Shown: positions 1-42,078 of the stretch, in pieces | Layout of the letters: every line of letters starts with the position of its first letter | How positions within the stretch are numbered: position 1 is the stretch's first letter | Assembly (NCBI GenBank): GCA_017619445.1 | Contig: JAFZSI010000061.1 | Coordinates: forward strand, 1 to 42,078 | From: Prevotella sp. | Lineage (GTDB): Bacteria > Bacteroidota > Bacteroidia > Bacteroidales > Bacteroidaceae | DNA length: 42,078 bases | Direction: 5' to 3' | The notes under the pieces: model-generated | Told to the model about the DNA's origin: nothing | What the model saw: only the letters and a program-made list of their open reading frames with translations | Databases searched by the model: none | Translations under genes and position numbers: made by a program

Positions 1-642
1 GTCGGGGGAGGTTCTTTCCAACGGACAGGTGGCGCGCTTGTACTTCATCACCAGCTTGGCGTTCTGCGGGCGGCAGGGGGCAGCGCTTCCGTTCACCGTA
101 ATCACCACGGGCAGCGGAGCCTCTACGGTCTCCACGCCGCCGTCGATAACGCGCTTGATGGTAGCCTTGCCATCCTTCACACTCAGGACCTCCTCAGCGT
201 ATGTCACTTGGTTCAGACCAAGTTTCTGTGCCACCTGCGGGCCTACCTGTGCAGTGTCACCGTCAATGGCCTGTCGGCCTCCGATGACGATGTCCACATC
301 ACCGATTTTCTTGATGGCGGTGGCCAGCGCATAGCTCGTGGCCAGCGTGTCGGCTCCGGCAAACAGGCGGTCGGTCAACAGCCAGCCCGTGTCGGCTCCA
401 CGATAAAGACCTTGGCGGATAATCTCTCCTGCACGCGGGGGACCCATCGTGAGGATTCCTACTGTAGAGCCTGGATGCTGCTCCTTGAGCCGGAGAGCCT
501 GCTCCAGGGCGTTCAAATCTTCTGGGTTGAAGATAGCGGGAAGGGCGGCACGGTTAACGGTGCCTTCGGCTGTCATGGCGTCCTTACCCACATTTCTTGT
601 GTCGGGTACTTGCTTGGCAAGCACAACAATCTTTAAACTCAT
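1..642 (-). CDS. etfB: electron transfer flavoprotein beta subunit, 3' end outside window
   Basis: The minus-strand frame starts at the ATG at 642-640 and stays open to base 1, giving 214 codons with the stop outside the window. The N-terminus reads MSLKIVVLAKQVPDT, typical of EtfB, and the middle carries the family pattern around GGRQAIDGDTAQVGPQVA (about residues 125-142), part of the nucleotide-binding fold. EtfB pairs with EtfA to form the FAD-containing heterodimer that takes electrons from acyl-CoA dehydrogenases. etfA and a dehydrogenase gene would be expected further left, outside the window; that is inference. The family is about 250-290 residues, so roughly the last quarter is missing here. 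A Bacteroidetes-type promoter lies about 140 bp upstream. Confidence 0.93.
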   Translation of the reverse strand, partial: MSLKIVVLAKQVPDTRNVGKDAMTAEGTVNRAALPAIFNPEDLNALEQALRLKEQHPGSTVGILTMGPPRAGEIIRQGLYRGADTGWLLTDRLFAGADTLATSYALATAIKKIGDVDIVIGGRQAIDGDTAQVGPQVAQKLGLNQVTYAEEVLSVKDGKATIKRVIDGGVETVEAPLPVVITVNGSAAPCRPQNAKLVMKYKRATCPLERTSPD

Positions 643-782
643 AAAAAATGCTTATAATATATTATAATGTATAATAGGCTTCTTCCTAAAAACGGGTAAC
701 AAGGACAGTGCAAGCCGAATGCAGAGAGCTCGCTCTATGCTGAGGCGAAGCCTGTTCTCGCGGGCGTTTTCTAAATTGCCCG

Positions 783-790
783 CAAAGGTA
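783..790 (-). promoter_or_regulatory. etfB -7 promoter box
   Basis: Read on the minus strand this is TACCTTTG followed by CGGG, matching the Bacteroidetes sigma-ABfr -7 consensus TAnnTTTG. It would start a transcript near 778 and leave a leader of about 135 nt before the etfB ATG. Confidence 0.65.
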
Positions 791-851
791 CGGCTTTTCC
801 GTCGCATGACAAAGGAAAAAACGAAAAAAATGCACAAAACTGGCCGTTTCG

Positions 852-875
852 TGCACAAAACTACGGATTTGTGCA
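852..875. promoter_or_regulatory. perfect inverted repeat TGCACAAA-N8-TTTGTGCA upstream of etfB promoter
   Basis: TGCACAAA at 852-859 and TTTGTGCA at 868-875 are exact reverse complements separated by 8 bases. A further direct copy, TGCACAAAAC, sits at 831-840. The repeats lie 40-90 bp upstream of the etfB -7 box, where an operator or activator site would be plausible. The binding protein is unknown. Confidence 0.4.
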
Positions 876-955
876 ATGCGCGATAGCCAAAACGCTCGCA
901 CGCTTTGGATTCACCACGTTTGGAGTTGTGCGGACCTCTCTACGCGCTGTTTTTC

Positions 956-1013
956 CAAAGTGCAGGTTTATGATGAAATTCTCTAGAGAATTTGCACGTA
1001 ACTCTATGCTTTG
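956..1013. repeat. 58-bp TCTAGA-centred palindrome, copy A
   Basis: This imperfect palindrome runs from CAAAG (956-960) to CTTTG (1009-1013), with its exact centre in TCTAGA (982-987). The central 18 bases pair perfectly and the arms are partly conserved. It has the same length and ends as the copies at 7781, 19106, 25112, 29853, 29959 and 30065. It lies upstream of the dnaG promoter module. Confidence 0.75.
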
Positions 1014-1194
1014 TATTCGTCACGTGTACAGTTACGCGGATAACTCTATGCTTTGGATTCATATAGCATGGGTTTTTGGTGAAAGCATCGGCTCCCAGTT
1101 TGAATCCTTGTCCTCCTGTCTGGCAGGAAAAAAGAAAACAAGAATTAATTTCAGACTTTCGTTTGTTGGAGAAAATAATTTTCGTACCTTTAGA

Positions 1195-1277
1195 TAAGGT
1201 ACTCACGTTCGAAAAAAGAAAAAACAGAAAAAAAGTCTTTTTTCTTTTTCTTTTTTGCTCACTAAATCGTACCTTTG
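1195..1277 (+). promoter_or_regulatory. hairpin promoter module P1 for dnaG
   Basis: The module reads ACTCACGTTCG (1201-1211), then an A-rich/T-rich self-complementary stretch (about 1211-1256), then GCTCACTAAATCG and the -7 box TACCTTTG (1270-1277). The same flanks around a different stem occur upstream of five other genes in the window. Initiation near 1282 would leave a leader of about 48 nt before dnaG. A relic of an upstream unit (GTACCTTTAG, about 1185) suggests a decayed tandem copy. Confidence 0.7.
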
Positions 1278-1329
1278 CGGATGGATGAAAAATGGAGGAT
1301 TAGGGAACGCTTCTTTATTGTGAGAAGAA

Positions 1330-3354
1330 ATGATAGACAGAGCGACTGTTGACCGCATATTGGACGCTGCGAACATCGTTGACGTGGTTTCCGAGTTTGT
1401 TAGCCTGCGCAAGGCGGGGGTTAACTACAAAGGACTGTGCCCGTTTCACGACGACAAGACGCCGTCGTTCATGGTCAGTCCGGCCAAGAACATCTGCCAC
1501 TGCTTCGCGTGCGGCAAGGGCGGCACTCCCGCAGGCTTCCTGATGGAGCACGAGCAGATGACCTATCCCGAAGCGCTGCGCTGGCTGGCCCGCAAATACA
1601 ACATTGAAATCAATGAGCGCGAACTGACCGCCGAGGAAAAGCAACAGGAGAGCGACCGCGAGTCTATGTTCATTGTCAACGAATGGGCGCTGAAGTATTT
1701 CCAAGACCTTTTGAAGAACAACGTTGACGGGCGTGCCATCGGTATGCAGTACTTCCGCAGCCGCGGCATACGCGACGACATCATTGAGAGATTCCAGTTG
1801 GGCTACGCGCTGCCAAGGCGCAACGCGCTGTCGGAGGCCGCCCGCAAGGCTGGCTACAAGGACGATTACTTGCTGAAGACGGGCCTTTGCTATCAGCGCG
1901 ACGACGGTCAGCTGGTTGACCGCTATGCGGGCCGCGTGATTTTCCCCTGGCTGAGCACCAGCGGCAAGGTGGTGGCCTTCGGTGGCCGTCTGTTGGACGC
2001 GCGCACCAAGGGCGTGCAACAGAAGTATGTCAACTCGCCCGACTCCGACATCTATCACAAGGAGCAGCAGCTCTATGGCATCTATCAGGCCAAGCGGCAG
2101 ATAGCCAAGGAAGACCGCGTGTTCATGGTGGAGGGCTACACCGATGTCATTGCCATGCACCAGTGCGGCATTGAGAACGTGGTGGCCAACAGCGGCACGG
2201 CGCTCTCCATCTATCAGATTAAGCAACTGCATAGGTTTACCAAGAACATCGTGCTGCTCTACGACGGCGATGAGGCCGGCATCCATGCAGCCATGCGCGG
2301 CACCGACATGCTGCTGGCCGAGGGCATGAACGTCAAGGTGCTTATCCTTCCCGACGGCGACGACCCCGACTCATTCGCACGTAAGCACACGGCCAGCGAG
2401 TTCCGCAAATATATTGACGACCATCAGACCGACTTCATCCAGTTTAAGAGCGACATGCTGCTGCGCGGGGTCACCGACCCCATCAAACGGTCGGAGGCAA
2501 TCAACTCGATTGTGCGCAGCGTGTCGGTGATTACCGACCCTGTTGTGCGCGACACGTATATCAGCGACTGCTCTCACCGGCTTGGCGTGAACGAGGCCAC
2601 GCTCATCGCGCAGATGAACAAATTCATACGTCAGGACCAGGAGCAGCGTTATAAGGATGCGCGCCGCGAGGAGGAGCGAATCAACAGGAATCGCGGCAAT
2701 GAGGATAGTGCTGCTCATGGAAATGCAAGCGATGAAGGAAATCCGCTTCCTTCGAATCCAAGTACCTCCGTGTCCACGAACCCCTCCGTCTCCGCGAGTG
2801 AGTCATTGCCCCCGAAAAACTCCGTATCCACCATGATGATTGAGATGGTGGTGAAGCATGGAGGCGACGTCATTTACAACAATGTCAAATCCGAGGACGG
2901 GCAAATCATTGAACGGCTCACCGTCGCGCAGTATCTGTATTACTCGTTGCAGACCGACGAACTGTCGTTGGGCTGCCAGCTCTACGACCAGATGCTTGCC
3001 GAGGCTGCGGCACATAGTCAGGACGACCCCTACTTCAATGCCGAGCAGTATTTTGCCCACCACAGCAATGTGGCGATAGCTCAGATAGCCACAAACATGG
3101 CATTCGACCAGTTCCGCCTGCGCAAAAGCCAGCAGAAAGAACCCGATGCCGACACCCTGCGCGAACAGGCCACGCGGCTCTTGCTCGATTTCCGTCTCGA
3201 CTATGCCGAAGCCAAGCTGCGCGAGCTGAAAAGCCAGATAGCGATGGCCGTCAGCGAACCCGAACGCATGATGAAGCTCATGGAACAATATAAGGACGTG
3301 CAGAACGTCAGAAACGCGCTGGCCAAAGAACTCGGCACCAGCATAGTTGTGTAA
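1330..3354 (+). CDS. dnaG: DNA primase
   Basis: DnaG makes the RNA primers for DNA replication and works with the DnaB helicase at the fork. The 674-residue product begins with a CHC2 zinc finger (C37, H40, C58, C61). The primase core follows, with a TOPRIM fold: the conserved glutamate is E268 in VEGYTDV, and the acidic metal-binding pair is D312/D314 in DGDEAG. A low-complexity Ser/Pro/Asn linker (about residues 456-495) leads to a C-terminal region in the place of the DnaB-interacting domain. The length is normal to slightly long for the family. The start follows the promoter at 1270-1277. cls begins 3 bp after the stop, so the two are probably co-transcribed. Confidence 0.97.
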   Translation: MIDRATVDRILDAANIVDVVSEFVSLRKAGVNYKGLCPFHDDKTPSFMVSPAKNICHCFACGKGGTPAGFLMEHEQMTYPEALRWLARKYNIEINERELTAEEKQQESDRESMFIVNEWALKYFQDLLKNNVDGRAIGMQYFRSRGIRDDIIERFQLGYALPRRNALSEAARKAGYKDDYLLKTGLCYQRDDGQLVDRYAGRVIFPWLSTSGKVVAFGGRLLDARTKGVQQKYVNSPDSDIYHKEQQLYGIYQAKRQIAKEDRVFMVEGYTDVIAMHQCGIENVVANSGTALSIYQIKQLHRFTKNIVLLYDGDEAGIHAAMRGTDMLLAEGMNVKVLILPDGDDPDSFARKHTASEFRKYIDDHQTDFIQFKSDMLLRGVTDPIKRSEAINSIVRSVSVITDPVVRDTYISDCSHRLGVNEATLIAQMNKFIRQDQEQRYKDARREEERINRNRGNEDSAAHGNASDEGNPLPSNPSTSVSTNPSVSASESLPPKNSVSTMMIEMVVKHGGDVIYNNVKSEDGQIIERLTVAQYLYYSLQTDELSLGCQLYDQMLAEAAAHSQDDPYFNAEQYFAHHSNVAIAQIATNMAFDQFRLRKSQQKEPDADTLREQATRLLLDFRLDYAEAKLRELKSQIAMAVSEPERMMKLMEQYKDVQNVRNALAKELGTSIVV

Positions 3355-3357
3355 TCA

Positions 3358-4788
3358 ATGATTTACGTTCACTGGCTCATATTGCTCCTTTACGGACTGC
3401 TCGTGGTGGGAACCATGATTGCCGTGCTGATGGACAACCGTCAGCCCGCAAAAACCATGGCGTGGCTGCTCGTGCTCACCTTCATCCCGCTCTTAGGCGT
3501 ATTCCTCTATTTCTTTTTCGGACAGAACACCCGCAAGGAGCGGTTCATCAGCCAGCAGAGCCTCGACCAGCTTACCAAACGCTCCATGCTGGAATTTGTG
3601 GAGCAGAAAAACCTGGTGCTGCCCGAGAACCACAAAACGCTTATACGCCTGTTTGCCAACCAAAGCTGGGCACTGCCGTTCAAGGACAACGATGCCGACA
3701 TATTTACCGACGGCTACGAATTCTTCCATGCCTTGTTGCAGGAAATTGGCCGCGCCACCCATCACATACACATTGACACCTACATCATGGAAGACGACCC
3801 GCTGGGCAATCTGGTGGCCGACGCGCTCATTGACAAGGCGCGCGAGGGTGTGGAGGTGCGCGTCATCTACGACGATGTGGGCTGTTGGAGCGTGAAGAAT
3901 GCTTTCTGGGAGCGGCTTCGCGAGGCAGGCATCGAGGTTCACGGGTTTATGCCCGTGAAATTCCCGGTGTTCACCAGCAAGGTGAACTACCGAAACCACC
4001 GCAAGCTATGTGTCATTGACGGCACCGTGGGGTTCATCGGCGGCATGAACATCGCGTTGCGCTACATCAAGGGGCGCAACAACCGCGGATGGCGCGACAC
4101 GCACCTGCGCATACGTGGCAGCGCGGTCTATGGCATTCAGCGGGCTTTCCTCGTTGACTGGTTCTTTGTTGACCGCACACTGATTTCCAGCCGCGAGTAC
4201 TATCCCGAGCTTAAGGGAAACGGAGCCCCTGAAAACAATTGCATCGTGCAGATTGTGACCAGCAGCCCCGTCACTCCCTGGCCCGACATGATGCAGGGCT
4301 ATGTCCGCATTTTGCTTGCCGCGCACCAGTATGTCTATATGGAAACGCCCTATTTCCTTCCCACGGAGTCCGTGCTGTTTGCCATGCGTACGGCTGCCCT
4401 TGCGGGCGTTGATGTGCGCCTGATGATTCCCATGCACACCGACGCCAAGTTTGTGGAGTGGGCCAGTCGCTCGTATGTCATGGAGACTGTGGAGGCGGGC
4501 GTCAAAGTCTATCTCTTCAGCAAAAGCTTCAACCACAGCAAACTGCTTGTGTGCGACGACTCGCTCTGCACCTGCGGCTCCACGAACATCGATTTCCGCA
4601 GTTTTGACAACAATTTCGAGGCCAATGCGTTCTTTTACGATGAGGCGATGGCGCGCCGCATGAAAGAGGTGTTCCTTGCCGACCAGGAGCAGAGTGCGCT
4701 GCTCGACGATGTCACCAACCTGCGGCATCGTTCGTTTATGCAGCGTCTGTGGGAGTCGCTGGTGAGACTTCTTTCGCCGCTGCTTTAA
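3358..4788 (+). CDS. cls: cardiolipin synthase, phospholipase D family
   Basis: The enzyme joins phosphatidylglycerol units to make cardiolipin at the inner membrane. The 476-residue product has two N-terminal membrane helices (about residues 4-24 and 36-56). Two HKD motifs follow: H214-x-K216-x4-D221 in NHRKLCVID, and H393-x-K395-x4-D400 in NHSKLLVCD. The architecture matches bacterial ClsA/ClsB-type synthases with an N-terminal anchor. The start is 3 bp after the dnaG stop, so translation may be coupled. Confidence 0.94.
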   Translation: MIYVHWLILLLYGLLVVGTMIAVLMDNRQPAKTMAWLLVLTFIPLLGVFLYFFFGQNTRKERFISQQSLDQLTKRSMLEFVEQKNLVLPENHKTLIRLFANQSWALPFKDNDADIFTDGYEFFHALLQEIGRATHHIHIDTYIMEDDPLGNLVADALIDKAREGVEVRVIYDDVGCWSVKNAFWERLREAGIEVHGFMPVKFPVFTSKVNYRNHRKLCVIDGTVGFIGGMNIALRYIKGRNNRGWRDTHLRIRGSAVYGIQRAFLVDWFFVDRTLISSREYYPELKGNGAPENNCIVQIVTSSPVTPWPDMMQGYVRILLAAHQYVYMETPYFLPTESVLFAMRTAALAGVDVRLMIPMHTDAKFVEWASRSYVMETVEAGVKVYLFSKSFNHSKLLVCDDSLCTCGSTNIDFRSFDNNFEANAFFYDEAMARRMKEVFLADQEQSALLDDVTNLRHRSFMQRLWESLVRLLSPLL

Positions 4789-4825
4789 GAATAACATGAA
4801 ACAATAACCATTCAAAACCATAGTC

Positions 4826-5647
4826 ATGCTCGAAACAGACAACAACATGCTATCCAACAAACGCCAGAGGCTGGTGTTGCGCATCGGAAAAAAGTCGCTG
4901 GCTTTTGCCGTGGCCGACAGCGAGGCAGAAAAGCAGATTTTCTACGAGCCATACACCGTGAAGAGCGGCATTTCGATGGCTGCCAACCTGCGCGAGGCTT
5001 TCCGCGAGTCCAGCCTGCTGGGCCGTGGCTATCAGCGTGCGCTGGTGCTCGTTGACGGTCCGGTGCTGCTTGTTCCCGTCGAGGAGTTTTCCGACGACAA
5101 TTGCGAGGTGCTCTATCACCATGCCGTCAGTGGGCACGCGGGCGAAACGGTTCTCAGCTATGTGCTGCCCACCCAGAATGTCGTGGCGGTGTTTGCCATC
5201 AACAAAGACCTCAAACTGGTGGTGGACGACCATTATGCCGATGTGAAGTATTGCCCCGTCTGCGTGCCCGTATGGAACTATCTGCACCACCGCAGTTTCA
5301 CCGGCAACCGTCGCAAACTCTACGGCTATTTCCACGACCGCCAGCTGAATGTCCTTGCCTTCGACAAAAACCGTTTCAGGTTCTGCAATAGTTTTGATAC
5401 CGACCGCTACAAGGATGCTGTCTATTTCCTGCTCTATGTTTGGAAACAGTTGGGCATGGACGAGCGGCGCGACGAGCTCCATCTGTTGGGCGACATTCCC
5501 GAACAGCAGGAACTGATGGCCGAGGTTCGACAGTTTGTGCAGTATGCTCATGTTATTAATCCCTCTGCCGACTTCAACCGCGCTCCCATCACACAAATCA
5601 AAGGCCTTCCGTGCGATGTCATGGCCTATTTCCTGAAAGGCAGATAA
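4826..5647 (+). CDS. DUF3822 family protein
   Basis: This is a 273-residue protein of the Bacteroidetes-specific DUF3822 family. It is typically encoded next to rsmD, as it is here (59 bp upstream of it). No membrane segment or catalytic motif is visible. The N-terminal part (RLVLRIGKKSLAFAVAD) has the alternating strand pattern seen in ASKHA-like folds, which is inference. Two in-frame starts are possible: ATG at 4826 and ATG at 4847 just before LSNKRQRL. The function is unknown. The neighbour suggests a link to ribosome maturation, but nothing in the protein proves it. Confidence 0.85.
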   Translation: MLETDNNMLSNKRQRLVLRIGKKSLAFAVADSEAEKQIFYEPYTVKSGISMAANLREAFRESSLLGRGYQRALVLVDGPVLLVPVEEFSDDNCEVLYHHAVSGHAGETVLSYVLPTQNVVAVFAINKDLKLVVDDHYADVKYCPVCVPVWNYLHHRSFTGNRRKLYGYFHDRQLNVLAFDKNRFRFCNSFDTDRYKDAVYFLLYVWKQLGMDERRDELHLLGDIPEQQELMAEVRQFVQYAHVINPSADFNRAPITQIKGLPCDVMAYFLKGR

Positions 5648-5706
5648 GAAATCGGACCATTTGTCAATGGTGAAATAGTAAAATTGAATAATTGTAAAAT
5701 AGCAGA

Positions 5707-6237
5707 ATGCGCATCATCACAGGAATTTATAAAGGCCGTCATTTCGATGTGCCGCGCTCGTTCAAGGCGCGCCCCACAACCGATTTTGCCAAGGAAAACA
5801 TCTTCAATGTGCTGAACGGCTATCTGGACTTCGACGGTGCCACCGCACTCGACTTGTTCTCGGGTACGGGCAGCATTTCGCTCGAACTGCTTTCGCGTGG
5901 CTGCAGCCAGGTTGTCAGTGTGGAAGCCGAACGCGACCATCACGCTTTCATCCGCCAGTGCCTGAAAAAACTGGGCACCGACCGCTGCATTCCCATCCGT
6001 GGCGACGTGTTCAGGTTTATGAAAAGCTGTCATCAGCCGTTCGACTTCATTTTTGCCGACCCGCCCTACGCACTTAAGGAGTTGCCCACTATTCCGACGC
6101 TTGTCTTTGACCATCAGTTGCTGAAGTCCGACGGCGTGTTTGTCTTTGAGCATGGCAAAGACCACGTTTTTTCCGAACATCCCCACTTTCTGGAGCACAG
6201 AAGCTATGGCAGTGTGAACTTTTCGCTGTTCAGATAA
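5707..6237 (+). CDS. rsmD: 16S rRNA (guanine(966)-N(2))-methyltransferase
   Basis: RsmD transfers a methyl group from S-adenosylmethionine to G966 of 16S rRNA during small-subunit assembly. The 176-residue product matches the family length. It starts with MRIITGIYKGR, has the SAM-binding loop DLFSGTGS (residues 49-56) and the catalytic DPPY motif (118-121) of N2/N6 methyltransferases. The gap after DUF3822 is 59 nt of AT-rich TTGAATAATTGTAAAATAG-type sequence. The helicase gene follows after 41 nt. Confidence 0.93.
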   Translation: MRIITGIYKGRHFDVPRSFKARPTTDFAKENIFNVLNGYLDFDGATALDLFSGTGSISLELLSRGCSQVVSVEAERDHHAFIRQCLKKLGTDRCIPIRGDVFRFMKSCHQPFDFIFADPPYALKELPTIPTLVFDHQLLKSDGVFVFEHGKDHVFSEHPHFLEHRSYGSVNFSLFR

Positions 6238-6278
6238 CCCTCAACCCTCCATCCTAAAACCCCTCTCCACTCCCTCCG

Positions 6279-7709
6279 ATGCTTACCGACGAGTTGACAC
6301 ACCTTATCAGGCAACACCTTGGCTTCGAGCCTACTGCCGACCAATGGAATGCCATGCAGGTGTTCGCCTTGTTCATAACCTCGCGCCAGTCCATGGCAGC
6401 GATGGTGCTGCGTGGCTCGGCGGGCACAGGCAAAACATCATTGGCCGGAGCCATGGTGCGCACCCTGCAACAGCTGGGGCAGAAAGTGGTGCTCTTAGCC
6501 CCCACGGGCCGTGCCGCCAAGGTGTTCGCACTGAACGCCGGCAGTCCCGCCTTCACCATCCACCGAAAAATCTATCGCCAGCAAAGTGCCCTGGCCGAGG
6601 CATTCAACCTGAACGACAATCTGCACCACGACACGCTGTTCATGGTTGATGAGGCTTCCATGATTGCCAACCAGGGCCACGACACAGTGTTCGGTAGCGG
6701 ACGCTTGCTCGACGACCTGGTGCAGTATGTGGGCTCTGGCCACAACTGCCGCCTGATGCTCATCGGCGACAAGGCCCAGTTGCCTCCTGTGGGCGAGCAA
6801 GAGTCGCCCGCATTGCAAGCCTCCTACCTGCGCGGCTACGGATTGAGCATCTATGAGTGCGACCTCGACGAGGTGGTGCGCCAGAACCTGCAGTCGGGCA
6901 TCCTGTTCAATGCCACCACCATTCGCAAGACCATCATCAGCGACAGCCTTACCCAGCTGCCGCACATCCGTTTCAGCGGGTTTGCCGACATCCAGCGCGT
7001 GCCGGGCGACGAGCTCATCGAGATGCTGAACACCAGCTACAGCCAGGTGGGCACCGACGAGACCATGGTCATCACCCGCAGCAACAAACGCGCCAACATC
7101 TACAACCAAGGCATCCGTAACACCATCCTCGGCCGCGAGGAAGAACTCACAACGGGCGACATGCTGATGATTGTCAAGAACAACTATTTTTGGATTGAAG
7201 ACCAGTCGCCCAACATCTCGTTCATTGCCAACGGCGACCGCGCCCGCGTGCTCCGTGTGCGCAACTGCCGCGAACTCTATGGCTTCCGCTTTGCCGATGT
7301 GTGGCTGCAGTTCCCCGACTATGACGATTACGAGCTGCAGGCCACCGTGCTCTGCGACTCTCTGCGCGCCGAGGCTCCATCGCTCACCCGTGAGCAGAGC
7401 GACGCGCTGTTCAACGCCGTCATGGCCGACTATGAGGACATACCACGCAAGGCCGACCGCATCAAGAAGCTGCGCGACGACCGCCACTTCAACGCCCTGC
7501 AGGTGAAATATGCCTACGCCACCACCTGCCACAAGGCGCAGGGAGGACAATGGGCGCACGTCTATATAGACCAGGGCTACATGACCGACGAAATGCTCAC
7601 CCCCGACTACATCCACTGGCTCTACACGGCCTTTACACGTGCCACCGAAAAACTCTTCCTCGTCAACTGGCCGAAGACCCAGATTGCGGACGAGGACAAA
7701 CCAGACTGA
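6279..7709 (+). CDS. RecD-like ATP-dependent DNA helicase
   Basis: This is a superfamily 1 helicase of 476 residues. Walker A is GSAGTGKTS (K52) and Walker B is FMVDEAS (D124, E125). A region with a QLPPVG motif (motif III type) follows. The UvrD_C_2 end has TCHKAQGGQW and YTAFTRATEKL. Single-gene RecD-like helicases of this type are common in Bacteroidetes and are not part of a RecBCD complex, since no recB or recC is nearby. It probably acts in DNA repair or replication-fork maintenance. It is the last gene of the plus-strand run that begins with dnaG. Confidence 0.88.
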   Translation: MLTDELTHLIRQHLGFEPTADQWNAMQVFALFITSRQSMAAMVLRGSAGTGKTSLAGAMVRTLQQLGQKVVLLAPTGRAAKVFALNAGSPAFTIHRKIYRQQSALAEAFNLNDNLHHDTLFMVDEASMIANQGHDTVFGSGRLLDDLVQYVGSGHNCRLMLIGDKAQLPPVGEQESPALQASYLRGYGLSIYECDLDEVVRQNLQSGILFNATTIRKTIISDSLTQLPHIRFSGFADIQRVPGDELIEMLNTSYSQVGTDETMVITRSNKRANIYNQGIRNTILGREEELTTGDMLMIVKNNYFWIEDQSPNISFIANGDRARVLRVRNCRELYGFRFADVWLQFPDYDDYELQATVLCDSLRAEAPSLTREQSDALFNAVMADYEDIPRKADRIKKLRDDRHFNALQVKYAYATTCHKAQGGQWAHVYIDQGYMTDEMLTPDYIHWLYTAFTRATEKLFLVNWPKTQIADEDKPD

Positions 7710-7780
7710 TGCCTCCCTGATGCCTGCATTTGGAATGCTAACTCGATGCTTTGGAAACGCAGCGTGCGGCATTGTTTTTC

Positions 7781-7838
7781 CAAAGCATAGGTTTATGATT
7801 AAATTTTCTAGAAAATTTCAACGTAACATGGCACTTTG
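7781..7838. repeat. 58-bp TCTAGA-centred palindrome, copy B
   Basis: CAAAG (7781-7785) and CTTTG (7834-7838) are equidistant from the central TCTAGA (7807-7812). The inner AAATTTTCTAGAAAATTT is a perfect 18-bp palindrome. Outer half-sites GATGCTTTG (7745-7753) repeat the arm sequence. The copy sits between the RecD-like helicase gene and the promoter module of the GH89 gene. Confidence 0.75.
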
Positions 7839-7854
7839 TTTTCATAAGTTTTTA

Positions 7855-8007
7855 TATCTTTGACTTCGTCTAAGATACTATCGTTCGGAAAATTGCAAAT
7901 AAATTTGCATTTTCACTCACTTAATCTTTCTCTGACTTCGTCTAAGATACTTTCGTTCGGAAAATTGCAAATAAATTTGCATTTTCACTCACTTAATCGT
8001 ATCTTTG
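7855..8007 (+). promoter_or_regulatory. tandem hairpin promoter module P2 for the GH89 gene
   Basis: Two copies of a 66-bp unit start at 7861 and 7933 (72-bp period, one mismatch). Each unit reads TGACTTCGTCTAAGATACT, then TCGTTCGGAAAA, then the stem TTGCAAAT/ATTTGCA, then CACTCACTTAATC. A -7 box TATCTTTG precedes the first copy (7855-7862) and another follows the second (8000-8007). The second -7 box is well placed to start the GH89 mRNA with a leader of about 28 nt. Between the copies the -7 box has decayed. Confidence 0.75.
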
Positions 8008-8039
8008 CAGCAACGTTCGACATTAACACCTTAAACAAT

Positions 8040-10304
8040 ATGAAACACACACTCACACTGCTGTTTTCACTTTTCTTCATGGCCGCACAGGCTTCGCCCA
8101 TCGACGGGCTGCTGGAGCGCATTGACCGTGGCGCGTCGAAAAAGTTCAAAATAGAGCTCGCCAGCCAACACCCAACATCCAACACCCAACACCCAATATC
8201 CGCGGACTTCTTCGAGCTGTCGCAGAGTGGCGACAAGGTGACCGTCAGGGGCAATTCGTGGGTCAATATTGCCGTGGGCATTAACTGGTATCTGAAGTAC
8301 TACTGCGGAATCCACCTGACATGGAACCAGATGCAGGCCAAGCTGCCTGCCAAGTTGCCCGCCGTGACACAGACTGAGCGGCACGAGACACCGCTCACGC
8401 TGCGCTACGACTTCAACTATTGCACGTTCTCCTATTCCATGGCCTTTTGGGACTGGCCGCGCTGGCAACAGGAAATCGACTGGATGGCCCTGCACGGCGT
8501 GAACCTGCCCTTGGCCATCGTGGGCGAGGAGTGCGTGTGGCGCAACATGTTGCTGAAACTTGGCTACTCGGAAACGGAAATCGGGCAGTTCATTGCCGGA
8601 CCGGCATTCTTGGCCTGGTGGGAGATGAACAACCTCGAAGGGTGGGGCGGACCGCTGCCCCGTTCGTGGTACACACGCCAGGAACAGTTGCAGAAGCAGA
8701 TTCTCAAGCGTATGCGCGAATATGGCATGCATCCCGTGCTGCCAGGCTACTGCGGCATGATGCCCCACGATGCGCGCGAGCGCTTAGGGCTCAACGTCAG
8801 CGACGGTGGCTTGTGGAACGGCTACCAGCGGCCTGCCAATCTGCTGCCCACTGACCCGCGGTTCAACGAGATAGCCACGCTATACTATAAAGAACTCACT
8901 CGTTTATTCGGCAAGAGCGACTACTATTCCATGGACCCGTTCCACGAGTCGAACGATGACGCAAGCATAGACTATGCCGCCGCGGGCCGCGCCATGATGA
9001 GTGCCATGAAACAGGTCAACCCGCAGGCCGTCTGGGTGATTCAGGGATGGACAGAGAACCCCCGGCCACAGATGGTCGATGGCATGAGTCCCGATGACCT
9101 GCTTGTGCTCGATTTGTTCTCGGAGTGCCGCCCCATGTTTGGCATTTCGAGCATCTGGAAGCGCACGGAAGGCTATAAACAGCATCCCTGGCTGTTCTGT
9201 CTTTTGGAGAATTTCGGTGCCAACGTGGGATTGCATGGGCGCATGGACCAGTTGCTCAGCAATTTCTACGCAGCGCGACAGGCGGGCAGCACATGGGCAA
9301 ATACAATGAGCGGCATCGGCTTCACTATGGAAGGCTCGGAAAACAACCCCGTGATGTTTGAGCTGATGAGCGAGCTGCCCTGGCGCTCGGAGCGCGTCAC
9401 CAAGGAGCAATGGATTAAGGAGTATGTGAAAGCACGATACGGACAGAGCAACCCCGAAGTAGAAAAGGCCTGGGCAATCCTGACCAACAGCATCTACAAC
9501 TGTCCCGTGGGCAACAATCAACAGGGCCCTCACGAGAGCATCTTCTGTGGTCGGCCCACGCTCAACAATTTCCAGGCCAGCAGCTGGTCGAAGATGAAAA
9601 ACTACTACGACCCTGCCGATACCCGCGAGGCGGCACGGCTGATGAACAGCGCGGCTGAGAAATTCCGCGGTAACAATAACTTTGAGTACGACCTGGTCGA
9701 TATCACCCGACAGGCGTTGGCTGATCAGGCACGCATACAATACCAGCGCACGATAGCCTCTTACAAGGCCTTTTCGCTGAAAGCGTTCAAGGAAGAAGCC
9801 AAGCGCTTTCTCGACATGCTGCTCATGCAAGACCGTCTGTTGGGTACTCGTTCTGAATTCCGTCTCGGCCATTGGACCGAGGCCGCCCGCCGCTGCGGCA
9901 CCACCCAGGCCGAGAGTGACCTGTATGAATGGAACGCCCGCGTGCAAATCACCACATGGGGCAACCGCACCTGCGCCGACCAAGGCGGCCTGCGCGACTA
10001 TGCCCATAAGGAATGGCAGGGCCTGCTACGCGACTTTTACTACAAACGCTGGGAAGCCTACTTCAATGCCCTTGCCGCGCAGATGGAAGCACAGACCAAG
10101 CCGCAGCCCGAACTGCTTGGCTCTGGAGAGAACAGCAACAAGACCGCAGCCGAGCTGTTTGCCCTCGCCTTGCCGCAGGAAGTGCAGCTCGACTACTATG
10201 CCATAGAAGAGCCCTGGACCCTGCAGCACAATAACTACACCGCCACGCCCGAGGGGAACCCTATAGACGTGGCGAAACAAACAATGAAAATGATTGGAAA
10301 TTAG
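8040..10304 (+). CDS. GH89 alpha-N-acetylglucosaminidase, exported
   Basis: The product (754 residues) is homologous to human NAGLU and clostridial GH89 enzymes, which remove terminal alpha-GlcNAc from glycans such as heparan sulfate or gastric mucin. A Sec signal peptide (MKHTLTLLFSLFFMAAQA) implies export. Conserved stretches include YYSMDPFHESND, with E303 as the likely acid/base, and GFTMEGSENNP, with E431 as the likely nucleophile; both assignments are by analogy with human E316 and E446. I chose the ATG at 8040 because the frame upstream reads through the promoter repeats and the signal peptide begins here. Residues about 41-55 (QHPTSNTQHPIS) come from a CAACACCC repeat inserted in frame. 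Confidence 0.93.
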   Translation: MKHTLTLLFSLFFMAAQASPIDGLLERIDRGASKKFKIELASQHPTSNTQHPISADFFELSQSGDKVTVRGNSWVNIAVGINWYLKYYCGIHLTWNQMQAKLPAKLPAVTQTERHETPLTLRYDFNYCTFSYSMAFWDWPRWQQEIDWMALHGVNLPLAIVGEECVWRNMLLKLGYSETEIGQFIAGPAFLAWWEMNNLEGWGGPLPRSWYTRQEQLQKQILKRMREYGMHPVLPGYCGMMPHDARERLGLNVSDGGLWNGYQRPANLLPTDPRFNEIATLYYKELTRLFGKSDYYSMDPFHESNDDASIDYAAAGRAMMSAMKQVNPQAVWVIQGWTENPRPQMVDGMSPDDLLVLDLFSECRPMFGISSIWKRTEGYKQHPWLFCLLENFGANVGLHGRMDQLLSNFYAARQAGSTWANTMSGIGFTMEGSENNPVMFELMSELPWRSERVTKEQWIKEYVKARYGQSNPEVEKAWAILTNSIYNCPVGNNQQGPHESIFCGRPTLNNFQASSWSKMKNYYDPADTREAARLMNSAAEKFRGNNNFEYDLVDITRQALADQARIQYQRTIASYKAFSLKAFKEEAKRFLDMLLMQDRLLGTRSEFRLGHWTEAARRCGTTQAESDLYEWNARVQITTWGNRTCADQGGLRDYAHKEWQGLLRDFYYKRWEAYFNALAAQMEAQTKPQPELLGSGENSNKTAAELFALALPQEVQLDYYAIEEPWTLQHNNYTATPEGNPIDVAKQTMKMIGN
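8164..8202. repeat. CAACACCC-type tandem repeat inside the GH89 gene
   Basis: This is a short run of CCAACACCCAACATCCAACA-like units that keeps the reading frame. A very similar array lies at 24967-25018 inside another gene. It encodes a Gln/His/Pro/Thr-rich loop near the N-terminus of the mature enzyme. Confidence 0.6.
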
Positions 10305-10435
10305 ATTTAAGTGTTAGGAGGGAGGAATTGATGCGCCCTCAGAACTCCAGACACCCCAATCTGAGAAATTATCTGCTTGCGGCTTTAATCCATGAAATAA
10401 ATCCGTGACATCCGTGTAATCTGTGTGAGATATTC
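10305..10435. other. intergenic gap between convergent genes
   Basis: This is a short non-coding stretch after the GH89 stop. It contains AATCCGTGACATCCGTGTAA (about 10399-10418), followed by TCTGTGTGAG, a low-complexity sequence of a kind that recurs in Bacteroidetes intergenic DNA. No clear terminator stem was found. Confidence 0.4.
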
Positions 10436-11035
10436 CTAACTCCTAATTCCACTACTCCCTCCCGTTGGGAGGGTTGGGGTGGGTTCCAGGATACTTACAT
10501 GCGTTAGCCCGCGGGTTTTGCCTGCCATATAATTGGGCATCAGTTGTCCGTTGCGCACCAAACCCGTGGCACACAACGGCTGGCCTACGGCAAACCACGC
10601 AGCCGAGAACTCGTCGCCCACCATCAGCTTGCAGTTGCGGGTCTCGACCACCAAAAAACGGCCATTTTCCAGTTTTCGGATACGGCAAACACGTCCGGCA
10701 TACCATTTCAGGAGAATCTCAACCCCAACCCCGATGTCACCTGCCATCAACGTGCTCGTAAGGAAATCCGAGTCATCGTCGGCCTGTGCCTGCTGCTGAA
10801 ACGATACCCAACTCTCATAGCCTACAAAAATGGCAAGAATGTCGAGTGTGTCCTCGCGGGGCTTGTGCTTGTTGGGAACATAGTTCCACAATCGTTTCAG
10901 GGTGCTCTCGCTGATGCGCTCCTTGTCGCCAAACATTCCGCTCAGCACCTTGAAATCGCTCGGTGAGCGCAACTCACGGCCCACCTTCTGCTCCACCTTC
11001 TCCAACAGTTTGCTCAATACTTCGTTTTGTACCAT
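10436..11035 (-). CDS. uncharacterised protein with repeat-derived C-terminus
   Basis: This is a soluble protein of 199 residues from the ATG at 11035. A longer frame from 11068 is open, but the -7 box at 11040-11047 argues against it. The N-terminal half (VQNEVLSKLLEKVEQKVGRE ... SESTLKRLWNYVP) is helical and charged and resembles Bacteroidales regulators with an N-terminal DNA-binding-like region. The C-terminal half (about 90-180) is predicted to be beta-rich. I do not recognise a named family. The last 17 residues (LEPTPTLPTGGSSGIRS) come from a GC-rich palindromic repeat at 10455-10486 and are unlikely to be ancestral. Confidence 0.75.
   Translation of the reverse strand: MVQNEVLSKLLEKVEQKVGRELRSPSDFKVLSGMFGDKERISESTLKRLWNYVPNKHKPREDTLDILAIFVGYESWVSFQQQAQADDDSDFLTSTLMAGDIGVGVEILLKWYAGRVCRIRKLENGRFLVVETRNCKLMVGDEFSAAWFAVGQPLCATGLVRNGQLMPNYMAGKTRGLTHVSILEPTPTLPTGGSSGIRS
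10455..10486. repeat. GC-rich palindromic repeat (PTPTLPxGG type)
   Basis: CTCCCTCCC and GGGAGGG flank a short loop, followed by TTGGGGTGGGTT. On the minus strand it is read as PTPTLPTGG at the end of the preceding gene. The sister copy is at 27261-27292, at the 3' end of mnmA. Confidence 0.65.
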
Positions 11036-11039
11036 GCCG

Positions 11040-11047
11040 CAAAGGTA
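11040..11047 (-). promoter_or_regulatory. -7 box touching the start codon of the 10436-11035 gene
   Basis: The minus strand reads TACCTTTG, then CGGC, then ATG. With the usual spacing, transcription would begin at or within a base or two of the start codon, giving a leaderless mRNA. Confidence 0.5.
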
Positions 11048-11219
11048 ACACATTTTTTCGACATTCATGCCCCCTTATGCAATTTGGACCAAATATGAAC
11101 CAAATATGATTTTTCATTATTACCAGAATAGAGTATCTTTGCAAACGAAAAACAGTCTGAATCTTCAGACAAAACATCATTGCAGAAGTGGATTTGTAAA
11201 TAACTTTTTGACAGAAATG

Positions 11220-11251
11220 TTTGGCGGATAGAATAATAAATAGTATATTTG
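11220..11251 (+). promoter_or_regulatory. strong -33/-7 promoter for the zinc-ribbon cluster leader
   Basis: TTTG at 11220-11223 and TATATTTG at 11244-11251 are separated by 20 bp, matching the Bacteroidetes -33 TTTG / -7 TAnnTTTG arrangement. Initiation near 11256 would give a leader of about 260 nt before the ATG at 11519. Confidence 0.6.
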
Positions 11252-11308
11252 CCACGCCGTTTACAATCATATATAATATGATTAACGGCAAGACATCGAG
11301 GCCGACAA

Positions 11309-11413
11309 GTGATTTCAAACATCACGCTGTACTTAGATTCACGTAAATCTCGCAAATTGAAACGAATCTCAATAAGAAGCAGCGAAGTGATGTTCTTTCC
11401 CGTCATAGGGTGA
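11309..11413 (+). pseudogene. possible fragment of a tyrosine integrase N-terminus
   Basis: A 34-codon frame from GTG reads VISNITLYLDSRKSRKLKRI and ends at a TGA. The stretch ITLYLDSRKSRK resembles the N-terminal arm-binding region of Bacteroidetes tyrosine recombinases. No further integrase sequence follows. It could be chance, so confidence is low. If real, it marks a decayed mobile element at the left edge of the AT-rich cluster. Confidence 0.25.
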
Positions 11414-11497
11414 GAACCACTTCTGCTTATTTGGAGATTCGGGCAATGCGAGAGCCTACGTGGACAAATAAGTCAGAAGTAGGTTTTCGCCTTTTTT
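11409..11497 (+). terminator. long stem-loop with T run: terminator or attenuator
   Basis: GGTGAGAACCACTTCTG plus TTATTTG (11409-11433) pairs with CAAATAA plus CAGAAGTAGGTTTTCGCC (11465-11491). The stem is about 22-24 bp with small mismatches and a loop of about 31 nt, and CTTTTTT follows. It lies downstream of the promoter at 11244 and 22 nt before the first gene, so it could terminate the leader conditionally. Confidence 0.6.
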
Positions 11498-11518
11498 ATT
11501 TACTTAATATTTTATACA

Positions 11519-12085
11519 ATGGAAAAACAAAAAGAATGCCCGTATTGCGGCGAAAAGATTCTCGTGGGAGCAAAAAAATGCAAACATTGTGGTGAATGGC
11601 TTTCTTCTCCCCCCTCTCATCTCTCCACAAATGTGTCAAGTAATGCAACATCAGATAATGACACTGAAGATACGGAAGCTGTTTGGGGTTGTCTGAAAAG
11701 TCTCTTTAACATAGCCTTGATAGTTGGTCTGTTGTTTTGGGCATACAAATCAAATCCTTCCGATGAGAAAATACAAACAGCCATCTTGGAAGATGTTTGC
11801 ACTTGTGTGGCCGAAAACACCTCAACAGTTGTTGATTTGCTCTCTGGTGAAGAAGATAGTGTCCTTGGTGCGCTGGCGGGAATGTATGTGAATTCCAAAG
11901 AAAGCAAGGATGCCATCATACAAACTTTCATGAAAGCAAACGATATAAACATAAAACGATACTGGTTCTTCAGCTTGGGCAGCATCTCCAATGCGGACAA
12001 TCCTGACGGCACCACGGTGGCCATTGGTGCTTTTGGATATGTGTTGCCATTAGTTGTGTGGGATGACTTTAAACTGATAAACTGA
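11519..12085 (+). CDS. zinc-ribbon membrane protein 1
   Basis: The 188-residue product starts with a treble-clef-like zinc ribbon, CPYCGEKI...KKCKHCGEW (Cys at about 8, 11, 23, 26). A Ser/Thr/Asp-rich linker follows, then one membrane helix (about 62-80) and an outside or lumenal C-terminal domain of about 100 residues ending GTTVAIGAFGYVLPLV. That C-terminus resembles small bacterial domains of unknown function (possibly DUF4359; weak recall). The ribbon suggests binding to a protein or nucleic acid on the cytoplasmic face. It is the first gene of the AT-richer cluster. The next gene overlaps its stop codon. Confidence 0.8.
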   Translation: MEKQKECPYCGEKILVGAKKCKHCGEWLSSPPSHLSTNVSSNATSDNDTEDTEAVWGCLKSLFNIALIVGLLFWAYKSNPSDEKIQTAILEDVCTCVAENTSTVVDLLSGEEDSVLGALAGMYVNSKESKDAIIQTFMKANDINIKRYWFFSLGSISNADNPDGTTVAIGAFGYVLPLVVWDDFKLIN

Positions 12086-12588
12086 TGATTATGGAAAAAG
12101 GCAAAAAGAACTGCCCTTATTGCGGCGAAGTAATCATGGAAAAAGCCAGGAAATGCAAGCATTGCGGCACTTGGTTGGACGGAGCACAAACAGAAATAGC
12201 TCCTCAATATGCTGTATCACAAAACACTGTCCTCGAAGAAGAAAACGGGAAAGTGGGTTGCTTGATGACCTGCGAATGCGTAATTATATTAGGCATTCTT
12301 GCAGTCATTTACAACTGGAATTACCTCATGTGGATAGTAGGCTCCATAGTCATGGCATTTATTCTCCACACAAGCAGGATTATAAGAATAATCATCAGCA
12401 TCGTTTTCTCAGCCCTCTGGGGAATGATTGCTGTACTGCTATGTCCATGGCTGCTCGATGAGTCTGAATTCAAAATGACAGAAAGACTTGTGAACGATGA
12501 TTATTCTACATACTGGTACGTAGGAATTATCGTGTTTGTCTTTTCTTTAATATGCCACGGCAGCTCCATGAAGAAAATCAATTTCTAA
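12085..12588 (+). CDS. zinc-ribbon membrane protein 2, multi-pass
   Basis: The ATG at 12085 overlaps the previous TGA by one base; a second ATG at 12091 is equally possible. The 167-residue product repeats the ribbon (CPYCGEVI...RKCKHCGTW) and then has four or five hydrophobic segments (about 57-75, 77-95, 99-125, 143-160). The ribbon is nearly the same as in genes 1 and 3 of the cluster while the membrane part differs, so these look like a shared sensor or anchor module joined to different bodies. Confidence 0.8.
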   Translation: MIMEKGKKNCPYCGEVIMEKARKCKHCGTWLDGAQTEIAPQYAVSQNTVLEEENGKVGCLMTCECVIILGILAVIYNWNYLMWIVGSIVMAFILHTSRIIRIIISIVFSALWGMIAVLLCPWLLDESEFKMTERLVNDDYSTYWYVGIIVFVFSLICHGSSMKKINF

Positions 12589-12617
12589 ACAAAGTATTAA
12601 CTAAAACTATAAAGATT

Positions 12618-12869
12618 ATGAACAATTCAAACACAAAACCCGAAAACAATCTAGTTTGGGCCATTATCACGACCATCCTCTGTTGTCTGCCATTAGGAAT
12701 CGTATCTATCGTTTATGCTGCAAAAGTCGATGGATACTATAATGAGGGGAAAACAGAAGCTGCTTTCGAAGCATCTATGAAATCAAAAAGATATGCTAAG
12801 TGGGCTATTGTCTTAGGAGTGGTTGTTTATATTATTAATGGCTTAATTTACATTTTTGCATTTACTTAA
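12618..12869 (+). CDS. CD225/dispanin-like small membrane protein
   Basis: The 83-residue protein has two hydrophobic helices (about 10-33 and 59-80). The first contains the CD225 pattern VWAIITTILCCLPLGIVSIV, followed by a YAAKV-type basic turn. CD225 proteins include the vertebrate IFITM antiviral proteins; bacterial members are of unknown function. I chose the ATG at 12618 (MNNSNTKPENN) because the frame upstream overlaps the previous gene and lacks family similarity. It sits between a zinc-ribbon gene and a DUF2752 gene on the same strand with 5-30 nt gaps, so an operon is likely. Confidence 0.8.
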   Translation: MNNSNTKPENNLVWAIITTILCCLPLGIVSIVYAAKVDGYYNEGKTEAAFEASMKSKRYAKWAIVLGVVVYIINGLIYIFAFT

Positions 12870-12874
12870 GATGT

Positions 12875-13261
12875 ATGAGTGACAGGATTGACAAAACAAG
12901 TTCATGCATATTGCCATTATTGGTGATGTTGATTTGCGTGTTCTTCTATTATGTTAATCCTTCTGCGAATGACTATCCACTAAAATGTATCTGGTATGTA
13001 TTGACACAAACGAAATGTCCTGCCTGTGGAATACAAAGAGCAGTCCATGCTCTTGTCCACGGACATCTGCGTGAAGCTGTTTCCCAAAACTATTTCTTTT
13101 TTATCTCTATTCCTTTCTTAATAGCCGTCCTTCTTTCTGAATGGTACTGCAAAGGAAAGTGGCAGACGTTGCATTCGTTCATACATAACAAATATACACT
13201 TTATACATACACTATAATCTATCTGTTTTGGTGGATAATAAGAAATCTATTACACTTATAA
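12875..13261 (+). CDS. DUF2752 family membrane protein
   Basis: The 128-residue protein has three hydrophobic segments (about 11-28, 71-89, 105-125). It carries the DUF2752 signature CPACGIQRA (about 49-57), a Cys-x2-Cys motif at the membrane surface followed by an HALVHGHLREA helix. The function is unknown. It starts 5 nt after the CD225 gene. The Cys pair is reminiscent of the zinc ribbons in the neighbouring genes, but it is a separate family. Confidence 0.85.
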   Translation: MSDRIDKTSSCILPLLVMLICVFFYYVNPSANDYPLKCIWYVLTQTKCPACGIQRAVHALVHGHLREAVSQNYFFFISIPFLIAVLLSEWYCKGKWQTLHSFIHNKYTLYTYTIIYLFWWIIRNLLHL

Positions 13262-13280
13262 CCAATAAATTGAATACACA

Positions 13281-14117
13281 ATGGAAAAAGAAACGAGAAA
13301 GTGCCCTTACTGCGGTGAAGAGATTCTTGTCGTTGCCAAGAAATGCAAGCACTGTGGCGAGTGGCTCGAAAACCAAGAGGAACAACAACACAAAGCGCAA
13401 AGAGCTTGCCCAACTTGTTGTGAAATGATTGATGAAGAATGTGATGTTTGCCCTAACTGTAATGAGGAAACACATTTTCATGATAATCCACATCCATTAG
13501 AAACTATAGCGGAAAGCAGTCCTTCTAAAGATGATGACGGTCTGTCTGTATCATCCCTATTTTATATAGGACTGGCAGTTATATGTATGGTGTATGCAAT
13601 ACTCTTTTCTATAGCTTACAGTAAATTAACTAATAGCAGTAATACCTTTTCGGTAGTTGAAGAGGCTGACACTGTAGCTGTTGACACTGTAGAAGTGGAC
13701 AAAGATGAGTTTGAAAGCACTTCTGGCATCATGCTTCAAGACGAAAACCAAGCATCTGACAATGAGGCAGGCTCAGGGCAATCCGATGATGAAGATGCTG
13801 TCTCAGACATTCAAGCCAAAGACCTTTGTCTTATTGGCTACGTAGATGGAAAACACCGATTCCACATGTTCTTGAATTATAATTCTGAATACGATTTCCC
13901 AGGCTATTATTACTATGATAGTCAAGGATCCAACAAGAAAATAACCCTCAGTTGCGAAATTCTGCAGAACAAGATAGAGGCCTATAGCGAGGTTTATGGA
14001 GACAGATTCGTAGGAGAACTGTCGTCAGGTTCATTCCGAGGCGTCTTCATTCGGGGGTCTGATTCGAAACGGCTTGAATTCCAAGCTAACATAGTAGATC
14101 CAAATGACTTCTATTAA
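13281..14117 (+). CDS. zinc-ribbon membrane protein 3 with two ribbons
   Basis: The 278-residue product has the cluster's ribbon (CPYCGEEI...KKCKHCGEW, about 8-28) and a second four-Cys ribbon (CPTCCEMI...CDVCPNCNEE, about 42-60). One membrane helix (about 93-112) and an acidic linker (about 125-180, many Asp and Glu) follow, then a beta-rich C-terminal domain (LIGYVDGKHRFHMFLNYN ... FRGVFIRG). The C-terminal domain is probably periplasmic. It may be a sensor with a cytoplasmic zinc head; that is inference. Confidence 0.8.
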   Translation: MEKETRKCPYCGEEILVVAKKCKHCGEWLENQEEQQHKAQRACPTCCEMIDEECDVCPNCNEETHFHDNPHPLETIAESSPSKDDDGLSVSSLFYIGLAVICMVYAILFSIAYSKLTNSSNTFSVVEEADTVAVDTVEVDKDEFESTSGIMLQDENQASDNEAGSGQSDDEDAVSDIQAKDLCLIGYVDGKHRFHMFLNYNSEYDFPGYYYYDSQGSNKKITLSCEILQNKIEAYSEVYGDRFVGELSSGSFRGVFIRGSDSKRLEFQANIVDPNDFY

Positions 14118-14155
14118 AAATAGCAGGAAAATATTAATTTAAACCAATATCAATT

Positions 14156-15769
14156 ATGAAAAAGACAAGAATATGTTTAATGGCAATTTGGTTTTTGTCA
14201 TTACCATTACATGCCCAAGGATTGGCAGGTACTTTGTTTAGAATTGTGAAGTCTTCCCTTAAACCAATTGAGAATGAAAGTATTATTAATACAAAACCAC
14301 AGAAAGAAGAAGTCGAATCGCTGTTGGCATCCCTTGAAAGAAAGGCGGCAGAAACAGTTGCGTATCAGGATGATGTGGTGTTTTATAAGGACGAGGAAGG
14401 AAATCTGAAGCCTGTGGCTGTTTCTTCACTTCCTGCAGTAGGAAATCTGAAGCCTATGGGTGTTAATTCACTTGCTGCTGTAGGTTATGAATATGAAAAG
14501 AAGTGGGTTTCTGATTGTTCGACAATGAGAAACGATGTAGAAGAAATGAAAAAAATGTCTGCTGTTCTCTTCAAACAAAAGAACGACCTCTTTTTGTTGA
14601 CTGTAAAAGACAAGCAGAAAATAACTAATGAAGATGAATTGGCTCTTTTGCATGAGGTAATTAATTATTTTGAGAATAATTCGTCTGAGAATTTGGAGAA
14701 AGTAAAAAAGGATGCGGACAAGGGGATGGTCAATAAGAAATTCGTCCGTTTTATCAACAAATACTATTCTGATGTGGTGAGTCCTTCCATATACAATTTG
14801 TATGAAAGGGCTAAACAGTATAGTCAGGGCTGTCCCTCCAAGGAAGTCAATATTATTACTGGCTGCAAAGATAAAAGAATCCACAGCTTTGTCATTAATG
14901 GGAAACCTATACCTAATCGCAATTCATTGCTTTGGCTTTATGCAAATGATTATAATTCCTGGGAAGATAAAATAAAGGATAATCAGACAAAGGGATGGGA
15001 ATGGGCCAATTCCAATTTGAGAACAGTATCCACTAAATACCCAATAGATATCACATACAAAACATCAGATTCTCATCCCAACTATGCCATTGTAGATAAC
15101 GGTATTTATGACAAAAATGGCAAACTGGTTAGAGTAATCTCTTGTTTTAGAGCAAACGACAAGATTTTTCTAAGAGCTCTTTGTGTACAAGATTACAATG
15201 AGAACAAATATGACATCAAATCCAAACCCGCTAAAACCCAGACATACATTAAAACAGAATTGGGAATGATAGAAAGAGCGAAAAAGACAGCATCAGAGAA
15301 GAATGAATGGAGAGAATTCTTTCATGCAGAAAGTGAAAAGCAGAATGCCACCTCATATAGAGAATACAAACGAGCAAATCAAAAATCACGGGCATCGGCA
15401 TACCAAATATTTAACAATGAATATAAGAAGATAGATCATGATGGTTGGAACTTTTTGGGGCAGTTGGAGGAAGATCATAAACAGGATGTTAAATTAGCAT
15501 ACGAATGTGAGAGAATTGATAACACATCATTTAAATTGAAATATGTAAACATCAATAATAATGGTACATCTTATACAGTTAAAGTGGAATATAAGCAAGA
15601 AAAGCCTTTCAAGATGATTGAAAATGTCACAATCCTCAAAAAAGAAAACGAACCGCTAAACATTGACAGTTTTTATAATGAAAGTATGTATAGTAGATAC
15701 CTTTATGATTTAAGAAGCGGTGGAACTTCTGTCAGATCAAGTATATATAATAATATTTATAATCCATGA
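14156..15769 (+). CDS. large exported protein of unknown function
   Basis: The 537-residue product has a clear Sec signal peptide (MKKTRICLMAIWFLSLPLHA, cut after HA-Q). The mature part is Lys/Glu/Asn-rich and mostly helical, with a short internal repeat: GNLKPVAVSSLPAVGN followed by LKPMGVNSLAAVG (about residues 82-108). The middle (about 240-360) and C-terminus have alternating strands. No known domain was recognised. It is the last plus-strand gene of the AT-rich cluster, 38 nt after the third ribbon gene, so it may be the exported partner of that system. Confidence 0.75.
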   Translation: MKKTRICLMAIWFLSLPLHAQGLAGTLFRIVKSSLKPIENESIINTKPQKEEVESLLASLERKAAETVAYQDDVVFYKDEEGNLKPVAVSSLPAVGNLKPMGVNSLAAVGYEYEKKWVSDCSTMRNDVEEMKKMSAVLFKQKNDLFLLTVKDKQKITNEDELALLHEVINYFENNSSENLEKVKKDADKGMVNKKFVRFINKYYSDVVSPSIYNLYERAKQYSQGCPSKEVNIITGCKDKRIHSFVINGKPIPNRNSLLWLYANDYNSWEDKIKDNQTKGWEWANSNLRTVSTKYPIDITYKTSDSHPNYAIVDNGIYDKNGKLVRVISCFRANDKIFLRALCVQDYNENKYDIKSKPAKTQTYIKTELGMIERAKKTASEKNEWREFFHAESEKQNATSYREYKRANQKSRASAYQIFNNEYKKIDHDGWNFLGQLEEDHKQDVKLAYECERIDNTSFKLKYVNINNNGTSYTVKVEYKQEKPFKMIENVTILKKENEPLNIDSFYNESMYSRYLYDLRSGGTSVRSSIYNNIYNP

Positions 15770-15787
15770 TAGTTTGTGTTTGGGTAG

Positions 15788-15837
15788 GGAGATAACGGGA
15801 ACGTGAGTATGATTAATGTCAATTATCACCTATCTCC
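15788..15837. terminator. possible shared terminator between convergent genes
   Basis: GGAGATA (15788-15794) can pair with TATCTCC (15831-15837) across a 36-nt loop, between the 14156-15769 gene and the convergent kinase gene. There is no clear T run on either side, so support is weak. Confidence 0.25.
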
Positions 15838-17338
15838 AAATCCCCATGTTCTTCCACATCTCGCGTCGCTCGCTCATGTGCTTTTGGGCTGCGGCGCGGG
15901 CTTGTTTTTGGTTGGCGCGGATTTGGGCGTTGTCTTTGGCTGATGGGGAGTCGTTTCCGAAGAAAAGGCGCACTTCCTGGTCGATGGCCGTGAGCACTTC
16001 CTCGTCGTTTGTCTCCGAGGGCTGGTTGGAGCCAAGGTTGGTGATGCGGTAGAGCGACGACACCCGGTCTTGTGCGATGGCATCTATCTTGTTGAGTGTC
16101 TCGCGGTCAAGAGCTGTTTCTTGAGGTTGTTGCTTGAAGTGTGTGCGGCGGAAATCCTCGCCGATGATTTGTGTCAGCACATCGAGGTAGGACATGTATT
16201 GGTGGTAGGTCTTTGTGTCCTTGCCCACGGTTTTTTCGAGTTCTTTCAGCACGTAGTCGAAGGCTTCGGCCTCTGACTTGTAGTTGATGCTGTGCGTCTT
16301 GATGTAGTGGGTGGTAATACTATATGCGTATTCGGCCAAGTGGACGAAACGCGGTTCGGTCTTCACGTCCTCGGGAATGGCGGTCTGGTCGAGATAGTAG
16401 GCCACGTCGGGCGAAACGGTGGTGATGGTGGGCACGCAGAACTCAGGCCCCCCTTGCCCCCCGGAGGGGGGAGTGTCGGGGTGGGGGGGCTCAAGCTGAG
16501 ATTCCCTTGTACTGAGATTGTCTTTGGGGGTTGATTGCTCTTCCTGAAGCACAGATGTGTTGGTTCCTACTTCGTTCTCCCGACCGCCATTCCTCCAATA
16601 CAAAAGACCGCCAATGATTGAAATTATGACAACAATGGTTAATAGGCTGGGAGAGAGGAGAGAGGAGAGAGGAGAGGGGAGAGGGGAACCGCCATCAAGA
16701 TACTTTGCGATTTCCTCTGCCGACTGAAAGCGTTCTGCCCTGTCCTCACGGGTACAACGGCTGGCAATGTTTCTCAGCCGTGCCGTGCTCTGTGGAAACT
16801 CCTGAATGATGATGCCCAGGGCGTAGATGTCAGCCCGTCCGTCGATGTTCACGTCTTTCTGCATCTGCTCAGGTGCGGCATACTTTCGTGTGCCTGCCGG
16901 TTGCTTCAAGATGGCAAAGCTGTCGGTGTCGGCCAGTCCGAAGTCAATCAGTTTGACGTAGTGCCCGCTGTCGGTAATGAGAATGTTCGAGGGTTTCAGG
17001 TCGCGGTGAACAATCTGCCGCGCATGGAGATAGCTGAGGGCGTCGCATAACTGCCTGACGATGCGTTCGAGGTCCACGCCTGCGGGCTGGGAAGCCCGCA
17101 CTCCTACTCCCTCAAGAAACTGCTTGAGTGTGCGTCCCTCCACATATTCCATCACAATGCAAACGCCCAGGCCCTCCACTTCTTCAAGGCCGATGGTGCG
17201 CACGATGTTGGGGTGGTTGAGCTGATAACCTATCTCAAACTCTTTTTGCAACAGGCTACGGTACTCGGGGCTGTCTGCCAGTTGTGGCTTCAGGCATTTC
17301 AGCACGTGCCACTTGCCCATGCGCTGGGCGCGCAGCAC
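15830..17338 (-). CDS. membrane serine/threonine protein kinase
   Basis: This Hanks-type kinase has the beta-3 lysine (VLK, K14 from the GTG at 17338), HRDLKPSN (111-118) and DFG (132-134), followed by an APEQ activation-segment end. One membrane helix (about 230-250, TIVVIISIIGGLLYW) is followed by a periplasmic region of about 240 residues. The GTG is only the first standard start codon. The frame stays open upstream to 17494 and encodes kinase-like sequence (SLSLSSQF...ISESERGFSR) containing the Gly-loop equivalent, yet with no ATG, GTG or TTG. Three repeat elements are embedded in frame. An OmpP1-like gene lies upstream on the same strand. Confidence 0.82.
   Translation of the reverse strand: MLRAQRMGKWHVLKCLKPQLADSPEYRSLLQKEFEIGYQLNHPNIVRTIGLEEVEGLGVCIVMEYVEGRTLKQFLEGVGVRASQPAGVDLERIVRQLCDALSYLHARQIVHRDLKPSNILITDSGHYVKLIDFGLADTDSFAILKQPAGTRKYAAPEQMQKDVNIDGRADIYALGIIIQEFPQSTARLRNIASRCTREDRAERFQSAEEIAKYLDGGSPLPSPLSSLLSPSLLTIVVIISIIGGLLYWRNGGRENEVGTNTSVLQEEQSTPKDNLSTRESQLEPPHPDTPPSGGQGGPEFCVPTITTVSPDVAYYLDQTAIPEDVKTEPRFVHLAEYAYSITTHYIKTHSINYKSEAEAFDYVLKELEKTVGKDTKTYHQYMSYLDVLTQIIGEDFRRTHFKQQPQETALDRETLNKIDAIAQDRVSSLYRITNLGSNQPSETNDEEVLTAIDQEVRLFFGNDSPSAKDNAQIRANQKQARAAAQKHMSERREMWKNMGIWR
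16446..16491. repeat. GC-rich palindromic repeat in kinase gene (TPPSGGQGG type)
   Basis: CCCCCC...GGAGGGGGG palindromic core with flanking TGTCGGGGTGGGG. On the minus strand it reads PPHPDTPPSGGQGG within the periplasmic part of the kinase. It keeps the frame. Confidence 0.6.
16648..16688. repeat. period-8 GAGAGGAG array in kinase gene
   Basis: About five units of GAGAGGAG on the plus strand encode SPLPSPLSSLLSPSLL on the minus strand, directly before the membrane helix of the kinase. The same type of array is found in leaders at 20487, 33772 and 35010. Confidence 0.6.
17079..17113. repeat. palindromic repeat GCGGGCTGGGAAGCCCGC in kinase gene
   Basis: The core at 17082-17099 is an imperfect hairpin. 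On the minus strand it encodes GVGVRASQPAG, placed between the conserved GRTLKQFLE helix and the DLERIVRQL helix of the kinase fold, where other kinases have a short loop. Confidence 0.55.
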
Positions 17339-17510
17339 ACGGCTGAAACCGCGCTCGGATTCGGATATGAGCGTGATGTCTCTGAACTGCGACGAAAGCG
17401 AAAGGCTCTCGCCGTGAATGAAGCCAGAGTCTGAGCTGTTTGAATCGTTGATGGTTAACAGTTTTATTGTTGAGGAGAGATGAGGCTTGAGGTTTCAATT
17501 GTAAATTACT

Positions 17511-17541
17511 GAACTCCTTCCCTCCTTATCTCCTTTTCTCC
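17511..17541. repeat. short purine/pyrimidine array between kinase and OmpP1-like genes
   Basis: On the minus strand it reads GGAGAAAAGGAGATAAGGAG and GGAAGGAG, with a period near 8. It lies just downstream of the OmpP1-like stop and upstream of the kinase. Confidence 0.5.
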
Positions 17542-17547
17542 AAAATA

Positions 17548-18906
17548 TTAGAACTTATAGTCAATTCCGATGCCGATAACATCGTTGGTGCGGCTATAGA
17601 CATCCTGGCCGGCATAGCCAGTGCCTAAGTAGCTGTCGCTCTTCACGGTGTAGTCGCTGTAGATGGTCTTGAAGTAACTGACGTTCAGACGCATTTTCTC
17701 TGAAAGATTCACGGCACCGCCCAGTCCGAAGCTGTAGCTGTCGCAGGCAAACGACGTGTGTTGCTGGTAGCTGTCAGAGAGTCCGTAGTCGGTGCGCTGG
17801 CCTCCGCAGGAGACTGTGAACTTGTCGTTGATGTCGTACTCCACACCGGCAAGAATCTCATGCGTGCCACCTTTCAGCTCCTTCTGACGGTCGCCTGCCA
17901 TTTTGGCGTGCTTATCGTCGAAGAAGTGATACTCTACTGAGGCGCGGAGCTTTGGTGAGAACTCGTAACCTACAGCGGCCACGAGGAGTGCCGGCATGTC
18001 GTAGCGCACGTGGGCACCGTCTTCATAGCTGGCGGCCAGCTCGCCCAAACCTTGGGGCAGCTTCGAGGTCTCGTTCTTGGTGTTTATCTTCGTGCGGAAC
18101 TCATAGCGGGCAGCCAGCGTGACGGGTCCCTGATGGAAATCCATGCTGACGATGGGTGCGAATCCCCATCCACGCTGCACACAGTCTAACTCCAAGTCGG
18201 CAAGTGTCTGGCCTCCAAGTTGCTGCAGGGTGGAAGCCCTCACAAAAGCCTTGCTGTAGCCGTCGTAGTAATTGGCGCGCAGACCCACGGCTGCCGACAG
18301 GAAGTCAGTCAGTTTGTAAGTGAAGTTGAGCTGGGCACCATAGATATATTGCTTACCTTTCACCTCTGAGTCGATGGAAAGCATGTCGGGCGTGATGACT
18401 GGTGACTGCGGATTCGCCATTTTGGCCTGTAGCGTCTGCTTGAAGATGGAACCCATGACCAAAGCATTGAACATCGGGATGCCCTCTTCGTACTTCACAA
18501 AGCCGCCACTGCCCACGATGCCAATCATCGTAGAAACGGCCCAGCGGTCTTTCACGTACGAGGCGAACAGGGCAGGCACGATAGGGGCCGATGCCTTGCC
18601 ATTGAACTTTTTGCTTTGGAATCCGTTGTAACCCTCGTAGATATTGGGATATGCCAGAAAACTTGGAATGGTGGTTTCAATGTCGCGGTTCTGCCAGGGC
18701 TTCTGGAAGTTCAGCGACAGTTGCCATCCCTCGTGTCCCCATGCCAGTCCGGCGGGGTTGCTATAGGCTGCGTCGATGTCGAACGTGGCACCGCGTGCAA
18801 ACATGCGGTCGAACGCGATGTGGTAGTTTGTGTTGGTCATCAGACCACCGGCCTTCACCAATGTGCAGGCGGCCAGAAAAATGAATAGTACGACTGTTTT
18901 TCTCAT
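17548..18906 (-). CDS. OmpP1/FadL/TodX family outer-membrane protein
   Basis: The 452-residue product has a signal peptide (MRKTVVLFIFLAACTLVKA) and the FadL-family N-terminal signature DAAYSNPAGLA (about 45-55). Many alternating aromatic/hydrophobic strands follow, ending IGIGIDYKF, a typical barrel C-terminus. FadL-type channels import hydrophobic compounds such as fatty acids across the outer membrane; the substrate here is unknown. The promoter box CAAAGGTA (18938-18945, minus strand TACCTTTG) gives a leader of about 28 nt. Confidence 0.9.
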   Translation of the reverse strand: MRKTVVLFIFLAACTLVKAGGLMTNTNYHIAFDRMFARGATFDIDAAYSNPAGLAWGHEGWQLSLNFQKPWQNRDIETTIPSFLAYPNIYEGYNGFQSKKFNGKASAPIVPALFASYVKDRWAVSTMIGIVGSGGFVKYEEGIPMFNALVMGSIFKQTLQAKMANPQSPVITPDMLSIDSEVKGKQYIYGAQLNFTYKLTDFLSAAVGLRANYYDGYSKAFVRASTLQQLGGQTLADLELDCVQRGWGFAPIVSMDFHQGPVTLAARYEFRTKINTKNETSKLPQGLGELAASYEDGAHVRYDMPALLVAAVGYEFSPKLRASVEYHFFDDKHAKMAGDRQKELKGGTHEILAGVEYDINDKFTVSCGGQRTDYGLSDSYQQHTSFACDSYSFGLGGAVNLSEKMRLNVSYFKTIYSDYTVKSDSYLGTGYAGQDVYSRTNDVIGIGIDYKF

Positions 18907-18937
18907 AATGAATGGTGTGTGAAAATGTTAGTGAGTG

Positions 18938-18945
18938 CAAAGGTA
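18938..18945 (-). promoter_or_regulatory. -7 box of the OmpP1-like gene
   Basis: The minus strand reads TACCTTTG, matching TAnnTTTG, with a leader of about 28 nt to the ATG at 18906. It overlaps the beginning of the AAACTTTT array on its upstream side. Confidence 0.65.
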
Positions 18946-18950
18946 CGAAA

Positions 18951-18986
18951 AAACTTTTAAACTTTTAAACTTTTGAACTTTTAAAC
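18951..18986. repeat. period-8 AAACTTTT tandem array
   Basis: Four units of AAACTTTT, one of them with G in place of A, lie immediately upstream of the OmpP1-like -7 box, where the -33 element should be. Changes in unit number would shift promoter spacing. Confidence 0.65.
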
Positions 18987-19105
18987 TGTTATTTGTTCCC
19001 TTTTTCCAATATTTTGTTCAACAAATGAATAAAAATGTGTTGATTAATGCACCTTCGTGTTTTTCATACGCCTATTTGCATGTTTCCAAATGACCTTGAT
19101 AAACA

Positions 19106-19163
19106 CAAACCTCGGATAGTAACGTGTATTTTCTAGAGAATTCCAACGTAAACCCATGCTTTG
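19106..19163. repeat. 58-bp TCTAGA-centred palindrome, copy C
   Basis: The centre TCTAGA is at 19132-19137. The right arm ends CTTTG (19159-19163) and the left arm begins CAAAC (19106-19110), exactly 58 bp. Half-sites continue to the right as far as about 19230. Confidence 0.7.
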
Positions 19164-19279
19164 CGATGCCAAAGTGCAGGTTTATGAAAACAAAGCATAG
19201 GTTTAGGAAAAATAGAGTGCTGGTTTAAGAAAATAACATGCGAAGTAAAGGTTGAATTCTTTAGAAAATTTGAAAAAAA

Positions 19280-19344
19280 CTTCACGCTCGGCAAAGAAAA
19301 CAAGCTTTCTTGGCTCTCTCTTACTCAGTTTTTTTGTATATTTG
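19280..19344 (+). promoter_or_regulatory. hairpin promoter module P3 for the NagX-like gene
   Basis: TTCACGCTCGG (19281-19291) is followed by the stem AAGAAA...TTTCTT, then CTCTTACTCAG and TATATTTG (19337-19344). The leader to the ATG at 19401 is about 52 nt. Confidence 0.65.
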
Positions 19345-19400
19345 CAGGCAGAATGGATTTGGCGGAGTAGGAACCGCCACAACGAAACAATGTTTCAGAC

Positions 19401-20483
19401 ATGAAAAACAACAAGAATACAACTAAAAGGCTTCAGTCGCTCGACGTGCTGAGGGGCTTGACCGTGGCGGGAATGATACTTGTGAACGATGGTTATGGCG
19501 ACTCGTTTGTCACTTTGCAGCATTCGGTGTGGAACGGCATGACTCCGTGCGACTTGGTGTTCCCGTTCTTTCTCTATATCGTGGGTATCAGCACCTATCT
19601 GTCGCTTCGCAAATATCAGTTTCAGTTCTCCATGCCGGCCGTGCGCAAGATTCTGAAGCGCACGGTGCTGATTTTCGTCATTGGTCTGGCCATCAACTGG
19701 CTGGCAAACGCGCTTGAAGGCGACCCGGGGTGGAGTCATCTGCGCATCATGGGCGTGATGCAGCGCATAGCGTTGTGCTATGGCATTACGGCTGTGCTGG
19801 CGCTGCTGATGAACCACAAGTATGTGCTGCCCGTGAGCATTGGGCTGTTGGTGGTCTATGCCATTATTCTGCTCGTGGGCAACGGCTATGCCGAGGATGG
19901 CTCGAATATTGCCGCCCGGATAGACAATGCGCTGTTGGGGTATGACCATCTGTACCACAAGAGTCCTGTTGACCCCGAGGGACTGTTGGGCACGCTGTCT
20001 GCTGTGGCTCACACGATGATAGGGTTCTGGTGTGGCAGGGCGATGATGAAGTCGAAGACCACAAACGAGAAGGTGATGCGTTTCCTTTTGGCAGGTGGGG
20101 TGATGGTGATTGCGGCCTATCTGCTGCAGTATGGGTTGCCGCTGAACAAGCGCATCTGGAGCCCCAGCTATGTGCTGATGACGTGCGGGCTGGCCTCGTT
20201 GCTGCAGGGTATGCTGATGTATAGCATCGACGTTCAGGGTCACCAGCGCTGGACTACGCCGTTTCTCATCTTCGGTGTCAACCCGCTGTTTCTCTATGTG
20301 CTCAGCGAGGTGCTGGCCATCGTGTTTGGGCAGTATGGCATCAATGACGCCATCTATGAGGCTATCCACTCGGTAGTCACCAACAACTACTGGGCTTCGC
20401 TCTGCTATGCGCTCACCTACGTGCTGATGTGTGGCATTCCTGGCTATTTCTTGTGGAAGAAAAGAATTTACATTAAGATATAG
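19401..20483 (+). CDS. NagX/HGSNAT-like acyltransferase membrane protein
   Basis: The 360-residue multi-pass protein begins RLQSLDVLRGLTVAGMILVN, then HSVWNGMTPCDLVFPFFLYIVG, the signature of the COG4299 / DUF5009 group that includes human heparan-alpha-glucosaminide N-acetyltransferase. About nine or ten membrane helices are visible. Members are thought to move an acetyl group from cytoplasmic acetyl-CoA to amino sugars across the membrane; the acceptor here is unknown. The GH89 gene 9 kb upstream acts on the GlcNAc product type, and both have the same promoter module. Confidence 0.85.
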   Translation: MKNNKNTTKRLQSLDVLRGLTVAGMILVNDGYGDSFVTLQHSVWNGMTPCDLVFPFFLYIVGISTYLSLRKYQFQFSMPAVRKILKRTVLIFVIGLAINWLANALEGDPGWSHLRIMGVMQRIALCYGITAVLALLMNHKYVLPVSIGLLVVYAIILLVGNGYAEDGSNIAARIDNALLGYDHLYHKSPVDPEGLLGTLSAVAHTMIGFWCGRAMMKSKTTNEKVMRFLLAGGVMVIAAYLLQYGLPLNKRIWSPSYVLMTCGLASLLQGMLMYSIDVQGHQRWTTPFLIFGVNPLFLYVLSEVLAIVFGQYGINDAIYEAIHSVVTNNYWASLCYALTYVLMCGIPGYFLWKKRIYIKI

Positions 20484-20486
20484 GTA

Positions 20487-20552
20487 GTAAAGGAGGGAAG
20501 GAGTAAAGGAGTAAAGGAGAGAAGGAGAAAAGGAGTAAAGTAATAAAGGAGA
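20487..20552. repeat. period-8 GTAAAGGA array in leader
   Basis: About eight units of GTAAAGGA/GAAAAGGA lie between the NagX-like stop and the next ATG at 20561. The repeated AAGGAG looks like a Shine-Dalgarno sequence, although Bacteroidetes generally make little use of one. Confidence 0.6.
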
Positions 20553-20560
20553 AAAGTTAT

Positions 20561-21133
20561 ATGAAAAAGAGTTTCATGTTCATTCTGGCGTTGGTCACTC
20601 TGACCATCTCTGCCGGCAGCATCTACAAGCAAAAGGACGACTATGTGCCCCAGCGGGGCGACTTCACGTTCAAGACACGTGTGACGACCGTCGAAGAAGA
20701 CGGTAGCGTGAACTACGACACCATCATTACTTACATGACCGACGCCCGCGGCCACACCGACACGCTGTGGAGCTGGGCTCTTCCGCTTGATACTGAATTC
20801 TGGAGCAAGGAGCAGATAGGCACAATAGGGGAGGAGGACTTCAATTTCGACGGTTTCCCTGACCTGCAGGTGGGGCTCGGACCGATGAACGTGTACGGCA
20901 ACAATGTCTATGACGTGTTTTTCTGGGACGAAGGGCAGCACAAGTTTGTGCGCAACAAGAGCTACGACGCGGCGATTATCTTTTCGCCCGAGGTTTTCGA
21001 ACTCGACAAAATCATCATGAGCGTGTGGAGGTTGGACAACGACATGGAGGTGGCCAAATTCCGCTGGGAGGGCGACAGCCTTGTAGAGTTCTTCCGCGAG
21101 AGCTTTAAATACAACGAGGATGAGGATGAATAG
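20561..21133 (+). CDS. exported protein with FG-GAP-like Asp-rich motif
   Basis: The 190-residue product has a signal peptide (MKKSFMFILALVTLTISAGS). The central motif EDFNFDGFPDLQVG (about 93-106) has the D-x-N-x-D-G-x-x-D calcium-loop pattern of FG-GAP or XAC2610-like proteins. The C-terminus is acidic (NEDEDE). The function is unknown. Its start is 77 nt after the NagX-like stop, separated by the GTAAAGGA array, so co-transcription is likely. Confidence 0.75.
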   Translation: MKKSFMFILALVTLTISAGSIYKQKDDYVPQRGDFTFKTRVTTVEEDGSVNYDTIITYMTDARGHTDTLWSWALPLDTEFWSKEQIGTIGEEDFNFDGFPDLQVGLGPMNVYGNNVYDVFFWDEGQHKFVRNKSYDAAIIFSPEVFELDKIIMSVWRLDNDMEVAKFRWEGDSLVEFFRESFKYNEDEDE

Positions 21134-21135
21134 AT

Positions 21136-21222
21136 AATTGATAATTGAGAATTGAAAATTGAGAATGGGTAATTTTCGGCTTCTTCGGAAAAATCTTCAT
21201 TCTTCATTCTTCATTCTTCATT
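21136..21222. repeat. two period-7 arrays upstream of lysS
   Basis: The first array is ATAATTG/AGAATTG/AAAATTG (about 21136-21168). The second is four units of CTTCATT (about 21194-21222), ending directly before the lysS -7 box, in place of a conserved -33 element. Confidence 0.6.
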
Positions 21223-21230
21223 TTTAATCG

Positions 21231-21238
21231 TACCTTTG
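21231..21238 (+). promoter_or_regulatory. lysS -7 box
   Basis: TACCTTTG followed by CA, preceded by TTTTTAATCG as in the promoter modules but without the hairpin. The leader to the ATG at 21269 is about 26 nt. Confidence 0.7.
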
Positions 21239-21268
21239 CACCGGTTTTTCAATAGTTGACAACAAATT

Positions 21269-23044
21269 ATGAACGTTTTAGAACTGAGTGAACAAGAAAT
21301 AGGCAGACGGCAGAGTCTGCAGCAGCTGCGCGACATGGGCATCAATCCTTATCCCGCAGCCGAGTATCCAACAAATGCTTTCAGCACCGAAATCAAGGCG
21401 AAGGTGGAAAATGGCGAGTGGACCGTTGACGTTGCCGAAGGCGACGAGCCGATAGCCGAAGACCAACTGCCGCAGGTGTGCATTGCCGGCCGTATGATGA
21501 GCCGCCGCGTAATGGGCAAGGCATCGTTTGCAGAGATTCAGGACTCAAAAGGTAGAATTCAGGTTTATATCACCCGCGACGATATCTGTCCGGATGACAA
21601 TAAGGACACTTACAATGTGGTGTTCAAGAAATTGATGGACATTGGCGACTTCATCGGTGTGAAGGGATTTGTGTTCCGCACGCAGACTGGCGAGCTTTCC
21701 GTTCATGCCAAGGAAATCACCCTGCTGTCGAAGTCGTTGAAGCCGCTGCCCATTGTGAAATACAAGGACGGCGTGGCTTACGACAAGTTCGACGACCCCG
21801 AGTTGCGCTACCGCCAGCGTTACGTTGACCTCGTGGTGAACGAGGGCGTGAAGGAAACGTTCCTGCAGCGCGCCACCGTGCTTAGAACCATGCGCCGCGT
21901 GCTCGACGAGGCTGGTTACACAGAAGTAGAGACGCCCACACTGCAGATGATTGCCGGTGGAGCAACCGCCCGCCCGTTCATCACTCATTTCAACGCGCTC
22001 GACCAGGACATGTATATGCGCATTGCTACCGAGCTCTACTTGAAGCGACTGATTGTCGGCGGTTTCGAGGGCGTATATGAGATTGGCAAGAACTTCCGCA
22101 ACGAGGGTATGGACCGCAACCACAACCCGGAGTTCACCTGTATGGAGCTCTACGTGCAGTATAAGGACTACAACTGGATGATGTCGTTTACCGAAAAGCT
22201 GCTGGAAACCATCTGCATTGCCGTGAATGGAAAGCCAGAGCGCGAGATTGACGGCAACATCATCTCGTTCAAGGCTCCTTATCGCCGTCTTCCCATTCTT
22301 GAGGCCATCAAAGAGAAAACTGGTTTCGACTGCGAGGGCAAGAGCGAGGACGAAATACGCCAGTTCTGCCTGTCAAAGGGAATGGAAGTGGATGAAACCA
22401 TGGGCAAAGGCAAACTCATTGACGAGCTGTTTGGCGAGTTCTGCGAAGGTTCGTTCATTCAGCCGACGTTCATTACCGACTATCCTGTTGAAATGTCGCC
22501 CCTCACCAAGATGCACCGCTCAAAACCCGGGCTCACCGAGCGTTTTGAGCTGATGGTCAACGGCAAGGAACTGGCCAACGCCTATAGCGAGCTGAACGAC
22601 CCCATCGACCAGGAAGAGCGTTTCGTGGAACAGATGCGGCTGGCTGACAAAGGCGACGACGAGGCCATGATTATCGACCAGGATTTCCTGCGCGCATTGC
22701 AGTACGGTATGCCTCCGACGAGCGGCATCGGCATTGGCATCGACCGACTGGTGATGTTGATGACCGGCAAGACGTTTATACAGGAAGTGCTGTTCTTCCC
22801 GCAGATGAAACCCGAGAAGCGCGCCCCGCAGAGCTCAGTACAGGAATGGGCAGAGATTGGCGTCAGCGAAGAGTGGGTGCCAGTGCTGCGCAAGGCAGGC
22901 TTCAATCTGATTCAGAACATCAAGGACGAGAAAGCGCAAGGTCTGCAGCAGAAGATTGGCGACATTGTGAAGAAATACAAACTCGACATGCAGAAACCCA
23001 GCGTCAACGACGTTCAGGGCTGGATAGACAAAGTGACGGAGTAA
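21269..23044 (+). CDS. lysS: lysyl-tRNA synthetase, class II
   Basis: This enzyme charges tRNA-Lys with lysine using ATP. The 591-residue product has an N-terminal OB-fold anticodon-binding domain (about 55-165) and a class II catalytic core. Motif 2 contains FRNEG (276-280) and motif 3 contains GIGIGIDR (486-493). It is longer than the E. coli enzyme (505) because of an insert near 355-400 and a C-terminal extension of about 80 residues ([19 protein letters not shown]...). Both seem usual in Bacteroidetes but are not verified here. Confidence 0.97.
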
Positions 23045-23050
23045 AAAAAT

Positions 23051-23110
23051 GACATAGTAACATACTAACGATAGGTTAACTACGTTAATAGGTTACTATG
23101 TCGTTTGTTT
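23051..23110. terminator. nested stem-loop terminator after lysS
   Basis: GACATAGTAAC (23051-23061) pairs with GTTACTATGTC (23092-23102). Inside, TAACG pairs with CGTTA. GTTTGTTTTT follows. The left arm plus CATACTAAC is identical to the 45-bp tandem unit at the right end of the window. Confidence 0.65.
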
Positions 23111-23145
23111 TTGATACGCTACCGGGTCTTTAATCATTTGATAAT

Positions 23146-24141
23146 ATGTTCAATTGCGGAAAGATTGCCATCATTGGCGGAGGAAGCTGGGCAACGGCCA
23201 TTGCCAAGATTGTTGTGGGGCACACGCACCACATCGGCTGGTACATGCGCCGCGACGACCGCATTGAGGACTTCCGCCGCATGGGTCACAATCCCGCATA
23301 TCTGACAAGTGTGCATTTCAACCTCGACGAGATTTGGTTTTCAAGCGACCTGAACCGCGTTGTTGAGGCATACGACACGCTGGTGTTCGTAACTCCGTCA
23401 CCCTATTTGAAGAACCACCTGCGCAAACTCAAGACTCGCATCCGCGACAAATTCATTGTCACGGCTATCAAGGGCATTGTGCCCGACGAAAACCTCACTT
23501 GTTCGGAGTTCTTCCATCGCGTTTATGACGTGCCATACGAGAATCTGGCCTGTATTGGCGGTCCCAGCCATGCCGAAGAGGTGGCACTTGAACGCCTTAG
23601 CTATCTTACCGTGGGCTGTGCAGACCAGGAAAAGGCCAAAGCCTTCACACACGTGCTTGCCAGCGAATATATCAAGACCAAGACTTCGGGCGACGTGGTG
23701 GGCATCGAGTATTCCTCGGTTCTGAAAAACGTCTATGCCATTGCGGCTGGCATTTGTTCCGGACTGAAGTATGGTGACAACTTCCAGGCGGTGCTTATGG
23801 CCAATGCCGTGCAGGAAATGGCGCGTTTCCTCACCGCTGTCCATCCCATTGAGCGCAGCGTTTACGACAGCGTATATATCGGCGACCTGCTCGTCACGGG
23901 CTATTCTAATTTCTCGCGCAACCGCACCTTTGGCACCATGATTGGCAAGGGCTACTCGGTGAAGTCGGCGCAGATTGAGATGGAAATGATTGCCGAAGGT
24001 TACTTCGGCACCAAGTGCATGAAGGAAATCAACCGCCACATGCACGTCAACATGCCCATACTTGACGCTGTCTATAACATACTTTACGAGCGCATTAGTC
24101 CGCAGATTGAAATCAAACTGCTCACCGACAGCTTCAGGTAG
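23146..24141 (+). CDS. gpsA: glycerol-3-phosphate dehydrogenase [NAD(P)+]
   Basis: GpsA reduces dihydroxyacetone phosphate to sn-glycerol-3-phosphate, the backbone for phospholipids. The 331-residue product has the Rossmann loop IIGGGSWATA (9-18) and the catalytic lysine K194 in SSVLKNVYAI. The length fits the family. It lies after the lysS terminator and probably has its own promoter (ATAATATG context near 23140). The following gene starts 6 nt after its stop. Confidence 0.95.
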   Translation: MFNCGKIAIIGGGSWATAIAKIVVGHTHHIGWYMRRDDRIEDFRRMGHNPAYLTSVHFNLDEIWFSSDLNRVVEAYDTLVFVTPSPYLKNHLRKLKTRIRDKFIVTAIKGIVPDENLTCSEFFHRVYDVPYENLACIGGPSHAEEVALERLSYLTVGCADQEKAKAFTHVLASEYIKTKTSGDVVGIEYSSVLKNVYAIAAGICSGLKYGDNFQAVLMANAVQEMARFLTAVHPIERSVYDSVYIGDLLVTGYSNFSRNRTFGTMIGKGYSVKSAQIEMEMIAEGYFGTKCMKEINRHMHVNMPILDAVYNILYERISPQIEIKLLTDSFR

Positions 24142-24147
24142 ATTTTT

Positions 24148-25113
24148 ATGCATCATCCCGCACAGAACCATCATCTCACACAGAGGAACAGAGTAAAGAG
24201 AGTTTCATTTGCACCTCTATTTGCCCTGTTTCTCTGTGTGAGTTTTTTATTTATATCTTCTCCAATAAGTGCCGGGCCGGTCATGGACACGCTCTACGTG
24301 GTTGTCAAGCTGATGGACAACGGCGATGCAAAAGTAGTGACGCGCAGCCATGTCACTGCCGACCAGGAAAGTTCCGAGTGTTTCATTCCGCTCACCGTGC
24401 CCGATGGTTGCATGGTGGAAGACTACCGTGTGTCGCGCGATAACGAAAACTATTACCTCAAAAATTCGTCTGTATGGGACACACGCTGGTCTCGGTACGA
24501 CAAACTCAACAAATGCGCCATAGAGAAGAAAGACGATAACCATTACATCCTGCACTGGGGACTGGCCGAAAACGGTTATCGCGTGTTCTACATCAGCTAT
24601 ACCATCACCAATCTGTTGCGCAGTTTCAGCGACGCCGACGGCTTCCTCCACGAGTTTATTTCCCCTGACGTCTATCCGCTGCCACAGTTTGCTGAAGTCA
24701 TTGTCTATGGCGATAATGACGTGCAGTTCACTCCCGAGAACGCGCGCACCTGGGGCCGCGGCTTTTATGGGAAGACCATGGTGAGCGACAACCACAACAT
24801 TCTTGCGTTCAGCTTTCGGCCCTTCGGCAAAGACAACCACATGACCATTGCCGCCCGCATTGACAAAGGGTTGTTCACTCCCGAACTTGTGACCAAAGCC
24901 AGTTTCAGCCAGCTTGTCAAAAGCCTGCCGCCCCTTTCGTCGCTCGAGAGCCGCGACGGAGACTCAACACACAACGCCCAACATCCAACACCCGACACCC
25001 AACACCCGACACCCAGCAACGCATTCATCATTGCCATTGCCCTCGCGGGCTTGCTATGCACTGCGGTTCTCATTGCCATCGTTGTTTTCGTGTTCCGCAA
25101 GCTCAGGAAATAA
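24148..25113 (+). CDS. exported single-pass membrane protein, DUF2207-like
   Basis: The 321-residue product has an N-terminal export signal, a periplasmic beta-rich domain (about 45-265) and a C-terminal helix (about 292-315) with a basic tail. The domain, with strands such as GDAKVVTRSHVT and AARIDKGLFTP, resembles the N-terminal part of DUF2207 proteins; this is weak. The first 33 codons overlap an inverted repeat (24175-24242) that supplies much of the signal peptide. The segment just before the C-terminal helix (THNAQHPTPDTQHPTP) is a CAACACCC repeat. Two repeats may thus have reshaped this gene. Confidence 0.65.
   Translation: MHHPAQNHHLTQRNRVKRVSFAPLFALFLCVSFLFISSPISAGPVMDTLYVVVKLMDNGDAKVVTRSHVTADQESSECFIPLTVPDGCMVEDYRVSRDNENYYLKNSSVWDTRWSRYDKLNKCAIEKKDDNHYILHWGLAENGYRVFYISYTITNLLRSFSDADGFLHEFISPDVYPLPQFAEVIVYGDNDVQFTPENARTWGRGFYGKTMVSDNHNILAFSFRPFGKDNHMTIAARIDKGLFTPELVTKASFSQLVKSLPPLSSLESRDGDSTHNAQHPTPDTQHPTPSNAFIIAIALAGLLCTAVLIAIVVFVFRKLRK
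24175..24242. repeat. inverted repeat of the CACACAGAGG type at a gene start
   Basis: CTCACACAGAGGAACAG (24175-24191) and CTGTTTCTCTGTGTGAG (24226-24242) are reverse complements with one mismatch. The element lies within codons 10-32 of the 24148 gene. Repeats of this type recur in many bacterial genomes. Confidence 0.65.
24967..25018. repeat. CAACACCC-type tandem repeat inside the 24148 gene
   Basis: Units of CAACACCCGACACC keep the frame and encode a Gln/His/Pro/Thr-rich stretch. The related array is at 8164-8202 in the GH89 gene. Confidence 0.6.
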
Positions 25114-25169
25114 ACGTTTTGTTTTATTCCAAAATTTTCTAGAAAATTTGAGGCTAACTCTTGAAGTTG
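25112..25169. repeat. 58-bp TCTAGA-centred palindrome, copy D
   Basis: The centre TCTAGA is at 25138-25143, within the 16-bp perfect palindrome AAATTTTCTAGAAAATTT. The arms are more decayed than in the other copies, and the left edge abuts the stop codon of the 24148 gene. Half-sites AAAGTGTAGGTTTACG and GCAAAGAGCAGGTTTGTG continue to the right (about 25177-25213). Confidence 0.6.
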
Positions 25170-25260
25170 TTTTCGTAAAGTGTAGGTTTACGAAAGCAAA
25201 GAGCAGGTTTGTGAAAACAACTCATGGGCCTACCGTTAAAGATTCCTAACGATAAAACAC

Positions 25261-25292
25261 AAAGTTCAAAGTTCAAAGTTAAAAGTTCAAAG
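25261..25292. repeat. period-7 CAAAGTT array
   Basis: Four to five units of AAAGTTC/AAAGTTA lie just upstream of promoter module P4. They resemble the reverse complement of the AAACTTTT array at 18951. Confidence 0.55.
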
Positions 25293-25295
25293 ATT

Positions 25296-25455
25296 ATCGT
25301 ATCTCTGACTTTGTCGAGGATACTTTCGCTCGGAAAAGAAAAGAAAAATCTGTTTTTCTTTTGCTTTTCTCTCGCTTATTAGATAAAAAATTCACGTTCG
25401 GCAAAGAAAACGCGTTTTTCTTTGCACTCACTTACTCATTTTTTTCGTATCTTTG
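25296..25455 (+). promoter_or_regulatory. tandem hairpin promoter module P4 for the sigma factor gene
   Basis: Unit 1 is TATCTCTGACTTTGTCGAGG, then ATACTTTCGCTCGG, the stem AAAAGAAAAGAAAAA/TTTTTCTTTTGCTTTT, then CTCGCTTATTAG. Unit 2 is TTCACGTTCGGC, the stem AAAGAAAA/TTTTCTTTG, then CACTCACTTACTC and the -7 box TATCTTTG (25448-25455). The unit 1 -7 box is degenerate. Confidence 0.7.
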
Positions 25456-25466
25456 CAAACGTGAAT

Positions 25467-26162
25467 ATGCAACAGAAAAACGCAAACTATATGGAAAACA
25501 AAAAGCTATCAACCTATCTTAACGACATCGGTGGGCAAGAGTTGCTCAGCGACGAGCAGGAGCAGGCTTTGGCCGAGCGCATTGGCAAGGGCGACGCCGA
25601 AGCGGTGAACCAGCTGGTGAGTGCCAACCTTCGCTATGTGGTGAAGGTGGCTCAGGGCTACAGCGGCCAGGGTTTGGCCTTGGACGACCTGGTGAGCGAA
25701 GGCAACATCGGCATGATGCGCGCCGCTAAAAAGTTTACGGGCTCGCGCAAAAAACGGTTTGTGGTGTTTGCGGCTCCCTACGTGCGCGAGAGCATCGAGC
25801 ACGCCATCAACGAACAGGCAGGAACCCTTCCCAACGTTCCCAAAGGTGAGGGGTTGACCCGCTCGGTGGATGAGCCTATCCCCATTGGCAGCAAAAACAG
25901 CTACAGTCTGCTGCATGTATTGGAAGACAAGGACTCCCCGCGCGCTGACTTGCAGGTGGATTCGGCCACATTGTCAGACGAAATGGCCGCTGCCATGGAC
26001 GCACTCAACGAACGTGAGCGGCAAGTGGTGAGCAGCTATTTCGGCATTGGCTGCGAGCCTGTCACCATGGCGGAAATTGGTATGCAGATGGGGCTGAAGC
26101 GCGAGCGGGTGCGCCAGATTCGCGACAAGGCTGTAAGAAAGATGAAAAAGTATCGCCAATGA
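25467..26162 (+). CDS. compact RpoD-family sigma factor
   Basis: This sigma-70 protein has 231 residues from the ATG at 25467 (alternative ATG at 25491). The longer frame from 25422 runs through the promoter and is rejected. Region 2 is clear (NLRYVVKVAQGYSGQGLALD, DLVSEGNIGMMRAA). The helix-turn-helix of region 4 ends MAEIGMQMGLKRERVRQIRD. The usual region 3 is almost absent: about 40 non-conserved residues join regions 2 and 4. Group 1/2 sigma factors of Bacteroidetes are near 287 residues, so this is a shortened paralogue, probably an alternative sigma. Its stop overlaps the mnmA start (ATGA). Confidence 0.88.
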   Translation: MQQKNANYMENKKLSTYLNDIGGQELLSDEQEQALAERIGKGDAEAVNQLVSANLRYVVKVAQGYSGQGLALDDLVSEGNIGMMRAAKKFTGSRKKRFVVFAAPYVRESIEHAINEQAGTLPNVPKGEGLTRSVDEPIPIGSKNSYSLLHVLEDKDSPRADLQVDSATLSDEMAAAMDALNERERQVVSSYFGIGCEPVTMAEIGMQMGLKRERVRQIRDKAVRKMKKYRQ

Positions 26163-27301
26163 ACTTAGCGGAAATCAAAGACAAGCGCATTGCGGTGCTG
26201 CTGTCGGGCGGTGTGGATAGCTCGGTGGTGGTTTATGAGCTGGCGCGGCTGAATCTGCATCCCGATTGCTTCTACATCAGAATCGGTCCTGAGGAGTCGG
26301 CAGACGGTTCTTCAGACGAGAAAGACTGGGACTGCTCCAGCGAGGAAGACATTGAGATGGCCACTGCCGTGGCGGCGCGCTATGGTTGCCGCCTGCAGGT
26401 GGTGGACTGTCACAAGGAGTATTGGGACAAGGTGACCAGCTACACCATGGACAAGGTGCGCGCCGGACTGACGCCCAACCCCGACGTGATGTGCAACAGG
26501 CTCATCAAGTTTGGCACATTCGACGAGAAAATGGGTCACAACTACGACCTTATTGCCACGGGACACTATGCGCAGACAGAAATAATAGAAGGGAAGAAAT
26601 GGCTCACCACCAGTCCGGATCCCGTGAAGGACCAGACCGACTTCCTTGCGCAGATTGAGTCGTGGCAACTGAAGAAAACCCTCTTTCCCATTGGCCATTA
26701 CATGAAGGACGAGGTGCGGCAGATTGCCGAGCGTGAGCACCTGGTCAACGCCCGCCGCAAAGACTCGCAGGGCATTTGTTTTTTGGGAAAAATCAATTAC
26801 AACGACTACCTGCGCCGCTATCTCGGCGAGCAGCCCGGCGACGTAATGGAACTGGAGTCGGGGCACAAAATAGGCGAGCACCGCGGTCTGTGGTTCCATA
26901 CTATCGGTCAGCGCAAAGGCCTCGGCTTTGGTCAGGGCCCGTGGTTTGTGGTGAAAAAAGATGTTGAACGCAATATTCTTTATGTAAGCCACGGCTACGA
27001 CCCGCAGACGGCCTACAAGAGCCGTTTCGCGGTTCGCGACTTCCACTTCCTCACCGAGGGCATCAGCGAGTTGCCCCAGCGAATCACCTTTAAAATCCGC
27101 CACACACCCGAGTATCATGCCGCCACCGTTCAGACGCATGACAATGGCTGCCACGTGATATGCTCAGACCAACCCATCCACGGTGTGGCACCCGGCCAGT
27201 TCTGCGTGGTGTACGACGAGCAGCACCACCGTTGCTACGGCAGTGGCGAGATAAGTGTTGAACCCACCCCAACCCTCCCAAAGGGAGGGAGCATGGGATA
27301 G
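26159..27301 (+). CDS. mnmA: tRNA-specific 2-thiouridylase
   Basis: MnmA makes 2-thiouridine at position 34 of tRNA-Lys, -Glu and -Gln, using ATP and a sulfur relay. The 380-residue product has the PP-loop SGGVDS (16-21) and the two catalytic cysteines C112 (MCNRLIKFG) and C207 (QGICFLG). The start overlaps the sigma factor stop by 4 bases, implying coupled translation. The final 12 or so residues (EPTPTLPKGGSMG) come from a palindromic repeat and are not family sequence. Confidence 0.95.
   Translation: MNLAEIKDKRIAVLLSGGVDSSVVVYELARLNLHPDCFYIRIGPEESADGSSDEKDWDCSSEEDIEMATAVAARYGCRLQVVDCHKEYWDKVTSYTMDKVRAGLTPNPDVMCNRLIKFGTFDEKMGHNYDLIATGHYAQTEIIEGKKWLTTSPDPVKDQTDFLAQIESWQLKKTLFPIGHYMKDEVRQIAEREHLVNARRKDSQGICFLGKINYNDYLRRYLGEQPGDVMELESGHKIGEHRGLWFHTIGQRKGLGFGQGPWFVVKKDVERNILYVSHGYDPQTAYKSRFAVRDFHFLTEGISELPQRITFKIRHTPEYHAATVQTHDNGCHVICSDQPIHGVAPGQFCVVYDEQHHRCYGSGEISVEPTPTLPKGGSMG
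27261..27292. repeat. GC-rich palindromic repeat at the end of mnmA
   Basis: AACCCACCCCAACC then CTCCCAAAGGGAG. It provides the codons for PTPTLPKGG and is the sister of the copy at 10455-10486. A single-stranded hairpin here could also act as a weak transcript 3' end. Confidence 0.65.
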
Positions 27302-27343
27302 TAAAATGTAAATTTTAAATTGTCAAATTGTAAATTAATCAAG

Positions 27344-27661
27344 ATGTTACTCACAACAACCCCAACAATTGAAGGCACCCCCATTAAAGAGTATAAAGGT
27401 GTGGTGACAGGCGAGACAATTGTCGGCGCCAACATTTGGAAAGACATAAAGGCCAGCATCCGTGACATCGTGGGCGGACGTAGTGCCTCTTACGAGCGCG
27501 TATTGCGCCAGGCTAAGGAAACATCGATGAAAGAAATGGAAGAACGTGCCCTTGAGATGGGCGCCAACGCCATTGTAGGCATTGACCTTGACTACGAGAC
27601 CATCGGTGCGGAGAACGCCATGCTCATGGTGGCTACAAGTGGCACGGCTGTCGTAATTTAG
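27344..27661 (+). CDS. YbjQ/UPF0145 (DUF74) family protein
   Basis: The 105-residue protein matches the YbjQ family, small pentameric proteins sometimes called heavy-metal-binding. It has the pattern [14 protein letters not shown]...[22 protein letters not shown] chose the ATG at 27344 because family members begin MLLTTT. The gap after mnmA (27302-27343) is AT-rich TAAATTTTAAATTGTCAAAT sequence. Its last 29 bases overlap the 3' end of the convergent HAD gene. Confidence 0.9.
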
Positions 27662-28379
27662 CAATCAGCCGTTCCCAGTCGTCGCGCAGTGCAGGCATAC
27701 TTTCGTAAATCAGACTTGCACCTGCGTCGGCCAGCATCTGCGATGGCAGTGGCCCAGAATTGACAGCAATGGTGAAAATGCCGGCCCTGACGGCGGCCTC
27801 GATGCCTAATGGCGCGTTTTCAACCACCATTGCCTCCCATGGTTTGGCTCCTACCTTGCGCAGTCCTTGCAGATAGGGCTCGGGATGTGGCTTACCGTGT
27901 GTCACGTCGAAGCTTGTCACGATGCGTTGTTGCTCAATGAGACCGGGGAACGCCTGTTCGAGCCGGTCGAGCAGGGTACGTTGTCCGCTTCCCGTGACGA
28001 TTCCGATGAGCAGTCCCGATGCTTTCATCTTGTGCATCAGCTGTTCCACACCCTCCATTTTCTGTGCTGGCGGACAGGCAGCAAACATGGCCGACTTGAT
28101 GTCGTACATGCGTTGCGCTTCTTCGTCGGTCAGTTCGCGGTTCCATTGCTGGCGCGCCAGCAGTTTGATGGTTTCCACGCCGCGCATGCCCTCATATTTG
28201 TAGGCATCGCTCTCCGGCATGTCCAGTCCGCACTGCTGCATGGACCGGTGCCAGCTGGTGGCGTGGTTGGGCATGGAGTTGTAGAGCACACCGTCCATGT
28301 CAAAAAGCACGGCTTTGGGGCAGAACGCCCCATAGCCGTGCTTTTTCATGTATTGTTGAATGCTTTGTTCAATGTTCAT
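27633..28379 (-). CDS. HAD-superfamily phosphatase, beta-phosphoglucomutase-like
   Basis: The 248-residue protein has HAD motif I DMDGVLY (D27, D29), motif II at IGIVTGSGQ, and motif III/IV near [10 protein letters not shown] and VVENAPLGI. The cap domain pattern is of the PGMB/phosphatase subgroup. The substrate may be a sugar phosphate, consistent with pgi 11 bp upstream on the same strand. Its 3' end overlaps the convergent YbjQ gene by 29 bp. Confidence 0.88.
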
Positions 28380-28390
28380 TGCTGTTTTGC

Positions 28391-29746
28391 TTATGCTTCC
28401 TTTGCCAGCCTTTCCTTGATGGCCTTTGAGTCGGCCTCGTAGCCAGGTTTGTCGAGCAGGGCGAACATGTTCTTTTTGTAAGCCTCCACGCCGGGCTGGT
28501 TGAAGGGGTTCACGCCGAGCACGTTGCCGCTGATGCCGCAGGCAATCTCGAAGAAGTAGATGAGCTGTCCGATGTAGTACTCGTTCAGTTCGGGCACGCT
28601 GATGCGTATGTTGGGCACACCGCCATCCACATGAGCCAACCGTGTTCCCAGTTCGGCCATCTTGTTCACCTCATCCACGCGCTTGCCGGCCAGGAAGTTC
28701 AGACCGTCGAGGTTCTCCTCGTCGCTGGGGAACAGCAGTTTGCGGTTGGCCTGCTCAACGCTGATTACTGTCTCGAAGATGGTGCGCTCGCCCTCCTGAA
28801 TCCACTGGCCCATAGAGTGCAGGTCGGTGGTGAAGTCGCACGATGCGGGGAATATTCCCTTGTTCTCCTTGCCCTCGCTCTCGCCGTAGAGTTGCTTCCA
28901 CCATTCGCTGATGAAGTGGAGCTTGGGCTGGTAGTTCACCATGATTTCTATTTTCTTGCCTGCACCATAAAGACCGTTGCGGATGGCGGCATACTGGGCA
29001 GCCAGGTTGTCGTCGAAGGGCACGTCCTTGCCGCAGGCCTTCTCCATTTCCTGAGCACCCTCAACCAGTTTCACGATGTCGAATCCCGCACAGGCTATGG
29101 GCAGCAGGCCCACCGGCGTGAGCACCGAGAATCGTCCGCCCACGTTGTCGGGAATGATGAAACTCTTGTAGCCCTCCTTGTCGGCACATGTGCGGGCTGC
29201 TCCGCGCTTGGCATCGGTGATGGCCACAATCACCTTCTTGGCCTCCTCCTTGCCGCGCTGGTCCTCGCATTGCTTCTTCAGCAGGCGGAAGGTGAGGGCT
29301 GTCTCGGTGGTAGTTCCGCTCTTGGAGATGTTGATGACACCAAACTTCTTGCCTTTCAGGTATTCAGTGAGCTCCGACAGGTAGTCCTCGCCGATGTTGT
29401 TGCCCGCAAAAAGAATGGTGGGGTTCTTGCCGTCGTTGGTGAGCCAGGCAAAGCTGTTGCCCAGGGCCTCGATAACCGCGCGCGCGCCGAGATAGCTGCC
29501 GCCGATGCCCGCCACAACCACTGCCTCGCAGTTCTCGCGCAGCGTGTCGGCGCATTGCTGCACCTCCTGCAGGAATTCTTTCGTGATGCTCGAAGGCAGA
29601 TGCAGCCATCCGAGGAAATCGTTACCGGGGCACGAGCCGTTCTCAAGTGCTTCCTGTGCGGCTTTCACCTGGGGTTCGAAAGCCTTCACTGCGCCTTCGC
29701 CAAGGAAACACGCAGCCTTTGTGATGTCTAAGCTAATGTTTTTCAT
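28391..29746 (-). CDS. pgi: glucose-6-phosphate isomerase
   Basis: PGI interconverts glucose-6-phosphate and fructose-6-phosphate in glycolysis. The 451-residue product is of the short type found in Firmicutes and Bacteroidetes. The family signature [17 protein letters not shown] is near residue 200, and [11 protein letters not shown] (about 140) is the sugar-phosphate site. The HAD gene follows 11 bp downstream. The promoter module P5 gives a leader of about 40 nt. Confidence 0.96.
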
Positions 29747-29789
29747 TTCTTTCTTATGTTTATTGTGTCAACCATCAAAATAGTTGTTG

Positions 29790-29870
29790 CAAAGATACAA
29801 AATAAGCAAGAGAAAAGCAAAAGAAAAACAGATTTTTCTTTTCTTTCCCGGATGAAAGTTCTTTCTGCGT
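29790..29870 (-). promoter_or_regulatory. hairpin promoter module P5 for pgi
   Basis: On the minus strand: AACTTTCATCCGGGAAAG, the stem AAAGAAAAATCTGTTTTTCT, then GCTTTTCTCTTGCTTATTTT and TATCTTTG (plus-strand 29790-29797). The stem sequence is nearly the same as that of P4 unit 1. Confidence 0.65.
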
Positions 29871-30192
29871 GCAAATTATCTGGAAAATTCAATCGTAAAC
29901 CTGCACTTTGTGAAAACAGTGCATTGCTTTGTTTTCGTAACTATAATCATGGCGAAAATAAAGCATCGAGTTACGCTCAGATTCTCTAGAAAATTCATTC
30001 GTAAACCTGCACTTCGGAAAAACAGTGCTTAGGGTTGTGGCCATAACTATAAGCATGGCGAAAACAAAGCATCAAGTTACGTTCAGATTTTCTAGAAAAT
30101 TCAATCATAAACCCATGCTTCGGGAAAACAGCGTTCGGGGGTGTTGCCGTAACGATGAGCATGGCGAAAAAACTGCCCGCAACAGCTTTCAC
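29853..30192. repeat. threefold 106-bp tandem array with three 58-bp palindromes (copies E1-E3)
   Basis: Centres are TCTGGA (29879-29884), TCTAGA (29985-29990) and TCTAGA (30091-30096), exactly 106 bp apart. The palindromes span 29853-29910, 29959-30016 and 30065-30122. Between them lie GAAAACAGTGC and ATAATCATGGCGAAAA-type spacers, which are also conserved. The units have diverged in sequence but not in length. Confidence 0.75.
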
Positions 30193-30266
30193 AGCTTACG
30201 GGCAGAGATGCATATTTACGAGAGAGTATTGATTCTATCAGTTGAGGGGGGTGAGGCGGCATGGAT

Positions 30267-31799
30267 TTAGTTCCTGTTGCGCTTTGCTGCGGCTTTGGCT
30301 GCTTTCTTCTTTGCTTTTTGTGCTTGGCGTATGGCCTCCTCTCTATCTTTTTGTGCTTGGCGTATGGCCTCCTCTCTATCTTTTTGTGCTTGGCGTATGG
30401 CCTCCTCTCTTGCTTTTTGTGCTTGGCGTATGGCCTCCTGCCTTTCTTTTTGTGCTTTGCTCAGTCTGGCCTGATAGTCCTTGCCTTGTTTCCGCTGGTT
30501 TGTCCTGTCGATATGCTTGATTGAGCCGAGGCCTTCCCGCCTAAGGCTGTTGTTGTCGGGGTTGCCGCTGTACTCAAGGTTGCCTGTGCCTTTGAGAGTG
30601 CCGGAGATGCTCACGTCGGCGTGGCATTGTGTGTTTCCTGTACCGGTTAAGTTGATTGTCACGTTGTTCGCGTCAAGGTCGGCGGCATGGATATTGCCCA
30701 TGCCGTAGTTGTTAATGATGGCCGTGTTGACGACGCCGCCGATGTGGATTTCTCCGTTAAAATTGTTCTCCATTACCACTGTCTGTGCGGTGAGGTCGTT
30801 GATGCGTATGGTTGCCGAGTTGTTGTTCACGAGTGCCAGTTTTTGGGTGGCCATTTCATCGATGGTCAGTTTCCCAGAACCATTTTCAATAATTGTGTTG
30901 AGTTGTGGCACGTATATGACGATGTCGCCCTGTGACGAATTACTTGAGTTGATAACCAGATTGTCTTGATTGTGGTAGAAGTGATAATCGGCGATGCTGT
31001 TTCCCGTGGTTTCCACCTTACATTCTTTGCTCTTGCTCTGTATGATTGTTACGTTTGCGTTGGCATTGATGATGACGTTCGTGAAGGGGTCGAACGTTGC
31101 GTGGCAGGTTTTCCCTTCTCCGTCGGTGTGTATCGATTTGGAGAAGTTGAAACTATTCAGCTCTGGTATCTCTATTCTGCTGGCAGACTCTAAGGCCGAC
31201 TCAAGGTCGTCGGGGAGTTGTATTTGTTGCGGAAAGTTTTGGAAATAATCCGTTCTGAGTGAGTTGCCGATGCGTTTGTCCATCCTTATGGCGTAGGTGA
31301 TGACGAGTTTGCCGCTGATGGTTTGGTCTTCGGTCTTCCATTCCATGGCGTAGGCATAGCGGTATTTCTTTTCAGGGTCTTCGGGGTCGAGAAACAGGGC
31401 GTAGATGTATTGGCAGCCTGGTGCGCCAATGCTCACGCTGCTGTGTGTTCGGGCATCGCCCACGGCCAAAGCAACCTTTGAGTTCTGTGAATGCTGGGGG
31501 TTGCGCATGTCGCCCGAAACGATGTTGAAGGCCTCGTCGCTATCCTGCTCAAAGGCGTTGAGTAGTGTTTTAATGGCTGTTTGTTCCGAGGCGGGCATTT
31601 CGAAATTGTAGATGGTGTATTGCGAAGTCTTCTTTCCGGTTTCGGGGTCTTTTGTCAGTCCGAAATCTTTGGTGACGAAGGCTTCCTTGTTGCGGGCAAA
31701 GTCGGTGAAGGCTTTGCTCAGTTGCGTCTGTGCATTTGTGGCTGCAGGTAATGCCGTGAGCACCATTGCGAGTGACAATGTTTGAATGATTCTGTTCAT
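30267..31799 (-). CDS. exported GIN/DUF2807-like beta-helix protein with basic coiled tail
   Basis: Starting at the ATG at 31799 the product has 510 residues, with signal peptide MNRIIQTLSLAMVLTALPAATNA. The frame 5' of this encodes a repeat-derived segment and is rejected. An N-terminal domain (about 25-200) is followed by a right-handed beta-helix like the GIN/DUF2807 'putative adhesin' domain (about 215-410, DNLVINSSNSS, KLTIDEMATQK, ATIRINDLTAQ). The last 65 residues are four to five copies of EEAIRQAQKDR, then AKKKAAKAAAKRNRN. It is the third gene after the ECF sigma and anti-sigma-like genes. Confidence 0.75.
   Translation of the reverse strand: MNRIIQTLSLAMVLTALPAATNAQTQLSKAFTDFARNKEAFVTKDFGLTKDPETGKKTSQYTIYNFEMPASEQTAIKTLLNAFEQDSDEAFNIVSGDMRNPQHSQNSKVALAVGDARTHSSVSIGAPGCQYIYALFLDPEDPEKKYRYAYAMEWKTEDQTISGKLVITYAIRMDKRIGNSLRTDYFQNFPQQIQLPDDLESALESASRIEIPELNSFNFSKSIHTDGEGKTCHATFDPFTNVIINANANVTIIQSKSKECKVETTGNSIADYHFYHNQDNLVINSSNSSQGDIVIYVPQLNTIIENGSGKLTIDEMATQKLALVNNNSATIRINDLTAQTVVMENNFNGEIHIGGVVNTAIINNYGMGNIHAADLDANNVTINLTGTGNTQCHADVSISGTLKGTGNLEYSGNPDNNSLRREGLGSIKHIDRTNQRKQGKDYQARLSKAQKERQEAIRQAQKAREEAIRQAQKDREEAIRQAQKDREEAIRQAQKAKKKAAKAAAKRNRN
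30315..30460. repeat. 33-bp tandem repeat coding for an 11-residue helix unit
   Basis: Repeat starts are at 30315, 30348, 30381, 30414 and 30447 (partial). On the minus strand they encode (K/A)(D/A)REEAIRQAQ. Copies are nearly identical at DNA level, so the copy number is probably variable. Confidence 0.75.
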
Positions 31800-31884
31800 A
31801 TTCTTTGTTTTTTCTTTTTTCGAGGTTACGGGGGTGCGGGGGTGCGGGGTTCGAGATGTGCTATTGTCCAAATTCCTTAACTCC

Positions 31885-32673
31885 CTATATATTGTTGAGG
31901 CTGTTGTTGTCTGCCGTATCGGTTTCCTGGGTGTAGGTAACGGTTCCGTTTTCCTGTATGACGGGCACGAATCCGCTTTCTTGAAGCATTGTGCGGATGT
32001 ATTCGTCCTTTAGCAGCAGGATGTTTTGTTTCATTACTGCCGCCGTATATGCTTCCCTGAACGAGTCGTCGGCCACACTGTCGGTTTCCGGGCTCAAGAG
32101 TTTGGCGATGTGGAACGGCTCCGAGCTGATGATGTCCGTAGGTTCTTCCGTGGTCTTGTCGTGGCGTTTCCTGGCTTTCCTTTTTCTTTTAGCTTGTGGT
32201 TTGGTCTGCTTTTTGGCCTGATTCTCAGTTGCAAATGCTGTCAGGGTGGTGGTGCTGTTGCTTTCTTCGTGATGGTTTTTGAGGTCTGTCGCCTTGGGTT
32301 GTGGCAGCGTGTTGCCGGGCAGTTGCCTGTCGGCAATTTGTTTGCGTTCTGGAGCTGGGCGGTTGAGCCACAGGGCGAGACAGGCTCCAACTAACAGCAC
32401 GGCCACGGCTGCTGCTGCAATCCATTGGCGGGGCAGCGTTGGTCTTTTGGTTGTCTTTTCTTCGCTCTCCTCGCTTGCCAGGTCTGCTGGCTTCATGCCG
32501 CTGTCGAAGTAGGCAAACATCTGTTTGTAGGGTTGCCATTCAGAAGGCACGATGTGGGTTTGCCTGAAGAACTGCGCCAACAACTGTTCTTCTTCCAGCG
32601 TTGTGTCTCCGTCCATGAACCGTTCGAGCAGGTGCTTGATGGTTTCTTCGTTATATGTTTTGTGGTCTGTCAT
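31885..32673 (-). CDS. anti-sigma-factor-like membrane protein
   Basis: The 262-residue protein has a cytoplasmic N-terminus (KHLLERFMDGDTTLEEEQLL, the helical pattern of Bacteroidetes anti-sigma regions), one membrane helix (84-103) and a periplasmic segment rich in Lys/Arg/Thr. Its start overlaps the stop of the ECF sigma gene by 4 bases. The sigma-anti-sigma pairing is inferred from order and topology. It resembles the 'DUF' anti-sigma of Prevotella operons that carry a GIN-type exported product. Confidence 0.6.
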   Translation of the reverse strand: MTDHKTYNEETIKHLLERFMDGDTTLEEEQLLAQFFRQTHIVPSEWQPYKQMFAYFDSGMKPADLASEESEEKTTKRPTLPRQWIAAAAVAVLLVGACLALWLNRPAPERKQIADRQLPGNTLPQPKATDLKNHHEESNSTTTLTAFATENQAKKQTKPQAKRKRKARKRHDKTTEEPTDIISSEPFHIAKLLSPETDSVADDSFREAYTAAVMKQNILLLKDEYIRTMLQESGFVPVIQENGTVTYTQETDTADNNSLNNI

Positions 32674-33182
32674 TGGTTTTGTTCTCTTTTCTTCAGTTTT
32701 TCAAACAATGTGCGCCGTGCCCTTGAGAGCAGCGTGCGCACCGATGGTTCTTCAAGCCCTGTCAGCCGGGCTATCTCTTTAGTACTACGCCTTTCCACCT
32801 GTCGCATATACAATAAGGTGTGTTGGGTGGAGGGCAGTTGTTCCAGTTGTCTGTCGAGCCATCGTTCGTTTTCAAGTTCCATCAGCTGTTCGTCGGGCAA
32901 GCCTGCCGACGACGAGGCGTGGACGGCCGTGAGCGAGTCTATTGGCAACGGTGGTTTTCGGCGTTTGGCGTTGAGCGTCAGTCGCCGCGCTGTCTGTGCT
33001 GCCACAGCTTCCAACGACTGGTAGCGATGCAGGTTGTTGCGCATTTGCCATAGGCGCAGCATGGTTTCCTGTGCCATGTCTTCGGCCTCCGATGGTGTTG
33101 CTCCGCAGCTGCGACTGGCTTCAAAGGCGCGCAGTCGCAGTTGTGGAGCTATTTTTTCAAATGCGCTTTCTGTCATACTCAA
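32670..33182 (-). CDS. ECF RNA polymerase sigma factor
   Basis: The 170-residue sigma factor has region 2 (TPSEAEDMAQETMLRLW, about 29-45) and a region 4 helix-turn-helix (RRSTKEIARLTGLEEPSVRTLLSRAR, positions about 132-157). It directs RNA polymerase to a small regulon, probably including its own operon. No standard -7 TAnnTTTG box precedes it, which fits autoregulation. A second ATG two codons in is also usable. Confidence 0.9.
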   Translation of the reverse strand: MSMTESAFEKIAPQLRLRAFEASRSCGATPSEAEDMAQETMLRLWQMRNNLHRYQSLEAVAAQTARRLTLNAKRRKPPLPIDSLTAVHASSSAGLPDEQLMELENERWLDRQLEQLPSTQHTLLYMRQVERRSTKEIARLTGLEEPSVRTLLSRARRTLFEKLKKREQNQ

Positions 33183-33294
33183 TTAACATTCGTCGTTTGA
33201 TACTATAACACATAAAAATGGGAAATGCAAACGCGGGTTAACATTAATTATGTTTTTTCTCTTGCTTTCGCTTTGAATGCACTCGCTTTTTCAT

Positions 33295-33302
33295 TATTTT
33301 TG
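33295..33302 (+). promoter_or_regulatory. menI -7 box
   Basis: TATTTTTG followed by CAGG; upstream is CTTTGAATGCACTCGCTTTT, a decayed form of the module flank CACTCACTT. The leader to the ATG at 33363 is about 56 nt and contains the GGCGGGGATT repeat. Confidence 0.6.
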
Positions 33303-33304
33303 CA

Positions 33305-33338
33305 GGCGGGGATTGCAAATCCCCTTCAACAGAGAGAA
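33305..33338. repeat. GGCGGGGATT..AATCCCC palindromic repeat, copy 1
   Basis: GGGGATT and AATCCCC form a hairpin with TTCAACAGAGAGAAG behind. Copies 2 (33836-33871) and 3 (34142-34176) differ only at the loop. Copy 1 is in the menI leader. Confidence 0.65.
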
Positions 33339-33362
33339 GTAGTAAATAGCGAATTTGGTACT

Positions 33363-33803
33363 ATGAATGTAGAGAGCATCAAAGAAATCATAGAACGTCA
33401 GCCCAATCTGTCAACGGCATTGGGCATGGAGTTTATTTCCACTCCCGACGATGACCTGTGTATGGCCACGATGAAAGTGGATGAGCGCAACCGTCAGCCT
33501 TTCGGTTTCCTGAGTGGCGGTGCGTCGCTGGCATTGGCCGAGAATGTGGCTGGAGTGGGTTCGTCAGCCCTCTGTCCAGGAAAGATTTGTGTGGGCATCA
33601 GCGTCAGCGGCAGTCATGTGAAGGCTGTTGCCGAGGGCGACACCGTTACGGCCTTGGCCCATTTGGTGCAGAAAGGGCGCACGCTGCATGTTTGGAACGT
33701 GGAAATCACCGATTCTTCCGGTGACATTATTTCTGTGGTGCATGTCACGAACTATGTGGTGAATCCTAAAGTTAAGGAGAAAAGTAATAAAGGAGTAAAG
33801 TAA
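33363..33803 (+). CDS. menI: hotdog-fold thioesterase, likely 1,4-dihydroxy-2-naphthoyl-CoA hydrolase
   Basis: This PaaI-type hotdog protein of 146 residues has the motif FGFLSGGASLALAENVAG (about 43-60). Adjacent menF and menD suggest it hydrolyses DHNA-CoA in menaquinone synthesis; this is inferred from context. I chose the ATG at 33363, since the frame upstream runs through the promoter. The last residues (VKEKSNKGVK) come from a purine array and replace the usual end. Confidence 0.82.
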   Translation: MNVESIKEIIERQPNLSTALGMEFISTPDDDLCMATMKVDERNRQPFGFLSGGASLALAENVAGVGSSALCPGKICVGISVSGSHVKAVAEGDTVTALAHLVQKGRTLHVWNVEITDSSGDIISVVHVTNYVVNPKVKEKSNKGVK

Positions 33804-33835
33804 TAAAGGAGAAAGAAAAAAGAGGAGAGAGGAGA
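33772..33835. repeat. GGAGTAAAG/GAGAGGAG array at the menI 3' end
   Basis: AAAGTAATAAAGGAG is repeated twice, then GAGAGGAGAGAGGAG. The array begins inside menI and continues into the menI-menF gap, where copy 2 of the GGCGGGGATT repeat is attached to it. Confidence 0.6.
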
Positions 33836-33871
33836 GGCGGGGATTGTGAATCCCCTTCAACAGAGAAAAGT
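33836..33871. repeat. GGCGGGGATT palindromic repeat, copy 2
   Basis: GGGGATT/AATCCCC hairpin with TTCAACAGAGAAAAG. It lies in the menI-menF gap next to the GAGAGGAG array. The gap continues with AAATCGTAAATCTGTAAATA units just before the menF start. Confidence 0.65.
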
Positions 33872-33929
33872 ACAAGGGGGGGGAAGAAATAAATCGTAAA
33901 TCTGTAAATAGTAAATAGTAAATGAAATA

Positions 33930-35009
33930 GTGTCCAGTTACGCTTATTATAGATTACCGCGAGCCAACAGCTACACCCGCATTACCCAGCTGAAGGGTGA
34001 ACCCGAGCAGTTGCTTTCGCTGACCGCCCTGAACGGGCGCGAGGGCTTTGTGGTGGCTCCCTTTGCCGTTTCTGAGGCTGAGCCGATACTACTCATCCGG
34101 GCCGATGAAGTGGTGACGTGCGAGGAGTTAGGAGTTAGGAGAGGCGGGGATTACAAATCCCCTTCAACAGAGAGAGGAGAGAAAACTCAACACCTTGAAA
34201 AGGTGGACCAGGATTATCTTCTTGATTTTCTCAATTTCCATGCACAGCTGCAACAGGGCACATTCCGCAAGATTGTGCTCTCGCGTCAGGCTGTGGAGCC
34301 GTTGCCCGACAGTTCGGCCGAAGAGCTCTTCTTCAGGGCTTGCCATCAGTATCCACGCCTGTTTGTTGCTCTTGTTTCGACACCCGTCAGCGGAACATGG
34401 CTCATGGCTACGCCGGAAATCTTGCTTGAAGGCTCGGGCAGCAATTATCACACCATCGCATTGGCAGGAACGATGCGCTTGCAAGGCGAACAACTTCAGT
34501 TCGACCAACAGCCGCAGCCACTCGACATGAATGCCATCACGTGGAGCACGAAAAACATTCAGGAGCAGCGCTACGTGGCGACCTATCTCATGGAGACGTT
34601 GGAGCATTTCTCGCACGACATCAGCGAGGAAGGACCGTTGACGGTGCGAGCAGGCAATTTGGTACACCTGCGCAGCGATTTCAGCTTCCGGTTTGAGGAA
34701 ACCGAACGGTTGGGTAGGCTGCTGCAAGCTTTGCATCCTACGCCGGCGGTGTGCGGACTGCCCAAGCGCGAAGCGTTCAACTTCATCTGCCGCAACGAGC
34801 AATTCCCCCGGCACTACTATAGCGGATTCATAGGACCGTTGTCGCCGCAAGGCGAGACGCACCTCTACGTCTCGTTGCGCTGCATGAAGATTGAAAGCGA
34901 CTGCTGCCGTCTCTTTGCTGGTGGCGGCCTCATGCGCGACAGCCGCGTTGAGCAGGAATGGGCTGAAACCGAAGCTAAGATGGAAACCATGCGAAACTTG
35001 TTTGTGTAA
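33930..35009 (+). CDS. menF: isochorismate synthase
   Basis: MenF isomerises chorismate to isochorismate, the first step to menaquinone. The 359-residue product has the chorismate-binding core: FRKIVLSRQ (about 111), the TIALAGTMRL strand, STKNIQEQRYVA and YSGFIGP, and ends with FAGGGLMRDSRVEQEWAETE. The best start is GTG at 33930. Residues about 65-90 (VRRGGDYKSPSTERGEK) come from an inserted GGCGGGGATT repeat and an AGGAGTT duplication. This lengthens a loop before the core and may or may not be tolerated. menD follows after a GGAG array. Confidence 0.9.
   Translation: MSSYAYYRLPRANSYTRITQLKGEPEQLLSLTALNGREGFVVAPFAVSEAEPILLIRADEVVTCEELGVRRGGDYKSPSTERGEKTQHLEKVDQDYLLDFLNFHAQLQQGTFRKIVLSRQAVEPLPDSSAEELFFRACHQYPRLFVALVSTPVSGTWLMATPEILLEGSGSNYHTIALAGTMRLQGEQLQFDQQPQPLDMNAITWSTKNIQEQRYVATYLMETLEHFSHDISEEGPLTVRAGNLVHLRSDFSFRFEETERLGRLLQALHPTPAVCGLPKREAFNFICRNEQFPRHYYSGFIGPLSPQGETHLYVSLRCMKIESDCCRLFAGGGLMRDSRVEQEWAETEAKMETMRNLFV
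34142..34176. repeat. GGCGGGGATT palindromic repeat, copy 3, inside menF
   Basis: The same repeat as in the leaders at 33305 and 33836, but within the coding sequence and in frame. It is flanked by a GGAGTTAGGAGTTAGGAG array and AGAGAGGAGAG. It encodes RRGGDYKSPSTERG. Confidence 0.7.
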
Positions 35010-35073
35010 TAAGGAGTAGAGGAGAAAAGGAGAAAAGGAGTAGAGGAGAAAAGGAGAAAGTAATAAAGGAGAA
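35010..35073. repeat. period-8 GTAGAGGA/GAAAAGGA array in menD leader
   Basis: About seven units lie between the menF stop and the menD ATG at 35074. The last unit, AAAGGAGAA, sits directly before the ATG and could act as a ribosome-binding site. Confidence 0.6.
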
Positions 35074-36621
35074 ATGTTTAGCAACAAAGAAAACGTCAAC
35101 ATACTCACATCGCTGCTTGTGGCACATGGGGTGTCACATGCGGTGGTGTGTCCGGGCAGTCGCAATGCACCCATCGTACACAATCTGAACGAATGTCCAC
35201 AAATCTTTTGTTATCCTGTGACCGATGAGCGTTCGGCAGGCTTTTATGCTTTGGGCATGTCGCAGGCATTAGGTAAGCCTGTGGCTGTATGTGTCACTTC
35301 TGGTACAGCCCTGCTGAATCTTGCCCCGGCTGTTGCAGAGGCTTATTATCAGCATACTCCTTTGATCGTAATCTCTGCCGACCGTCCGCCCCAATGGATT
35401 GACCAACTCGAAGGCCAGACGCTTCCACAGCCTGATGCACTCGGTCGGTTTGTCAGCAAAGCAGTTTCGTTGCCAGAGCCTCACGATGATGAGGAACGCT
35501 GGTACTGCAACCGTATGGTCAATGAGGCTTTGATGGAACGTCATGCGCCCGTGCACATCAATGTTCCAATTTCCGAACCGCTGTTTGAATTCACCATAGA
35601 ACGTCTGCCCAAAGAACGGAAAATAGAATTGGTGGAGGCCGAGATGTCATCCACCGTGCTGAACCATGTCGTGCGTATGTTTATGCTGGCTAAACGGCCA
35701 ATGCTTATCAGCGGACAGCCGATGAACGTGCATTTGGACGAGGCAGTAAAACTGGTGGCGGATAACAAAAGCTATGTGCCCGACTTTGTGCTATATATTG
35801 GCGGTAGTATTGTCAGCAAGCGAGTCAAGCGCTTTTTGCGTAAGGCAAAGGAAACTTGGGCCGTGAACATGACGGGCGAGGTGAACGACACGTTTATGAA
35901 TCTAACAAAAGTCATTCAGGGCGATGGTGCGGTGGTTGCCGACCTTGTGCGTTTTCATTTGGAACAGCAACCTCATCCTTTCGTTCAAAAATGGGACAAG
36001 TTGTTGGCGAGTGTGCACCAGCAGGCAGAAGCTTATGAGCCCGCTTATTCACAGATGGCGGCTGTGAAAGAGTTCGAGTCGCAGTTGCGTTTTTTGATTG
36101 AAGACTATTGGGTTCATTACGCAAACAGTTCTGCCATCCGGCTGGCAAATATCAATGCCCATCACCAAGTGTTCTGCAATCGCGGTGTAAACGGCATTGA
36201 AGGCTCGCTTTCAACGGCTGCAGGTTTTTCGGTGGTTGTTGATGAAAAAGTGTATTGTGTCATCGGCGACCTAAGCTTCTTCTACGACCAGAATGCGCTG
36301 TGGAATCAGAATCTGAGTGGAAATCTGCGAATTCTTCTGCTGAACAACGGCCGTGGCGGCATCTTTAATTTGCTGAAGGGCTTGGAAAAGAGCGCCGCTC
36401 GTGACAAGTTCGTGGCTGCCGAGCACCATGTTTCAGCCGAAGGCATTTGCCAGCAGAACGGTGTTGAATACAGAAAAGCTACCAGTATGGAAGAAATGCA
36501 ACAGGGCATTCCTTGGCTTTTAGAAACAAAAAGCGAGCACCCCCTGTTGTTGGAAGTGCTCACTGATGTTGATGAAGACGAGCGGGCATACCGCGCTTAT
36601 TATCAATCTCTTAGTATTTGA
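35074..36621 (+). CDS. menD: 2-succinyl-5-enolpyruvyl-6-hydroxy-3-cyclohexene-1-carboxylate synthase
   Basis: MenD joins isochorismate and 2-oxoglutarate using thiamine diphosphate and Mg2+. The 515-residue product has the N-terminal VCPGSRNAPI motif, a conserved glutamate in TDERSAGFYALG, and the ThDP-binding GDLSFFYD (398-405) with a following NNGRGG. Its last 11 bases overlap the 3' end of the convergent nucleoside kinase gene. Confidence 0.95.
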   Translation: MFSNKENVNILTSLLVAHGVSHAVVCPGSRNAPIVHNLNECPQIFCYPVTDERSAGFYALGMSQALGKPVAVCVTSGTALLNLAPAVAEAYYQHTPLIVISADRPPQWIDQLEGQTLPQPDALGRFVSKAVSLPEPHDDEERWYCNRMVNEALMERHAPVHINVPISEPLFEFTIERLPKERKIELVEAEMSSTVLNHVVRMFMLAKRPMLISGQPMNVHLDEAVKLVADNKSYVPDFVLYIGGSIVSKRVKRFLRKAKETWAVNMTGEVNDTFMNLTKVIQGDGAVVADLVRFHLEQQPHPFVQKWDKLLASVHQQAEAYEPAYSQMAAVKEFESQLRFLIEDYWVHYANSSAIRLANINAHHQVFCNRGVNGIEGSLSTAAGFSVVVDEKVYCVIGDLSFFYDQNALWNQNLSGNLRILLLNNGRGGIFNLLKGLEKSAARDKFVAAEHHVSAEGICQQNGVEYRKATSMEEMQQGIPWLLETKSEHPLLLEVLTDVDEDERAYRAYYQSLSI

Positions 36622-38290
36622 AGCTCGAACCACCCACAAACTCGCGCATGATGCTCGTTGGCGGTATTTCCTTGTCGCTGATGGGAATGAAATAGTGGAT
36701 GAACTTCAGCAGACGGTGGGCCTCGCTGTATTCAGGACAGTTTTTCGGTACACTGGCAAGGATGATTTCCGCGTGTGTTCGTAGCACGGCAAACTCGATG
36801 TTGAGTGCCGAGTTGAACATGGCATCAGCTGATTCCTGGAAGGGGAAAATCCATTTGTCTTCAGCATCGCAGACGTTTTTCCACTGGCTGATGGTCTGTT
36901 GTGCGGTGAACGCACCTTTGTTGTAGTCTCGGATGATGCGGCGCAGCAGACGGTTGTCGCGTACGGGGATCCAGTTGTGGTCGTCGAGCGAGATGCTGGT
37001 GAGTGCCGAGATATAGACCTTGAACTTAGCCGTGTCGGGAATGTTCTGTGTGAGTAGCGGGTTCAGGGCGTGTATGCCCTCAATGATAAGCACGCTGTCG
37101 CTTGATAACTTCACCTTCTTTCCGTTGTATTCGCGCTTGCCGGTGACGAAGTTGTATTCGGGCACCTCCACACGCTCGCCCTTCATCAGCCGTGTCAGAT
37201 GGTCCTCCATCAGCCGATATTCCACAGCCTCGATGTTGTCGAAGTCGTAGTCGCCGTTGGGCAACTTGGGCGTATCCACGCGGTTGACGAAATAGTCGTC
37301 GGTGGAGATGGAGTAGGGGCGCAGTCCGCAGGCCAGCAGCTGCACGCTGAGTCGCTTGCAGAACGTGGTCTTCCCCGAGCTTGACGGTCCTGTAATGAGC
37401 ACAATGCGTATGGGGTCTTGCTCTGCCCTGAACCGGCGGTCAATCTCCTCGGCAATCTGCACAATCTTCTTCTCCTGCAAGGCCTCGCTCACCTGTATCA
37501 GCTCCGATGCGTGGCCTTTCAGTATGGCTTTGTTCACGTCGCCCGCGTTCGAAAGCCGCATAATGATGTCCCACTTGGTCTTCTCTGCAAACATGCCGTA
37601 GGTCTTTGGCATGTCTGCCTTCTCGGCCAATACTGTCGGGTTGTTCCAGTCGGGCACACGTAGCAGCATTCCGTCGTGGTAGGGTTCCAATGCCCATACT
37701 TTCAGATAGCCTGCCGACGGCACCAAGGGACCGTAGTAGTAGTCGGCCGTGTCGCCCAGCATATAGTAGTCGCTGTAAATCTGTCCGCTCGTTTCCAGCA
37801 GCTTTACCTTGTCTGAGAATCCCCGCTCGGCAAACACGCGGATGGCCTCCTCGTTGGTGGCCTCGTTGCGGCGGAATGGCATGTCGATGTTCACAATCTC
37901 CTGCATCCGCTCGGCTATGCGTTCCACATCGCCCTCGGCCAGTGGCTCGTTGCCCTTCTTCTTGAAGTTGCAGTAGTAGCCGCGCGAGATGGTGTGCTCA
38001 ATGAACAACTTCGAACCGGGGAAAACGTCCTGCGTAGCCTTGTAGAGCACAAAGCACAGCGAGCGCACATACACGCGGTGGCCCGAGCCCTCGCGGGCAT
38101 CAAGAAATTCCACGTCGCGGTTTTGGAACAGGCGGAACTTGAGACCTTGCGAGGTGTTGTTGACTTTTGCCGACACGACAGGGTAGGGCAGTTTGATGTC
38201 ATCAGCAAACTCCTGATAGACTTCCAAAAGAGAGGTTCCCTCAGGGAAACTCTTTGTGACGTTGTTGTTTTTGCAGCGAATCTGTAACAT
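36611..38290 (-). CDS. uridine kinase-like nucleoside kinase with TGS/ThrRS-type N-terminus
   Basis: The 559-residue protein joins an N-terminal TGS domain and a ThrRS second-additional-like domain (about 1-230) to a P-loop uridine kinase/phosphoribulokinase-type domain: Walker A GPSSSGKTTF (about 300), the nucleoside-site SISTDDYFVNR, and DSVLIIEGIHALNP. It probably phosphorylates a nucleoside; the N-terminal part may bind RNA. Both claims are from family knowledge. The gene is convergent with menD, overlapping 11 bp. It has its own tandem promoter module (P6). Confidence 0.9.
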   Translation of the reverse strand: MLQIRCKNNNVTKSFPEGTSLLEVYQEFADDIKLPYPVVSAKVNNTSQGLKFRLFQNRDVEFLDAREGSGHRVYVRSLCFVLYKATQDVFPGSKLFIEHTISRGYYCNFKKKGNEPLAEGDVERIAERMQEIVNIDMPFRRNEATNEEAIRVFAERGFSDKVKLLETSGQIYSDYYMLGDTADYYYGPLVPSAGYLKVWALEPYHDGMLLRVPDWNNPTVLAEKADMPKTYGMFAEKTKWDIIMRLSNAGDVNKAILKGHASELIQVSEALQEKKIVQIAEEIDRRFRAEQDPIRIVLITGPSSSGKTTFCKRLSVQLLACGLRPYSISTDDYFVNRVDTPKLPNGDYDFDNIEAVEYRLMEDHLTRLMKGERVEVPEYNFVTGKREYNGKKVKLSSDSVLIIEGIHALNPLLTQNIPDTAKFKVYISALTSISLDDHNWIPVRDNRLLRRIIRDYNKGAFTAQQTISQWKNVCDAEDKWIFPFQESADAMFNSALNIEFAVLRTHAEIILASVPKNCPEYSEAHRLLKFIHYFIPISDKEIPPTSIMREFVGGSSFKY

Positions 38291-38299
38291 GTGGGGATA

Positions 38300-38335
38300 A
38301 TTACTATTTACTATTTACGATTTGAGGTTTTAGGT
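38300..38335. repeat. AAATCGTAAATAGTAAATAG array before the nucleoside kinase gene
   Basis: On the minus strand, CCTCAAATCGTAAATAGTAA then ATAGTAAT, period 7. The same sequence AAATCGTAAAT...GTAAATAGTAAAT precedes menF at 33893-33923. Confidence 0.6.
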
Positions 38336-38353
38336 TTTTCTCCTTTTTTGCTG

Positions 38354-38480
38354 CAAAGATACTATTAAGTGAGAGAAAAACCAAATTTATTTGAATATTT
38401 CCGAACGTGAGCACCTTCGACGAAGTCAAAGGTACGATAAAGTGAGCAAAAAGCCAAAGAGAAACAGAAGTTTATCACTT
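38354..38480 (-). promoter_or_regulatory. tandem hairpin promoter module P6 for the nucleoside kinase gene
   Basis: On the minus strand the first unit ends GCTCACTTTATCG and TACCTTTG. The linker ACTTCGTCGAAGGTG is followed by CTCACGTTCGGAAA. The second unit has the stem TTCAAATAAATTTGG, then TCTCACTTAATAG and TATCTTTG (plus-strand CAAAGATA 38354-38361). Initiation would leave a leader of about 58 nt. No TCTAGA palindrome is adjacent. Confidence 0.7.
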
Positions 38481-38522
38481 TCGAAGCCATTTGTTAGGCA
38501 ATCAAACGCTTTGAGTGCTTTC

Positions 38523-40166
38523 TTACCAATGGAAACGTATGCCGATGGGTAGGTTGATTTGCAGGGGGTGTTCCGTGCGATAGGATTTAAGTTCGCTGCC
38601 GTCGTTGAAGAAATATTGCAGGCCAGGCTCTGCGAAGATGCCGATGCTGGGTGTAAGGTCGTATTGCATTCCGATGCCGAGCGTAGCCGACCATTGTAAT
38701 GGCACACTTGGGGAAGTTTTTTTCTTGAAGATGCACTTGCCATCCATCATATATTGCACGTCAAGGGTGCTGTGCACAGGCCATTCGAGCATGGCGCCTG
38801 CAGAGGTGTATATGCAGAGAGGCTTCTTTCCGTACCATTGCCAACCCAAGCGCAAGGGCAGTCCAAGATAACGAAGCCGCTGCTGCTCTTGAATGTTAGC
38901 AGCGGTGCTGCCTGTGGTAGTTGTTGAGCTCAGTTGCGTGTAGCTCAATCCCGTTTCTATTGAGGCTTTTCTGCCGAGGCTGTGGCTGAACATGACTTGC
39001 AGGGTGACGGGCGGATGATGCTCATAGTTGGCTTCCATGGCACCGTTGTTGACGTATGCATTATACTCGGTAACGACAAGGATAGAGCGTGTCTCTTCGT
39101 CCAGTATAACACCAGGGTTGTTGTTCAGGAAGTATTCGTAGTCGTTCCAGTTGCTGAACATCTCTTTGGAAGAAATCAACGAGTTGCTATTGGCATTGAA
39201 ACTGTTTCTGCCAATGAAGGCCGAAGCCAGATAGGTGTCGCCCCTGCCCATCTGACCGTTAAAAGCAACGCTGACGTTCCATTTTTGTGTTTTGGCATTT
39301 TCCAGAGGAACAGTGGTATGGAGGTATGGTGGCATGATATTCGTATTCTTCTTTATATCTCCATTATCCGACTTGTTTTCGTGCTCCCGTACCTCCGTTC
39401 CCTTGTTCTCTTGTTCAATAGTCTCCTGCTGATAAGGAATACTGTCTGGCAGAATGACGGCCTCGGCCTGATAGCGGATGGGACGGGCATTTTGGCGAAT
39501 GTCAACCCCTTCGCAGTTAGCAGCAACGGTGATGGGTTGCTCTTCGGGCTTATCTGCAGGCTTCGTGGGCTGAGGCTGCTGAGTGGCCCTGCGGGCAGTG
39601 GGTTTTTGTGGTGTGGGCTGCTGTTTCTGCACAAATCGCCACACAACTGCCGGTATCATCAGTAGCAGCAGCATAAGCATCCACGACTGCCTGATGAGCA
39701 GCCTGAGCATACGTTTGGCGTGGGATAGTTGTGAGGAAGATGTGTGTGGCGCAATGCCTAAGAGATGGCTGATTTCCTGATGCGATAAACCTTCGAACAC
39801 CGACAGCCTAAACACTTGCTGATAGCCCTTCGGCAGTTGGGCGACAAGAGCCTGCAACTGGTCGTAGTCGGGAATTGGGTTGACGTCAGGATTTATGTTG
39901 GCATCTTTCGCCATTTGTTGCAGTACCGCCTGCTCTTTCTCGGCGTGTAGCCGGTAGTGATAACCAACGTTCCTGACGATGGCCGTTATCCAAGGTTCCA
40001 GTTTCGAGGGATCCTCAAGTGTGTCGAGTGAGGTTAGAATTATTACGAAAGAATCGTGTAGCAGATCTTCTGCCACACTATCCTCCTTGGCATATTGTTT
40101 ACAAATGCTCAGAAGTTTTGGCTTGTATTTCAGATATAGTTCTGTTGCCTCCATGAGGGTCAACAA
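38523..40166 (-). CDS. sigma-70 domain fused to a membrane helix and an outer-membrane beta-barrel-like domain
   Basis: One uninterrupted frame of 547 residues. Residues 1-160 are a sigma-70 (ECF) factor: region 2 (SVAEDLLHDSFVIIL, 30-44; EPWITAIVRNVGYHYR) and a region 4 helix-turn-helix (FEGLSHQEISHLLGIAPHTS, about 124-143, SQLSHAKRML). Residues 162-178 are one membrane helix (WMLMLLLLMIPAVVWRF). A Pro/Gln/Lys-rich linker (180-215) follows. Residues about 295-547 alternate aromatic strands and end IGIRFHW, as outer-membrane barrels do. The lipoprotein gene upstream is 12 bp away. The barrel assignment is from pattern only. Confidence 0.75.
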   Translation of the reverse strand: MLTLMEATELYLKYKPKLLSICKQYAKEDSVAEDLLHDSFVIILTSLDTLEDPSKLEPWITAIVRNVGYHYRLHAEKEQAVLQQMAKDANINPDVNPIPDYDQLQALVAQLPKGYQQVFRLSVFEGLSHQEISHLLGIAPHTSSSQLSHAKRMLRLLIRQSWMLMLLLLMIPAVVWRFVQKQQPTPQKPTARRATQQPQPTKPADKPEEQPITVAANCEGVDIRQNARPIRYQAEAVILPDSIPYQQETIEQENKGTEVREHENKSDNGDIKKNTNIMPPYLHTTVPLENAKTQKWNVSVAFNGQMGRGDTYLASAFIGRNSFNANSNSLISSKEMFSNWNDYEYFLNNNPGVILDEETRSILVVTEYNAYVNNGAMEANYEHHPPVTLQVMFSHSLGRKASIETGLSYTQLSSTTTTGSTAANIQEQQRLRYLGLPLRLGWQWYGKKPLCIYTSAGAMLEWPVHSTLDVQYMMDGKCIFKKKTSPSVPLQWSATLGIGMQYDLTPSIGIFAEPGLQYFFNDGSELKSYRTEHPLQINLPIGIRFHW

Positions 40167-40178
40167 ACCTTACCTTTT

Positions 40179-40907
40179 TTATTGTTTGCAGATGCGGATA
40201 TAAGTAGTCTCGATGCCATAGCAAGTGATGCCGGAAGGAATACTCTCATCTCCTTGAAGGGCTTGGGTAATATCGCCCCCAGAAAAACCTCCTATCTGTA
40301 CAAACTTGCCATCATATTTCTTCAGATTCTCGGTGTTCAGATACCCCCAAATGAAGTAATACTTATTGTTTGCTTCCACATAATGGCCTCGCCTTTCTTG
40401 ATCGGGGTCATAGCGGAAAACTCCTGTAATTCCCTTCACAAAAGGATCTGCCGAATAGATGCATTTCCAGTCAGAGAAAATGTCATACGAAACAACGCCA
40501 TCTTCTGTTATCCACTCTTCTTTTTTAAGTTGTCTGCCATCTTCGTGATAAAACCGACAGCCTATGCAGGAACTAAACAGGTTGTCAAAATAATAAATGG
40601 ATTCACCGTGACATTTACCTTCGAATATCTTGAACCGTCCGATGGCTACCTCTCTCTCGTCCCAACTGCTGATGCCCTTTTGTAGAAACCCGGGCAACTC
40701 AGAAAAATCCTTTAGCTCAACAGGAATCAAGTCATGAACGAAAGCAAGACTGGTAAATCCATAATCATGGCTGTCTCCATTATGAGAAAGTCCCGACTCA
40801 TCCCATTCTCCATTATCTATTGAATCAATGCTACTGCTACAGGCTGCAAACATTGTCATTCCCAGCACCACGATCAGTATGGTTCCAAACTCCTTAATCT
40901 TTTTCAT
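40179..40907 (-). CDS. lipoprotein of unknown function
   Basis: The 242-residue protein has a lipobox FAAC (Cys at about 23) after MKKIKEFGTILIVVLGMTM. The first residues after the Cys are SSSIDSIDN, then acidic. No known domain was recognised; several Trp/Tyr/Phe-rich strands and a Cys pair (SSCIGCRF) are visible. It is 12 bp upstream of the sigma-barrel gene on the same strand, so the two probably share a transcript. A lipoprotein at the inner or outer membrane could partner the barrel. Confidence 0.75.
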   Translation of the reverse strand: MKKIKEFGTILIVVLGMTMFAACSSSIDSIDNGEWDESGLSHNGDSHDYGFTSLAFVHDLIPVELKDFSELPGFLQKGISSWDEREVAIGRFKIFEGKCHGESIYYFDNLFSSCIGCRFYHEDGRQLKKEEWITEDGVVSYDIFSDWKCIYSADPFVKGITGVFRYDPDQERRGHYVEANNKYYFIWGYLNTENLKKYDGKFVQIGGFSGGDITQALQGDESIPSGITCYGIETTYIRICKQ

Positions 40908-40927
40908 TGCTTGTTGTTTTATGCCTA

Positions 40928-40935
40928 CAAATTTA
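40928..40935 (-). promoter_or_regulatory. -7 box of the lipoprotein/sigma-barrel operon
   Basis: On the minus strand the box reads TAAATTTG, a match to TAnnTTTG with a leader of about 15 nt. No -33 TTTG is obvious at the usual distance, so support is moderate. Confidence 0.4.
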
Positions 40936-41042
40936 AACGTTTTTGCTTATATAGTGTCGCGAATAGCAAAAAGACTGCACGGGAGTAGCGATGTTTTAGG
41001 ATTTGTTAACGGCTGCGCGTTCCCATTAAGCCTCACATTTTG

Positions 41043-41050
41043 TATTTTTG
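41043..41050 (+). promoter_or_regulatory. menB -7 box
   Basis: TATTTTTG followed by CATC, about 25 nt before the ATG pair at 41075/41078. It implies that menB has its own promoter and is not read from menD. Confidence 0.6.
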
Positions 41051-41074
41051 CATCATCAACAACACTGCAACATC

Positions 41075-41935
41075 ATGATGACAAAAAGAGAATGGAAGTC
41101 CATCCGAGATTTCGAGGAAATCTTATTGGAGGAATACAATGGCATTGCCAAGATTACCATCAACCGCGCGCGTTACCGCAACGCCTTCACACCTAAAACC
41201 ACTTTGGAACTGAGTCAGGCGTTCGCCATCTGCCGCGAACTGGCCCGCATCCGCGTTGTGCTGCTTACGGGTGCCATGTCGCCCGTGCCCGAAGGCATGA
41301 AACCCGAAGACGTGAAGCATGCGTTCTGTTCGGGCGGCGACATGCACGTGAAAGGCCGCGGTGGATACATCGACGACGAGGGTGTGCCCCGTCTGAGTGT
41401 GCTCGACGTGCAGATGCAGATACGCCGTCTGCCCAAGCCCGTCATCGCCATGGTCAACGGCTATGCCATCGGTGGCGGTCACGTGCTGCACGTGGTGTGC
41501 GACCTGACCATCGCCAGCGAGAACGCCATCTTCGGGCAGACTGGGCCGAAGGTGGGCTCGTTTGACGCAGGGTTCGGCAGCAGTTACCTGGCACGTATGG
41601 TAGGTCAGAAGAAGGCGCGCGAGATTTGGTTCCTCTGCCGCCAATACACGGCGCGCGAGGCCGAACAGATGGGCATGGTGAACAAGGTAGTACCTCTGGC
41701 ACAGCTTGAGGACGAGTGCGTCAGTTGGGCAGAGGAGATGATGGAGCGCAGCCCCATAGCCCTGCGCATGATAAAATGTGGACTGAACGCCGAGCTCGAC
41801 GGACAGGCTGGCATTCAGCAGCTGGCTGGCGATGCCACCATGCTCTACTACTTCCTCGACGAGGCACAGGAAGGCGGCAAAGCGTTTTTGGAGAAAAGAA
41901 AACCAGATTTTGGACAGTATAACAACCTGCCTTGA
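41075..41935 (+). CDS. menB: 1,4-dihydroxy-2-naphthoyl-CoA synthase
   Basis: MenB closes the ring of o-succinylbenzoyl-CoA in menaquinone synthesis. The product has 286 residues from the first ATG. It shows the crotonase-fold FCSGGDM oxyanion region, [16 protein letters not shown], and the MenB-specific [19 protein letters not shown] chose the ATG at 41075 (or 41078) because a -7 promoter box ends at 41050; the frame from TTG 41048 is rejected. It is separated from menD by 4.4 kb of minus-strand genes. Confidence 0.94.
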
Positions 41936-41955
41936 GACAGAGTAACTGGTTTTTA

Positions 41956-42078
41956 GACATAGTAACATACTAACAAAAAAAACAGTAACATATTTTTTTA
42001 GACATAGTAACATACTAACAAAAAAAACAGTAACATATTTTTTTAGACATAGTAACATACTAACAAAAAAAACAGTAA
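41956..42078. repeat. 45-bp tandem repeat at the right edge
   Basis: Perfect units begin at 41956, 42001 and 42046 (the last cut by the window). Each begins GACATAGTAACATACTAAC, followed by AAAAAAAACAGTAACATATT and a T run. The first 19 bases equal the left arm of the lysS terminator at 23051. The array may continue past the window. Confidence 0.8.

Follow-up and report, generated by a model that had tools for sequence, protein, structure and literature searches.

A Dma3-like sigma factor joined to a predicted outer-membrane barrel in Prevotella, and the promoter-like element conserved at its loci

Can a single protein carry a signal from the bacterial outer membrane to RNA polymerase? The question is raised by a gene of Prevotella sp. 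in a contig stretch of 42,078 nucleotides (the whole of which is referred to here as the window), whose product combines sigma factor regions, a membrane helix, a linker and a predicted barrel. Cell-surface signalling of the FecI/FecR/FecA type places an ECF sigma factor under the control of a barrel on the far side of the periplasm, in the outer membrane, and the fusion resembles this system in the proposed control of an ECF sigma factor by a barrel. However, the Fec system uses three proteins, one of them a TonB-dependent receptor and another a distinct anti-sigma factor, and no single polypeptide joins the compartments, whereas the fusion is one chain. Pairs of sigma factors and dual-membrane anti-sigma factors encoded by two genes are known as Das1/Dma1, Das2/Dma2 and EcfO/Reo; Dma proteins are described as an anti-sigma domain followed by a helix, a disordered tether and a barrel, and their genes adjoin ECF21 sigma genes (PMC13088901). 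The regulator of the EcfO/Reo pair extends through all compartments and is proposed to sense outer-membrane stress, the sigma gene of the pair is upregulated 33-fold under the toxin BcpT, and the targets of these two-gene relatives include surface lipoproteins (PMC9308784, PMC13114119). A one-piece form is represented by Dma3 of Bacteroides thetaiotaomicron (locus bt_2778-2779), in which the sigma factor is the N-terminal domain and about which very little is known (PMC13088901); BT2778 is further found in iron tables as a sigma-70 family factor (PMC10434189). In a limited literature search, PMC13088901 was the only publication found that describes a sigma factor fused to a dual-membrane protein. 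A sequence-only reading of the window had regarded separate sigma, anti-sigma and transporter genes as the usual Bacteroidetes design and the fusion as a candidate for a direct surface-to-transcription route. This contrast is half right: two-gene pairs exist, but a one-piece Dma3 was already in print, so that such a route would not be new in kind. This protein type is real, well conserved and already described, and the value added here is a handle on the regulon and the modular evolution of Dma3-type proteins.

The open frame of 547 codons that had been reported is confirmed, with the specification that it lies on the minus strand, running from 40166 to 38523; the same coordinates read on the plus strand are full of stops. 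The TTG at 40166 gives the product of 547 aa, and the ATG at 40154 (Met5) is the more likely start, with a product of 543 aa, because relatives start at that position. The features of the locus are collected in Table 1. Both sigma regions stand at the N-terminus and exceed their Pfam cut-offs, and hydropathy analysis finds only one strong hydrophobic stretch, i.e. a single helix, followed by the Pro/Gln-rich linker. The Pfam scan of the whole protein did not return a barrel match, and the C-terminal 264 residues alone matched PF13568 (OMP_b-brl_2) below the cut-off (E 0.0023). In alignment A2, composed of 14 of the 78 fusion barrels described below and 5 of 13 barrels from two-gene pairs, PF13568 was matched in 19/19 members and PF13505 in 18/19, with a best value of 2.7e-14; a PDB search with the profile of these 19 barrels yielded one chance-level match only (E 1.2). 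The barrel identity of the C-terminal domain is supported via this family membership. In this way, the domain order first proposed from the letters alone (N-terminal sigma regions 2 and 4, one inner-membrane helix, a Pro/Gln-rich tether and an outer-membrane barrel with an aromatic end) is backed by sequence, and four elements are new in comparison to that proposal: the minus strand, 15 missing codons, the upstream lipoprotein gene and a promoter-like element.

Table 1. Features of the fusion locus in window coordinates
Feature	Position	Strand	Details
Fusion gene	38523..40154	-	ATG is Met5 of the reported frame, which opens at TTG 40166; 543 aa
Junction of in-frame gap of 15 codons, Glu9/Leu10	40134..40145	-	Opening of sigma region 2; seen by alignment to L009 and L010
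Sigma-70 region 2, residues 10-71	39954..40139	-	PF04542 (Sigma70_r2), E 7.9e-9, above Pfam cut-off
Sigma-70 region 4, residues 102-154	39705..39863	-	PF08281 (Sigma70_r4_2), E 6.4e-13, above cut-off; recovered also in the genome scan
Transmembrane helix, residues 161-179	39630..39686	-	Most hydrophobic 19 residues, hydropathy peak 1.98; 7 residues past region 4
Pro/Gln-rich disordered linker, about residues 180-293 (about 115 residues)	39288..39629	-	Disorder judged by composition
C-terminal OMP-type beta-barrel domain, about residues 294-547	38526..39287	-	PF13568/PF13505 family membership; last residue Trp
Lipoprotein gene, 242 aa	40179..40907	-	Lipobox FAAC; ends 24 bp before fusion Met5
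Promoter-like element TGCAGTCTTTT-N14-CTATATA	40948-40979	-	0 mismatches; 40 bases before lipoprotein start

The fusion is followed by a gene whose product resembles, by eye and by motif, a uridine kinase, and is preceded by the lipoprotein gene. No sigma gene adjoins it, the nearest other PF08281 match of the window being about 5.7 kb away (32706-32864), and no separate anti-sigma gene was seen among its neighbours. A scan of positions 38000-41500 gave no Rfam element at gathering score, and a generic sigma-70 promoter scan gave 2 matches in comparison to a mean of 3.8 in shuffles. The distant PF08281 match belongs to a separate ECF sigma gene within 30267-32864 of the minus strand, behind which lie a putative membrane anti-sigma gene (judged by eye) and a gene for a secreted protein; separate-gene and one-piece sigma designs are both present in the same window.

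The search for the same architecture in other genomes that the sequence-only reading had suggested returned 78 full-length distinct fusions from many genomes, all unbroken and with the joint at a constant place; the frame-broken loci L044, L048, L080, L089 and L102 are excluded from these counts, and L057 was dropped as a repeat of L010. Two full-length relatives are present in named records, from an uncultured Prevotellaceae bacterium (54% identity) and from Prevotella aff. ruminicola Tc2-24 (50%). Across the 78 fusions, the helix begins -1 to 11 residues past region 4 (median 6), and the linker measures 97-141 residues (median 118), is the least conserved part (mean 0.33) and has a median content of 61% P, Q, E, K, T, S, N or D. 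The chain ends with Trp in 73 fusions, with Tyr in 2, with Lys in 2 and with Arg in 1.

The same searches also return pairs in which the gene after an ECF sigma gene encodes a short cytosolic start, then a helix and a linker, and finally the barrel seen in the fusions; one such pair is present in the genome of the window itself (C51:5614-7565). In 13/13 pairs, the cytosolic start comprises 46-58 residues, counted from the first Met, and contains a shared motif. The fusions carry the sigma factor in the place that the anti-sigma domain occupies in the two-gene proteins. A profile of this domain of 46-58 residues did not match any of the 78 fusions at E <0.05 (best value 0.094; window protein 3.3). 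The spacing of -1 to 11 residues from region 4 to the helix, together with the null result of the profile search, led to the rejection of a concealed anti-sigma domain at this place. As the N-terminal anti-sigma domain that distinguishes the Dma family is absent from the window protein (profile E 3.3), this protein is classed as Dma3-like and not as an anti-sigma factor, and it is filed as such by architecture. In comparison to Dma3 (BT_2778), the window protein has a shortened region 2 and its gene is preceded by the lipoprotein gene. The Das1/Dma1 and Das2/Dma2 systems share the helix, the disordered tether and the C-terminal barrel with the fusions, but consist of two genes, with Dma starting with an anti-sigma domain (the Bacteroides genes being compared by description). 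The collected pairs of Das/Dma layout have sigma factors related to those of the fusions and mostly share the -35-like element discussed below.

Fusion heads and the sigma genes from pairs are joined in a single tree. A single branch parts fusions from pairs in both the sigma and the barrel tree, with support of 99 and 95, respectively, and of 100 and 99 once long-branch and broken rows are left out. One conversion between the forms therefore suffices, and these trees, which are unrooted between the two forms, support no direction for it.

The reading favoured for the window protein, with a probability of roughly 0.7, is that of a Dma3-kind regulator spanning both membranes in one piece, whose tethered sigma factor would be freed by envelope disturbance and would then transcribe its own operon and an adjacent gene. 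The ECF sigma domain would be kept cytoplasmic at the inner membrane by the helix directly after region 4, while the long tether would cross the periplasm to a small outer-membrane barrel, with the sigma factor presumably inside and the barrel outside. The tether would stand in for the anti-sigma domain: since the fusions do not carry the domain of 46-58 residues, the tether is a likely restraint on the sigma factor. A disturbed outer membrane or barrel would free the sigma factor, most likely via cleavage at or near the helix; activation by outer-membrane stress is suggested here by analogy with EcfO/Reo. The freed factor would act from the TGCAGTCTTTT-N14-CTATATA promoter on its own operon, which in the window would be the lipoprotein gene together with the fusion, and on the adjacent gene. 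If the tether alone controls the sigma factor, with no anti-sigma domain involved, the path from an outer-membrane signal to RNA polymerase would be a simpler one.

Alternatively, the sigma factor could work while tethered at the inner membrane, similar to membrane-bound activators, with the barrel positioning or gating it and no release taking place. This option is rather unlikely, even though no cleavage site has been identified and the helix lies at most 11 residues past region 4 in 78/78 fusions; a Pro is located within the hydrophobic window of 61/78 helices, which fits cleavage and is not evidence for it. The operon is apparently self-transcribed and some brake would be needed for this reason, so that an always-active tethered factor would require another one. 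In addition, Reo, a relative from the two-gene systems, has been proposed to set its sigma factor free (PMC13114119).

The sigma activity of the copy in the window is uncertain because 15 codons of region 2 are absent, and it is conceivable, with odds clearly below one half, that the gap has made this copy a weak allele, or a dead one, while the family functions elsewhere. The missing segment is kept in the other 77 fusions, in L017 with its last 9 residues only since the frame of L017 opens there, so that the window is the one fusion among 78 in which it is wholly absent; the window also forms the longest end branch (0.26) of a clade of nine rows in the sigma tree, hereafter the window clade. 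Against damage speak an in-frame gap, an otherwise open frame and the exact promoter-like element of the window. Moreover, 67 columns are conserved at 90% among the other 77 fusions; 4 of them fall inside the gap and the window matches the remaining 63/63. Its departures at conserved columns (4, with a median of 1 per fusion) are accordingly all within the gap, which could also be an assembly fault of the draft genome. As for L017 (G063), only 9 residues separate the opening of its frame from the conserved LY in region 2, though the usual ATGGAG start lies upstream, and this fusion start may perhaps be interrupted as well.

The part of the favoured reading that concerns transcription depends on the promoter-like element. 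Upstream of fusions outside the window clade, a conserved block consists of TGCAGTCTTTT, 13-14 bases and a CTATATA-like part; about 20 bases separate the end of the latter from the start codon. With up to 3 mismatches of the 14-base form allowed, the element is present upstream of 61/67 other fusions and in 9/9 loci of the window clade. Two-gene pairs are preceded by the -35-like part (TGCAGTATTTT or near) at -54 to -62; TGCAGTCTTTT was detected before 9/13 of them at up to 1 mismatch and before 12/13 at up to 3, and the pair in the window's own genome (C51:5614-7565) has no promoter-like element upstream. A second copy lies within 450 bp past the fusion in 53/78 loci (allowing 1 mismatch in the -35-like part), in comparison to 1/78 on the opposite strand and 17/2060 in shuffled pieces of 450 bases. 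The downstream copies that are listed begin 3-39 bases past the stop codon, and the remaining 25/78 fusion loci are without one. A literature full-text search for a published promoter with TGCAGT listed a single paper, an unrelated one.

The conservation of the element and the agreement of its -10 part with the sigma-head lineage support its assignment as the promoter of the fused sigma factor. It would have to be the site of another regulator or a housekeeping promoter for this assignment to be wrong, which is improbable. One feature of the window does fit such a promoter: just downstream of its element lies a TTAAATTTG stretch that resembles the Bacteroidota -7 box. However, the -10 part shifts with the clade of the sigma head, the -35-like part is also found upstream of two-gene pairs of the same sigma family, and the element flags both the sigma gene and the neighbour gene.

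Genome-wide, the element has one exact site in the window's own genome, namely that of the window, and 4 sites at up to 3 mismatches, with 0 for the reversed-pattern control. Of 10 sites with 0-1 mismatch in another 12 genomes, 9 belong to fusion loci and 1 (G024) does not; once up to 3 mismatches are allowed, the count is 79 sites vs. 58 for the reversed control, so that only near-exact sites carry weight. A wide regulon was therefore rejected, on the single exact site in the own genome and on the 9/10 near-exact sites at fusion loci, and the regulon looks mostly local. The pattern used one fixed spacing and one -10 sequence and missed known fusion sites, e.g. L015; other targets may be missed for this reason.

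The comparison of -10 parts comprises 58 loci in which both copies were found (up to 2 mismatches). This part reads GGACTATATA in the main clade of sigma heads, GGTATCTATC in a clade designated H and ACACTATATA in the window clade. Agreement over 13 positions averages 7.76 for the two copies of a locus, 7.92 for different loci of the same clade and 5.80 across clades, and the observed mean for similarity by sigma clade was equalled in 0/5000 permutations, with clade labels assigned by hand after the trees and including a mixed rest class. As the value within loci (7.76) is not above that between loci of the same clade (7.92), the match is one by clade and may partly reflect shared descent. The pattern fits direct recognition of the element by the fused sigma head, with shared descent contributing.

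The H clade (L023, L025, L028, L030, L035, L064, L071-L074, L076, L078 and L079) combines a divergent sigma head with a barrel of the main clade: its 13 rows are located inside the main clade in the barrel tree and far outside it in the sigma tree. Between 11 H-clade and 27 main-clade fusions, the sigma heads share 45% identity, vs. 80% and 79% within the groups; for the barrels, the values are 65% between and 78% and 70% within the groups. The sigma data reject a grouping of the H rows with 20 main-clade rows (p 1.6e-46, for a group picked after the tree). Sigma heads thus seem to have been exchanged on conserved sensor barrels.

Alongside the heads, the neighbouring genes differ between clades. 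In 12/13 loci of the H clade, a methyltransferase-like gene stands behind the second copy of the element. For the 56 fusions that belong to neither the window clade nor the H clade, this position is taken by a lipoprotein gene in 24 cases, by a radical-SAM-like gene in 6 and by a methyltransferase-like gene in 4; 6 are other or out of reach and 16 have no copy. These labels derive from N-terminal motifs, and Pfam confirmed one methyltransferase (L084) and one radical-SAM protein (L024). Within the window clade, a lipoprotein gene lies immediately upstream of the fusion, behind a single element, in 8/9 loci, in comparison to 0/56 of the other fusion rows, some of which had short upstream sequence. 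The ninth locus, L011, shows the downstream arrangement instead, and L093, outside those rows, has a lipoprotein gene 187 bases upstream. For orientation, the lipobox rule applied to naive gene calls selects 4/50 genes in the window, L009 and L010 and 32/294 in the other loci, partners counted. Judging from this arrangement, lipoprotein gene and fusion of the window probably form one operon and are co-transcribed. The upstream lipoproteins span 92-449 aa, and a Pfam scan of those from the window, L009, L010 and L015 gave nothing above cut-off. EcfO/Reo of Bacteroides and Phocaeicola is similar in having a regulator of five compartments that is proposed to sense outer-membrane stress, an induced operon and lipoprotein (NigD) targets (PMC9308784, PMC13114119), but differs in having two genes and a separate anti-sigma factor; in contrast to the NigD targets, the window lipoprotein is without any Pfam family, NigD included.

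The conserved promoter-like element and the adjacent putative target genes would provide a concrete regulon for Dma3-type proteins. A broader reading, on which we would place an even wager, is that these proteins form a one-protein line from the outer membrane to RNA polymerase, with a tether in place of an anti-sigma factor, and that the barrel was kept while an output module of head, -10 part and target gene was swapped; the output of the window would then be a fast-changing lipoprotein that moved into the operon.

The one-piece form is widespread in the genus of the window and beyond. Some match at E 1e-10 was obtained in 145/200 genomes of the genus, and an unbroken match from sigma factor to barrel in at least 48/200, counted from the listed rows with the own genome included. 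At the family level, 116/301 genomes match at 1e-25, and at the order level 16/393 at 1e-30, two-gene relatives being included in both counts; within the order, fusions were found in f1, f5, f26 and f111, i.e. in four groups at the level of families. That sigma factor and barrel are in truth encoded by two genes whose intervening stop is masked by a sequencing or assembly error, a notion to which the five frame-broken relatives might lend something, is refuted: many genomes supply unbroken fusions, 78 of them distinct, and the joint is constant in position.

Some minor observations accompany these results. One of the frame-broken loci, L102 (G740), has an otherwise fused gene that is split near the joint by an in-frame TGA, with the sigma part on one side and helix and barrel on the other. 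The contig end (window 41950-42078) is a perfect tandem repeat of 2.9 copies of a 45-base unit. Finally, at C55:4089-4120 of the window's own genome (L107), a promoter-like element of H type and the leader of a fusion start are followed by a stop and then by the start of a gene for a secreted protein; the contig continues for 240 bases without a fusion gene. An H-type fusion may have been lost here, with this site as its remnant, or the site may be a recruited target.
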